Shown here in pieces: positions 1 through 40,515 of a DNA stretch of 40,515 nucleotides. The notes beneath the pieces were generated by a model that made no database searches, was not told the DNA's origin, and worked only from the letters and a program-made list of their open reading frames with translations. Position 1 is the stretch's first letter, and each line of letters begins with the position of its first letter. The stretch comes from Candidatus Methylacidiphilales bacterium (GTDB taxonomy: Bacteria > Verrucomicrobiota > Verrucomicrobiia > Methylacidiphilales > JAAUTS01): positions 1 to 40,515 of the forward strand of contig JAQTNW010000030.1 in assembly GCA_028713655.1 (NCBI GenBank), written 5' to 3'. A program made the translations under genes and the position numbers.

Positions 1-42
1 GCGTGACGGAGTAGGTCATTGGCCTGGATGCGCTGGTTAGAC
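1..42 (-). other. attC site, partial (integron recombination site of the sixth cassette)
   Basis: The simple-site motif GTTAGAC at 36-42 has the GTTRRRY form of an integron attC end and is preceded by CTG, as in the other sites of the array. The TAA stop of the neighbouring minus-strand gene lies inside it, as is usual for cassettes. The other half of the site is cut off by the window start, so its arms cannot be paired and its length is unknown. Confidence 0.6.
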
Positions 43-321
43 ATTTGTTTTTTCTGTTTTTAAAGTTGGGCGAAGCCAAAGCCACCAAATAAAGGATGCT
101 GGCCAGCCCGCAAGCAGGATAAAAAGCAGGGTGACAAATATGCTCTTATTCCGTTTTTTTGCATCCCTGCACACCCAAACAAAAGAAAAGATAATGCCAC
201 CTATGAAGGCAATAAAGGCAGGCACAACCAAAATAGCAGGACCTTCCACCCTAAAACCGTTGGGCTGCCCGGATCCAAAATGGGCGGGGCTGAACAATAA
301 TTTAAATATTTCCTCGATCAT
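37..321 (-). CDS. Cassette gene: small two-helix membrane protein
   Basis: This 94-residue protein is the cargo of the sixth cassette counted from the integrase. It has two hydrophobic segments, about residues 29-50 and 61-82, joined by a short basic loop (CRDAKKRNKS), and ends in a charged tail after WLWLRP. The 'W..DAKKRN ... RP' layout loosely resembles the N-terminal membrane hairpin found in phospholipase D/cardiolipin synthase-like and related small proteins, but no catalytic domain follows, so no function is assigned. The ATG lies 10 bp inside the cassette from the attC at 332-338, leaving almost no leader, and the stop is in the next attC; both are normal for integron cassettes. Expression would depend on the array promoter near 2670 unless there is an internal promoter that I cannot see. 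Confidence 0.7.
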   Translation of the reverse strand: MIEEIFKLLFSPAHFGSGQPNGFRVEGPAILVVPAFIAFIGGIIFSFVWVCRDAKKRNKSIFVTLLFILLAGWPASFIWWLWLRPTLKTEKTNV

Positions 322-331
322 ATTTATCTAT

Positions 332-451
332 GTCTAACGTTAGTGATGACCGGCTGCCCCTTGCTTCTGGCGGGCGACGTGCCCCGCACGGCGCATGACA
401 GAAGTAATCGCGCAGCGATTAGGGCAGTTACGGTCCATCACCTGGTTCGAC
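332..451 (-). other. attC site of the fifth cassette (about 120 bp)
   Basis: The outer simple sites are GTCTAAC (332-338) and GTTCGAC (445-451). Immediately inside them, GTGATGACC (343-351) pairs with GGTCCATCAC (432-441) apart from one unpaired base, the extrahelical base expected in a folded attC. The central part is long and irregular. This is the longest complete site of the array. Recombination would occur at AA^C in 336-338. Confidence 0.8.
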
Positions 452-455
452 ATTT

Positions 456-887
456 CTATTTTTTCTCGATAAAGCTCGCAGGCAGGATTAGGTTTGCTTT
501 GGTGTTGCAGTCAAAAGATGGGATTATGTCCTTGCCTTCGCGTGAATAAATCTCAAACCAAGTGTAAAGTGGCCCTTTCTCGTAAAGAAAAACTAAATAG
601 TACCGCTTAACAGATGGAGTAAATGGGGCCGTTCCCAAATACTCATAACCCAGAAATTTCCCCAATCCTGCCTCAATTTGCGCAATTCCTCCAGTGATAT
701 TTACTTTGGTTGTCGTGTCTTTCTCAAGGGGAGAACCAGTAAGCCAAACATCAAAGGCTTTGCTGTAGCCATCTTTCTTATACGTCTCAATACCATCTGT
801 GAGTATTTTCGGTAAAGATGATGTCTGCGCGTAAGCAGAGGAAACAAATGTCAGCACCGTAATGAGAATTATTATTTGTTTTTTCAT
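456..887 (-). CDS. Cassette gene: secreted protein of unknown function
   Basis: This 143-residue protein begins with a clear signal peptide (MKKQIIILITVLTFVSSAYA, cleavage expected after AYA) and is predicted to be periplasmic or secreted. The mature part contains ILTDGIETYKKDGYSKAFDVW followed by a stretch rich in aromatic and beta-forming residues (YYLVFLYEKGPLYTWFEIYSREG) and ends in ASFIEKK. I do not recognise the family; the layout fits a small alpha/beta periplasmic protein. It fills the fifth cassette, with the start codon 7 bp from the simple site at 894-900 and the stop 5 bp from the attC at 332-451. The base composition is visibly more AT-rich than the housekeeping genes to the right, as expected for captured cassettes. 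Confidence 0.72.
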   Translation of the reverse strand: MKKQIIILITVLTFVSSAYAQTSSLPKILTDGIETYKKDGYSKAFDVWLTGSPLEKDTTTKVNITGGIAQIEAGLGKFLGYEYLGTAPFTPSVKRYYLVFLYEKGPLYTWFEIYSREGKDIIPSFDCNTKANLILPASFIEKK

Positions 888-893
888 AGATTA

Positions 894-953
894 GTCGAAC
901 GTCACCGGTCAGCCGACGAGCGAAGCGAGGTTGGCTGGACCGGCTGGTTCGAT
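894..953 (-). other. attC site of the fourth cassette (60 bp)
   Basis: The outer simple sites are GTCGAAC (894-900) and GTTCGAT (947-953). The inner arms ACCGGTCAGCC (904-914) and GGCTGGACCGG (933-943) pair with one extrahelical base, and the centre CGAGCGAAGCGAG forms a short hairpin. From position 897 inwards the site is identical to the attC at 2092-2151. Sixty base pairs is the compact attC length. Confidence 0.9.
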
Positions 954-1130
954 TTGTTGTTTTTATCCTCTAGCTTAAAATTGCGGAGTGCTAACTGCAT
1001 GATCGGATGAGGCCAAGACTCATAACTAGATAGACCTGCCTCGATAGGCACTACGGAAGTCTTTTTGACGCCTTGAACCTCTGGAATAACCATGAGGGCT
1101 TCGTATGACAAGGTTTGAGGAAGACGGCTG
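897..1130. repeat. Recent duplication, copy 1 (other copy 2095-2328)
   Basis: Positions 897-1130 match 2095-2328 at a constant offset of 1198 with a single mismatch (G at 954 against T at 2152). The copy covers a whole attC except its outermost bases and the last 70 or so codons of a cassette gene. The left break falls inside the simple site; the right break is abrupt after GACGGCTG. The near identity implies a recent event or continuing gene conversion. Confidence 0.95.
902..1130 (-). pseudogene. Dead 3' fragment of the first-cassette gene
   Basis: The reading frame encodes only the C-terminal part of the protein at 2100-2651, starting at SRLPQTLSYEALMVIPEVQG and ending in the attC-encoded tail SNQPVQPTSLRSSADR. 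The signal peptide and the first 100 or so residues are absent. A GTG at 1139-1141 could start the frame, and an ATG at 1170-1172 sits where cassette genes normally start, but that ATG is in a different frame and stops after 48 codons. The 1131-1178 stretch has no counterpart in the intact copy. I read the cassette as a deletion derivative that can still move through its attC but no longer encodes the full protein. Confidence 0.8.
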
Positions 1131-1178
1131 GTATGTGGCACTAAACTTGTGATCCTGGTGTGTTGTGCTCATTCTTTT

Positions 1179-1281
1179 TGCTAACGTTAGCCGTCACCTA
1201 CCCGGAACACCTGGCACCCGAACCTGCTCCGCAGGTGAAGTGCCAGCGTGTGAAGGGTTAAGGTGGACGGCCTGGTTAGGT
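1179..1281 (-). other. attC site of the third cassette (about 103 bp)
   Basis: The simple sites are TGCTAAC (1179-1185, degenerate first base) and GTTAGGT (1275-1281, perfect GTTRRRY). The arms GCCGTCACC (1190-1198) and GGTGGACGGC (1263-1272) pair with one extrahelical base. The interior holds a second inverted repeat around CACCTGGCAC/GAAGTGCCAG. The TAA of the cassette gene lies inside the right simple site. Confidence 0.85.
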
Positions 1282-1566
1282 GCTTCCTTTCATAATAAAT
1301 CCGATGATAACCATGATAACAGGTAAAAATAGAACGACCAAGCCTCCGATAAGGACAAGCAAACCGGGCGTCGGACAAGTAATGGAAACACTCTGGGATG
1401 AACCAGTAAAATTCCCCATTTCTTCACTGAACCAGATACAGGCAAGAGGAAAAATAAGGCCAATACCAGCTTTCCATGTCGTCTCAGGCCCGAGATATAA
1501 ATATGCTCCAACCATATAGCCAGCAGCGATAAGTCCTGAAATCGCCCTATTGAGATCGATATTCAT
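1276..1566 (-). CDS. Cassette gene: small integral membrane protein
   Basis: This 96-residue protein has three hydrophobic stretches, at about residues 8-25 (AISGLIAAGYMVGAYLYL), 31-46 (AGIGLIFPLACIWFSE) and 67-91 (GLLVLIGGLVVLFLPVIMVI), and a short polar linker GNFTGSSQSVSITCP. It looks like an inner-membrane protein with no recognisable catalytic motif. The ATG is 9 bp from the simple site at 1576-1582 and the stop is inside the attC at 1275-1281, the standard cassette layout. An overlapping frame on the same strand (1290-1511) has poorer composition and no cassette-like boundaries. Function unknown. Confidence 0.72.
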   Translation of the reverse strand: MNIDLNRAISGLIAAGYMVGAYLYLGPETTWKAGIGLIFPLACIWFSEEMGNFTGSSQSVSITCPTPGLLVLIGGLVVLFLPVIMVIIGFIMKGST

Positions 1567-1575
1567 TTCTCGTGC

Positions 1576-1660
1576 ACCTAACGCTCTGCATCAGACACCG
1601 GCGGAGTGGATGGGACAAGCAAAATCAAGGGTTATCGCCGGTTGTCTGCATGCGTTTGTT
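1576..1660 (-). other. attC site of the second cassette (about 85 bp)
   Basis: The left simple site ACCTAAC (1576-1582) is perfect. The right one is GTTTGTT (1654-1660), a degenerate GTTRRRY. The arms CTGCATCAGACACCGGCG (1586-1603) and CGCCGGTTGTCTGCATG (1637-1653) pair over about 16 bp with bulged bases. The degenerate outer site makes the exact right edge uncertain. Confidence 0.7.
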
Positions 1661-1672
1661 CTGCTTCTTCTT

Positions 1673-2083
1673 TCATCGTATCAGATCTGGATCTTTCTCG
1701 TGTGGAATCGGTTTGGGGTGAGCCATGCACCAATCAACGACCTTCTCACTGACAAAATAGTAAGGGCTGCTGTCTCCACTCAAATTCGGACAAGCTTCAT
1801 CTCTGATAATTTCTTCGATCTTTTCTCTGATGAGCGACTGATCGGCTTTACTAAATGCCGGATCATCCGCAATCGTGTCGCCGATAAAGCGCCACATGCG
1901 TTCATGCTCCTCATCCCAATTCATATTTCCATTCCGGTAAGCCTGGTCTGTCAGTTTACCGGCAATGCGAATCAACTCCCCTTGAAGTGTTTCCGCTTGT
2001 CCACTGGCTGGCACAAGCTCTGACCAAAGGCGCGTATGCTCCTTCTTCCACTCATACCGCTTGGTTTTGTTGAAGGGCCACAT
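1673..2083 (-). CDS. Cassette gene: acidic cytoplasmic protein of unknown function
   Basis: This 136-residue protein has no signal peptide or membrane segment, unlike the other four cassette proteins. It starts MWPFNKTKRYEWKKEHTRLW and is rich in charged residues and tryptophan, largely helical, with EHERMWRFIGDTIADDPAF and SLIREKIEEIIRDEACPN in the centre. Its C-terminal part contains VVDWCMAHPKPIPHEKDPD. I do not recognise it. It occupies the second cassette, with the start 8 bp from the simple site at 2092-2098 and the stop 12 bp from the attC at 1576-1660. Confidence 0.7.
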   Translation of the reverse strand: MWPFNKTKRYEWKKEHTRLWSELVPASGQAETLQGELIRIAGKLTDQAYRNGNMNWDEEHERMWRFIGDTIADDPAFSKADQSLIREKIEEIIRDEACPNLSGDSSPYYFVSEKVVDWCMAHPKPIPHEKDPDLIR

Positions 2084-2091
2084 TCTAGTAT

Positions 2092-2151
2092 GCAGAACGT
2101 CACCGGTCAGCCGACGAGCGAAGCGAGGTTGGCTGGACCGGCTGGTTCGAT
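2092..2151 (-). other. attC site of the first cassette (60 bp)
   Basis: The outer sites are GCAGAAC (2092-2098) and GTTCGAT (2145-2151). The arms ACCGGTCAGCC and GGCTGGACCGG are identical to those of the attC at 894-953. On the minus strand the gene reads into this site, so the attC supplies the last 16 residues and the stop codon of the cassette protein. Confidence 0.9.
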
Positions 2152-2328
2152 TTTTTGTTTTTATCCTCTAGCTTAAAATTGCGGAGTGCTAACTGCATGA
2201 TCGGATGAGGCCAAGACTCATAACTAGATAGACCTGCCTCGATAGGCACTACGGAAGTCTTTTTGACGCCTTGAACCTCTGGAATAACCATGAGGGCTTC
2301 GTATGACAAGGTTTGAGGAAGACGGCTG
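2095..2328. repeat. Recent duplication, copy 2 (intact parent of 897-1130)
   Basis: This copy lies in the complete cassette at 2098-2665 and differs by one base from 897-1130. Here the coding frame continues upstream to a signal peptide, so it is taken as the source. Confidence 0.95.
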
Positions 2329-2651
2329 ACCACCGTCAACATCATCATTCTTTTCCCGTCGTCCAACTTTTCCTGTTTGAAATTAAAATCTAAACCAATT
2401 TTTGAACTCTTTCCCTTATCGTAGTAAATTTCCTTAATTCCCTTTTCGCCTATTTCGATACCAACTGAGAAGGATTCACCTGGAAAAATATAAATAACAC
2501 CATCCGCTACGTAGGGAACCTTTTTGATTTCCTTCTGAAATTTGCTTCCGTCATTAAGGGTCAAATCCACTGCGTAGCTATCACGAAATACTGGTTCAGC
2601 GTAAACATGCGAATATGTAAAAGCCAAAATGCCAAATAAAATGTATTTCAT
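2100..2651 (-). CDS. First cassette gene: secreted protein of unknown function with an attC-encoded tail
   Basis: This 183-residue protein starts with a signal peptide (MKYILFGILAFTYSHVYA, cleavage before EPVF). The mature part is beta-rich, with SYAVDLTLNDGSKFQKEI, GVIYIFPGESFSVGIEIGEK and KMMMLTVVSRLPQTLSYEAL (reading approximate at the junction), and ends in LALRNFKLEDKN. The final SNQPVQPTSLRSSADR is encoded by the attC, because the gene has no stop of its own before the recombination site; the TGA at 2100-2102 is inside it. The family is not recognised; a small periplasmic beta-domain is likely. As the cassette nearest the integrase it is the most recently inserted in the usual model and should be the best expressed. 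A partial copy lies at 902-1130. Confidence 0.75.
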   Translation of the reverse strand: MKYILFGILAFTYSHVYAEPVFRDSYAVDLTLNDGSKFQKEIKKVPYVADGVIYIFPGESFSVGIEIGEKGIKEIYYDKGKSSKIGLDFNFKQEKLDDGKRMMMLTVVSRLPQTLSYEALMVIPEVQGVKKTSVVPIEAGLSSYESWPHPIMQLALRNFKLEDKNKKSNQPVQPTSLRSSADR

Positions 2652-2659
2652 ATTTTTAA

Positions 2660-2785
2660 ATCGAACAGTATATTAGATTGAATTCAATCTATCTAGATAG
2701 GTGGAATTCAACCTATTTCGGAAATTGAAGCCGGTTTGTTCCAAAAGCGCCATTCGCATGCCACAAGCATGCATGAATTTACCCT
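2660..2785. other. attI region between the first cassette and intI, with stacked palindromes
   Basis: ATCGAAC at 2660-2666 is the simple site where the first cassette joins. To its right lie AGATTGAATTCAATCT (2675-2690, perfect palindrome), CTATCTAGATAG (2689-2700, perfect) and ATAGGTGGAATTCAACCTAT (2697-2716, one mismatch). The two GAATTC-centred blocks are also direct repeats 24 bp apart. Further right, GCATGC occurs twice (2757-2762 and 2768-2773). The position between intI and the first cassette, the side of intI and the joined simple site define this as attI. Which block, if any, binds the integrase or a regulator cannot be told from sequence. Confidence 0.65.
2667..2695 (-). promoter_or_regulatory. 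Candidate cassette promoter (Pc-like)
   Basis: Read on the minus strand, TAGATA (2690-2695; 4 of 6 to TTGACA) is followed after 17 bp by TATACT (2667-2672; 5 of 6 to TATAAT). It points into the cassette array and ends at the recombination point. The spacer is occupied by the perfect palindrome at 2675-2690, so a bound repressor would block it. This is a visual match only. Confidence 0.35.
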
Positions 2786-4159
2786 ATGCACAAGTCACGT
2801 TTTGGTGACAGCCAACCCCCAATTGGGGCATTTTGGCTCAAATTGGGTCAAACCTTGGAACCCCATTTCAAGGATGCTGAGGAATTAAAATGGGCCGAGG
2901 TTTGGATTTCAAAGTATGGGCATTTTCTGCATCCTAAACCCTTTGTTGAAGCCGGGACTGAGGATGTGCAGCGCTTTTTAGCCGTATTATCCGGGCAAGG
3001 CACTGAAAGCTGGAAAATTCAGCAGGCGGATTTAGCTCTCAAGCATTTATATCAGGATTATTACCAGGCGGATTGGGCCAGGCTGTGGGACCACCCACTC
3101 CCCGAGCCGGACGCTGCAGTTTCCCGCACTCGCAAGCCTCTCGATGCCTCCGCTGTAAAACAACGCTTTTCCGAGCGTACGGATGAGGGAGAACTTTCAT
3201 CCCGCCTGAAACCTTTTCTTGATGAAGTTCGCATTGCAGTGCGACGGCTCCATTACTCCTACCGAACCGAGCAAACCTATGTGGATTGGATACGCCGTTT
3301 TCTGATCTTCGCACAGCCTCGAACCCGAGGACAGGTCGAAGCGGCCCAAGTGGCCTCGTATCTGGAGTATTTGGCGGTGGTCCGGAATGTTTCCGCCAAC
3401 ACCCAGAACCAATCGCTCAATGCCTTGGTTTTTCTTTTCCGGGAAGTATTACGCCGCGAGATGGGAGATTTGGGAGAGGTTCCCAGGGCTGCCGCACGGA
3501 GGCGCTTGCCGGTTGTATTGTCCCGGAATGATGTGCGCAAATTGCTGGCTCTGATGGAAGACCCCTGGAAATTGATGGCGGAACTGTTGTATGGATCAGG
3601 CCTGAGGCTGATGGAATGTGTTCGACTTCGGGTGCAGGATCTGGATTTTGAAAAATTGATTGTGACGGTGCGAGGAGGCAAAGGTGACAAGGACCGTGTA
3701 ACGCCGTTGCCCGCATTGCTCGCACCCCGCTTGCGGGAACACCTGGGAAAAGTCAGGGAGCTTTATCAGGAAAGCGCGGCCTTGGGCCATGAAGATGTTT
3801 ACCTGCCGGAAGCATTGGCCCACAAGTGGCCGAATGCGGGCAAGGAATGGATCTGGCAATATGTGTTTCCAGCCGCAAAACCATCGCTGGATCCGCGCAG
3901 TGGAAAGATACGGCGGCATCATGTTCTGGAAAATACCCTCCAAGCCTCCGTAAAGCAGGCAGCGGCAAAGGCAGGACTGGAAAAAAGGGTCAGCCCGCAC
4001 ACGCTGCGGCACAGCTTTGCCACGCATTTACTGGAGTCGGGAGCCGACATCCGGACGGTGCAGGAGTTGCTCGGCCATGCCGATGTTTCCACCACAATGA
4101 TCTACACCCACGTCCTCAACCGACCGGGCATCGCCGTGGTGTCGCCGCTGGATGCGTGA
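2786..4159 (+). CDS. intI: Integron integrase with an extended N-terminus
   Basis: This 457-residue tyrosine recombinase integrates and excises cassettes at attI and attC. The core-binding domain lies at about residues 125-220 (HYSYRTEQTYVDWIRRFLIF) and the catalytic domain at about 235-450. Catalytic residues are visible: Arg274 (GLRLME), the Lys-bearing beta hairpin GGKGDKDR, His405 and Arg408 (HTLRHSF), His431 (GHAD) and Tyr440 (IYTHV). The integron-specific insertion is present (HEDVYLPEALAHKWPNAGKE, then WQYVFPA), which separates IntI from XerC/D. Typical IntI proteins have about 320-340 residues. Here some 110 extra N-terminal residues resemble a second SAM-like core-binding fold (WAEVWISKYGHFL ... 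IQQADLALKHLYQ). The gene is divergent from the cassettes, as in classical integrons. The ATG at 2786 has no strong Shine-Dalgarno. Confidence 0.95.
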   Translation: MHKSRFGDSQPPIGAFWLKLGQTLEPHFKDAEELKWAEVWISKYGHFLHPKPFVEAGTEDVQRFLAVLSGQGTESWKIQQADLALKHLYQDYYQADWARLWDHPLPEPDAAVSRTRKPLDASAVKQRFSERTDEGELSSRLKPFLDEVRIAVRRLHYSYRTEQTYVDWIRRFLIFAQPRTRGQVEAAQVASYLEYLAVVRNVSANTQNQSLNALVFLFREVLRREMGDLGEVPRAAARRRLPVVLSRNDVRKLLALMEDPWKLMAELLYGSGLRLMECVRLRVQDLDFEKLIVTVRGGKGDKDRVTPLPALLAPRLREHLGKVRELYQESAALGHEDVYLPEALAHKWPNAGKEWIWQYVFPAAKPSLDPRSGKIRRHHVLENTLQASVKQAAAKAGLEKRVSPHTLRHSFATHLLESGADIRTVQELLGHADVSTTMIYTHVLNRPGIAVVSPLDA

Positions 4160-4488
4160 GGAAATGAAGAATGCAGAATGATGAATTCAGAATAACTGAA
4201 ACTCAGATGCCTTCTCTCGCGGAGACGCGGAGGATGGAACGGTTTTTACCAGGAAGCGATATGGAGTGCGGCGGCACGACGCCGCTTTTCGACAGGAGAC
4301 ATGTAGTTGATGCAAAGCGCCCGCCGCGGCGGACGCACTCCAAAACTGCGCCTTCGCGTCTTTGCGTGAGACATTGTATTAGAGTCCAATGACTTGATAT
4401 AGAGTAAGATTAGGATTAAGAGCAAGATTTTTATCCGCGTTTATCCGTGTGCATCCGTGGTTCTCTAACTTCTGCATTCATCATTTTC
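4160..4488. repeat. Gene-free stretch made of dispersed intergenic repeats
   Basis: Between the convergent ends of intI and hrpB there is no plausible gene. The stretch holds TTCTCTCGCGGAGACGCGGAGG (about 4213-4234), the palindromic element at 4254-4341, GCGCCTTCGCGTCTTTGCGTG (about 4348-4368) and TATCCGTGTGCATCCGTGGT (about 4443-4462). Each has relatives elsewhere in this window: 7040-7260, 7920-8115, 22590-22612, 23955-23990 and 32520-32560. Confidence 0.7.
4254..4341. repeat. Palindromic dispersed element (GGAGTGCGG family), copy 1
   Basis: Outer arms GGAGTGCG (4263-4270) and CGCACTCC (4334-4341) enclose two inner hairpins, GCGGCG/CGCCGC (about 4268-4285) and the palindrome CCGCCGCGGCGG (4321-4332). 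The left flank AAGCGATATGGAGTGCGG (4254-4271) recurs in reverse orientation at the right end of the copy near 25026-25084. Confidence 0.65.
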
Positions 4489-7032
4489 TCACCTCCACTG
4501 ATGCTTCGGATAGCGCCGCTGCAGCTCCGGCCTGATCTTCGGATACACTTCCCTCCAAAACCCAGAAAGATCCTGCGTCACCTGCACCGGACGCCGGTTC
4601 GGCGCCAGAATCTTGACCAGCAACGGGAACTTCCCGCCCAGGATCTGCGGCGTTTGCTTCAAATCGTACAGTTCCTGGATCGTCGCCGAAAGGCTGGGCG
4701 GTTCATTGGCCGCATAGCTCACTTTCAATTTTTTTGAGCCGACTTCAATCCGTTCCGGCGCCAGCCGCTCCAACGCCGCAGCCATCGGAGGCGAAAGCCA
4801 GTCCTTCAAATACGGCAGAACCGCCTTTTCCTTGATGTCTTTATAACAAAATGCACCCAAACAAAATTGCTCCAGCACGGAACGCCTGTCCTCTTCCGTG
4901 AACGGGGCGAATCCAAGATCCTTCGCGTGCCCGGCCAAAAAACGAACCCGCAACAGCCATTTTTCCACCTCGTCATCCCAGCCCTTGAGCACGCAGCCTC
5001 CATTCAAAACCTGCTCCACCAGCAAGGCTGCCGCAGCCCCCTCCTCCGCATCCTGCACAACCTGCCGGCGCAACACCAGATCGTGATAACAAACCGTCTT
5101 TTCCGTAACCACCCGGCGCAAAGTGCTATCATACAAAGCCCTGGACCCAACCTTCAACCCGTGCTCGGCCATTTCATCCAGCCAGGCTTCCTCCACTTCC
5201 GTGGCCAAACTCAACAGCGTCACCACTTCGCCCGTTCCCTTCTGGATTTCGCTGATCTCCGAAACCACGATCAGCGGCGCTTTGCGCACGACGCTCTGCC
5301 GCGCCAATTCGCCTTTGCGGCCATGCACCAGCTCGCAGCGCAGCGAACCCTGGTCGATCCGCCGCGCCACCTGATCCGCAAACCCGGCCAAAATGCAACG
5401 CCGGATGGCCTGGTTGTCGGGCTTGGAGTCTTCCGCCGCCTTCTTCCCGGACATCGACGCAAACATGCGGGACAATTGCGAAACCTGGCGCGCGGAGGAG
5501 ACATCGATCCCCAATTTGTCGCAGGTCTTGAAATCGAAATTTTTGTTCTCGGCAAACTTCCAGGCCCGCATGTGCATGAAAAAATCACTGCTCTCCTCTC
5601 CACCCAATATATCTTCGCGTAATTCCTCCACCTGCCGCGGCACATTTCGTTTCAGGACACTCTTCCCCTGGGCCAGTGCGGCGAGACTGCACACAGCCGC
5701 AACACAATTGCGTTGTTCCGCCTCCAATAACATGCGGCCATAGCGCGGATGTACCGGAAATCGCAGCAGGCTCTTTCCAACCTCGGTCAGCGAGCCCTCA
5801 TCCTCGTGCAGCGCCCCCAAATCGGCCAGCAAGATTAGCGCCCGCTGGAGCGACTGCGGATCGGGCTTTTCAAACCATCGAAATGATTCCAAGTCTTCAA
5901 TCCCGCTGCCTTTCAGCAAGAGGACCGACTCCGACAAATCGACCCGCCAGACTTCCGGCAGATCGGCAGCCGCCCGCTGGCTGTGTTCGTCCCGAGTCCA
6001 CAGTCGCACGCAATGGCCCGCCGCCACGCGTCCCGCGCGGCCCTTGCGCTGGTCGGCGGATGCGCGGCTGATTTTTTCAATCATCAATGTGTTAATGCCG
6101 CGGCGCGGATCGAAGCGATTGATGCGGGCCAGACCGCCGTCGATGACCAGCCGCACCGTCGGAATCGTAATGGAAGTCTCAGCCACGTTGGTGGCCACGA
6201 TGATCTTGCGCTTTTCCGTGGCGCGCAAGGCTTCGTCCTGTCGTTCCGGCGGGAGTTCACCGTGCAACGCCACGACTTCGCAGTCGCGGGACGCCTGCAT
6301 CCCGCGCAACGCATCCATCGTGCGTTGAATCTCATAGGCGCCCGGCATGAAGATCAAAACATCGCCGTCATGACCCTGCGAAGACGCATCGGCAAAGGCT
6401 TCGGCGGCCACATCCCAGATCCGTGTCCGTTCCGGTGAAAAGGGTTTTTCAAGATATTCCTCGCTGACGTCGAATTGCCGGCCTTCCGACTCCACAACCG
6501 CGCAGGGATCCAGATATTTCGCAAGCGCATCTTTTTCGAGTGTGGCCGACATGACCACCAGGTTCAGCCCCGGCCGTTTTTCGTGCTGAAGACTCCAACA
6601 CCTCGCAAGAGACAGGTCCCCATACAAATGTCGTTCGTGAAATTCGTCGAAGATGAGGGTTGAAATGCGGGAGAGCTGCGGGTCGGAAATCAATTTGCGC
6701 ATCAGGACGCCTTCGGTGACAAAGTTGATGCGGGTTTCGCGGGACGTCATGTCCTCGAAGCGGATCTGGTAGCCGACTTCGCGCCCGAGCGTGACGCCCA
6801 TTTCCTCCGCCACCCTGCGGGCCAGGAGTCGCGCAGCCAGGCGGCGGGGTTGCAGGATGAGGATCTGGCCTTCGGCGGAAACACCGGCCCGGTCCAGGAT
6901 TTGCGGGATCTGGGTTGATTTGCCGGAGCCGGTGGGGGCCTTCACCACCAGGCGATGGTGTTGTTTCAGGCCCGCGACCACGGCGTCGGCCACCTCATGG
7001 ATCGGCAGATCGGCTGGATTCAATTTTATCAT
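4489..7032 (-). CDS. hrpB: ATP-dependent RNA helicase HrpB (DEAH/DExH family)
   Basis: This 847-residue protein is a superfamily 2 helicase of the HrpB type. Motif I GSGKST is at residues 35-40, motif II DEFH at 129-132 (the HrpB variant of DEAH, in FDEFHERHLYG), motif III SAT at 162-164 and motif VI QRKGRAGR at 328-335. They are followed by the helicase-associated helical domain and the long HrpB C-terminal domain ending in FWREVYPKIRPELQRRYPKH. The length fits the family (about 800-850). HrpB is a presumed cytoplasmic RNA-remodelling enzyme whose substrate is not well established. The gene stands alone, divergent from recO across a repeat-filled 231-bp spacer. A long open frame on the opposite strand (4867-5622) is a shadow. 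Confidence 0.95.
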   Translation of the reverse strand: MIKLNPADLPIHEVADAVVAGLKQHHRLVVKAPTGSGKSTQIPQILDRAGVSAEGQILILQPRRLAARLLARRVAEEMGVTLGREVGYQIRFEDMTSRETRINFVTEGVLMRKLISDPQLSRISTLIFDEFHERHLYGDLSLARCWSLQHEKRPGLNLVVMSATLEKDALAKYLDPCAVVESEGRQFDVSEEYLEKPFSPERTRIWDVAAEAFADASSQGHDGDVLIFMPGAYEIQRTMDALRGMQASRDCEVVALHGELPPERQDEALRATEKRKIIVATNVAETSITIPTVRLVIDGGLARINRFDPRRGINTLMIEKISRASADQRKGRAGRVAAGHCVRLWTRDEHSQRAAADLPEVWRVDLSESVLLLKGSGIEDLESFRWFEKPDPQSLQRALILLADLGALHEDEGSLTEVGKSLLRFPVHPRYGRMLLEAEQRNCVAAVCSLAALAQGKSVLKRNVPRQVEELREDILGGEESSDFFMHMRAWKFAENKNFDFKTCDKLGIDVSSARQVSQLSRMFASMSGKKAAEDSKPDNQAIRRCILAGFADQVARRIDQGSLRCELVHGRKGELARQSVVRKAPLIVVSEISEIQKGTGEVVTLLSLATEVEEAWLDEMAEHGLKVGSRALYDSTLRRVVTEKTVCYHDLVLRRQVVQDAEEGAAAALLVEQVLNGGCVLKGWDDEVEKWLLRVRFLAGHAKDLGFAPFTEEDRRSVLEQFCLGAFCYKDIKEKAVLPYLKDWLSPPMAAALERLAPERIEVGSKKLKVSYAANEPPSLSATIQELYDLKQTPQILGGKFPLLVKILAPNRRPVQVTQDLSGFWREVYPKIRPELQRRYPKHQWR

Positions 7033-7263
7033 GATTGTGAAGGGAACATCTTAACGCAAAGTCGCAAAGAATAGCACAATCCTTTTTTACAGGAAGGGCG
7101 CGAAGGATCGCAAAACGAAGTTTAAAACTGGAATTGGTTTTGGATTTTTTCTGGATTCTGAATTCTGACCTCTGGATTCTCCCGGCTTTTCCTCTGCGTT
7201 CTCTGCGACTTGCGGTGAACCTTTTGCTTTGCGCCTTGGACGGTTTGCGTTAGACAGTTCAGC
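7033..7263. repeat. Divergent spacer filled with degenerate repeats
   Basis: The spacer between hrpB and recO holds AACGCAAAGTCGCAAAGAAT (7054-7073), AAGGGCGCGAAGGATCGCAAAA (about 7092-7113), CTCTGCGTTCTCTGCGACTT (7192-7211) and CTTTGCGCCTTGGACGGTTTGCG (about 7228-7250). These are variants of the dispersed 'CTTTGCGCCTTGGCGG' theme in both orientations. Promoters for both genes must be here, but no good -35/-10 pair stands out. Confidence 0.6.
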
Positions 7264-7827
7264 ATGGAACCGGTCGAAGACGAAGGCATCATCATCCGCC
7301 GCTCGCTCTACTCCGAAACCAGCCATATCCTCACCTGGCTCACCGCCCGGCACGGATTGCTCCGTACGCTCGCCCGCGGCGCGGCACGGCCCAAACAGGG
7401 GTTTTTCGGAAAGACCGATATTTTTCACCAATGCCATCTGAGCTGGGTCCCGTCCCGAAAATCCAGCCTGCACACGCTCCGGGAGCTTTCGGTCATTGAG
7501 GCGCATCGCGGCCTGACGCGCGCCTATCTCAATCTCCTGGCTGCGTCGTATTTTTTTGAGGTCATCGAACTCACCGTGGAAGGGCAAACGCCGGTACCAG
7601 AAATTTATACGCTGGCGGCCAAAGCATTGGATTACCTCGGGAAAAAGGACGCCTCCCCGGCGCTGCTGGAACGTTTCGAACGGCGCCTGATGGAAATCCA
7701 GGGGTTGAACCATCCCGATTGGAAGATCGAACAGTTGCGGCGGCACGCGTATCCCAGGCAGCCCAGGACTTTTTCAAAACTGCAAGCCGAGTTGATGAAA
7801 GCGGAGGATGGGCAAAACAAAGTTTAA
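7264..7827 (+). CDS. recO: DNA repair protein RecO, short form
   Basis: This 187-residue protein matches RecO, which works with RecF and RecR to load RecA on SSB-coated single-stranded DNA. The N-terminal OB-fold begins EPVEDEGIIIRRSLYSETSHIL and continues TARHGLLRTLARGAARPKQGF, the typical RecO opening (alternative start, sparse-substrate strand, KG/RG-rich turn). The helical C-terminal part contains LTRAYLNLLAASYFFEVIE. RecO is usually 230-250 residues; this one lacks the Cys4 zinc site present in many homologues and is shortened at the C-terminus, where it ends AELMKAEDGQNKV just before a repeat. The start follows the repeat-rich spacer directly. Call is by overall pattern. Confidence 0.85.
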   Translation: MEPVEDEGIIIRRSLYSETSHILTWLTARHGLLRTLARGAARPKQGFFGKTDIFHQCHLSWVPSRKSSLHTLRELSVIEAHRGLTRAYLNLLAASYFFEVIELTVEGQTPVPEIYTLAAKALDYLGKKDASPALLERFERRLMEIQGLNHPDWKIEQLRRHAYPRQPRTFSKLQAELMKAEDGQNKV

Positions 7828-8120
7828 CGCAAAGAAAAACATTTTGAATTAGCACAAGCTGTATCTATCCCCCTGACAAGGGGGAAGCGAAGGGGGTTTT
7901 GTTGTTGAATAAACAAAACATTTTTACAGGGAGATCGCGGAGGAACGCGAAGCTTTAAAGCTTGATTTGAAGCACGAACAAATGTTTGGCCGCCAAAAGG
8001 CACAAAATACGCAAAAATGGAACAGTAAGTTTTGATTCTAAAAATCAGTGTGAATCTGCGTCCATCTGCGGATAAAAATGATTTCCTTTGCGCCTTGGCG
8101 GCTTTGCGCGAGGATATGTG
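7828..8120. repeat. Convergent spacer with dispersed repeats
   Basis: The spacer between the ends of recO and ispG has no gene. It carries a strong hairpin at 7869-7884, AGGGAGATCGCGGAGGAACG (about 7928-7947), GGCCGCCAAAAGGCACAAAA (7989-8008), a 'CTGCGTCCATCTGCGGATAAAA' block (about 8056-8077) and TTTGCGCCTTGGCGGCTTTG (8087-8106). The last directly abuts the ispG stop codon. Confidence 0.6.
7869..7900 (+). terminator. Probable intrinsic terminator
   Basis: CCCCCT (7869-7874) pairs with AGGGGG (7879-7884) around a GACA loop. A second G-run (7892-7896) follows, then TTTTGTTGTTG. It lies 40 bp after recO and between convergent genes, so it may serve recO. The T-run is separated from the first stem, so an alternative pairing of CCCCC with the second G-run is possible. 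Confidence 0.5.
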
Positions 8121-9884
8121 CTACGCCGCCACCGCGGGCGCATCGACCCATTTGCCATGTTCGCGGATGAGGTCCACCAACCGGTCCACCGCTTCCGTTT
8201 CCGGGATGTTAAACTTCACCGGATTCTTGCCGACGTACAGGTTGATCTTTCCGGGAGCGCCGCCGACATAACCGAAGTCCGCATCGGCCATTTCGCCCGG
8301 CCCGTTCACAATGCAGCCCATGACGGCGATTTTGACGCCTTTGAGATGCTCGGTCGATGCCTTGATGCGGGCCGTGGTGGTTTGCAGGTCGAACAGCGTG
8401 CGGCCGCAGGAAGGGCAGGCCACGTAGTCTGTCTTGAAAATACGATTGCCCGCCGCCTGCAGGATATTAAAGCCGAGGCGGATGCTCGCGCCGGGTGATT
8501 TTTCCTGCCGGATCAAAATCGCGTCGCCGATGCCGTCGCAGAGCAGCGCTCCGATATGGATGGCGGACGAAAGCAGCCCCTGCATGAGCTCCGGAGTTTC
8601 GTTAGGATTAAACGTATCTTTCAGCAGGATCGGATGGTGCGGATGTATCTTGGCCGAAAGAATCCGGTACGCGGTGACCGGGTTCAACTGGGTACCGTCC
8701 TTGACGGTCACCAGGACGGGCTCATCCTGGTCGTTGATCTTGCGAATCTGCTGTTCGTCAGCCAAATCCACTTCCACCACGCCCGATCCTTCATAAACCA
8801 GCTCCGGGGCGGTGTCGCCCATCGCGGCCATGCGGGGTTTCAATGCGTCGTAAACCTCACGCGTGGAAAAAACACGGGCGGGATTGCTCTCGCCGATCTC
8901 GATGCCTGAAAGCGTCAGCGGGAAGCTGTTTCGCTTGGCATAGACATAGGGATCAAAGCTAAGTGCCAATCCCTGTCCCGCCGATACCTCATGGCGCAGG
9001 TTTTCCGAGTAGGCCACAAGAGCCCGGGCAACCGGTATTTCGTGGATACTGTCCTCGGTCAGGGAAACGCGGATGGTGTCCCCCAGCCCGTCCTTTAACA
9101 ACGAGCCAATGCCGATGGCGCTCTTGATGCGCCCATCCTCGCCCTCGCCGGCCTCGGTCACGCCGAGATGCAGCGGGTAATTCCAGTCGGTGCCTTCCTC
9201 ATTCAAGCGCGAAACCAGAAGGCGATAGGCATTGATCATGACCTTCGGATTGGAAGCCTTCATTGAAAATACAAAGTTGTGGAAATTGTACTTTCGGGCG
9301 ATCCGGGCAAATTCCAGCGCGCTTTCCACCATCCCGTTCGGCGTGTCGCCGTAGCGGTTCATGATGCGGTCGGACAAAGAACCGTGATTGGTCCCGATGC
9401 GCATGGCGACGTTCCGCTCCAGGCACAGCTTGATCAGCGGGACAAAAGTTTCCTCGATACGATCCAGTTCTTCGAGATATTGCTCGTCGTTGTATTCCCG
9501 GATCTGGAATTTCTTTTTATCTGCAAAATTGCCGGGATTGATGCGCACTTTTTCGACCCACTGCGCAGCCTCAAGGGCGGCATCGGGCTTGAAATGGATG
9601 TCCGCCACGATCGGGACCGCGCAGCCGGCGGCCTGGAGTTCGGCCTTGATATTTTTCAGGTTGGCGGCGTCCTTGACGGTCGGCGCGGTGATGCGGACGA
9701 TCTCACAACCCACTTTCACCAAATCCAGCGTCTGTTGAACGCAGGCCCGCGTGTCCATGGTATCGCAGGTCAGCATGGACTGCACTCGGATCGGATTGGC
9801 CCCGCCGATGCCCACTTTCCCGACAAACACTTCGCGGGTGGGACGGCGTTGGTGCAAGAAGGGGTTCGCACAATAGGGCTTCAT
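8121..9884 (-). CDS. ispG: 4-hydroxy-3-methylbut-2-enyl diphosphate synthase (long form)
   Basis: IspG (GcpE) is the iron-sulfur enzyme of the MEP pathway that converts MEcPP to HMBPP in the cytoplasm. The N-terminal TIM barrel opens with RRPTREVFVGKVGIGGANPI and has IRVQSMLTCDTMDT and GCEIVRITAPT. The 4Fe-4S ligands sit in the C-terminal reductase-like domain: Cys490 and Cys493 (ACPSCGR), Cys524 (VMGCIVNGPGE) and Glu531. At 587 residues it is the three-domain long type, with an insert between barrel and cluster domain, known from Chlamydiae, Bacteroidetes, plants and PVC bacteria; the proteobacterial type has about 370. It is the last gene of the lptD operon, 5 bp after rseP. Confidence 0.95.
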   Translation of the reverse strand: MKPYCANPFLHQRRPTREVFVGKVGIGGANPIRVQSMLTCDTMDTRACVQQTLDLVKVGCEIVRITAPTVKDAANLKNIKAELQAAGCAVPIVADIHFKPDAALEAAQWVEKVRINPGNFADKKKFQIREYNDEQYLEELDRIEETFVPLIKLCLERNVAMRIGTNHGSLSDRIMNRYGDTPNGMVESALEFARIARKYNFHNFVFSMKASNPKVMINAYRLLVSRLNEEGTDWNYPLHLGVTEAGEGEDGRIKSAIGIGSLLKDGLGDTIRVSLTEDSIHEIPVARALVAYSENLRHEVSAGQGLALSFDPYVYAKRNSFPLTLSGIEIGESNPARVFSTREVYDALKPRMAAMGDTAPELVYEGSGVVEVDLADEQQIRKINDQDEPVLVTVKDGTQLNPVTAYRILSAKIHPHHPILLKDTFNPNETPELMQGLLSSAIHIGALLCDGIGDAILIRQEKSPGASIRLGFNILQAAGNRIFKTDYVACPSCGRTLFDLQTTTARIKASTEHLKGVKIAVMGCIVNGPGEMADADFGYVGGAPGKINLYVGKNPVKFNIPETEAVDRLVDLIREHGKWVDAPAVAA

Positions 9885-9889
9885 AATTT

Positions 9890-11353
9890 TTATGGGGTCG
9901 GAGGGTTGTGGGGTTCGAAACGCAATGTTTTGCTCATTTGTTCGGAATCGGCGGCCTTGCGTTCATTCTGCAAATCCCGGCCCCAACGCAACGCGTCACG
10001 GTAGGTGACAAACAGGGCAAACCCCACCAGAACAAACAGAAATGCGGACTGGACGCTGTAAATCAGCTTCGCGTGGACAGGACCCCGCTTCAACAACTCG
10101 ATGATCGACAATAAAATATGGCCGCCATCCAGGATCGGCAGGGGGAACAAGTTCAACAGGGCCAGGTTCACATTCAGGACCACGCCAAAATAAAGGACCT
10201 TGCGCCAGTCATCCAGCAGCAGCGTCTGGATGGCGCGAAAAATGCCCAGCGGGCCTGACATTTGTTTGATGCCAATATCGGATTTTGGATTTGGAATCGC
10301 ATGCAGTGTGCGAAAAACCATCAATGCGCTGTTGGAAATCAACTCAAAGGGTTTTGGATGTGTAATGCGCTTTTCCGTCTTGGGATCGGCCATCCATATA
10401 ATCCCAATCATCGGGTTTTCCGTCAGGCTGGTTTTGCCGTCGGCTTTGGTGTAGGTTCCGCGCCGGGGAACCACATCGACCGCGATCTGCGCGCCGGCCC
10501 GCTGAACCTCCAGATGCACCAGCTTCCCCTCGCCGGCCTCGATCACATCCATGATATGAAGATAGTTGTAAACCTTTTCACCGTTGATCCGCAGAATGCG
10601 GTCTTCTGTTTTGAGTCCTGCCTGTTCCGCGGGTGAACCCGGAAGGATTTTACCCACCAGGACGGAGTCATCCGCCGGACCTATTCCAAGGGCGCGAAGA
10701 TTTTCAAGTTCGGGGTCTTTCTTCGGACGCGGATAAAACACCAAGTGCCGCCCGTTGCGTTCGACGTCCACCCGGATCGTTTCGCCTTCACTGAAAATAA
10801 TCGATTCCTTAATCGCATCTGCATTGCCGGCCCATCCTTTGACTTCCCTGCCGTTGATCCGGGTGATCACGTCACCCAACTGAATCCCGACCTCACGGGC
10901 AGCGCTTTCTTTTGTCATGTAGCCGACTACTGTGTTTTGCAGATTGATTCGTTCGGGAAATCCAACGAAATAAACGATGATCGCCAAAGCCAGGGCGAGC
11001 AAAAAGCTGAACAAAGGCCCCCAGAATGCCGTTATGATCTTGGCCCAGGGTGTAACGGGCGGCAGATTTTTGGGAAGTTCTTCAGCCTCCTTGCCCTCCA
11101 GCATTTCAACCGGCACCATTTGCGGCAACTGGACAAAGCCGCCCAGCGGAATCCAGTTGATGCAATATTCAACCCCGTTCCGTTTGAAGGAAAAAACCTT
11201 CGGACCAAATCCAATCGCAAAACGTTGGATATACAAGCCCGTCATCCGAGCCGCAAGGAAATGGCCCCATTCGTGGGCGGCAACCGTGACGCTAAAGACC
11301 ACGAAGGCCCCGATAACCGAACCTATAATTCCTAAAATTTCCAAAGTATTCAT
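9890..11353 (-). CDS. rseP: Site-2 zinc metalloprotease RseP
   Basis: RseP cleaves membrane-embedded substrates such as anti-sigma factors in the inner membrane. From the ATG at 11351-11353 the protein has 487 residues; the frame is open upstream, but that part overlaps dxr. The zinc motif HEWGH is at residues 27-31 in the first membrane helix (VVFSVTVAAHEWGHFLAARM). The PDZ region carries two repeats (YMTKESAAREVGIQLGDVIT and ILPGSPAEQAGLKTEDRIL). The second catalytic motif LDGGH (zinc-ligand Asp409) is near the C-terminus, followed by a last helix. The start is 5 bp after the dxr stop. In this operon it sits between isoprenoid and lipid genes, as in many Gram-negatives (dxr-rseP neighbours). 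Confidence 0.93.
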   Translation of the reverse strand: MNTLEILGIIGSVIGAFVVFSVTVAAHEWGHFLAARMTGLYIQRFAIGFGPKVFSFKRNGVEYCINWIPLGGFVQLPQMVPVEMLEGKEAEELPKNLPPVTPWAKIITAFWGPLFSFLLALALAIIVYFVGFPERINLQNTVVGYMTKESAAREVGIQLGDVITRINGREVKGWAGNADAIKESIIFSEGETIRVDVERNGRHLVFYPRPKKDPELENLRALGIGPADDSVLVGKILPGSPAEQAGLKTEDRILRINGEKVYNYLHIMDVIEAGEGKLVHLEVQRAGAQIAVDVVPRRGTYTKADGKTSLTENPMIGIIWMADPKTEKRITHPKPFELISNSALMVFRTLHAIPNPKSDIGIKQMSGPLGIFRAIQTLLLDDWRKVLYFGVVLNVNLALLNLFPLPILDGGHILLSIIELLKRGPVHAKLIYSVQSAFLFVLVGFALFVTYRDALRWGRDLQNERKAADSEQMSKTLRFEPHNPPTP

Positions 11354-11358
11354 TATAA

Positions 11359-12504
11359 TCAGTTCAAAATATGCCCCGCCGTCTGGCGAGCCCAAGTGTC
11401 AGCCTGCAGTATAGCATCCAGGTCAGGCGAGGCAATGCTCCTATGTTGATCCATTACCTTTTCTACTGATTCCCAAATTTGTGGGAATGAGGCCTTTCTG
11501 CTCAAAAAACGCTCCACAGCGACTTCATTTGCTGCGTTAAATACCGCAGGCAGGGTTCCGCCGATGCTACCCGCCTGGCGGGCCAGCCTCAAGGCCGGGA
11601 AACGCCCGGGATCCGGAGCTTCAAAAATAAGCTGCCCTAATTTTGAGAAATCCAGGGACGGCAACTGATTCGGCAGCCGTTCCGGATAGGTGATGGCGTA
11701 TTGGATCGGGAAACACATGTCGGAGTGGCTGAGCTGGGCCAGCACCGAGTGGTCCACAAATTCCACCATGGAATGCACCAGGCTCTGGGGATGCACGATC
11801 ACATCAATCTTTTCCATGCCGACGCCGAACAGCCATCTGGCCTCGATCATCTCCAGCCCTTTGTTAAACAAGGTCGCCGAGTCGATTGTAATTTTTTTGC
11901 CCATATCCCAGGTGGGATGCTTCAAGGCCTGCTCGACTGTCACATGGGCCAGTTCAGGCTTTGGCGTTGTGCGAAACGGCCCGCCGGAAGCGGTCAGGAT
12001 CAGGCGTTTGACCTGTTCGACCGGTGTGTTCAAAAGGCACTGAAAAATGGCGTTATGCTCGGAATCGACGGGCAAAATGGCATGTCCATAACGCTTCGCT
12101 GCCGCTGTTACCGCTTCGCCGGCCATGACCAGGATTTCCTTGCTCGCAACCGCGAGCTCTTTTCCGGTTTCAAGCGCGGCCAGCGCCGGAGCCAGGCCCG
12201 CGGTGCCGACAATCGCAACCAGGACCATGTCCGCATCGGTTTCCCGGACCAGATCCACCAATCCCTGCGGCCCCTGAAACAAGCGGCAGTTGGAAGGCAG
12301 GGCCGCTTTGGCTTCCTGCGCGGCAGCGGGGTCGTAAACGGCGACGGCGCGCGGGCCGAACTCCCGGACCTGTTCCAACAGGGCGGGCACGCTGCGCTGC
12401 ACGGCCAGGCCGACAATCTTCATCCGGTCCGGAAACTGGCGGGCAACCTTGCAGGTGCTCAGGCCGATGGAACCGCTGGCTCCCAAAATAATGACGCGTT
12501 TCAT
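11359..12504 (-). CDS. dxr: 1-deoxy-D-xylulose 5-phosphate reductoisomerase
   Basis: Dxr (IspC) converts DXP to MEP with NADPH, the second step of the MEP isoprenoid pathway. The 381-residue protein has the nucleotide-binding GASGSIG at residues 8-14, the metal/substrate region LPVDSEHNAIFQCL, the family signature IDSATLFNKGLEMIEARWLF and VHPQSLVHSMVEFVDHSVLA. The length is typical. Its ATG overlaps the cdsA stop by 4 bp (TGA/ATG at 12501-12504), implying translational coupling. Confidence 0.96.
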   Translation of the reverse strand: MKRVIILGASGSIGLSTCKVARQFPDRMKIVGLAVQRSVPALLEQVREFGPRAVAVYDPAAAQEAKAALPSNCRLFQGPQGLVDLVRETDADMVLVAIVGTAGLAPALAALETGKELAVASKEILVMAGEAVTAAAKRYGHAILPVDSEHNAIFQCLLNTPVEQVKRLILTASGGPFRTTPKPELAHVTVEQALKHPTWDMGKKITIDSATLFNKGLEMIEARWLFGVGMEKIDVIVHPQSLVHSMVEFVDHSVLAQLSHSDMCFPIQYAITYPERLPNQLPSLDFSKLGQLIFEAPDPGRFPALRLARQAGSIGGTLPAVFNAANEVAVERFLSRKASFPQIWESVEKVMDQHRSIASPDLDAILQADTWARQTAGHILN

Positions 12505-13364
12505 GAAAATATGATAAAGGTAAGATAGGAATAAAACAACGGGCCGGTAAACAACAGGCTGTCGATCAAATCCAGGGAGCCGCCGATGCCGGGAATGAGA
12601 ACCCCGGAGTTTTTCGACTGGGCATCGCGCTTGATGACGGACTCCGCCAGGTCCCCGACCACGCTGGTCACCGGAAGCAGGAGACCCAGCACCACGGCAT
12701 GCCAGCCGGAGATGATGGCGAGTTTTTCCGGAAAACAGCGGACGAGCATCAGGCTGGTCAGGAGCGCGACGAGCAGGCCGCCGAAAAATCCCTCCCAGGT
12801 TTTTTTCGGGCTGATGTGCGGGCTCATTTTATGGCGTCCGAACATGCTGCCCGTCACATAGGCCCCGATATCCGTGAATTTGGTCACGGCAACAAGATAG
12901 AGGCCCAGCATAATCCCGTCCTGGTGCATCCGCTCCATTCCAAAAAGAATTTTCAAAAGGAACTGAAAAAGAAACGGCACATAAAAAAAGCCGAAAAGTG
13001 TCAACGCGACCGTTCCCACGGGAGTCGCCCGCGGATGCTCAAAAACGGTCCGCGTCAGGATGCCGATGACGGCCCCCAGAATGGCCAGGGTTTCGAGGGC
13101 GTCGGAATACCGCGAATCCGCATTCACGCCCAACAAATCAATATAGGCAACACAAAGAAAGACCAGGCCGCAGAAGGCGCCGGCCTTTTTGAAAACTTTC
13201 AGCCCCTTGTTTTCCTGCATCTGGTAATATTCCCACTGCCCGACCAGGCAAAGCAGGGAGGAAAGCACAAACAGGCCGGAGGAATAACGCATCCAGGCCA
13301 GCCAGACCACCAGGCTGATAAGAATGACCGTGGAAACCAGGCGCCATCCGAACATGGAATTCAA
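12501..13364 (-). CDS. cdsA: Phosphatidate cytidylyltransferase
   Basis: CdsA makes CDP-diacylglycerol from phosphatidic acid and CTP in the inner membrane. The 287-residue protein has about seven hydrophobic segments and the C-terminal signature SVVGDLAESVIKRDAQSKNS followed by PGIGGSLDLIDSLLF. In the classical signature the last part reads PGHGG.xDRxD; here the His is Ile, the Arg is Leu, and the Asp of KD is Asn. The rest (GDLAES, KRD, GG, the two Asp) is intact, so I call it functional but of a variant subtype. It overlaps dxr downstream and uppS upstream by 4 bp each. Confidence 0.92.
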   Translation of the reverse strand: MNSMFGWRLVSTVILISLVVWLAWMRYSSGLFVLSSLLCLVGQWEYYQMQENKGLKVFKKAGAFCGLVFLCVAYIDLLGVNADSRYSDALETLAILGAVIGILTRTVFEHPRATPVGTVALTLFGFFYVPFLFQFLLKILFGMERMHQDGIMLGLYLVAVTKFTDIGAYVTGSMFGRHKMSPHISPKKTWEGFFGGLLVALLTSLMLVRCFPEKLAIISGWHAVVLGLLLPVTSVVGDLAESVIKRDAQSKNSGVLIPGIGGSLDLIDSLLFTGPLFYSYLTFIIFS

Positions 13365-14101
13365 ACGCCTCCAAACCGCCGCTGCCGGCTGTTATACTCG
13401 CGGATGGCATCCAAAAATTCATTTTTCCCGAAATCAGGCCAGAGAACCGGCGTGATATACAGTTCCGTGTAGGACAACTGCCAAAGCAGGAAATTGCTGA
13501 TCCTCATCTCCCCGCTGGTGCGGATGAGCAGGTCGGGATCGGGAACTCCGGCGGCGTAAAGATGGCTTGAGACAAGATTTTCGTCCACCTGTTCGGGCGT
13601 GATCTTTCCTGCCAGGATCTCGCGCCCGATGTTCTGCACGGCCTCGGTCAGTTCAACCCTCCCGCTGTAGCTTAGGGCGAGGAACAAGGTCATTTTTTTG
13701 TTGCCGGCCGTGGTTTTCTCCGTCTGCGCGATCTGTTTCCGGACGTTGTCCGGCAGGTCGTTCAGTCGCCCGATTGCCTTGAGCCTGACGCCGTTTTCCA
13801 TCAGGCTTTTTTCGTAGCGCTTGAGGGCGTCCACCAGCATGGCCATCAGGCCTTTGACCTCGGACTTCGGGCGCGACCAGTTTTCGACGGAAAAAGCGTA
13901 GAGTGTCAAATATCTAACACCAACTTCGGACGCTGCCTTGATGGTGTTCTCCACCGCCTTCGCTCCACGGCGATGCCCCTCGATGCGGGGAAGATGGCGG
14001 CGGCCCGCCCAGCGCCCATTGCCATCCATGATGATGGCGACATGCTCCGGCACGCTTTCAAATGCCGGAATCGAGCGCTTGGCTCCGGAAGTCGGCTTCA
14101 T
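13361..14101 (-). CDS. uppS: Isoprenyl transferase (undecaprenyl diphosphate synthase)
   Basis: UppS is a cis-prenyltransferase that builds undecaprenyl diphosphate, the lipid carrier for peptidoglycan and O-antigen. The 246-residue protein carries MDGNGRW at residues 25-31 (catalytic Asp26), RRHLPRIEGHRRGA, the substrate-binding YLTLYAFSVENWSRP and the C-terminal signature DPDLLIRTSGEMRISNFLLW. Length and motifs are typical. The product draws on isopentenyl diphosphate made through Dxr and IspG in the same operon. ATG/TGA overlaps with cdsA and purA (4 bp each) indicate tight coupling. Confidence 0.96.
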   Translation of the reverse strand: MKPTSGAKRSIPAFESVPEHVAIIMDGNGRWAGRRHLPRIEGHRRGAKAVENTIKAASEVGVRYLTLYAFSVENWSRPKSEVKGLMAMLVDALKRYEKSLMENGVRLKAIGRLNDLPDNVRKQIAQTEKTTAGNKKMTLFLALSYSGRVELTEAVQNIGREILAGKITPEQVDENLVSSHLYAAGVPDPDLLIRTSGEMRISNFLLWQLSYTELYITPVLWPDFGKNEFLDAIREYNSRQRRFGGV

Positions 14102-15360
14102 AGGAAGAAGGTCTGGTCTCGCCGGGGCCCAACGGAAACAATACGAAGCCTGGCTCCGGTCAATGCCGCTATGGCCTTGAGATAGCTCCGGGCGGGCGGC
14201 GGAAGTTTTCCAAATGAACGGCAGTTGGAGGTATCTTGTTGCCAGCCTTTGAAGGTTTTGAAAACCGGCTTGCAGCGTGAAAACTCATCGATCGACGCGG
14301 GCGGGGAATGCAGCGTCCGTGAACCCGCCTTGTAGGAAACACACACCTTGATTTCCGGCAGTTGATCCAGGCCGTCCAGATTGGTCACAGCCAGTTCGTC
14401 AATCCCGTTGATCATGGCGGCATACCGGGTCAGCACCGTATCCAGCCAGCCGCAACGGCGAGCCCGCCCGGTGGTGGCGCCAAATTCGCGGCCCCAGGCA
14501 TGGAGCATGTCGGAGATCGCCTGCGATTCGGCCGGGAACGGCCCTTCCCCGACCCGTGTGGTATAAGCCTTCATGACGCCCACAACCCGGTCCACATGAT
14601 TGGGCGGCAGGCCCGACCCCGTGCAAAGGCCCGAGGACGTGGTGTTGGAAGATGTCACATACGGATAGGTCCCGCAATCGATGTCGAGAAACGTGCCCTG
14701 GGCGCCCTCAAAAAGAATGTTTTTCTTTTTCCGCTGCAAATCATGCAGCATCGCAACCGTATCAGTGACATAAGGCGCCAGGAACCGGGCCGCCGGAAGA
14801 TAGTCCTTGAAGATTGACGCCGGGGTGACTGTTTTCCAGCCTTTAAGCCGGCACAGCTCGTTGGTTTCCTTGACCCGCTCGCCCGTCTTTTCCCGGAAAA
14901 CGGTTTCGTTGATAAAATCATGCATCCGGAGGCCGACACGCGAGGCCTTGTCGTTATAGGCGGGGCCGATGCCTCGTTTGGTGGTTCCGATCTTTCCCCT
15001 GGCCGCCGATTCCCGGCCGGCATCCAGGGAGCGGTGATACGGCATGACCACATGCGCACGATCGCTGACAAACAGGCGTCCGCGCGTCTTGATGCCCTTT
15101 TCCTCGAGGCCGCGTATTTCCTGCGCCAGGGAAACGGGATCAATCACGGTTCCATGACCGATCACACAAATACAGGCGGGCCGGAGTATGCCCGACGGCA
15201 CGAGGTGGAGGACATATTTTTTTGAACCAAACTCGACCGTGTGGCCGGCGTTGTTCCCGCCCTGGGCGCGGCAGACCACATGGTTCGTTTCGGTCAAAAC
15301 GTCAATGATCTTGCCCTTGCCTTCATCACCCCACTGGGCGCCGACGAGAAATGTGTTCAT
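14098..15360 (-). CDS. purA: Adenylosuccinate synthetase
   Basis: PurA makes adenylosuccinate from IMP, aspartate and GTP, the first committed step to AMP. The 420-residue protein has the GTP/IMP-binding start VGAQWGDEGKGKIIDVL, GGNNAGHTV, GTTKRGIGPAY and the IMP/aspartate loop region ATTGRARRCGWLD. The C-terminal RLRIVSVGPRRDQT matches the usual end. It is metabolically unrelated to the neighbouring envelope genes but overlaps uppS by 4 bp and follows ugd by 12 bp, so it is co-transcribed with them. Confidence 0.96.
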   Translation of the reverse strand: MNTFLVGAQWGDEGKGKIIDVLTETNHVVCRAQGGNNAGHTVEFGSKKYVLHLVPSGILRPACICVIGHGTVIDPVSLAQEIRGLEEKGIKTRGRLFVSDRAHVVMPYHRSLDAGRESAARGKIGTTKRGIGPAYNDKASRVGLRMHDFINETVFREKTGERVKETNELCRLKGWKTVTPASIFKDYLPAARFLAPYVTDTVAMLHDLQRKKKNILFEGAQGTFLDIDCGTYPYVTSSNTTSSGLCTGSGLPPNHVDRVVGVMKAYTTRVGEGPFPAESQAISDMLHAWGREFGATTGRARRCGWLDTVLTRYAAMINGIDELAVTNLDGLDQLPEIKVCVSYKAGSRTLHSPPASIDEFSRCKPVFKTFKGWQQDTSNCRSFGKLPPPARSYLKAIAALTGARLRIVSVGPRRDQTFFL

Positions 15361-15372
15361 GGCTCAGCCGGA

Positions 15373-16662
15373 TTAGCGCCCAATGCTGTGATATTCAAAG
15401 CCCAGTGATTTCATTTCATCCGGGTTCAAAAGGTTGCGTCCGTCAAAAATCAGCGGCGTGCGCATCACGGAACGGATCTTGAGCCAGTCCAAAGCCTTGA
15501 ATTCCTTCCATTCCGTGGCGATGACAAGGGCTTCCGCGTCCTTGGCGGCATCATACGCGTCGCTGGCCATGTGAATTTGCGGGTGCGAGGCCTTGGCCTT
15601 TTCCATTCCCTTCGGGTCAAAAGCCCTGACCACGGCGCCTTCCTTGACCATCTGCTCGGCCAGATTGATGGCGACGCTCATGCGGGTGTCATCGGTATCG
15701 CCTTTGAAAGCAAGCCCGAGTTGCCCGATTTTTTTGTCCTTCAACACCCAGAGCACCTTGCGCATTTTGCGCAGGAAGCGCTCCTTCTGCGACTGGTTGA
15801 TGACTTCAACCTCCTTCAACAAGGCAAAATCATAACCGAGTTCCTCGGCGATCTTGATAAACGCCGAAAGGTCCTTGGGGAAGCAGGAGCCGCCATAGCC
15901 CAGGCCGGCATTCAGGAACTGCCGCCCGATCCGGCGGTCCGCGCCCATCCCTTCCGCCACCATCATCACATCGGCCCCGGAGGCTTCGCACACGGCCGCC
16001 ACGGCATTGATATAACTAATCTTTAGCGCCAAAAAGCTGTTGCTCGCGTGCTTGATGAGCTCCGCGCTGTTGAGATCCGTCACCATGATGGGTGCCTTGA
16101 AGGGGGTGTAAATCGCCTCCATCAAGGGGAGCGCGCGTTTGTTGTTCACTCCGATGACAATGCGGTCGGGATTCATCAGATCGCTGACGGCGCTGCCTTC
16201 CCTCAAAAACTCGGGATTGCTGACCACGTCAAACTCCACACCCGCCCTGGCATAGCGCCGGATCGTTTCGGCCACTTTTTCCCCGGTTTTGACAGGCACC
16301 GTGCTCTTGTCCACCACGATCCGGTATTCGGTCAGATGCTCGGCAATGCTGCGCGCCACTTTTTCGACATAGCTCAAATCGACGCTGCCATCCGGCTGGG
16401 GCGGAGTGGGCACCGCAATAAAAATCACCTGGGAATCGCGGACTCCATCGGAGATTGAAGTGGTGAACTGCAGGCGGTTGAGCTGCACATTTTTGCGGAT
16501 CAAATCTTCCAGGTCCGGCTCGTAGATGGGAATCTGGCCCTTCTTGAGCTGCGCCACCTTGGCTTCGTCATTGTCCACACATATGACCTGATGGCCGACT
16601 TCGGCAAAACAAGTCCCCGTTACGAGTCCGACATAGCCGGATCCTACAATCGCGATATTCAT
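15373..16662 (-). CDS. ugd: UDP-glucose 6-dehydrogenase
   Basis: Ugd oxidises UDP-glucose twice with NAD to UDP-glucuronate, a precursor for LPS and exopolysaccharide sugars. The 429-residue protein has the Rossmann start IAIVGSGYVGLVTG, the LNSAELIKHASNSFLALK segment with catalytic Lys204, and the nucleophile Cys260 in GLGYGGSCFPKDLSAF. The C-terminal UDP-binding domain contains GLAFKGDTDDTRMS. Length and all key residues are standard. It sits between lptD (15 bp upstream) and purA, so UDP-glucuronate supply is linked to outer-membrane biogenesis here. Confidence 0.95.
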   Translation of the reverse strand: MNIAIVGSGYVGLVTGTCFAEVGHQVICVDNDEAKVAQLKKGQIPIYEPDLEDLIRKNVQLNRLQFTTSISDGVRDSQVIFIAVPTPPQPDGSVDLSYVEKVARSIAEHLTEYRIVVDKSTVPVKTGEKVAETIRRYARAGVEFDVVSNPEFLREGSAVSDLMNPDRIVIGVNNKRALPLMEAIYTPFKAPIMVTDLNSAELIKHASNSFLALKISYINAVAAVCEASGADVMMVAEGMGADRRIGRQFLNAGLGYGGSCFPKDLSAFIKIAEELGYDFALLKEVEVINQSQKERFLRKMRKVLWVLKDKKIGQLGLAFKGDTDDTRMSVAINLAEQMVKEGAVVRAFDPKGMEKAKASHPQIHMASDAYDAAKDAEALVIATEWKEFKALDWLKIRSVMRTPLIFDGRNLLNPDEMKSLGFEYHSIGR

Positions 16663-16677
16663 GAAAACGTATCGATG

Positions 16678-18888
16678 CTAGTAATTAGCCTTGAGACTCG
16701 CTTCGGGAAAAGCCTTCAGGGTCAGGCTCATGTAAACGAGAAATTCGTTGCCCAATTGTTGATCATTACTCCGCATGGTTGTGGTCAGCGCCATGCTCCA
16801 TGCGCTCAAGTCGCGGTAAATCGTATAACTTTGATCCTGGAACTTGCCGGTCGTACCCTCAAAGCCGAATGTTTGCGAAACACGCCAGTTTTCATTCAAA
16901 CGCCAGAAGGTGCTGAAGGTCACATAATCGGCGTTGTCGATTTGCAGGGTGGGGAAATTGACGTGGTTCAGATGGTTGTATCCAACCGTAAGATCAATTG
17001 CGGGATGCACCTGCCACGTCAGGTTGGTCGTCATTTCATCAAAGCCGTTCGATTCGACGGCTGTGGCGGAATAAAAATCCAAAGTCAGCCAGGGAACGGG
17101 ATAAAGGTTCACATCATTGTAAATCTCGGAATAGGTGCTGTCGTTCAGGATGCCTTCATTCACACTGTGGCTGAAATTTGCCTGCGTGTAGAGGTTCCAA
17201 TCCACCAAATCGTAATTTTTCCCGTCCCGCCTCGTCTGCAATTTGTTCCGGACCCCCTGCTTGATGGACTCCTGCCTGTCAATCGAATCGATCGAGTTGA
17301 AAAATGAATAATCCAGCGGCGCCAGCCGCGTGGAGGGAATACGGCTGTCAAACCCCATGATATCATTCGGGCTCGATCCTTGATAATCGGTAAAGGCCGC
17401 CTCGGCGTAGGGCTCCATCACATGCCGCAATCCATCAATGCCCAAACCGGGATTCTGAAGATCCGACCAGGTTTTGGAAACCTTGAAGGATGCATCCAAC
17501 CCCGCATTATACACAAACCTCCCCGCGCTATTCATGGGATCCTGGTTTAGCGGATCATTATTGTGGGTGTATTCCGTCGCGCGGACACCCGCCTTGGGCG
17601 TCAACGAAAGCCAGTCGAAATACTGACGCGGATAACTCAATTCGTGAAACGTGTCGTAGCGCACCGCATCATAACCAACCGCAGCAGGCCCCAAATCCCG
17701 GTCAAATCTGCGCGCAAAATTGACAACTGACGATTCGCCCTCGTAGCTGAACGGCGTATTGGCAAGCTGCTGCCGCTTGAAATCGAAGGATAATTCCGGT
17801 TTCCGCTCCGTTACATTGAAAAGATTGCTGAACTGCGCGCGGCCCAGCAGGGTGCCTGTGAAATTCGGGTCGTAATAGACCAGGTCCGCAACGTTGTCCG
17901 GCTGGACCCGCTTTTGGTATTCGCTCGGGAAAAAGTCCTCGGTCACCGTTTTATCGCTCCAAAGATTCAAATCGGCCATGGTCGAAATCTCAGGCGAAAG
18001 CTGGTATTTGGCCAGGTACGAATAGCGGTAACGCTTGTTGGGAGGAATGGTAAGGCGGTCCGGGGGGCCTGAGCCAATGCCGGGATTTTGATCATCAATG
18101 TAAAAGGATTTGAATTCCCCATGGTCTCCCGGCCGCGGATCATAGGAAAAATCCACTCCCCCGCCCTGCCCGCGCCGGGTGTATTCACCCGCATGCAGCG
18201 TTGTCTTCCAATTCGCATTCAACGCCGTGCTGTACGAGCCGATGGCATAAACGCCCAACCTCGAACTGGAGCCGACGGTGAAATCAAAAAAATTGTCCCA
18301 CTTGAGCGGCACGGCCGCATAGGGCAGCCACATCACCGGTACGTCTCCGACGTAAATACCCACATTCTTGAAAATGATCCGGTCGTCGGGATAATATTCC
18401 ACCGTCTGCGCTTTTACTTTGTAACCCGGGTTTTCCCGGTTCTCGGTCGTGATGCCGCCGTTCTTGATGATATAGACATTCGGCGTCGGGGATTCGATCT
18501 GTTTGCCAAACGCATAAATCCGATCCATCGAATTGCGGAATTCCTGCGACTGGATCTGCTTGGTGTCGATGTTGTACGTGAAAAATTCGCCGCGATAAAT
18601 TTTATTGTTGGAAAAAATGCGGACATTGCCCTTGGCCGTCAGTTCCCGCCTGTCCCTGTCAAAACTCACTTGATCGGCATAAATCGTGTCTTCCCCGTGG
18701 CGGACCACCACATTGCCTTCCGCATAGGCAATGCCACCCTGGTAACGATTCTCACCATCGGCAGAAATTTCTATGGGAGCGGCATCCTTGGCGGTATCTT
18801 TGCTCACAGGAGCAGGCCCGGCTTGCAGGGGTAATACCCCCGCGGCCGCCATAAGGACCATGGTGAAGCTGTAGCCTAGACTTTTCAA
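16678..18888 (-). CDS. lptD: LPS-assembly protein LptD
   Basis: LptD is the outer-membrane beta-barrel through which LPS reaches the cell surface. This 736-residue protein begins with a signal peptide (hydrophobic core MVLMAAAGVLPL, probable cleavage after LQA). A periplasmic OstA/LptA-like jellyroll follows (about 40-150: ENRYQGGIAYAEGNVVVRHG ... LTAKGNVRIF). The rest is barrel, rich in alternating aromatic strands, ending in a terminal aromatic (SLKANY). I find no cysteine anywhere, so the disulfide-based maturation known for E. coli LptD cannot apply. It is the first gene of the operon, with a 160-bp gap to nadD and a candidate promoter in it. Confidence 0.9.
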   Translation of the reverse strand: MKSLGYSFTMVLMAAAGVLPLQAGPAPVSKDTAKDAAPIEISADGENRYQGGIAYAEGNVVVRHGEDTIYADQVSFDRDRRELTAKGNVRIFSNNKIYRGEFFTYNIDTKQIQSQEFRNSMDRIYAFGKQIESPTPNVYIIKNGGITTENRENPGYKVKAQTVEYYPDDRIIFKNVGIYVGDVPVMWLPYAAVPLKWDNFFDFTVGSSSRLGVYAIGSYSTALNANWKTTLHAGEYTRRGQGGGVDFSYDPRPGDHGEFKSFYIDDQNPGIGSGPPDRLTIPPNKRYRYSYLAKYQLSPEISTMADLNLWSDKTVTEDFFPSEYQKRVQPDNVADLVYYDPNFTGTLLGRAQFSNLFNVTERKPELSFDFKRQQLANTPFSYEGESSVVNFARRFDRDLGPAAVGYDAVRYDTFHELSYPRQYFDWLSLTPKAGVRATEYTHNNDPLNQDPMNSAGRFVYNAGLDASFKVSKTWSDLQNPGLGIDGLRHVMEPYAEAAFTDYQGSSPNDIMGFDSRIPSTRLAPLDYSFFNSIDSIDRQESIKQGVRNKLQTRRDGKNYDLVDWNLYTQANFSHSVNEGILNDSTYSEIYNDVNLYPVPWLTLDFYSATAVESNGFDEMTTNLTWQVHPAIDLTVGYNHLNHVNFPTLQIDNADYVTFSTFWRLNENWRVSQTFGFEGTTGKFQDQSYTIYRDLSAWSMALTTTMRSNDQQLGNEFLVYMSLTLKAFPEASLKANY

Positions 18889-19009
18889 GGAATCGATTTA
18901 TTAGCACCCGTACGCACCCGCTGCCAACTAGAAAAGCAGCTTAAAATCCTGCCAGACTGCATTTTCCTTTTGCGGAGCGTAAAAAAACCCGCAACTCCCG
19001 GCAAAGGAA

Positions 19010-19038
19010 ATGATTGCAAAACATGACTTTCCCGTCAA
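19010..19038 (-). promoter_or_regulatory. Candidate promoter of the lptD-ispG operon
   Basis: On the minus strand TTGACG (19033-19038; 5 of 6 to TTGACA) is followed after 17 bp by AATCAT (19010-19015; 4 of 6 to TATAAT). It would give a leader of about 115 nt before lptD. It is the only reasonable pair I see in the nadD-lptD gap; visual match only. Confidence 0.35.
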
Positions 19039-19049
19039 TCCACGCCCTA

Positions 19050-19661
19050 TTAACCCGACCTAGCGGCGCTCAAATATAAGTTTTGCTGCTTGATGTAGGC
19101 GGCCACCCCAAGCCCAACCAACCCCTCCAAAGCCAGCCCCTGCCGAACCCTAAGCCGGATTTCCGTGCCTGAAACTTCCGGAATTTCAACCTCCGGCCAC
19201 TGGCATTGTAAGTCCGAATAAATCCCGTCCTTCTCCGGAAGCGCTACCCCTTTCCTCTTGAAAACCAAAAAATCCACCCGTTTCGACCACTCGCCAAACC
19301 TGTGCCAGTGCGGCAAGGCACTGTATTGATCCAGTCCGATAATGAGAAACCAGCGCGATTCAGGCCTGCTGTTTTGCAAATAATCCAGAGTTTGCCAAGT
19401 GTAGGACGGCCCTTCCCTATCGATTTCATAGCGCGAAATTTCCACCCGCTCCATCCCTTGGAAGGCCTTCTGCAGCATACGGTAACGATGTTCCGAACTC
19501 GTCGGCGCCTCGTGGTCTGGGCTCGGAAGTTTATGGGGAGAGAGGTAACAGGGCATCACCACCACACGATCCAGGCCCCAAGCCAATGCTTCGCGCACCA
19601 TGGCCTCGTGCCCCAGATGCACCGGGTCAAATGTCCCGCCAAATAAACCGATTTTTTTCAT
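19050..19661 (-). CDS. nadD: Nicotinate-nucleotide adenylyltransferase
   Basis: NadD adenylates nicotinate mononucleotide to deamido-NAD in NAD biosynthesis. The 203-residue protein opens with the nucleotidyltransferase signature GLFGGTFDPVHLGH, has the substrate region VVVMPCYLSPHKLPSPDHEA and FLIIGLDQYSALPHWH, and the C-terminal ISxTxIR-type motif as VSGTEIRLRVRQGL. Length is typical. It is divergent from pntAA across 57 bp, so NAD synthesis and a NAD(P)-using transhydrogenase share a control region. Confidence 0.95.
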   Translation of the reverse strand: MKKIGLFGGTFDPVHLGHEAMVREALAWGLDRVVVMPCYLSPHKLPSPDHEAPTSSEHRYRMLQKAFQGMERVEISRYEIDREGPSYTWQTLDYLQNSRPESRWFLIIGLDQYSALPHWHRFGEWSKRVDFLVFKRKGVALPEKDGIYSDLQCQWPEVEIPEVSGTEIRLRVRQGLALEGLVGLGVAAYIKQQNLYLSAARSG

Positions 19662-19718
19662 CTTTTATAAGATTTTTGTTTTCACGCCCTTTATAATCAC
19701 TATTATTTTTTCTTACGT
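19662..19718. promoter_or_regulatory. Divergent nadD/pntAA promoter region
   Basis: The 57-bp AT-rich gap contains a perfect TATAAT on the plus strand (19692-19697), about 22 bp before the pntAA ATG. On the minus strand the overlapping TATAAA (19690-19695) faces nadD. No clear -35 element is visible for either. Overlapping -10 elements would make the two promoters compete. Confidence 0.45.
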
Positions 19719-20852
19719 ATGCAGGTCTTTGTTCCTAAGGAAACTGATTCAAAAGAACGACGTATCCCGGTAGTCCCGGCCACCGTCTCCAAGCTGACTG
19801 CACTGGGGGCTCAGGTTCAAGTCGAAAAAGACTTGGGCCAAGCCATCCACTTTACCGATGCCGATTACCAGGCAGCCGGGGCGGCCATTATTACCAACCG
19901 CCAGGAGGGGCTGGGTACCGCCGACATGATCCTGAGGCTTAACAAGCCGCCCGAACAGGAGATTCCTTTCATCAAAAAGGGCTGCATCCATGTCAGTTAC
20001 CTCGACCCGTTCAATCATCCCCTGCTCACGCAAAAGCTCGCGGACGCGGGCGCAAGCGCCATTTGCGTGGAATTCATCCCCCGCACGACGCGAGCCCAGA
20101 CAATGGACGTGCTCTCCTCCCAAGCCAACCTAGGCGGTTACGAGGCGGTCATCCTGGCCGCGCGTTATTCCAACAAGATTTTCCCAATGATGACCACGGC
20201 GGCGGGCACGATTCTGCCGTCCAAGGTGTTCATCGTCGGCGTCGGCGTCGCCGGTTTGCAGGCGATTGCCACGGCGAAACGCCTCGGCGCGAAAGTCACC
20301 GCTTATGACAGCCGGCCCGTGGTTGAGGAGCAGGTGAGGTCGCTCGGCGGACAGTTTTTGAAGATTGACCTGGGCGAAACCGGCCAGACCAGGGACGGCT
20401 ACGCCAAGGCGCTGACCGAGGAGCAAATTCAGAAGCAGCGCGACGCAATGAAGAAGACTTGCGGCGATTCCGATGTGGTCATCACCACCGCCCAGGTGTT
20501 TGGGCGCAAAGCGCCGGTGCTCGTCACCGCTGAAATGCTCAACGCCATGAAACCCGGCAGCGTCGTGATTGACATGGCGGTCGAGACCGGCGGCAATGTC
20601 GAGGGCGTAAAATACGGTGAAGTGATTGACCGCAACGGCGTGAAAATCGTCGGCATCGCAAACCTGCCCGGCCGCGCGCCTCTCCATGCCAGCCAGGTTT
20701 ATTCCGCCAACCTCCTGGCGCTCATCAGCGAATTCTGGGACAAGGAGAAAAAGTCCTTCGTGCTGAACCTGGATGACGAAATCATCAAGGGCTGCCTCGT
20801 CACGCACGGCGGCAGGATTGTGAACGAAAAACTCAGCCCCCAAACCAACTGA
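19719..20852 (+). CDS. pntAA: NAD(P) transhydrogenase subunit alpha part 1 (NAD-binding, dI)
   Basis: This 377-residue soluble subunit binds NAD(H) in the proton-translocating transhydrogenase that makes NADPH from NADH using the proton gradient. It has the alanine dehydrogenase/PNT fold: N-terminal VFVPKETDSKERRIPVVPAT, Rossmann domain with SKVFIVGVGVAGLQAIATAK, and TTAQVFGRKAPVLVTAEML. It is split from the membrane part, as in Rhodospirillum-type three-gene enzymes. pntAB starts 7 bp downstream. Confidence 0.95.
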   Translation: MQVFVPKETDSKERRIPVVPATVSKLTALGAQVQVEKDLGQAIHFTDADYQAAGAAIITNRQEGLGTADMILRLNKPPEQEIPFIKKGCIHVSYLDPFNHPLLTQKLADAGASAICVEFIPRTTRAQTMDVLSSQANLGGYEAVILAARYSNKIFPMMTTAAGTILPSKVFIVGVGVAGLQAIATAKRLGAKVTAYDSRPVVEEQVRSLGGQFLKIDLGETGQTRDGYAKALTEEQIQKQRDAMKKTCGDSDVVITTAQVFGRKAPVLVTAEMLNAMKPGSVVIDMAVETGGNVEGVKYGEVIDRNGVKIVGIANLPGRAPLHASQVYSANLLALISEFWDKEKKSFVLNLDDEIIKGCLVTHGGRIVNEKLSPQTN

Positions 20853-20859
20853 TTATTTT

Positions 20860-21141
20860 ATGAGCGAACAAATCCTGATCCTGTTCATCTTCGTGCTCGC
20901 GGCTTTCGTGGGCTTTGAAGTCATTTCCAAGGTGCCGTCGCTGCTGCACACGCCGCTGATGTCCGGCACCAACGCCATTCACGGCATCATCCTGCTCGGC
21001 GGCATGCTGGTGCTCGCCGCCGCAGACAGCGTACTGGTGCAGGCGTTCGGCTTCATCGCGGTGATTTTCGGCTCGGCCAACGTCTTCGGCGGGTTCATGG
21101 TCACGGACCGCATGCTGCAAATGTTCAAGAAAAAGAAATAA
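20860..21141 (+). CDS. pntAB: NAD(P) transhydrogenase subunit alpha part 2 (membrane)
   Basis: This 93-residue protein forms part of the membrane domain dII, with three helices at about residues 3-20, 36-55 and 59-82. It contains the family sequence HTPLMSGTNAIHGIILLGGM and a charged C-terminus (MLQMFKKKK). It lies between pntAA and pntB, separated from pntB by one base, so the three subunits are surely co-expressed. Confidence 0.94.
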   Translation: MSEQILILFIFVLAAFVGFEVISKVPSLLHTPLMSGTNAIHGIILLGGMLVLAAADSVLVQAFGFIAVIFGSANVFGGFMVTDRMLQMFKKKK

Positions 21142-21142
21142 C

Positions 21143-22546
<1,404 letters not shown>

Positions 22547-22896
22547 GCGCATTTTTAACGCAACTCGCGATATATATCGCGAGCGGGAGGGCGTAAGGCG
22601 CAAAGACGCCAGAAATATTGTCTCTACAGGAGCGCGGGCGTCCCGCCCGCTTCTTCCGGCATCCTGCCGGAAGGTTTCTTTTGCTGCCCTCTGTTTTATG
22701 CGTCCGCATGAAAAGACGAGCGCCGCTGTCGCCCCATTTAATTTAAAAAATCTCGTCTATTTGGATCGGCATGAATAGCCTGTGCCAACGATAATTATAT
22801 TCGTGCTTTTGTCCCAAGGAAACTACGAGACCACAGAAAAAGCCGTCCGAGCGATTCGGCTGTATTTAGCATAATCCGCTGATATCCTCATTTGTC
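22547..22896. repeat. Gene-free stretch between pntB and obgE with palindromes and repeats
   Basis: No plausible gene. It holds the perfect 20-bp palindrome CTCGCGATATATATCGCGAG (22564-22583), a GGCGTAAGGCGCAAAGACGC repeat (22590-22609), a double-hairpin element (22630-22673) and an imperfect hairpin AGCCG/CGGCT (22841-22861) shortly before obgE. The last 150 bp are AT-rich and should contain the obgE promoter. Confidence 0.65.
22630..22673. repeat. Double-hairpin dispersed element, copy 1
   Basis: GCGGGCG-TCC-CGCCCGC (22634-22650) is followed by CTTCCGGCA-TCC-TGCCGGAAG (22653-22673). A second copy of the pair, with compensated changes in the first stem, lies at 32421-32464. Paired hairpins of this type resemble REP elements. 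Confidence 0.7.
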
Positions 22897-23925
22897 ATGT
22901 TTATCGACCGCTGCAGAATTTGGGCCAAGGGGGGAAAAGGAGGCGACGGCTGCTCCAGTTTTCGCAGGGAGAAATACGTCCCCAAGGGCGGACCGGACGG
23001 CGGCGACGGCGGCCGTGGCGGCAGCGTGATCCTGGAAGTCGATCCCCAGTTGAACAATCTGGTTCATCTCAAATTCCAACCCCACCAATTTGCCGCAAGC
23101 GGCAGGAACGGCATGGGCGCCCTCAAAACCGGGAAGAGCGGTTCCGACCTCGTCATCAAAGTCCCGCCCGGCACCATGGTCTATTATCTCCCGACTGCGG
23201 AAGGCAATTTTGAACGAGCTGTCGATCTGGCCTGCGGTGAACCGGCGGCGGATATGCTCAAACCGGGCCAGACCTTCGTGCTGGCAGCCGGCGGGCGCGG
23301 TGGCCGTGGCAACACCCACTTCAAAAGTTCCGTCAACAAAGCCCCTCGCAGGAAAGACGACGGCGAACCCGGCGAGGAAAAACAATATTTCCTGGAATTG
23401 AAATCAATTGCCGATGTCGGTCTGGTCGGCTTCCCCAATGCCGGGAAATCGAGCCTGCTGGCCGCTGTTTCCGCAGCCAAACCCAAGGTCGCCCCCTATC
23501 CTTTCACCACGCTGGTTCCCATGATCGGCATCGTGGAAATGGACAATTACACCCGTTTCACCGTTGCCGATATTCCCGGGCTGATCGAAGGCGCAAACGA
23601 GGGCGTCGGTCTGGGCCACGATTTTTTGCGGCACATCGAGCGCTGCCGTCTGTTGGTCTTTGTACTCGACATGGCGGGTTCCGAGAACCGCGACCCGGTG
23701 GAGGATTACCGCAAGCTGCGGACCGAATTAAAATTGCACAACCCCCTGTTGGCGGAGCGTCCGTTTATCATTGCGGCGAATAAAATGGACCTGCCCGAAG
23801 CGTCCGCGCACTTGAAAAATTTTAAAAAGAAATTCCGCCAAAAGATCATCCCGATCTCCACATCGGAACGCGAAGGCATCGATGTACTGGTGAAAGAACT
23901 CAGCCAGCGCCTTCCGGAACGCTAA
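22897..23925 (+). CDS. obgE: GTPase ObgE/CgtA
   Basis: Obg is an essential GTPase that binds the 50S ribosomal subunit and links ribosome assembly to stress signalling. The 342-residue protein has the glycine-rich Obg domain (1-160: KGGKGGDGCSSFRREKYVPK, then GGPDGGDGGRGG) and the G domain (about 170-340) with G1 GFPNAGKSS (178-186), G3 DIPGLIEGA and G4 NKMD. The C-terminal OCT domain of some homologues is absent. It appears to be a single-gene unit with a hairpin terminator about 70 bp downstream. Confidence 0.96.
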   Translation: MFIDRCRIWAKGGKGGDGCSSFRREKYVPKGGPDGGDGGRGGSVILEVDPQLNNLVHLKFQPHQFAASGRNGMGALKTGKSGSDLVIKVPPGTMVYYLPTAEGNFERAVDLACGEPAADMLKPGQTFVLAAGGRGGRGNTHFKSSVNKAPRRKDDGEPGEEKQYFLELKSIADVGLVGFPNAGKSSLLAAVSAAKPKVAPYPFTTLVPMIGIVEMDNYTRFTVADIPGLIEGANEGVGLGHDFLRHIERCRLLVFVLDMAGSENRDPVEDYRKLRTELKLHNPLLAERPFIIAANKMDLPEASAHLKNFKKKFRQKIIPISTSEREGIDVLVKELSQRLPER

Positions 23926-23994
23926 AAATAGCAGCGCGTCTCCGAAATACCCAACACCTGTTCTCTCACGAAGACACGAAGATCACGGAGAAAT

Positions 23995-24020
23995 CGGGAC
24001 ATGAGAATGTCCCGGGATTT
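23995..24020 (+). terminator. Probable terminator after obgE
   Basis: CGGGACAT (23995-24002) pairs perfectly with ATGTCCCG (24007-24014) around a GAGA loop, followed by GGATTTTATG. It is preceded by a CTCTCACGAAGACACGAAGA repeat block (about 23963-23982). The T-run is short, and it could also serve the convergent hydrolase gene at 24045. Confidence 0.5.
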
Positions 24021-24044
24021 TATGCGTACAGCACGAACTCTAAC

Positions 24045-24911
24045 TCACCTGACAATCAGGATGCCGGCGATTGTTTCTGCAAAGAGCTTATGCCCTGCCG
24101 GGGAGAGATGAAGACCGTCCAACGTCGCACCCTCAGTGCCTAGAATCTTCGTGAAGTACCGCTTTGGAATCAAAGTTACACCATACTTCCTTGCCAGGTC
24201 CCGTTGCGCCTCACCAAATGCATTCTTGAATGGATAGAGTGGAAGTTCAACCATCAAAATGTGATGCCTGCCTTGATGAAGTCGATCGAGGATACTCTCC
24301 AGTCCCTTTCGGAACTGTTCGGATGAAGAAGGACCCAGGAGGTCGTTCCCTCCGATTTCCAAAATTACAACGGATGGAATGTTGGGGATTTTTGCAATTT
24401 GCTCCTGTGCGCTTTGTACATTGGCACCCGGTAGAGCCAGATTGCTCACACTAAGACCGGTCATATCAGATAGCAAAGGCGGCCACAACACTGTGTCTCG
24501 CCCCATCCCGGCGCTGATAGAGTCCCCAACAACATAAATCCGAGTGTGGGCCGACATCGTAAAAACAGGACTCAACTGGTTCAAAGATTCCTGGACCGCC
24601 ACTGCGATTGAAACCACAACGACTCCCGCAGCAAATATGGCACGCAATCGTCGTGAATGTTTCCGATTACGAAACTGATTGATATATAAAAGAAATCCTG
24701 CTGTAAAAACGCACAATAAGACATATTCCCATGCTGGCAGAGGTGTGGCTGAAAGCAGCACCACAACCAAAGAGACAAGGCAGCCGATATTCGCCGATGA
24801 TTGTGCAAGGCGGCTTTTCGAGAAAATAGTGGTTGTGACTGATGCCAGAAGCAATCCGATCCCAATGAAAAAGGCGGTTCCATCCGCAAGACCAAGTGCA
24901 ATCTGATTCAT
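24045..24911 (-). CDS. SGNH/GDSL hydrolase with N-terminal membrane segments
   Basis: From the ATG at 24909-24911 the protein has 288 residues; an upstream in-frame start at 24971 is possible but adds a poor extension. Hydrophobic helices lie at about 11-29, 41-56, 60-77 and 90-106. The SGNH domain follows: block I VVGDSISAGMG (Ser131), a Gly in the ALPGANVQ segment (block II), block III IGGNDLL (Asn) and block V DGLHLSPAGH (Asp265, His268). It is thus an esterase or acyl hydrolase anchored in the inner membrane, with the catalytic domain predicted outside the cytoplasm if four helices are present. The substrate is unknown; deacetylation of envelope glycans or lipids is one possibility. It stands alone. 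Confidence 0.82.
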   Translation of the reverse strand: MNQIALGLADGTAFFIGIGLLLASVTTTIFSKSRLAQSSANIGCLVSLVVVLLSATPLPAWEYVLLCVFTAGFLLYINQFRNRKHSRRLRAIFAAGVVVVSIAVAVQESLNQLSPVFTMSAHTRIYVVGDSISAGMGRDTVLWPPLLSDMTGLSVSNLALPGANVQSAQEQIAKIPNIPSVVILEIGGNDLLGPSSSEQFRKGLESILDRLHQGRHHILMVELPLYPFKNAFGEAQRDLARKYGVTLIPKRYFTKILGTEGATLDGLHLSPAGHKLFAETIAGILIVR

Positions 24912-25025
24912 TTTAAGTACTGTTCGGGCTGCAACAGATAAAATCAAGGGCAAACAACTCGGAATCGGCACTTACAAAGTAATCTTTGCGCTCAGAGTTC
25001 ATCGTTTATCTCTTCTGAATAAACT

Positions 25026-25084
25026 TCCAAAGCGGTGTCGCATTCGACGGCTGCCGAACTTGCCACCGCACTCCATATCGCTTT
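25026..25084 (-). repeat. Palindromic dispersed element (GGAGTGCGG family), copy 2
   Basis: Read on the minus strand it begins AAGCGATATGGAGTGCGGTG and ends CGACACCGCTTTGGA. The left end is identical over 18 bases to 4254-4271 and the whole is close to 30481-30537. GCGGTG and CACCGC can pair. The rest of the 162-bp gap between the hydrolase and guaA shows nothing else. Confidence 0.7.
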
Positions 25085-25133
25085 CGACCAGAATCTTGGA
25101 GTACGCCGACAGAGCGTCAACGGTAAATTCCGC

Positions 25134-26672
25134 CTATTCCCACTCGATGGTCGCCGGCGGCTTGGAGCTGATGTCCAGCACCACCCGGTTCACGCCCTTG
25201 ACTTCATTAATGATCCGGGTCGAAAGCTTGCCCAACAGATCATAGGGCAATTTCGCCCAGTCGGCTGTCATGGCATCCTGGCTTTCCACCGCGCGCACCG
25301 CGATGGTGAAATCGTAGGTCCGCTCGTCTCCCATCACCCCGACGCTTCGCACCGGAAGCAAAACGGCAAACGACTGCCAGATTTTGTAATACCAGCCGCT
25401 TAGCTTCATTTCCTCGACAACGACGGCATCCGCCTCGCGCAGAATTTGCAATTTGGCGCGGTCCACCGGTCCCAGGCAACGCACAGCCAGGCCGGGGCCC
25501 GGGAACGGCTGGCGCCAGACCATTTCCTTCGGCAAACCAAGCGCTTCGCCCACCGCGCGCACCTCGTCCTTGAAAAGCTGGCTCAAGGGCTCAATCAGCT
25601 TGAATTTCATCCGTTTCGGCAGGCCGCCGACATTGTGGTGCGACTTGATCAGCGCGGCCGGGTTGCCGTCGATCGAAACGCTTTCGATGATGTCGGGATA
25701 CAGCGTGCCTTGCGCGAGAAACTTCGCCTTCCCAACCGAGCGGGTGGCGGCTTCAAACACACGGATGAATTCAGTGCCGATGATCTTGCGCTTCCGCTCG
25801 GGATCGCTCACACCCCTGAGCCTGGACAGGAAGCGGTCCGAGGCATCGACGACCTTGAGCTTCAAGCCCAGGCCCTTGCCGAAAATCCGTTTCACGCTTT
25901 CCACTTCATTGGCTCTTAACAATCCATTATCAACCAAAATACAGACCAACTGGCCGCCAATGGCCCGGTGCAGCAGGGCGGCAGCCACGCTGGAATCCAC
26001 CCCGCCGCTCAAACCAAGGATCACCCGGTCCTTCCCGACCTTGTCCCTGATTTCCTCCACTGTTTTGTCAATAAACGAGGACATCGTCCAGGTTCCCTTG
26101 CAACCGCAGACGCCCTTGACAAAGTTATGGATAATCTCCCTGCCGCGCGGCGTGTGCGCCACCTCGGGATGGAATTGCAGGCCGAAGATGTTTCCCTTTT
26201 GCACCACGGCATAGGCGGAGTTTTCCGTTTTGCCCGCCGCTTTAAAGCCCCTGGGCAGGCGCGTGACTTTGTCGCCATGACTGTTCCAGATTTCAATGGA
26301 ACCGGACAATCCCCGGAATAATCCGCATTTCCGGTCCACCTGTAACAGGCCCCGGCCATATTCGCGCCTCTGGCTTTTGGCCACTTCACCGCCCAGGAAA
26401 TGGGCGAGCAATTGCATGCCATAACAAATCCCAAGGATGGGAATGCCCAGGTTGAAAATTTCCGGGTCGGGCTTGGGCGCGTCTTTTGCATAAACGCTGG
26501 CCGGACCGCCGGAAAGAATGATGCCCCGGGGCCGCAGGCTGGCGATTTTGCGGGCGCCGGTGGAATAGGGCACAATTTCGGAATAGACATTGGCCTCGCG
26601 GATGCGGCGGGCGATGACTTGGGTGTACTGGGAGCCAAAATCCAGAATAAGTATGCGTTCGGGTGTTTCCAT
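25134..26672 (-). CDS. guaA: GMP synthase (glutamine-hydrolysing)
   Basis: GuaA converts XMP to GMP using glutamine and ATP. From [10 protein letters not shown] (ATG 26670-26672) the protein has 512 residues; an upstream in-frame ATG at 26702 would overlap the preceding gene. The class I amidotransferase domain has the nucleophile Cys83 (GICYGMQ) with His168 and Glu170 (LQFHPEV). The ATP-pyrophosphatase domain has the P-loop LSGGVDSS (221-228), and the C-terminal dimerisation domain ends [11 protein letters not shown], the usual terminus. It is the last gene of the rsmI-exbB operon. Confidence 0.96.
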
Positions 26673-26698
26673 GAAAGGTCTCAATAAGGGCCAAAGAG

Positions 26699-26944
26699 TC
26701 AAATACTGTCAGAGGGTTCGGACAGTTTGTCCAGCCTGATTCGCGCTCCACAGGACGGGCAACGGACCGAAACAATGGCCTGGCCGGCTTGAATTTTGTG
26801 CGAGCAGATCGTGCAACGATAGCTTCTGCGCGCGCTGCGTGAAAACCGGTATTGCCTCCATGCGGAAATTAACCATGCGGCAAAAATCACCGCAAGAAAA
26901 ACAAACAGGTACCCCAGAAAGAGCGAGAGAAAATCGATTTTCAT
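26699..26944 (-). CDS. Small membrane-anchored zinc-ribbon protein
   Basis: This 81-residue protein has one N-terminal membrane helix (about residues 5-27, [20 protein letters not shown]), a basic stretch ([14 protein letters not shown]) and a zinc ribbon with two CxxC pairs (CTICSHKI and CPSCGARI). The topology predicts a cytoplasmic ribbon. The start at 26942-26944 overlaps the tonB-like stop by 4 bp; a longer frame upstream (to 27010) lies inside that gene. It resembles the short zinc-ribbon proteins common in PVC genomes; role unknown, but the coupling with the TonB-like gene suggests membership of the same unit. Confidence 0.75.
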
Positions 26945-27717
26945 GGCGCGGGCGGGGCCGCCGGGGCCGGCTTTTCCTTGAAATGCCAGTAGATCAACGC
27001 CTTCCCCCACTGCGTCGGGGTGTCTGCAGCGGGCGCGAATTTCCAGTTCCTCAACTCGCGCACCGCAAGCTGGTCCACGCTTGAATCTTCGCAGGAACTG
27101 TCCACCAGTATATTTTCAATCATCCCCTCTTCATTGACCGAGAAGGAAAGTACGGTGGTCTTTAAATCCCGATCCACCGCGGGCTGGGGCAATTCCGTCC
27201 TTTTTTGGATGGCGCGTTCCGCCAGGCCTCCCGTGATCTGCACAACAGTCCCGCTAAGCTGAGGCGGTATTTCAATCTGCAGTCCCTTGGGATCAGGCTT
27301 CGATTCCTTCAAACTATCCGACACCTGTTGCGACAGCGATGCGATGTCGTCTTTCAGGACAAACTCACGGAACTGCTGGGGCAGCGGCGCGGACTCAGGC
27401 CCTTTTTGTTTCCATTCAGGCAGGCTCGAAATCCGCGACAACTCGGGCAGGGGGCTGCGGGGCAGCGCCATCACGCTCGGATCACGCCAATCCATCCAGA
27501 CCATGCTCCCGGCGGCCACCGTGTCTGCTCCACCAGCCGACAGCAAAGTCACCTGCTGCGGACGCTGCGGCACACCGGCAGACGGCGGAGTCTCCACCTT
27601 GAAAATAAAAAAACAGCCCAAATGGCCCGCCAGCGAAATCAAAACAAGCAGTCCAAGCCAGCGCCGCTCCGGAGGCAGCAATCCTTCCCAGAGTTCATGC
27701 AGAGGCTGGGCATTCAT
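26941..27717 (-). CDS. TonB-like energy transducer
   Basis: This 258-residue protein has a short cytoplasmic N-terminus, one membrane helix (about 21-40, LGLLVLISLAGHLGCFFIF), a periplasmic linker and a C-terminal TonB-type domain (about 170-245) with VLSFSVNEEGMIENILVDSS and AVRELRNWKFAPA, the 'G.v....v..SSG...lD..a...l..w.F.Pa' pattern. TonB transmits the proton-motive force from ExbB/ExbD to outer-membrane receptors. The SxxxH helix signature of TonB appears as SLAGH. The linker has modest proline content. It overlaps exbD by 4 bp. Confidence 0.85.
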   Translation of the reverse strand: MNAQPLHELWEGLLPPERRWLGLLVLISLAGHLGCFFIFKVETPPSAGVPQRPQQVTLLSAGGADTVAAGSMVWMDWRDPSVMALPRSPLPELSRISSLPEWKQKGPESAPLPQQFREFVLKDDIASLSQQVSDSLKESKPDPKGLQIEIPPQLSGTVVQITGGLAERAIQKRTELPQPAVDRDLKTTVLSFSVNEEGMIENILVDSSCEDSSVDQLAVRELRNWKFAPAADTPTQWGKALIYWHFKEKPAPAAPPAP

Positions 27718-28136
27718 GGACCGGAGTCCGCTCCCGGCGGCTGGGTCGCAATGACCACGCCGACATCGGCGGCAAGCGCGTGCGTGAGAATTTCCGTGAC
27801 GAAACCATGCGGGACATTTCGGTCGGCGCGCAGCACGACCGTGGCATCGGCCTGCTTTTTCGAAATCCGCTTCAATTCTCCCTCGAGTTTTTCCATCGTG
27901 ATCACCTGGTCGTTCAGAAAAATAACCGGGGGATCCTGCGCGGTGACGTTGAGAACATAGCGGATATCCCGGATGCCGCCATGCGAAGGCCCGCGCGGGA
28001 GATTCACCTTGACCCCCGGCTGGAGCACAAAGGTGGAGCTGAGAATGAAAAAGATGATCAGCGTCAGGACCATGTCGATCAACGGCGTCATGTCAAATCC
28101 CGCACCCAGCGGCTTGATATTCCTGCGTAATTTCAT
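27714..28136 (-). CDS. exbD: Biopolymer transport protein ExbD/TolR
   Basis: This 140-residue protein has the ExbD layout: basic N-terminus, a single helix with the essential Asp21 (FDMTPLIDMVLTLIIFFIL) that takes part in proton flow, and a periplasmic domain (NVTAQDPPVIFLNDQVITME ... VVLRADRNVPHGFVTEIL). With ExbB it forms the inner-membrane motor for the downstream TonB-like protein, whose start overlaps its stop. ExbD and TolR cannot be told apart from sequence alone; the TonB neighbour favours ExbD. Confidence 0.9.
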   Translation of the reverse strand: MKLRRNIKPLGAGFDMTPLIDMVLTLIIFFILSSTFVLQPGVKVNLPRGPSHGGIRDIRYVLNVTAQDPPVIFLNDQVITMEKLEGELKRISKKQADATVVLRADRNVPHGFVTEILTHALAADVGVVIATQPPGADSGP

Positions 28137-28311
28137 GGCATTAAATGGGACAACACGAAAAACATTTTAACAAAGAAAACATGGAGATTCAGGAGAAACT
28201 CAACAACCTCGAACAAACTCTGTGATCTTTTTGTGAAATCCTGTTCATCCTGTAAATCCTGTCCTAAATGGGCCTCCGGAAAGGTTGGACCTCCAAATAA
28301 CCAAACAGCTT
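28137..28311. repeat. exbB-exbD spacer carrying a dispersed repeat
   Basis: The 175-bp gap inside the operon contains AATCCTGTTCATCCTGTAAATCCTG (about 28238-28262), a tandem of a short CCTGT-containing unit of a kind widespread in intergenic DNA of PVC and other bacteria, next to an AAAGAAAACATGGAGATTCA tract. No gene is seen. The insertion separates two normally adjacent genes. Confidence 0.6.
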
Positions 28312-29055
28312 TTAACGGCCCGGCTCACTCTTGGCATCGGTACTTTTGTTGTCTGCACTTTTGGCATCCGTACCTTTGATTTCCGGCTTCGCGACAACGG
28401 GTTCTTTCTTGCCGTCATCGGCCCCGATTTTCTCCGGCGGGGCCTCCTGCAGCAGATGCACCACCTCAATCCCCGCCCGTTCCATGTCGGTCACGATGGC
28501 GTTAAGCCGGGACACAAGGTAATTATAGGCCACATAACACGGAATGGCCACCACCAGGCCGCCGGCCGTGGTGATCAGGGCTTCCCAAATACCCCCCGCC
28601 AGGTCGCCGATGGGAGCGGCGCCCATCGCTTCGTTCATTTTAATAAAAGCCTTGATCATGCCGGTCACCGTTCCCAACAGCCCCAGCAACGGCGAAACAC
28701 AGGCCACCGTCGTGAGCAGGATCATGTTCGCTTCAAGGCGCGGCATTTGCAGTTGCGCCACTTCCTGGACGATCTCCTTCAGCTCGGCCTTGGGCATGTT
28801 TCGCTTGAGCACGGCTGTTTGCACAACCCGGACCGCGGGGCCGTAGGCTTCGTCACAACGTTCGAGCACCTCGTTGTAACGTCCTTGGCGCAACAGATTG
28901 GCTATGCCCTTGAGAAAGTGGTCAAGATTGAGCGAGCAGCGATGATAAAAAATCAGGCGTTCGGCAAAAACACCCACCGCCAGTACGCTGCCGAAAAGCA
29001 GGAACCACATGATGGGGCCCCCGCGCTGCATGATGTCTAAAGGACCCGATATCAT
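28312..29055 (-). CDS. exbB: Biopolymer transport protein ExbB/TolQ/MotA family
   Basis: This 247-residue protein has three membrane helices at about 14-32 (IMWFLLFGSVLAVGVFAERL), 109-133 (ILLTTVACVSPLLGLLGTVTGMI) and 157-178 (LITTAGGLVVAIPCYVAYNY), with the diagnostic PLLGLLGTVTGM and a large cytoplasmic loop. It is the proton-channel partner of ExbD. The C-terminal tail is lysine/aspartate rich and low complexity (GTDAKSADNKSTDAKSEPGR) with an internal direct repeat, unusual for the family. Confidence 0.92.
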   Translation of the reverse strand: MISGPLDIMQRGGPIMWFLLFGSVLAVGVFAERLIFYHRCSLNLDHFLKGIANLLRQGRYNEVLERCDEAYGPAVRVVQTAVLKRNMPKAELKEIVQEVAQLQMPRLEANMILLTTVACVSPLLGLLGTVTGMIKAFIKMNEAMGAAPIGDLAGGIWEALITTAGGLVVAIPCYVAYNYLVSRLNAIVTDMERAGIEVVHLLQEAPPEKIGADDGKKEPVVAKPEIKGTDAKSADNKSTDAKSEPGR

Positions 29056-29094
29056 GATCTTGATTGTTTCCGGGAAAAATTCCCCCGGCCTCTG

Positions 29095-29709
29095 TTACCA
29101 GATGAAAGAACGGGTCTGGGCGACAATTTTGCCGTTCCTCACCACCGAAATGCGCCAGGAATTCACATCGCCGAATTCCTTGTACGTTTCGCCGGTAATC
29201 GAAAAATGGCCTTTGACGCTGCCTTCAATGCCTTTGTAGGGAATTTCCAGCGTGGTCACCTTGTCGCGCGTGTGCGACTGGCGGTAGTCCATCCGCAAAA
29301 TCAAATCAGCCGCAGGGCCTTTATTCGCCCAGTTCACCGTATAATAATGGCCTTTGCGCGATTCCAATTGCGCCTGGGTCACCGCCCCGTAGTTATAGTA
29401 TTTGAATTCCTCCGCAATGCTCTGGTTATTACCCGTATGGGTCACGCTGGGATCGTTCAAGAAATCATACACCTTGCCGATGCCGATCTTGGCATCCAAT
29501 TCCACCGGCAGGTCCCAGGGCTCAACCCGCGGAGGATACGCCTTGGCTGGCGGAAGTTGGGATTGGGCGGCCGTTTCATTCTTGCTTGCGTCGGGAGCCT
29601 GCACAGAAACGGGCTCTGGAGCCTGTTTTTTCGACGGCTTTGGGTTGTCCGCCAGGAGCTGCGCCCCTGCGGCAAGAAGGATCAAGGTAAGAAGGACTGA
29701 AATTCGCAT
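29095..29709 (-). CDS. Secreted protein of unknown function
   Basis: From the ATG at 29707-29709 the protein has 204 residues with a signal peptide (MRISVLLTLILLAAGAQLLA). The longer open frame to 29850 lies inside rsmI and is not used. A low-complexity Lys/Pro/Ala region follows the signal (PKPSKKQAPEPVSVQAPDAS). The mature domain has VEPWDLPVELDAKIGIGKVY, SIAEEFKYYNYGAVTQAQ and LILRMDYRQSHTRDKVTTLE, and ends in an immunoglobulin-like strand pattern (DVNSWRISVVRNGKIVAQTR). I do not recognise the family. Its place between rsmI and exbB, with short gaps, suggests an envelope role. Confidence 0.75.
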   Translation of the reverse strand: MRISVLLTLILLAAGAQLLADNPKPSKKQAPEPVSVQAPDASKNETAAQSQLPPAKAYPPRVEPWDLPVELDAKIGIGKVYDFLNDPSVTHTGNNQSIAEEFKYYNYGAVTQAQLESRKGHYYTVNWANKGPAADLILRMDYRQSHTRDKVTTLEIPYKGIEGSVKGHFSITGETYKEFGDVNSWRISVVRNGKIVAQTRSFIW

Positions 29710-29740
29710 ACTTTTTAATAGCGGCAAGGGCTGATAAGTG

Positions 29741-30424
29741 TCAATTCCGCTCGTTCGCCCCCTGAACCAGAAAAGTAATCTCCCCTCTGACCTTGCCCGC
29801 CCGGAAATACGCCAAAACCTCTTCAGGAGTGCCCCGTTTGACCTCCTCAAACTTTTTGGTCAGCTCCCGCGCCACGCAAACCGCATTCTGGGGAATCACA
29901 GCCACGCAATCCTCCAGGGTCCGCAGGAGCCGGTAGGGAGACTCAAAATATACGCTGGTGCTGTCGCGCCCGGCTGCGGCCAGCAATTCCTTCTGCCGTG
30001 CTCCTCCTTTGACCGGCAAAAAGCCGCCAAAATAAAACGGTGTAATCTTCATCCCGGACGCCACCAACGCATGCAATACGGCCGACGGTCCCGGAATCAC
30101 CTCCACATCGACTCCCTGTTTCAAGCAATCCCGGATCAGGCGCTCTCCCGGATCTGAAATCCCCGGCATGCCGGCATCGCTGACCAGCGCGATCGACTCA
30201 CCCCGCTCAAAACGGGAGGCGAACTCTTCCTTGCGCCGTGCTTCGTTGAATTTGTGGTAACTCACCTGGGACTTGGAAATTTCGTAATGCTGCAACAGCA
30301 AACCCGTATGACGCGTGTCCTCCGCGGCGATGAGGCTCACTTCCTTCAAGACCCGCAAGGCCCGTATCGTCAAGTCTTCCAGATTTCCGATCGGCGTTGC
30401 GACCACATAAAGCTTTCCTGGCAT
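29741..30424 (-). CDS. rsmI: 16S rRNA (cytidine(1402)-2'-O)-methyltransferase RsmI
   Basis: RsmI methylates the 2'-OH of C1402 in the decoding centre of 16S rRNA. From MPGKLYVVATPIGNLEDLT (ATG 30422-30424) the protein has 227 residues; family members have 220-290. The tetrapyrrole-methylase fold shows AAEDTRHTG, VSDAGMPGISDPG, VEVIPGPSAVLHALVASG and the C-terminal GEITFLVQG. The upstream extension to 30520 has no homology-like sequence and enters a repeat element. It is the first gene of the operon ending in guaA. Confidence 0.95.
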   Translation of the reverse strand: MPGKLYVVATPIGNLEDLTIRALRVLKEVSLIAAEDTRHTGLLLQHYEISKSQVSYHKFNEARRKEEFASRFERGESIALVSDAGMPGISDPGERLIRDCLKQGVDVEVIPGPSAVLHALVASGMKITPFYFGGFLPVKGGARQKELLAAAGRDSTSVYFESPYRLLRTLEDCVAVIPQNAVCVARELTKKFEEVKRGTPEEVLAYFRAGKVRGEITFLVQGANERN

Positions 30425-30480
30425 CCGGACATCCTGCGCGAAAAGGAGCGCGGGGCAATTCCGATTTCGGCCATGCTGTT

Positions 30481-30537
30481 TATAGAGTGCGGTGACAAGT
30501 CCGCCAGCCGCCGGGGACACGACACCGCTTTGGATTC
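30481..30537 (+). repeat. Palindromic dispersed element (GGAGTGCGG family), copy 3
   Basis: It begins GAGTGCGGTGACAAG, has CAGCCG in the middle and ends CGACACCGCTTTGGATT. The same three blocks occur in the same order in copy 2 (25026-25084, other strand). It lies between rsmI and the accessory unit. Confidence 0.7.
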
Positions 30538-30727
30538 CACGTTTATTCGTTCCGACACAGCGATACGAATGGAGGTACGATCACTGTGCCGTCCCATTGG
30601 TGTTGGCATAATACCCACTAATTCAGACGCAGTGCCAACACACTCACAACATTGTATAAGCAAAACAATCTCCGGCCATATTTTACTTATATAATCTGCT
30701 CCCGTTATTTTTGTGAATAACATTAAA

Positions 30728-30756
30728 TTGTAACAAACTTGAAATTGACTCATAAT
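30728..30756 (+). promoter_or_regulatory. Candidate promoter of the CHAT gene unit
   Basis: TTGTAA (30728-30733; 4 of 6) is followed after exactly 17 bp by CATAAT (30751-30756; 5 of 6). Transcription from here would start near 30763, giving a leader of about 278 nt before 31041. A perfect TATAAT at 30949-30954 without a -35 is an alternative closer to the gene. Confidence 0.4.
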
Positions 30757-30788
30757 ACCTCATGGCTTTAGGTGTGAGGCCATGCTTG

Positions 30789-30818
30789 GAAAATCTTCAA
30801 TCAGGATTTTCTTTTTTT
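30789..30818 (+). terminator. Hairpin with T-run in the leader: attenuator or terminator
   Basis: GAAAATC (30789-30795) pairs with GATTTTC (30805-30811), followed directly by seven T (30812-30818). This has the form of a weak intrinsic terminator. It lies between the candidate promoter at 30728-30756 and the gene at 31041, where it could attenuate. No gene upstream on this strand needs it. A small hairpin CGAAG-AGC-CTTCG follows at 30926-30938. The rest of 30425-31040 has no gene that I can support. Confidence 0.45.
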
Positions 30819-31040
30819 GTGTCAGCGGCTGCCTTTTACCTGAATGGCATGGTCTTGTGGCAGATGCCGCGGGCACTTTGGCCTGTATTTCCGATACCCG
30901 TACCCCTGCCATCCCATGCTGTGATCGAAGAGCCTTCGGTGTGTCATTTATAATTATATAAGCAGTCAGCACAACAAACCTCTGACTACCCGATCCGGTC
31001 ATTTTAGCCTTTAAACAGAAACAATAAAGGAAGGAACCTT

Positions 31041-32369
31041 ATGAAAAATACAGAAAAATGGGTATGTCTTGCTGCTTTGGCAATTTTGAGTGCGACAGCC
31101 GCCAGAGCGGACACCATCAATAGCGGAGTTTACATTGGAAACCTCTCAATCCAGCCAGATACCGGGGCCAATCCTGTTGAAGCGGGCGACCTCACCCTAT
31201 CCGGCGCATTGGATGTATTTGGCAATACTTTGAACTTGGGCACCGCAGGTTCCAGCCCTGGAATTAGTTTTACCTATACAGACGATGCTACTGGACAAAC
31301 CACCACGATCAACTTGGCCGGAGCGCGTAACAGCACGACTTGGCGCTGGCAGCAGAACAGCAGTGGAGGGATGAAGGATAAGATGAAACTGGATCAGAAC
31401 AACGTGCTGACGATACAGGCGCCGGACTACTCCGGTGGAAACGCGGGAAAAATTGTCCTGACACCCAACACCAGTGGCAGCCAGATCACCATTGACGGGA
31501 ATGCATTGCTGACGGCCTCGGCCGCTGCGGGCATCTATTTAACTCAAAGCGCGGCGGACCAAAGATATACCCTGGCAAATTCAATTTGGGCAGCGTCAGG
31601 CTCGAATGGAATTGTCACTTCTGATTCGGTTGGGATTGGAACCAGCAATCCAAATCCCAATACGGCTTTAACAGTATCCGGTGGTGCTGCGGGAACGGCG
31701 TTACAGTTATATGCACGTTCTACCGACGGACAATCTACTCCCGTATTTTCCGTGGGAGATGCGATTGTGCCTAATCGGAATTGGATTGACTCGTACGGAA
31801 TCATGAGAGTTGGAACAGGATTGGTGGTCGGTTCAAATACATTCAATGACCCCAATGTCGGCACCACGTTTCCAGTGGGATTGTATGTTGTAGGCGGCTC
31901 TTGCTCCATGTTTGTTTATGGCACGGACAGTAGCGACGACAGGGCGATGATGAGATTTAGATCCAAAAACTCAGCCTTGATGTACATGGGAGTAAAATAT
32001 AATTCCGGCATGACGCAGTGCGGTTTTTTTAATCAAAACGGCGATTCTAACAATCCGTTAATGGTTATAAATAACGGCAATGCCGGCAATTCCGGCGGAC
32101 AAGTCGGGATTGGCACAGGCAATCCGGCTGCGCAGTTGCAAATCAATGTGGCCAATCCAACTTATATCGGGCAAATAGTGAAGGGGGCAGCCTCACAAAC
32201 AGCCAACCTCACACAGTGGCAGAATAGTTCAGGAACGGTATTGGCGAAAATTGATGCCAATGGAAATTTCACGACTAACGGTAATGCCACAGTTACCGGC
32301 AGCATGGCTGTGCAAGGCCCGATCACCGCCGCTCCCGGTGGAAACATCCCCATGTTCACAGGCAATTGA
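31041..32369 (+). CDS. Secreted tail-fibre-like repeat protein
   Basis: This 442-residue protein has a signal peptide (hydrophobic WVCLAALAILSATAARA, cleavage before DTIN) and an excellent Shine-Dalgarno (AAGGAAGGA at 31027-31035). The body is low in charge, rich in Gly, Asn, Ser and Thr, and contains units known from phage tail fibres and trimeric surface fibres: LTQSAADQRYTLANSIW, SVGIGTSNPNPNTALTVSGG, QVGIGTGNPAAQLQINVANP and GTVLAKIDANGNFTTNGNAT. No chaperone-type autocleavage domain is seen at the C-terminus, and it ends PAPGGNIPMFTGN-like (APGGNIPMFTGN). It is probably an exported fibrous structural or adhesion protein. Its stop overlaps a possible TTG start of the CHAT gene and lies 17 bp before the preferred ATG, so the two are coupled. 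Confidence 0.8.
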   Translation: MKNTEKWVCLAALAILSATAARADTINSGVYIGNLSIQPDTGANPVEAGDLTLSGALDVFGNTLNLGTAGSSPGISFTYTDDATGQTTTINLAGARNSTTWRWQQNSSGGMKDKMKLDQNNVLTIQAPDYSGGNAGKIVLTPNTSGSQITIDGNALLTASAAAGIYLTQSAADQRYTLANSIWAASGSNGIVTSDSVGIGTSNPNPNTALTVSGGAAGTALQLYARSTDGQSTPVFSVGDAIVPNRNWIDSYGIMRVGTGLVVGSNTFNDPNVGTTFPVGLYVVGGSCSMFVYGTDSSDDRAMMRFRSKNSALMYMGVKYNSGMTQCGFFNQNGDSNNPLMVINNGNAGNSGGQVGIGTGNPAAQLQINVANPTYIGQIVKGAASQTANLTQWQNSSGTVLAKIDANGNFTTNGNATVTGSMAVQGPITAAPGGNIPMFTGN

Positions 32370-32386
32370 TTGGAGCTTTTACCCGC

Positions 32387-35300
32387 ATGACGCGACACTT
32401 TCCACGAGTTGTTCCACTAGGAGCACAGGCGTCCCACCTGCTCCTTCCGGCATCATGCCGGAAGGCTTTCTTTGTTTTTACGCGCCTCTGGAGAGTTGTT
32501 CACAGTTCCCGTTCCGTCCTTCGTCCTCTTGCGTCTTTTGCCCTTTGCGTCTTGGCGTTAAATTGCTTGGCTCCCTCTCTCTCCGCCACCCAGCCGGCTT
32601 GGTGGACCGCCCGCGGCGCGGTTAGCAGCTCTCTGAGCGCGAATGACTACGCGGTAGTCAACCAGGGCCAGCTCAAGCAGTTCACCCAAAAAGCCGTCCA
32701 AGAAATGAACGTCGGCCTGGCTGGTGGAGCGGGCAGCGACCTCAACACCCTCGTCACCGGCTGGCAGCAGGAATACCAAGCCAACGGTTGGAACGGGACC
32801 AACCCAAAGCCCTCCGACTTCACGGTAATGACCGTCGGCCAATTAAAATACATCGCCGGCAAAATCTGGAGCCGGTTGGTGGCCGCCGGCTACACCGCCT
32901 CAGCGCCCTCCTGGCTTGCCGTCAACGCAGCCACCGATAACCAGGCTGCCAACCTCGGTCAGCTCAAAACCGTCTTTAACTTTAATCTGAGCAACTTTCT
33001 GCCCGCCGCCTGGCAACAACAGAACTTTGGACATACTGGCGTGGATCCCAATGCCGATCCCGATGGCGACGGGCTCAGTAACCTCCAAGAATATCAGGGA
33101 GGCAGCGATCCCAACAACTATTACAACCAGGACTCCTACACCATCACCCCGCAGGTCACGATCGTCAGCGGAAACAACCAGACAAGTGATCCTGGTACCT
33201 TTGCAGCAAATCCTTTGCTTATCCAAGTAACCGACAGTGCAACAGGCCTGCCGCTCTCCAATGCGCCAATAACATTTAGTGTCACGCAAGGCGGAGGCAA
33301 GCTTACGACCATAAACACGCCCGTCGCCCAGCAATACGACAGCCTGCCCATGCGGACTGACATCAACGGCTATGCTGTTGTTTATCAAGGAACAACTGCA
33401 AATGTTTATTATTTGCAACCTGCCGGGGAAGGAATAATCAGCCAGATCAGCGTCACAGCGGGAACCGGGTTCCCCGCCCAATTTACGGTTACCACCAATT
33501 ATATCAGTGTCCCGGCCGACCCAAGCAATTTCAGCGTGACCACAAACGGAGACGGCAGCCTGACTTACTCCTGGCAGGATAATTCCGGCAATGAGACGGG
33601 CTTTGTCATCCAGTATCAGCAAAGCAACGGCAATTGGGTACAGTTGGGAACGGTCGGCGCCAACCAAACCAGCTTCACCGTGGACGCCGCCACAGCCGCC
33701 GCCGCAGGCGTCAACGGTTCAACCAATGCCCGCAGCGTGGCCACCAACCCAGCCGGACAGTCAGGCGGTTCCAACCAAAGCAATCCCCCGCCGCCGATTC
33801 CTTCCTCTCCGACAAGCCTGAGCGGATCGTTTGACGATTCCGGCAACATGAACCTTTCCTGGACGCCTTCAGCGGGGGCAACCAGTTATCAGATCGAACG
33901 CGAAACGCTGAGCACAGGAACCTGGGAAAATCTGGGCACCGCAACGGGTGCCACTTATCAGGACACGAGCAGAACGGCCGGAACTGGTTATCATTACCGG
34001 GTCAGCGCAATCAATTCGACCGGCTCGGCAACTTCGAATGAATTCCCGGCTTCCAGCTATGCGGTGATTGATCTGGGATTGAATTTTGTGCCGGTTGGGA
34101 TTAATAACAGCGGTGTGGTGGCGGGAAACGGGCCTCCAGACGGCAACCCAACAGGCGCTTGGGTCCCGCAAGTCTGGAATCAGGGGGTTCTGACTGCGCT
34201 TCAATTGTACCCGGGAAACGGGGTTAGCAGCTCTATTACCAGCATCGACGACTCCAACCACATCACGGGGCAGATTCTTGGCAATGTTTACGATTCGGAT
34301 GGTAACCCGATCGGAAATGATTCCGCCGCCGGTTACTGGACCAGTACGACAGAAGTACCCCTACGTATTGGACTGGGATGGCAGGGTGTCATGGGAGGAC
34401 CCAACGATACAGGACCTGCAATCATCAGCGACGAGGGCTTTATCGTGGGACATGGCGAAGGAGGTTATGTGCTCCAGTTTGATCCATCGGATGCCCCGCC
34501 GAATTTAGCTCATCTTTTATCGGACACTTTAACTCGCGTCGATGTAACCGGAGCAGCAGGGACTTCGAGTTGGTGTGGGTATGGGTACTACGGACCCGGA
34601 CCGGTCATAAACGGAACGACCTATACCACTTCTCCCACGCTCCATCCGTATGCCATTAACGATAGCAACCTGGTCGTGGGCGGAGACGGTTCCAATGCCA
34701 AGCTGGTGCAGGTTTCAGGATCAACCCTTCAAATCACCAACCTGGGCTCGGGCGCAGCAAAAGCCCTCAACAACCACACCAGCACCATCAGCGGCAGTTC
34801 CACCCCAACGCCTCAGATCATTGGATTCGATGGCCCAGGCAACGGCACACTCTGGGAAAAGACCAAGTTCGACGGCAGCTCCTCGGACACCTATATCAAA
34901 AAGAATCTTAACGATCTAATCCCAACAACAAGCGGCTGGGTTTTGCAAAGCCCCACCTACTCCAGCCCCTGCGTCGCCATCAACAACTCGGCCCTAATCG
35001 TCGGCACCGCAACCTACTCAGGCTCCGATTCCTCCATCGCCCCAGGCCAGCACGGAATCATGCTGATTCCGTTTGAAGTGGTTAGGGAAACTCAACCCGG
35101 AAGCAGCCAATATCATAAAATAGACCAAGTCCCGCTTTTCCAGGGCGACCCCAGGCAGTTTGGAGAAAACGATACTGGGGTAGAATCCATCCCCCTCAAT
35201 ATTACACCCCAAATGACAATTTCAGCCGGTGCCTTTTCGGCGGATCAGCCCGACAGCATATTTGTTCATCTGGATGGCAAAGCGACGGGGGAATTCAACG

Positions 35301-36991
35301 GGACTTTGGTGGAAACCGGAAACAATACAAACACATTTGCCAACAATGATGGCACTGTGACTGTTGTTTTGAACTCCGCGAATGCAAATGCCTGGCAGGC
35401 CATCGTTTCAGTTGCGGCCTTGGGTTACTCAAATACACCATTCACGTTGAAGCACACCGGAACGAATACTTATGCCTCCTTTGTGCAATTGGCTGAGGCA
35501 GACAATGTTTATTTGGACGACGGAGCCATTGATACGCTTCATATCAGCATCCTGTATGGTGACGCCAATTCTCCAGTGGCCAATCTGGGCCAGCCTTTGG
35601 CTGTAACCGCGGTTGAAACAGGAGCCAATACTCGCCAATTTGTTGATGCTGCCAATGGCATAACTGTCCAAGTACTCAACAATCCCACCTTCGACAGTTC
35701 CGCTATTGATGTTCTTCAATGCAAAATTTACACCACAACTGATCCACAGAGCGCGGTGACCGTTGAACTTCTTGAAACAGGCCCCAATACAAGGAATTTC
35801 ACCAGTCAGACCCGCCAAATTAGCCTGCTTGATGACCATAGCAGCGAAGCCAACGATCCGGAAACCCTAGGCAGCGGAGTGTGTTTTGTAAAAATGCCAC
35901 AGATAACCGGCTTGAATTCGATTAAAATTCATACTTCGGATCAAGAAAATGATCCGGGGGTGGAAGTTCCGCTTCAGGCCATGCCAAATCAGCCAGGCAT
36001 GATGATTTCAGAGCCGTTCATCTTACTGCCCCAAGACTCGCAGAAAGAATATGCCCACTATAACAGCACCACTCTTCATAACGTGCGTTCCGCAGTCAGC
36101 AATGCCGATCACATCAACTATAACTTTGTATTTGATAATGCCCCGGACACAAAAAGTGGCGTCAAGACAGCAGTTCAGCGCGGGCTTTTTGCTGCGTGGT
36201 CAGTCCCTGAAATGATGAGAGGAAACCCCGAAGTCGAAAGGCATTTGCGGGGCTATCCGGATGCTGCAACAGAAAGCCAGAATGTGCCGCCGGATTCCGT
36301 TATACAACAGGATGAGCAGCGGATGCTAAATAGCCTTGCAAATGTCCGAACGGATGGAGATGCCAATCTTGAATTATACGGCAATGTCAGAAACAAGAAT
36401 TTGCTTTGGGCTGACAATACCGACATCGGAGACGTGCTGCGCCGCTATGATTATGTTCTATTGGCCTGTCACGGGATGACCCGTGCTTCGCATTTCGATT
36501 TTTATCAAACCCCGGAAGCTCCCCGTGTTGGGTTCCAAGGCTTTGTTTTAATGAAACACCAGAACGGCAACATACAATTTCAGGGTTACACGCCTGACGA
36601 TGTCAAGATGATGACTTTGTTGGCGGCACCGAAACTTGTGTTCCTGAGCGCATGTGGCTCGGCAGAAAATCGGCAAGGAGCCAAGACCCAGGAAATGCGG
36701 GATGCCTTCCGTTCCTATGTCTATATTGGCTGGAGCGACGAAGTCTTCATGCGCCAGGCAGCGTATGCAGAGGAGAGATTTTTCAAAGAGTTTAAAGAGG
36801 ATACAACAGTTCTGACAGCCCTTGACCGCGCCAGTTCAGAATCGCCGGCCAAAATCGAATTGGCTGACATGGCCAATCACCCGGATGAAGTAATTGCGCA
36901 ATTGAATAGGTTGGAAGATATTGCGCCCAGTTCTTATACGGCAAAGCAATTGATTGAAAAGAAGGTGCCTGGGACCGTGCAAAATCCATGA
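32387..36991 (+). CDS. Very large secreted protein with C-terminal CHAT/caspase-like protease domain
   Basis: From the ATG at 32387 (GGAG 11 bp upstream) the protein has 1,534 residues; a TTG at 32366 would add seven. In order: a long N-terminus with a signal-type core LASFALCVLALNCLAPSLSA (about 50-70); GQLK repeats (NQGQLKQF, TVGQLKYIA, NLGQLKTVF; 90-205); a calcium-type DPNADPDGDGLSNLQEY; a Big_1-like Ig domain (about 250-370); two Fn3-like domains (375-560); HAF-type repeats (GINNSGVVAG, AINDSNLVVG, AINNSALIVG; 565-900); three beta units with ETGxNTxxF (950-1150); and a protease-like domain with His1362 (LLACHGM) and Cys1423 (FLSACGS), then YIGWSDEVF. The His-Gly and Ser-Ala-Cys pairing fits CHAT proteases, clan CD; gingipain-like C25 is an alternative. 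CHAT enzymes are usually cytoplasmic, so export is unusual. The partner at 36988 overlaps by 4 bp. Confidence 0.8.
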   Translation: MTRHFPRVVPLGAQASHLLLPASCRKAFFVFTRLWRVVHSSRSVLRPLASFALCVLALNCLAPSLSATQPAWWTARGAVSSSLSANDYAVVNQGQLKQFTQKAVQEMNVGLAGGAGSDLNTLVTGWQQEYQANGWNGTNPKPSDFTVMTVGQLKYIAGKIWSRLVAAGYTASAPSWLAVNAATDNQAANLGQLKTVFNFNLSNFLPAAWQQQNFGHTGVDPNADPDGDGLSNLQEYQGGSDPNNYYNQDSYTITPQVTIVSGNNQTSDPGTFAANPLLIQVTDSATGLPLSNAPITFSVTQGGGKLTTINTPVAQQYDSLPMRTDINGYAVVYQGTTANVYYLQPAGEGIISQISVTAGTGFPAQFTVTTNYISVPADPSNFSVTTNGDGSLTYSWQDNSGNETGFVIQYQQSNGNWVQLGTVGANQTSFTVDAATAAAAGVNGSTNARSVATNPAGQSGGSNQSNPPPPIPSSPTSLSGSFDDSGNMNLSWTPSAGATSYQIERETLSTGTWENLGTATGATYQDTSRTAGTGYHYRVSAINSTGSATSNEFPASSYAVIDLGLNFVPVGINNSGVVAGNGPPDGNPTGAWVPQVWNQGVLTALQLYPGNGVSSSITSIDDSNHITGQILGNVYDSDGNPIGNDSAAGYWTSTTEVPLRIGLGWQGVMGGPNDTGPAIISDEGFIVGHGEGGYVLQFDPSDAPPNLAHLLSDTLTRVDVTGAAGTSSWCGYGYYGPGPVINGTTYTTSPTLHPYAINDSNLVVGGDGSNAKLVQVSGSTLQITNLGSGAAKALNNHTSTISGSSTPTPQIIGFDGPGNGTLWEKTKFDGSSSDTYIKKNLNDLIPTTSGWVLQSPTYSSPCVAINNSALIVGTATYSGSDSSIAPGQHGIMLIPFEVVRETQPGSSQYHKIDQVPLFQGDPRQFGENDTGVESIPLNITPQMTISAGAFSADQPDSIFVHLDGKATGEFNGTLVETGNNTNTFANNDGTVTVVLNSANANAWQAIVSVAALGYSNTPFTLKHTGTNTYASFVQLAEADNVYLDDGAIDTLHISILYGDANSPVANLGQPLAVTAVETGANTRQFVDAANGITVQVLNNPTFDSSAIDVLQCKIYTTTDPQSAVTVELLETGPNTRNFTSQTRQISLLDDHSSEANDPETLGSGVCFVKMPQITGLNSIKIHTSDQENDPGVEVPLQAMPNQPGMMISEPFILLPQDSQKEYAHYNSTTLHNVRSAVSNADHINYNFVFDNAPDTKSGVKTAVQRGLFAAWSVPEMMRGNPEVERHLRGYPDAATESQNVPPDSVIQQDEQRMLNSLANVRTDGDANLELYGNVRNKNLLWADNTDIGDVLRRYDYVLLACHGMTRASHFDFYQTPEAPRVGFQGFVLMKHQNGNIQFQGYTPDDVKMMTLLAAPKLVFLSACGSAENRQGAKTQEMRDAFRSYVYIGWSDEVFMRQAAYAEERFFKEFKEDTTVLTALDRASSESPAKIELADMANHPDEVIAQLNRLEDIAPSSYTAKQLIEKKVPGTVQNP
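32421..32464. repeat. Double-hairpin dispersed element, copy 2, inside a coding region
   Basis: GAGCACAGG/CCTGCTC (32421-32442) is followed by CTTCCGGCA-TCA-TGCCGGAAG (32444-32464). It matches the element at 22630-22673. A CTTGCGTCTTTTGCCCTTTG block (32528-32547) follows about 60 bp later, also a dispersed intergenic type. Both lie within the predicted N-terminus of the CHAT protein. Confidence 0.7.
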
Positions 36992-37977
36992 AACAAATCG
37001 CCTTCATCACATTGATATTATTTGGCTGTTGGGCACAGGCAGTCCCAATGGCTTCCCCATCAGATACAGAAACAGACTCGGAAAGCGCCTGCCGTCACAA
37101 AACCAGTGTTCTGGTTGATAAAATCAACCAGTTTTATTTGGAGAATGGGTTTAAATCTTCATTGATACAAGTTTCGAAATGGAAACTGGAGTTGACAGAT
37201 GCTCCACATGACTACCACCAGGGGGCAATTCGATTAAATGGTTATAAAGATCCGAATCCAAGCCAGGTTGCAACATTCAATTTTTTACAAACATCATTCA
37301 AATTTATTCAGTTTTTTAATGATAACTATCATGCAAACGCACCTTTCTATGACGCGCCCGAACGAATTCCCAAATGGCCAAAGGAGAAGGCGGAACAGTT
37401 AGCCTCCGAGTTTGCTAAAATTTTTTTGCAAGATTGGAATCTTGCAGACTTTAAATTTGAAAAAGTTGTTTGGGAATCAAATTCAGGCGGCGGGGGACCA
37501 ATAGGTAAGCCCATGAAGTACAGCGAGGGTTATTGGATTGCAATTCTCCGGCGCACAACTCCCTCTGGAGTTCCTTTTGATGATGATTCGATTATGGTCG
37601 ATATTAGTGAAACGTATGGCCCATACATCCTGAGTCTGTTTTATTTGACCCACTATGAAGAAAAGCCATACCAAAAAATTGGCGAAGACAAGGGCTTGCA
37701 GCTTGCCAACGAAAAACTGCCTGAAATCCTGAAGCTGCAGGGGTTGGTTTCGGATACCAAGACCATCAGTGTTTTAGAAAAGCCCAGGATCCGGGAAGTC
37801 ATTGTTCGTCCCAATTATTGGCCCAAAACTTCCAAGCGACCCGTCACCTTGGAAGAGCGGTCTGAGGGCCGCCCCGCTTACATCGTCACGTACCATGTTT
37901 TAACAGCAGTAGGAAATAAACCTGTTGTGGTGTACATTGATTCCGAAACGGGCGATTTTTTGGGCGGAAATTACTAA
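36988..37977 (+). CDS. Putative lipoprotein with PepSY-like C-terminus, partner of the CHAT protein
   Basis: This 329-residue protein begins MKQIAFITLILFGCWAQA. The LFGC could be a lipobox (lipoprotein with Cys14) or the segment may be an ordinary signal peptide cut after AQA. The mature part has two regions with similar logic: a helix followed by a beta sheet at about 40-110, and again at about 130-220 (EKAEQLASEFAKIFLQDWNL ... GYWIAILRRTTPSGVPF ... DSIMVDISETYGPYILSLF). The C-terminus RPAYIVTYHVL ... VVVYIDSETGDFLGG is the PepSY pattern. PepSY domains occur as inhibitory or chaperone modules of secreted peptidases, so a role in restraining or folding the CHAT protease is an inference. The ATG overlaps the CHAT stop (ATGA). 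A perfect hairpin follows the gene. Confidence 0.75.
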   Translation: MKQIAFITLILFGCWAQAVPMASPSDTETDSESACRHKTSVLVDKINQFYLENGFKSSLIQVSKWKLELTDAPHDYHQGAIRLNGYKDPNPSQVATFNFLQTSFKFIQFFNDNYHANAPFYDAPERIPKWPKEKAEQLASEFAKIFLQDWNLADFKFEKVVWESNSGGGGPIGKPMKYSEGYWIAILRRTTPSGVPFDDDSIMVDISETYGPYILSLFYLTHYEEKPYQKIGEDKGLQLANEKLPEILKLQGLVSDTKTISVLEKPRIREVIVRPNYWPKTSKRPVTLEERSEGRPAYIVTYHVLTAVGNKPVVVYIDSETGDFLGGNY

Positions 37978-37991
37978 CGCTTTTGTCGGAT

Positions 37992-38014
37992 GTGAAAAGT
38001 TCAGGACTTTTCAC
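37992..38014 (+). terminator. Perfect hairpin after the CHAT unit
   Basis: GTGAAAAGT (37992-38000) pairs over 9 bp with ACTTTTCAC (38006-38014), loop TCAGG. It lies 15 bp after the lipoprotein gene and may end the transcript, although no T-run follows. Confidence 0.45.
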
Positions 38015-38139
38015 TATGCTCTGTTCTCCGCCAGGGAACATTTTGGGTGCGGGTGAACCAACGGAAATACAAACCGCCCCTATCCCGACAGACAAAGTGG
38101 GCAATCTTTTTACTTGGGGCACCTCATATATCCACAGCG

Positions 38140-38215
38140 TGGGAACTTTGTGGGTGTTTGTCGGAACTGAGTTCAATTCATGTTGGAACTTTGTCGGAAC
38201 ATCGTTGGAAATCAT
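38140..38215. repeat. Tandem 11-bp iteron-like repeats
   Basis: Consecutive 11-mers: TGGGAACTTTG (38140), a degenerate TGGGTGTTTG unit (38151), TCGGAACTGAG (38161), TTCAATTCATG (38172, diverged), TTGGAACTTTG (38183), TCGGAACATCG (38194) and TTGGAAATCAT (38205). GGAA therefore recurs on one face of the helix. The 37978-38347 stretch has no supportable gene; it also holds an inverted repeat AAGGCC/GGCCTT (38233-38269) and CCGAAC-AG-GTTCGG (38299-38312), the latter flanked by ACGGC/GCCGT. Confidence 0.65.
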
Positions 38216-38395
38216 GCCCCCATCCCAACGTCAAGGCCTCCAAAAATGACCTCCTAAACGGTTGGCCTTGGAGTTGAAGGGACGCAGAACACGGCACCCC
38301 GAACAGGTTCGGTCAAGGGCCGTTCACGGTGCATCCGTCATGCTTCATTGATGCTTCAGTCATTCTTCTTTTGTGCATCACCATGCTCCGCACTG

Positions 38396-38653
38396 TCGAT
38401 TGATACCTGTGCCACCGAGATGCTCCGGGGCGGCGCTTCCGTCCGGCATGTGCAGGAAATGCTCGGTCACAGCCAGATTACCACCACCCAGGTGTACACC
38501 CGCGTTGTGCCGGTCGATCTAAAAAAGGTTCATCAAAAAACTTCTCCCAGCGAACGGTTGAAAAAGATCGACGTGCCTGCCTTCCAGCGCCTCGGCTGGG
38601 GCGGAGAAAAAAGACACAGGAAATGGCGTGCTTCCACTCCCGCAAAGGCATAG
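38396..38653 (+). pseudogene. 3' remnant of a tyrosine recombinase
   Basis: The frame reads TCATEMLRGGASVRHVQEML, then GHSQITTTQVYTRV, the C-terminal end of a XerC/D-type or phage-type tyrosine recombinase with the second catalytic His and the Tyr still present. Everything before, including the core-binding domain, the first Arg and the HxxR box, is missing; the upstream SIDT does not continue the fold. The tail runs on as DLKKVHQKTSPSERLK, as in many XerD-like proteins. It is a decayed insertion-module relic and differs from the integron integrase at 2786. Confidence 0.82.
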
Positions 38654-38654
38654 C

Positions 38655-39110
38655 GTGAACCCAGTGAATGTCCCAAGTCTCTATCTGGATACTTCCGTCA
38701 TCGGCGGGTATTATGATCCTCCATTCCAAGTTGCGACTCGTGAGTTGTGGCAAAAACAGCAGGCGGGAAAATACCGGTTCGTCTCCTCCCTGCTGGTGGA
38801 TTTTGAAATCTCCACCGCACCCCAGCAAGTGCAGGACTTGATGCAACGCACCTTTACAGAAGCCGACTTGTTGCCGCTCACAGTGGAAGTGGAGGCATTG
38901 GCCCGGGCTTATATGGCTAAAAAAATTGTCCCATCCAAATATGCCGACGATGCCACCCATGTGGCCATTGCCGTGGTACATCGAGTGCCGGTGTTGGTCA
39001 GTTGGAACTTCAAACATCTGGTCAACCGAGATCGACGCACCGCGTTCAACGCGGTAAATTTGTTGCAGGGGTATCCTCCAGTGGATATATTGAGTCCGTT
39101 GGAGTTGTAA
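38655..39110 (+). CDS. PIN-domain ribonuclease toxin (VapC-like)
   Basis: The frame is open from 38628; GTG at 38655 (after AAAGG) or GTG at 38664 are the likely starts, giving about 148-151 residues. PIN toxins are metal-dependent RNases. Acidic residues are at the expected places: Asp in LYLDTSVIGGYYD, Glu in LLVDFEIS, Asp in YADDATHVAIAVV, and the family end VLVSWNFKHLVNRDR ... GYPPVDILSPLEL. This type usually has a small antitoxin beside it; here the neighbour is the 54-codon gene 4 bp downstream. The gene follows the recombinase relic, consistent with a mobile module. Confidence 0.9.
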   Translation: MNPVNVPSLYLDTSVIGGYYDPPFQVATRELWQKQQAGKYRFVSSLLVDFEISTAPQQVQDLMQRTFTEADLLPLTVEVEALARAYMAKKIVPSKYADDATHVAIAVVHRVPVLVSWNFKHLVNRDRRTAFNAVNLLQGYPPVDILSPLEL

Positions 39111-39114
39111 AATT

Positions 39115-39279
39115 ATGGCAACGCGCAAAAAAACAGTGGATGCATTGGCGATATCCCGACGAGGCCGGGAACGAGTGAGTGCGTTATTGTCCCGGTTAAG
39201 CCACAAGGAAAAAGTGGCTTTGCTCAATACGCGCTTGTCCCGGTTCCGGCATGGCAAACCTTTAAAGATCGCTGCCTAA
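39115..39279 (+). CDS. Small partner of the PIN toxin, putative antitoxin (54 residues)
   Basis: This short gene is ATG (39115-39117) to TAA (39277-39279) and encodes 54 residues: MATRKKTVDALAISRRGRER, then VSALLSRLSHKEKVALLNTR and LSRFRHGKPLKIAA. It is strongly basic and helical. The 'D-A-x-x-x-SRR-x-R-E ... LS-x-x-E-K-x-x-x-LN' layout recalls short proteins seen next to this class of PIN toxins. It starts 4 bp after the toxin stop, so co-translation is likely. Antitoxins normally precede their toxin; the reversed order and the lack of an obvious DNA-binding domain leave the antitoxin role an inference. Confidence 0.65.
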   Translation: MATRKKTVDALAISRRGRERVSALLSRLSHKEKVALLNTRLSRFRHGKPLKIAA

Positions 39280-39403
39280 TCCGTTCTGGTGCCGTCTTGG
39301 TGAGCCGCAGGGTTGCCACGTCAACGTGCTCTCAAAGCCAAAACTGTCTAAACAGCCGTAAAGTTGGCTCGACTCTCATTCTTTAGCTGCCAGATTAAGA
39401 GCC

Positions 39404-39622
39404 GTGGGCTACTTCCTGAAACCCGAGATAGGTACAGGGAAAAACCGCGCTTTTTGGCGCGGGTCAAATGGAAATAATGCCCTAATCGTCGGCACCGCAA
39501 CCTACTCCGGCTCCGACAACTCCATCGCCCCAGGCCAGCACGGAATCATGTTGATTCCGTTTGAAGTGGTTAGGGAAACTCAACCCGGAAGCGGCCAATA
39601 TCTTTTTGGGGTCAACTCTCAA
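39404..39622 (+). pseudogene. Fragment of a CHAT-gene paralogue
   Basis: Positions 39479-39601 align to 34991-35113 of the large CHAT gene at offset 4488 with 6 mismatches in 123 bp. The translated piece reads ALIVGTATYSGSDNSIAPGQ, HGIMLIPFEVVRETQPGSGQ, the end of the HAF-type repeats. The flanks do not match. It then runs into LFGVNSQE where the insertion sequence begins. The 39280-39403 stretch before it shows nothing recognisable; a small hairpin CCGCGC/GCGCGG is at 39445-39462. Confidence 0.85.
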
Positions 39623-40515
39623 GAGGCTGTTGAAAAAGGGGATAAGTTAGCTTGAACATAGTGTACGGCCTGCTTGTCTAATCAGGATGCGTGGACGACA
39701 GCAAAAGCAGCAACCCTTGTTTGTGAATATCCGGCTGGAGGAGATGGTTCCGGGGAATCATCTTTTACGGCGCATCGAGCGCAAGATTGACTTCAACTTC
39801 ATCGACCAAAAGACCCAGGACCTCTACAGCACAATCGGAAGGCCGTCAATTGATCCCCAAGTTTTGGTGCGAATGATGTTTATCGGGTATCTTTTTGGCA
39901 TTCATTCGGAACGCCGTCTGTGCCAGGAAGTGCATTTGAATCTGGCTTACCGTTGGTTCTGCGGCTTGGGACTGGAAGACAAGGTGCCGGATCATTCGAC
40001 CTTCACCAAGAACCGGCATGGGCGTTTTGCCGGAACGACCTTGTTCCGGGATTTATTTTATGCGGTGGTGGACCAAGCCTTGGCGCGGGGCTTGATCCAA
40101 GGGCGGCATTTGAGTGTCGATGCCACCACGATGCAGGCCAATGCCTCCTTGGACAGTCTGGAGCCGATTGTTGTCCCCATGAGTGCGGAAGGCTACTGGC
40201 AGGAGGTCGAGGCGCAGAATCCGGTGCCGGAGGAAAACCCGCCGGATCCGAATCCGGATTCCAAAACGGACAAACCTAAAATCAGCAACGCAACTCACCG
40301 CAGCCAGAGTGCTCCCCAAGCCAGACTCTTTGCCAAACGTTTTGAGAAGACCCGCCTGCCTTACTCGGACAATGTGTTAATGGATAATGGAAGCCGGTTT
40401 ATTTTGGACGTTGAGGTGACCGAACCCAATGTGCATCAGGAGGGCCAAGCCGCCGCATCGATGGTGCAACGCAGCCGCTTTCGTTTAAAAATTGATCCTC
40501 AAAGCATAGGTGGAG
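39623..40515 (+). mobile_element. Insertion sequence, left part (runs off the window)
   Basis: The likely left terminal repeat is GAGGCTGTTGAAAAAGG at 39623-39639, a start shared by many IS4/IS5/IS1182-type elements, about 60 bp before the transposase ATG. The right end lies beyond the window, so the inverted repeat and target duplication cannot be tested. It interrupts or abuts the CHAT-paralogue fragment. Confidence 0.75.
39687..40515 (+). CDS. Transposase (IS1182/IS5-like DDE family), partial
   Basis: The frame is open from ATG 39687 to the window end (276 codons). The N-terminal domain reads VNIRLEEMVPGNHLLRRIER and RPSIDPQVLVRMMFIGYLFG, then ERRLCQEVHLNLAYRWFCGL and PDHSTFTKNR, the DUF772-type start of IS1182 and related transposases. 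The first catalytic Asp is Asp145 (LSVDATTMQANAS). A proline-rich insert (PVPEENPPDPNPDSKT) precedes the expected second Asp region (YSDNVLMDNGSRF). The remaining DDE residues are outside. No premature stop is seen, so the element may be active. Confidence 0.92.
   Translation, partial: MRGRQQKQQPLFVNIRLEEMVPGNHLLRRIERKIDFNFIDQKTQDLYSTIGRPSIDPQVLVRMMFIGYLFGIHSERRLCQEVHLNLAYRWFCGLGLEDKVPDHSTFTKNRHGRFAGTTLFRDLFYAVVDQALARGLIQGRHLSVDATTMQANASLDSLEPIVVPMSAEGYWQEVEAQNPVPEENPPDPNPDSKTDKPKISNATHRSQSAPQARLFAKRFEKTRLPYSDNVLMDNGSRFILDVEVTEPNVHQEGQAAASMVQRSRFRLKIDPQSIGG

What the first reader, a model, noticed from the sequence alone, without database searches (positions are those of the whole stretch)
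31041..37977. Three-gene exported unit: fibre-like protein, giant CHAT-type protease and PepSY-like lipoprotein
The genes are coupled: a stop lies 17 bp before the ATG (or overlaps a TTG), and an ATGA joins the last two. All three carry export signals. A CHAT/caspase-like domain with His and Cys in place sits at the end of a 1,500-residue surface-type protein with Ig, Fn3, HAF and beta repeats. Its partner ends in a fold used by peptidase inhibitors. CHAT proteases are best known in cytoplasmic immunity and cell-death systems, so an exported version with a dedicated partner could be an undescribed surface or contact-dependent proteolytic system.
Basis: partly seen in the sequence, partly recalled or inferred. 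Interest (0 to 1): 0.8.

Follow-up and report, generated by a model that had tools for sequence, protein, structure and literature searches.

The report
Exported protease toxin with swappable tip
The three genes most likely encode a surface-displayed bacterial weapon: an adhesin-like fibre, a giant carrier protein ending in an interchangeable protein-cutting 'tip', and an exported protein that probably protects the producer from that tip. The carrier-plus-tip-plus-protector layout recurs in related bacteria with quite different tips.

Summary
In detail: three exported, coupled genes, with a CHAT (clan CD, separase/Craspase-like) domain at the end of the 1534-residue protein. His1362 and Cys1423 are invariant in the 12 intact CHAT loci compared. 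The partner is not a convincing lipoprotein. It is an exported triple-PepSY protein whose closest solved fold is YpeB, followed by metalloprotease propeptides. In all 12 loci it sits -4 to +17 bp after the CHAT gene, and the two co-diversify.

The wider finding is that CHAT is only one of several exchangeable tips. In one genus, the same carrier (89.7% DNA identity over 975 bp) ends in CHAT + PepSY in one genome and in an alpha/beta-hydrolase + CarboxypepD-like exported protein in another; identity stops in the last HAF-like blade. That blade recurs as a stub on displaced cassettes, including a 124-bp relic in this window (39479-39602). GC falls from carrier to tip in all nine loci measured. 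The fibre gene stays with the carrier; the protector stays with the tip.

Best explanation: a Sec-exported polymorphic-toxin-like system of Verrucomicrobiota, with a CHAT protease tip and a PepSY immunity/inhibitor protein. Toxicity, inhibition and delivery are inferred. I found no description of a CHAT tip or PepSY immunity protein in the papers held.

The parts
31041..32369 (+). Exported fibre-like protein (442 aa). Its homologue in G048 carries YadA-head repeats.
   Evidence: ORF with signal peptide. Homologues directly upstream of the same type of carrier in G048, G039, G024. YadA_head 2.5e-34 in the G048 homologue.
32387..36991 (+). Carrier plus tip, 1534 aa: Sec signal, NQGQLK module, TSP3/Ig/Fn3, HAF-like blades, C-terminal CHAT tip.
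32627..33000 (+). NQGQLK N-terminal module of the carrier (approximate limits), shared with hydrolase-tipped carriers.
   Evidence: 52.9% identity to G048 over residues 29-202; also G039 and G024.
33044..33508 (+). Carrier segment (residues 220-374) shared with another copy in this genome whose N-terminal module differs.
   Evidence: 78-81% identity to G000:C53.
34973..35110 (+). Last HAF-like blade (NNSALIVGTATYSGS..GQHGIMLIPFEVVRE), the recurrent exchange junction before the tip.
35111..36991 (+). Exchangeable tip: beta repeats plus CHAT domain. GC 0.486 against 0.56 in the carrier.
36470..36472 (+). Codon of the presumed catalytic His1362.
   Evidence: Invariant in 12 CHAT tips; position.
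36653..36655 (+). Codon of the presumed catalytic Cys1423.
   Evidence: Invariant in 12 CHAT tips; position.
36988..37977 (+). Exported triple-PepSY partner (329 aa), the presumed immunity/inhibitor protein. GC 0.435.
38348..38653 (+). C-terminal remnant of a tyrosine integrase, a sign of past mobility.
   Evidence: Phage_integrase 8.7e-9.
39479..39602 (+). 124-bp stub of the last HAF-like blade, probably the relic of a displaced tip cassette. The following sequence does not match the tip, and a transposase gene starts 85 bp further on.
   Evidence: 95.2% identical to 34991-35114.
39687..40514 (+). Transposase reading frame that runs off the contig end, next to the stub.
   Evidence: DUF772 transposase domain 1.7e-26.

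Best explanation
This is an exported polymorphic-toxin-like unit. A fibre/adhesin and a large beta-rich carrier are sent out through Sec and displayed on, or released from, the cell surface. The carrier ends in an exchangeable enzymatic tip, here a CHAT (clan CD) cysteine protease. The tip cuts proteins in the envelope or periplasm of a neighbouring or competing cell. The third gene makes an exported triple-PepSY protein that binds and blocks the CHAT tip in the producer's own periplasm (immunity), much as PepSY/FTP propeptides and YpeB hold exported hydrolases in check. Tip and protector are replaced together by recombination in the last HAF-like blade. Shown here: architecture, CHAT and PepSY folds, invariant His/Cys, strict pairing and co-diversification, tip exchange on a near-identical carrier, displaced cassettes, and the GC gradient. 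Inferred: proteolytic activity, toxicity, inhibition by the partner, route across the outer membrane, target.
For: CHAT: Pfam 26.4 bits on the C-terminal segment. The model (mean pLDDT 50, core 60-79) still ranks SAVED-CHAT first in Foldseek (5e-4); the second look gives SAVED-CHAT Z 10.2, separase 9.1, Craspase 7-8, gingipain and legumain below. His/Cys invariant in 12 of 12. Pairing: partner immediately downstream in 12 of 12 intact loci; Mantel r 0.92, 0 of 5000 permutations; paralogous pairs inside G263 and G313 match type for type. Partner fold: YpeB Foldseek 2.6e-8 and Z 13.7, fungalysin propeptide 10.2, vibriolysin propeptide 8.6. Tip swapping: G014 (CHAT+PepSY) and G024 (hydrolase+CarboxypepD-like), same genus, share 975 bp at 89.7% DNA identity ending at the junction blade. 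G538: three proteins with 79-87% identical carriers and different ends (DUF6973 9.2e-13, unknown, CHAT), each followed by a different exported protein. G313: CHAT and hydrolase tips on 84% identical modules. Stub cassettes: G048, G042 and this window. Extra or orphan partners without CHAT: G004, G045, G547, L046, L052. GC carrier>tip in 9 of 9 loci, tip>partner in 8 of 8.
Against: No activity, toxicity or protection data. Proteases and lipases are also ordinary secreted digestive enzymes, and PepSY proteins can be chaperones or propeptides rather than immunity proteins. No secretion system was identified beyond Sec signals. The CHAT model has low confidence and CHAT identities between subfamilies are only 13-25%. 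The Mantel test does not fully remove shared ancestry. Most loci come from metagenome-assembled genomes, some from short contigs. The system is rare (3 of 388 phylum genomes at E 1e-3).
Confidence: 0.7

Rival explanations
1. A secreted degradative or nutritional protease displayed on a surface fibre. The PepSY protein is an intermolecular propeptide/chaperone that keeps it folded and inactive during export; no antagonism is involved.
For: The closest solved relatives of the partner are metalloprotease propeptides and YpeB. Alternative tips include hydrolase- and metallopeptidase-like domains that could be digestive.
Against: Partners occur as orphans and in tandem arrays without a CHAT gene. 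Each different tip has an unrelated exported protein in the same position. Stub cassettes and tip swapping on one carrier are typical of polymorphic toxins (PMC3482391) and not expected of a digestive enzyme. A DUF6973 tip is not an obvious digestive enzyme.
Confidence: 0.2
2. A self-processing or sorting protease. The CHAT domain cleaves its own carrier or the neighbouring fibre to release or anchor it, as caspase-like processing domains do in other large secreted proteins.
For: Caspase-like domains act as releasing peptidases in some polymorphic toxins (PMC3482391). Fibre and carrier genes are coupled.
Against: Processing domains sit upstream of the tip; here CHAT is the last domain and is replaced by unrelated domains on the same carrier, so the carrier and fibre do not need it. 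The fibre gene also occurs with hydrolase-tipped carriers.
Confidence: 0.07
3. A cytoplasmic CHAT immunity or cell-death effector of the TPR-CHAT or SAVED-CHAT type.
For: The fold is shared with those proteins.
Against: The carrier has a signal peptide and extracellular-type domains, and the partner is exported. No CRISPR or CBASS-type gene was seen beside the loci read.
Confidence: 0.03

Closest known systems
Polymorphic toxin systems, Tox-Caspase tips (Zhang et al. 2012, PMC3482391)
   Same: Large exported protein with a variable C-terminal tip, toxin-then-immunity gene order, displaced cassettes, and a clan CD protease as last domain.
   Different: The Tox-Caspase immunity families named there are Imm36 and Imm57; the exported triple-PepSY partner matches neither. 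CHAT is not mentioned, Verrucomicrobia are not in the listed spread of Tox-Caspase, and the fibre/HAF carrier is not an RHS, filamentous-haemagglutinin or WXG type.
TPR-CHAT/Csx29 (Craspase), SAVED-CHAT, separase
   Same: CHAT/separase fold with His/Cys dyad.
   Different: Those are cytoplasmic or eukaryotic proteases switched on by RNA, nucleotides or the cell cycle. This one is exported and carried at the end of a surface protein.
YpeB-SleB pair (PMC13393411)
   Same: Neighbouring exported hydrolase and triple-PepSY partner; YpeB may hold SleB inactive. Best structural match of the partner.
   Different: SleB is a spore-cortex peptidoglycan hydrolase, not a protease, and there is no tip exchange.
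PepSY/FTP propeptides of vibriolysin and fungalysin
   Same: PepSY-type fold controlling an exported protease.
   Different: They are part of the metalloprotease's own chain. Here the partner is a separate gene and the protease is a cysteine protease.
Imm35 (PF15567)
   Same: Weak matches (best E 0.014) in the C-terminal part of several partners. Imm35 is described as a possible protease inhibitor (PMC3482391).
   Different: Scores are far below the Pfam cut-off (16 against 27.5 bits).

Membership tests
Polymorphic toxin system | Conserved delivery/presentation region with interchangeable C-terminal tips | tested here: met
   89.7% DNA identity over 975 bp between a CHAT-tipped and a hydrolase-tipped carrier, ending in the last HAF-like blade; three different ends in G538, two in G313.
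Polymorphic toxin system | Cognate protein encoded directly downstream and exchanged with the tip | tested here: met
   12 of 12 CHAT loci followed by a PepSY partner; hydrolase tips followed by a homologous CarboxypepD-like exported protein in G024, G039, G036.
Polymorphic toxin system | Displaced cassettes or orphan immunity genes | tested here: met
   HAF-stub cassettes in G048, G042 and this window; orphan/tandem partners in G004, G045, G547, L046, L052.
Polymorphic toxin system | Identified secretion route (T5SS, T6SS, T7SS, PVC, T2SS etc.) | tested here: inconclusive
   Only Sec-type signal peptides seen; no dedicated secretion genes recognised beside the loci read.
Polymorphic toxin system | Tip is toxic and the downstream protein protects | not testable with these tools
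   Needs an experiment.
CHAT (PF12770)/clan CD | Profile match above the curated cut-off | tested here: met
   C-terminal segment 26.4 bits against 24; the whole protein scores 22.7, below it; only 3 of 13 members match at E 0.5.
CHAT (PF12770)/clan CD | Catalytic His and Cys after beta strands, CHAT/separase fold | tested here: met
   H1362/C1423 invariant; SAVED-CHAT first by fold, Z 10.2. The model is of low confidence.
CHAT (PF12770)/clan CD | Proteolytic activity | not testable with these tools
   Needs an assay.
PepSY | Profile match above the curated cut-off (24 bits) | tested here: not met
   Window partner 18.5 bits, best member 23.6; 8 of 15 members match at E 0.5.
PepSY | Helix plus four-stranded sheet fold, in repeats | tested here: met
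   Model pLDDT 78.5, pTM 0.75, three helix+sheet units; YpeB Z 13.7 over 218 residues.
Tox-Caspase with Imm36/Imm57 | Partner belongs to Imm36 or Imm57 | tested here: inconclusive
   Neither appeared among Pfam matches of the 15 partners at E 0.5; I did not check the Pfam coverage of each family.
Lipoprotein | Typical lipobox | tested here: not met
   LFGC in the window copy is atypical; most homologues have plain Sec-type leaders. Judged by eye, no predictor was available.

The most novel reading that the evidence does not exclude
Verrucomicrobiota possess an undescribed class of exported polymorphic weapons. A fibre plus HAF-blade carrier is displayed outside the cell, its enzymatic tips act in the envelope, and its immunity proteins are themselves exported. 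In it a CHAT/separase-fold protease, so far known as an intracellular immunity and cell-cycle enzyme, has become an extracellular toxin neutralised by a triple-PepSY immunity protein.
Probability: 0.55. Interest if true: 0.8.

Novelty: new variant of a known kind. Interest (0 to 1): 0.7.

Why it matters
If true, it adds CHAT/separase-type proteases to the tools bacteria use against other cells. It gives a natural protein inhibitor for a protease class that also works in Craspase and separase. It also shows an exported carrier with its own recombination junction in a phylum whose antagonism systems are little studied. The pair is small and directly testable in a laboratory strain.

Tried and rejected
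Single-sequence searches for the CHAT tip found almost nothing; profiles were needed. Viral and plasmid collections gave no partner homologue. The first genome-contig query was too divergent to scan, so a narrower subfamily (A9) was used; that scan is biased to that subfamily. NCBIfam named nothing useful. No paper held combines 'CHAT domain' with 'polymorphic toxin', or DUF6973 with toxin. I considered and rejected: a fixed three-gene operon (gene 1 follows the carrier, gene 3 follows the tip); a cytoplasmic CHAT defence protein (all products exported); a lipoprotein partner; and a carrier-processing protease (the carrier works with other tips). Gene X, found before a different carrier start in G000:C53 and G014, is an alternative first gene, not a homologue found by these searches.

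Full report
1. What is there. The window is contig C30 of a 3.29-Mb, 90-contig genome; named relatives are metagenome-assembled Verrucomicrobiales and Kiritimatiellae. An Fn3 match (3.4e-10), a TSP3 match and a CHAT match (7.8e-5 for the whole protein, 5.7e-6 for the C-terminal segment) were found. The partner has a weak PepSY match.

2. CHAT is real. Profile searches of the order and of a related class found further large exported proteins ending in the same domain. In the 12 intact loci compared, His1362 and Cys1423 are invariant. A profile of the family picks only caspase-3 and a CHAT protein among solved structures, weakly (E 0.52 and 0.82). The structure model is poor overall (pLDDT 50), yet its core matches SAVED-CHAT first, then Craspase and separase. 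The highest-ranked rows of the second look are all clan CD or CHAT/separase-type proteins.

3. The partner. In all 12 loci the next gene is an exported partner, starting from 4 bp inside to 17 bp after the CHAT gene. Its model is decent (pLDDT 78.5, pTM 0.75): three helix-plus-sheet units. YpeB is the only strong Foldseek match (2.6e-8), and YpeB, fungalysin propeptide and vibriolysin propeptide are high in the second look. YpeB interacts with the hydrolase SleB and may hold it inactive (PMC13393411). CHAT and partner distances correlate (Mantel r 0.92, 0 of 5000). In G263 and G313, which carry two CHAT types, each type has its own partner type, so the match is not only shared species history.

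4. CHAT is one of several tips. In G538 three consecutive proteins share 79-87% identical modules but end in DUF6973, an unknown domain and CHAT, each followed by a different exported protein. In G313 two neighbours share an 84% identical module but end in CHAT and an alpha/beta hydrolase. Closer to the window, G014 (CHAT + PepSY) and G024 (hydrolase + CarboxypepD-like protein) belong to one genus. They share 975 bp of carrier at 89.7% DNA identity, which stops in the last HAF-like blade. A profile of that blade found more carriers with hydrolase or unknown tips, each with an exported follower.

5. The fibre gene. Homologues of the window's fibre-like protein lie directly before NQGQLK-type carriers in G048, G039 and G024, all with non-CHAT tips. 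The G048 fibre carries YadA-head repeats. So gene 1 belongs to the carrier and gene 3 to the tip. Other carriers have a different first gene, 'X'.

6. Cassettes and relics. In G048 a second tip, with a stub of the junction blade in front and an exported protein behind, follows the main gene; G042 has two such units. The window holds a 124-bp stub of the same blade at 39479-39602, 95% identical to 34991-35114, with a transposase gene starting 85 bp further on. A second CHAT copy at the start of contig C20 is truncated and has no partner. Orphan or tandem partners without CHAT occur in G004, G045, G547, L046 and L052. In nine loci GC falls from carrier to tip, and in the eight with a partner measured it falls again. 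Integrase, relaxase or transposase genes lie near the units in this window, G014 and G048.

7. Interpretation. Variable tips on a constant carrier, toxin-then-immunity order, cassettes with stubs and orphan immunity genes are the marks of polymorphic toxin systems (PMC3482391). That paper already lists caspase-like tips, with Imm36 or Imm57 as immunity, but not CHAT, not a PepSY partner, and not Verrucomicrobia in the Tox-Caspase list. I therefore read the unit as an exported polymorphic-toxin-like system whose present tip is a CHAT protease and whose third gene is its exported immunity/inhibitor protein. Architecture, folds, pairing and exchange are shown; activity, toxicity, inhibition, delivery and target are inferred. 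The main rival is a secreted digestive protease with a propeptide-like chaperone; orphan partners and unrelated partners of other tips speak against it.

8. Limits. The GC and exchange evidence rests on a few genomes, mostly metagenome-assembled. The phylum sample found the CHAT tip in only 3 of 388 genomes, so the system is rare or under-sampled. Absence from the literature means absence from the open-access papers held.

Noticed in passing
window 897-1130 and 2095-2328: A 234-bp direct repeat, 99.6% identical.
   Followed up: no
window 38628-39110: PIN-domain protein (E 5.5e-4, just under the Pfam cut-off) between the integrase remnant and the carrier stub, probably a type II toxin-antitoxin component.
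   Followed up: partly
window 32409-32473 and 22618-22681: Two 85% identical copies of a roughly 65-bp element containing CTTCCGGCATCATGCCGGAAG-like palindromes; one lies inside the signal region of the large protein.
   Followed up: no
L019 (G000:C20) 3-1703: Second CHAT-tipped copy in the same genome: carrier end nearly identical, tip diverged, truncated after the Cys, no partner, VapBC-like genes behind it.
   Followed up: partly
L026 (G000:C53) 13924-15496: Gene X (exported, unknown family) followed by the start of another carrier with a different N-terminal module, cut by the contig end; gene X also precedes carriers in G014 at two places.
   Followed up: partly
L038 3-4051 (G538): Carrier with a DUF6973 tip and an exported 211-aa follower, suggesting DUF6973 may be a toxin domain.
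   Followed up: partly
L085 1089-4703 (G001:C192): A large protein followed by two related small proteins (tandem immunity-like) near a HAF-like stub; Pfam names none of those scanned.
   Followed up: no
L017 2985-13998 (G004): The CHAT/partner cluster lies between a MoxR/vWA-like pair and a DUF58-like gene, as if inserted in that operon; gene names are from reading the sequence only.
   Followed up: no
L060 7781-11841 (G014:C15): HEIGH metallopeptidase-like tip with an exported 282-aa follower, downstream of gene X and a carrier start, beside a relaxase-like gene.
   Followed up: partly
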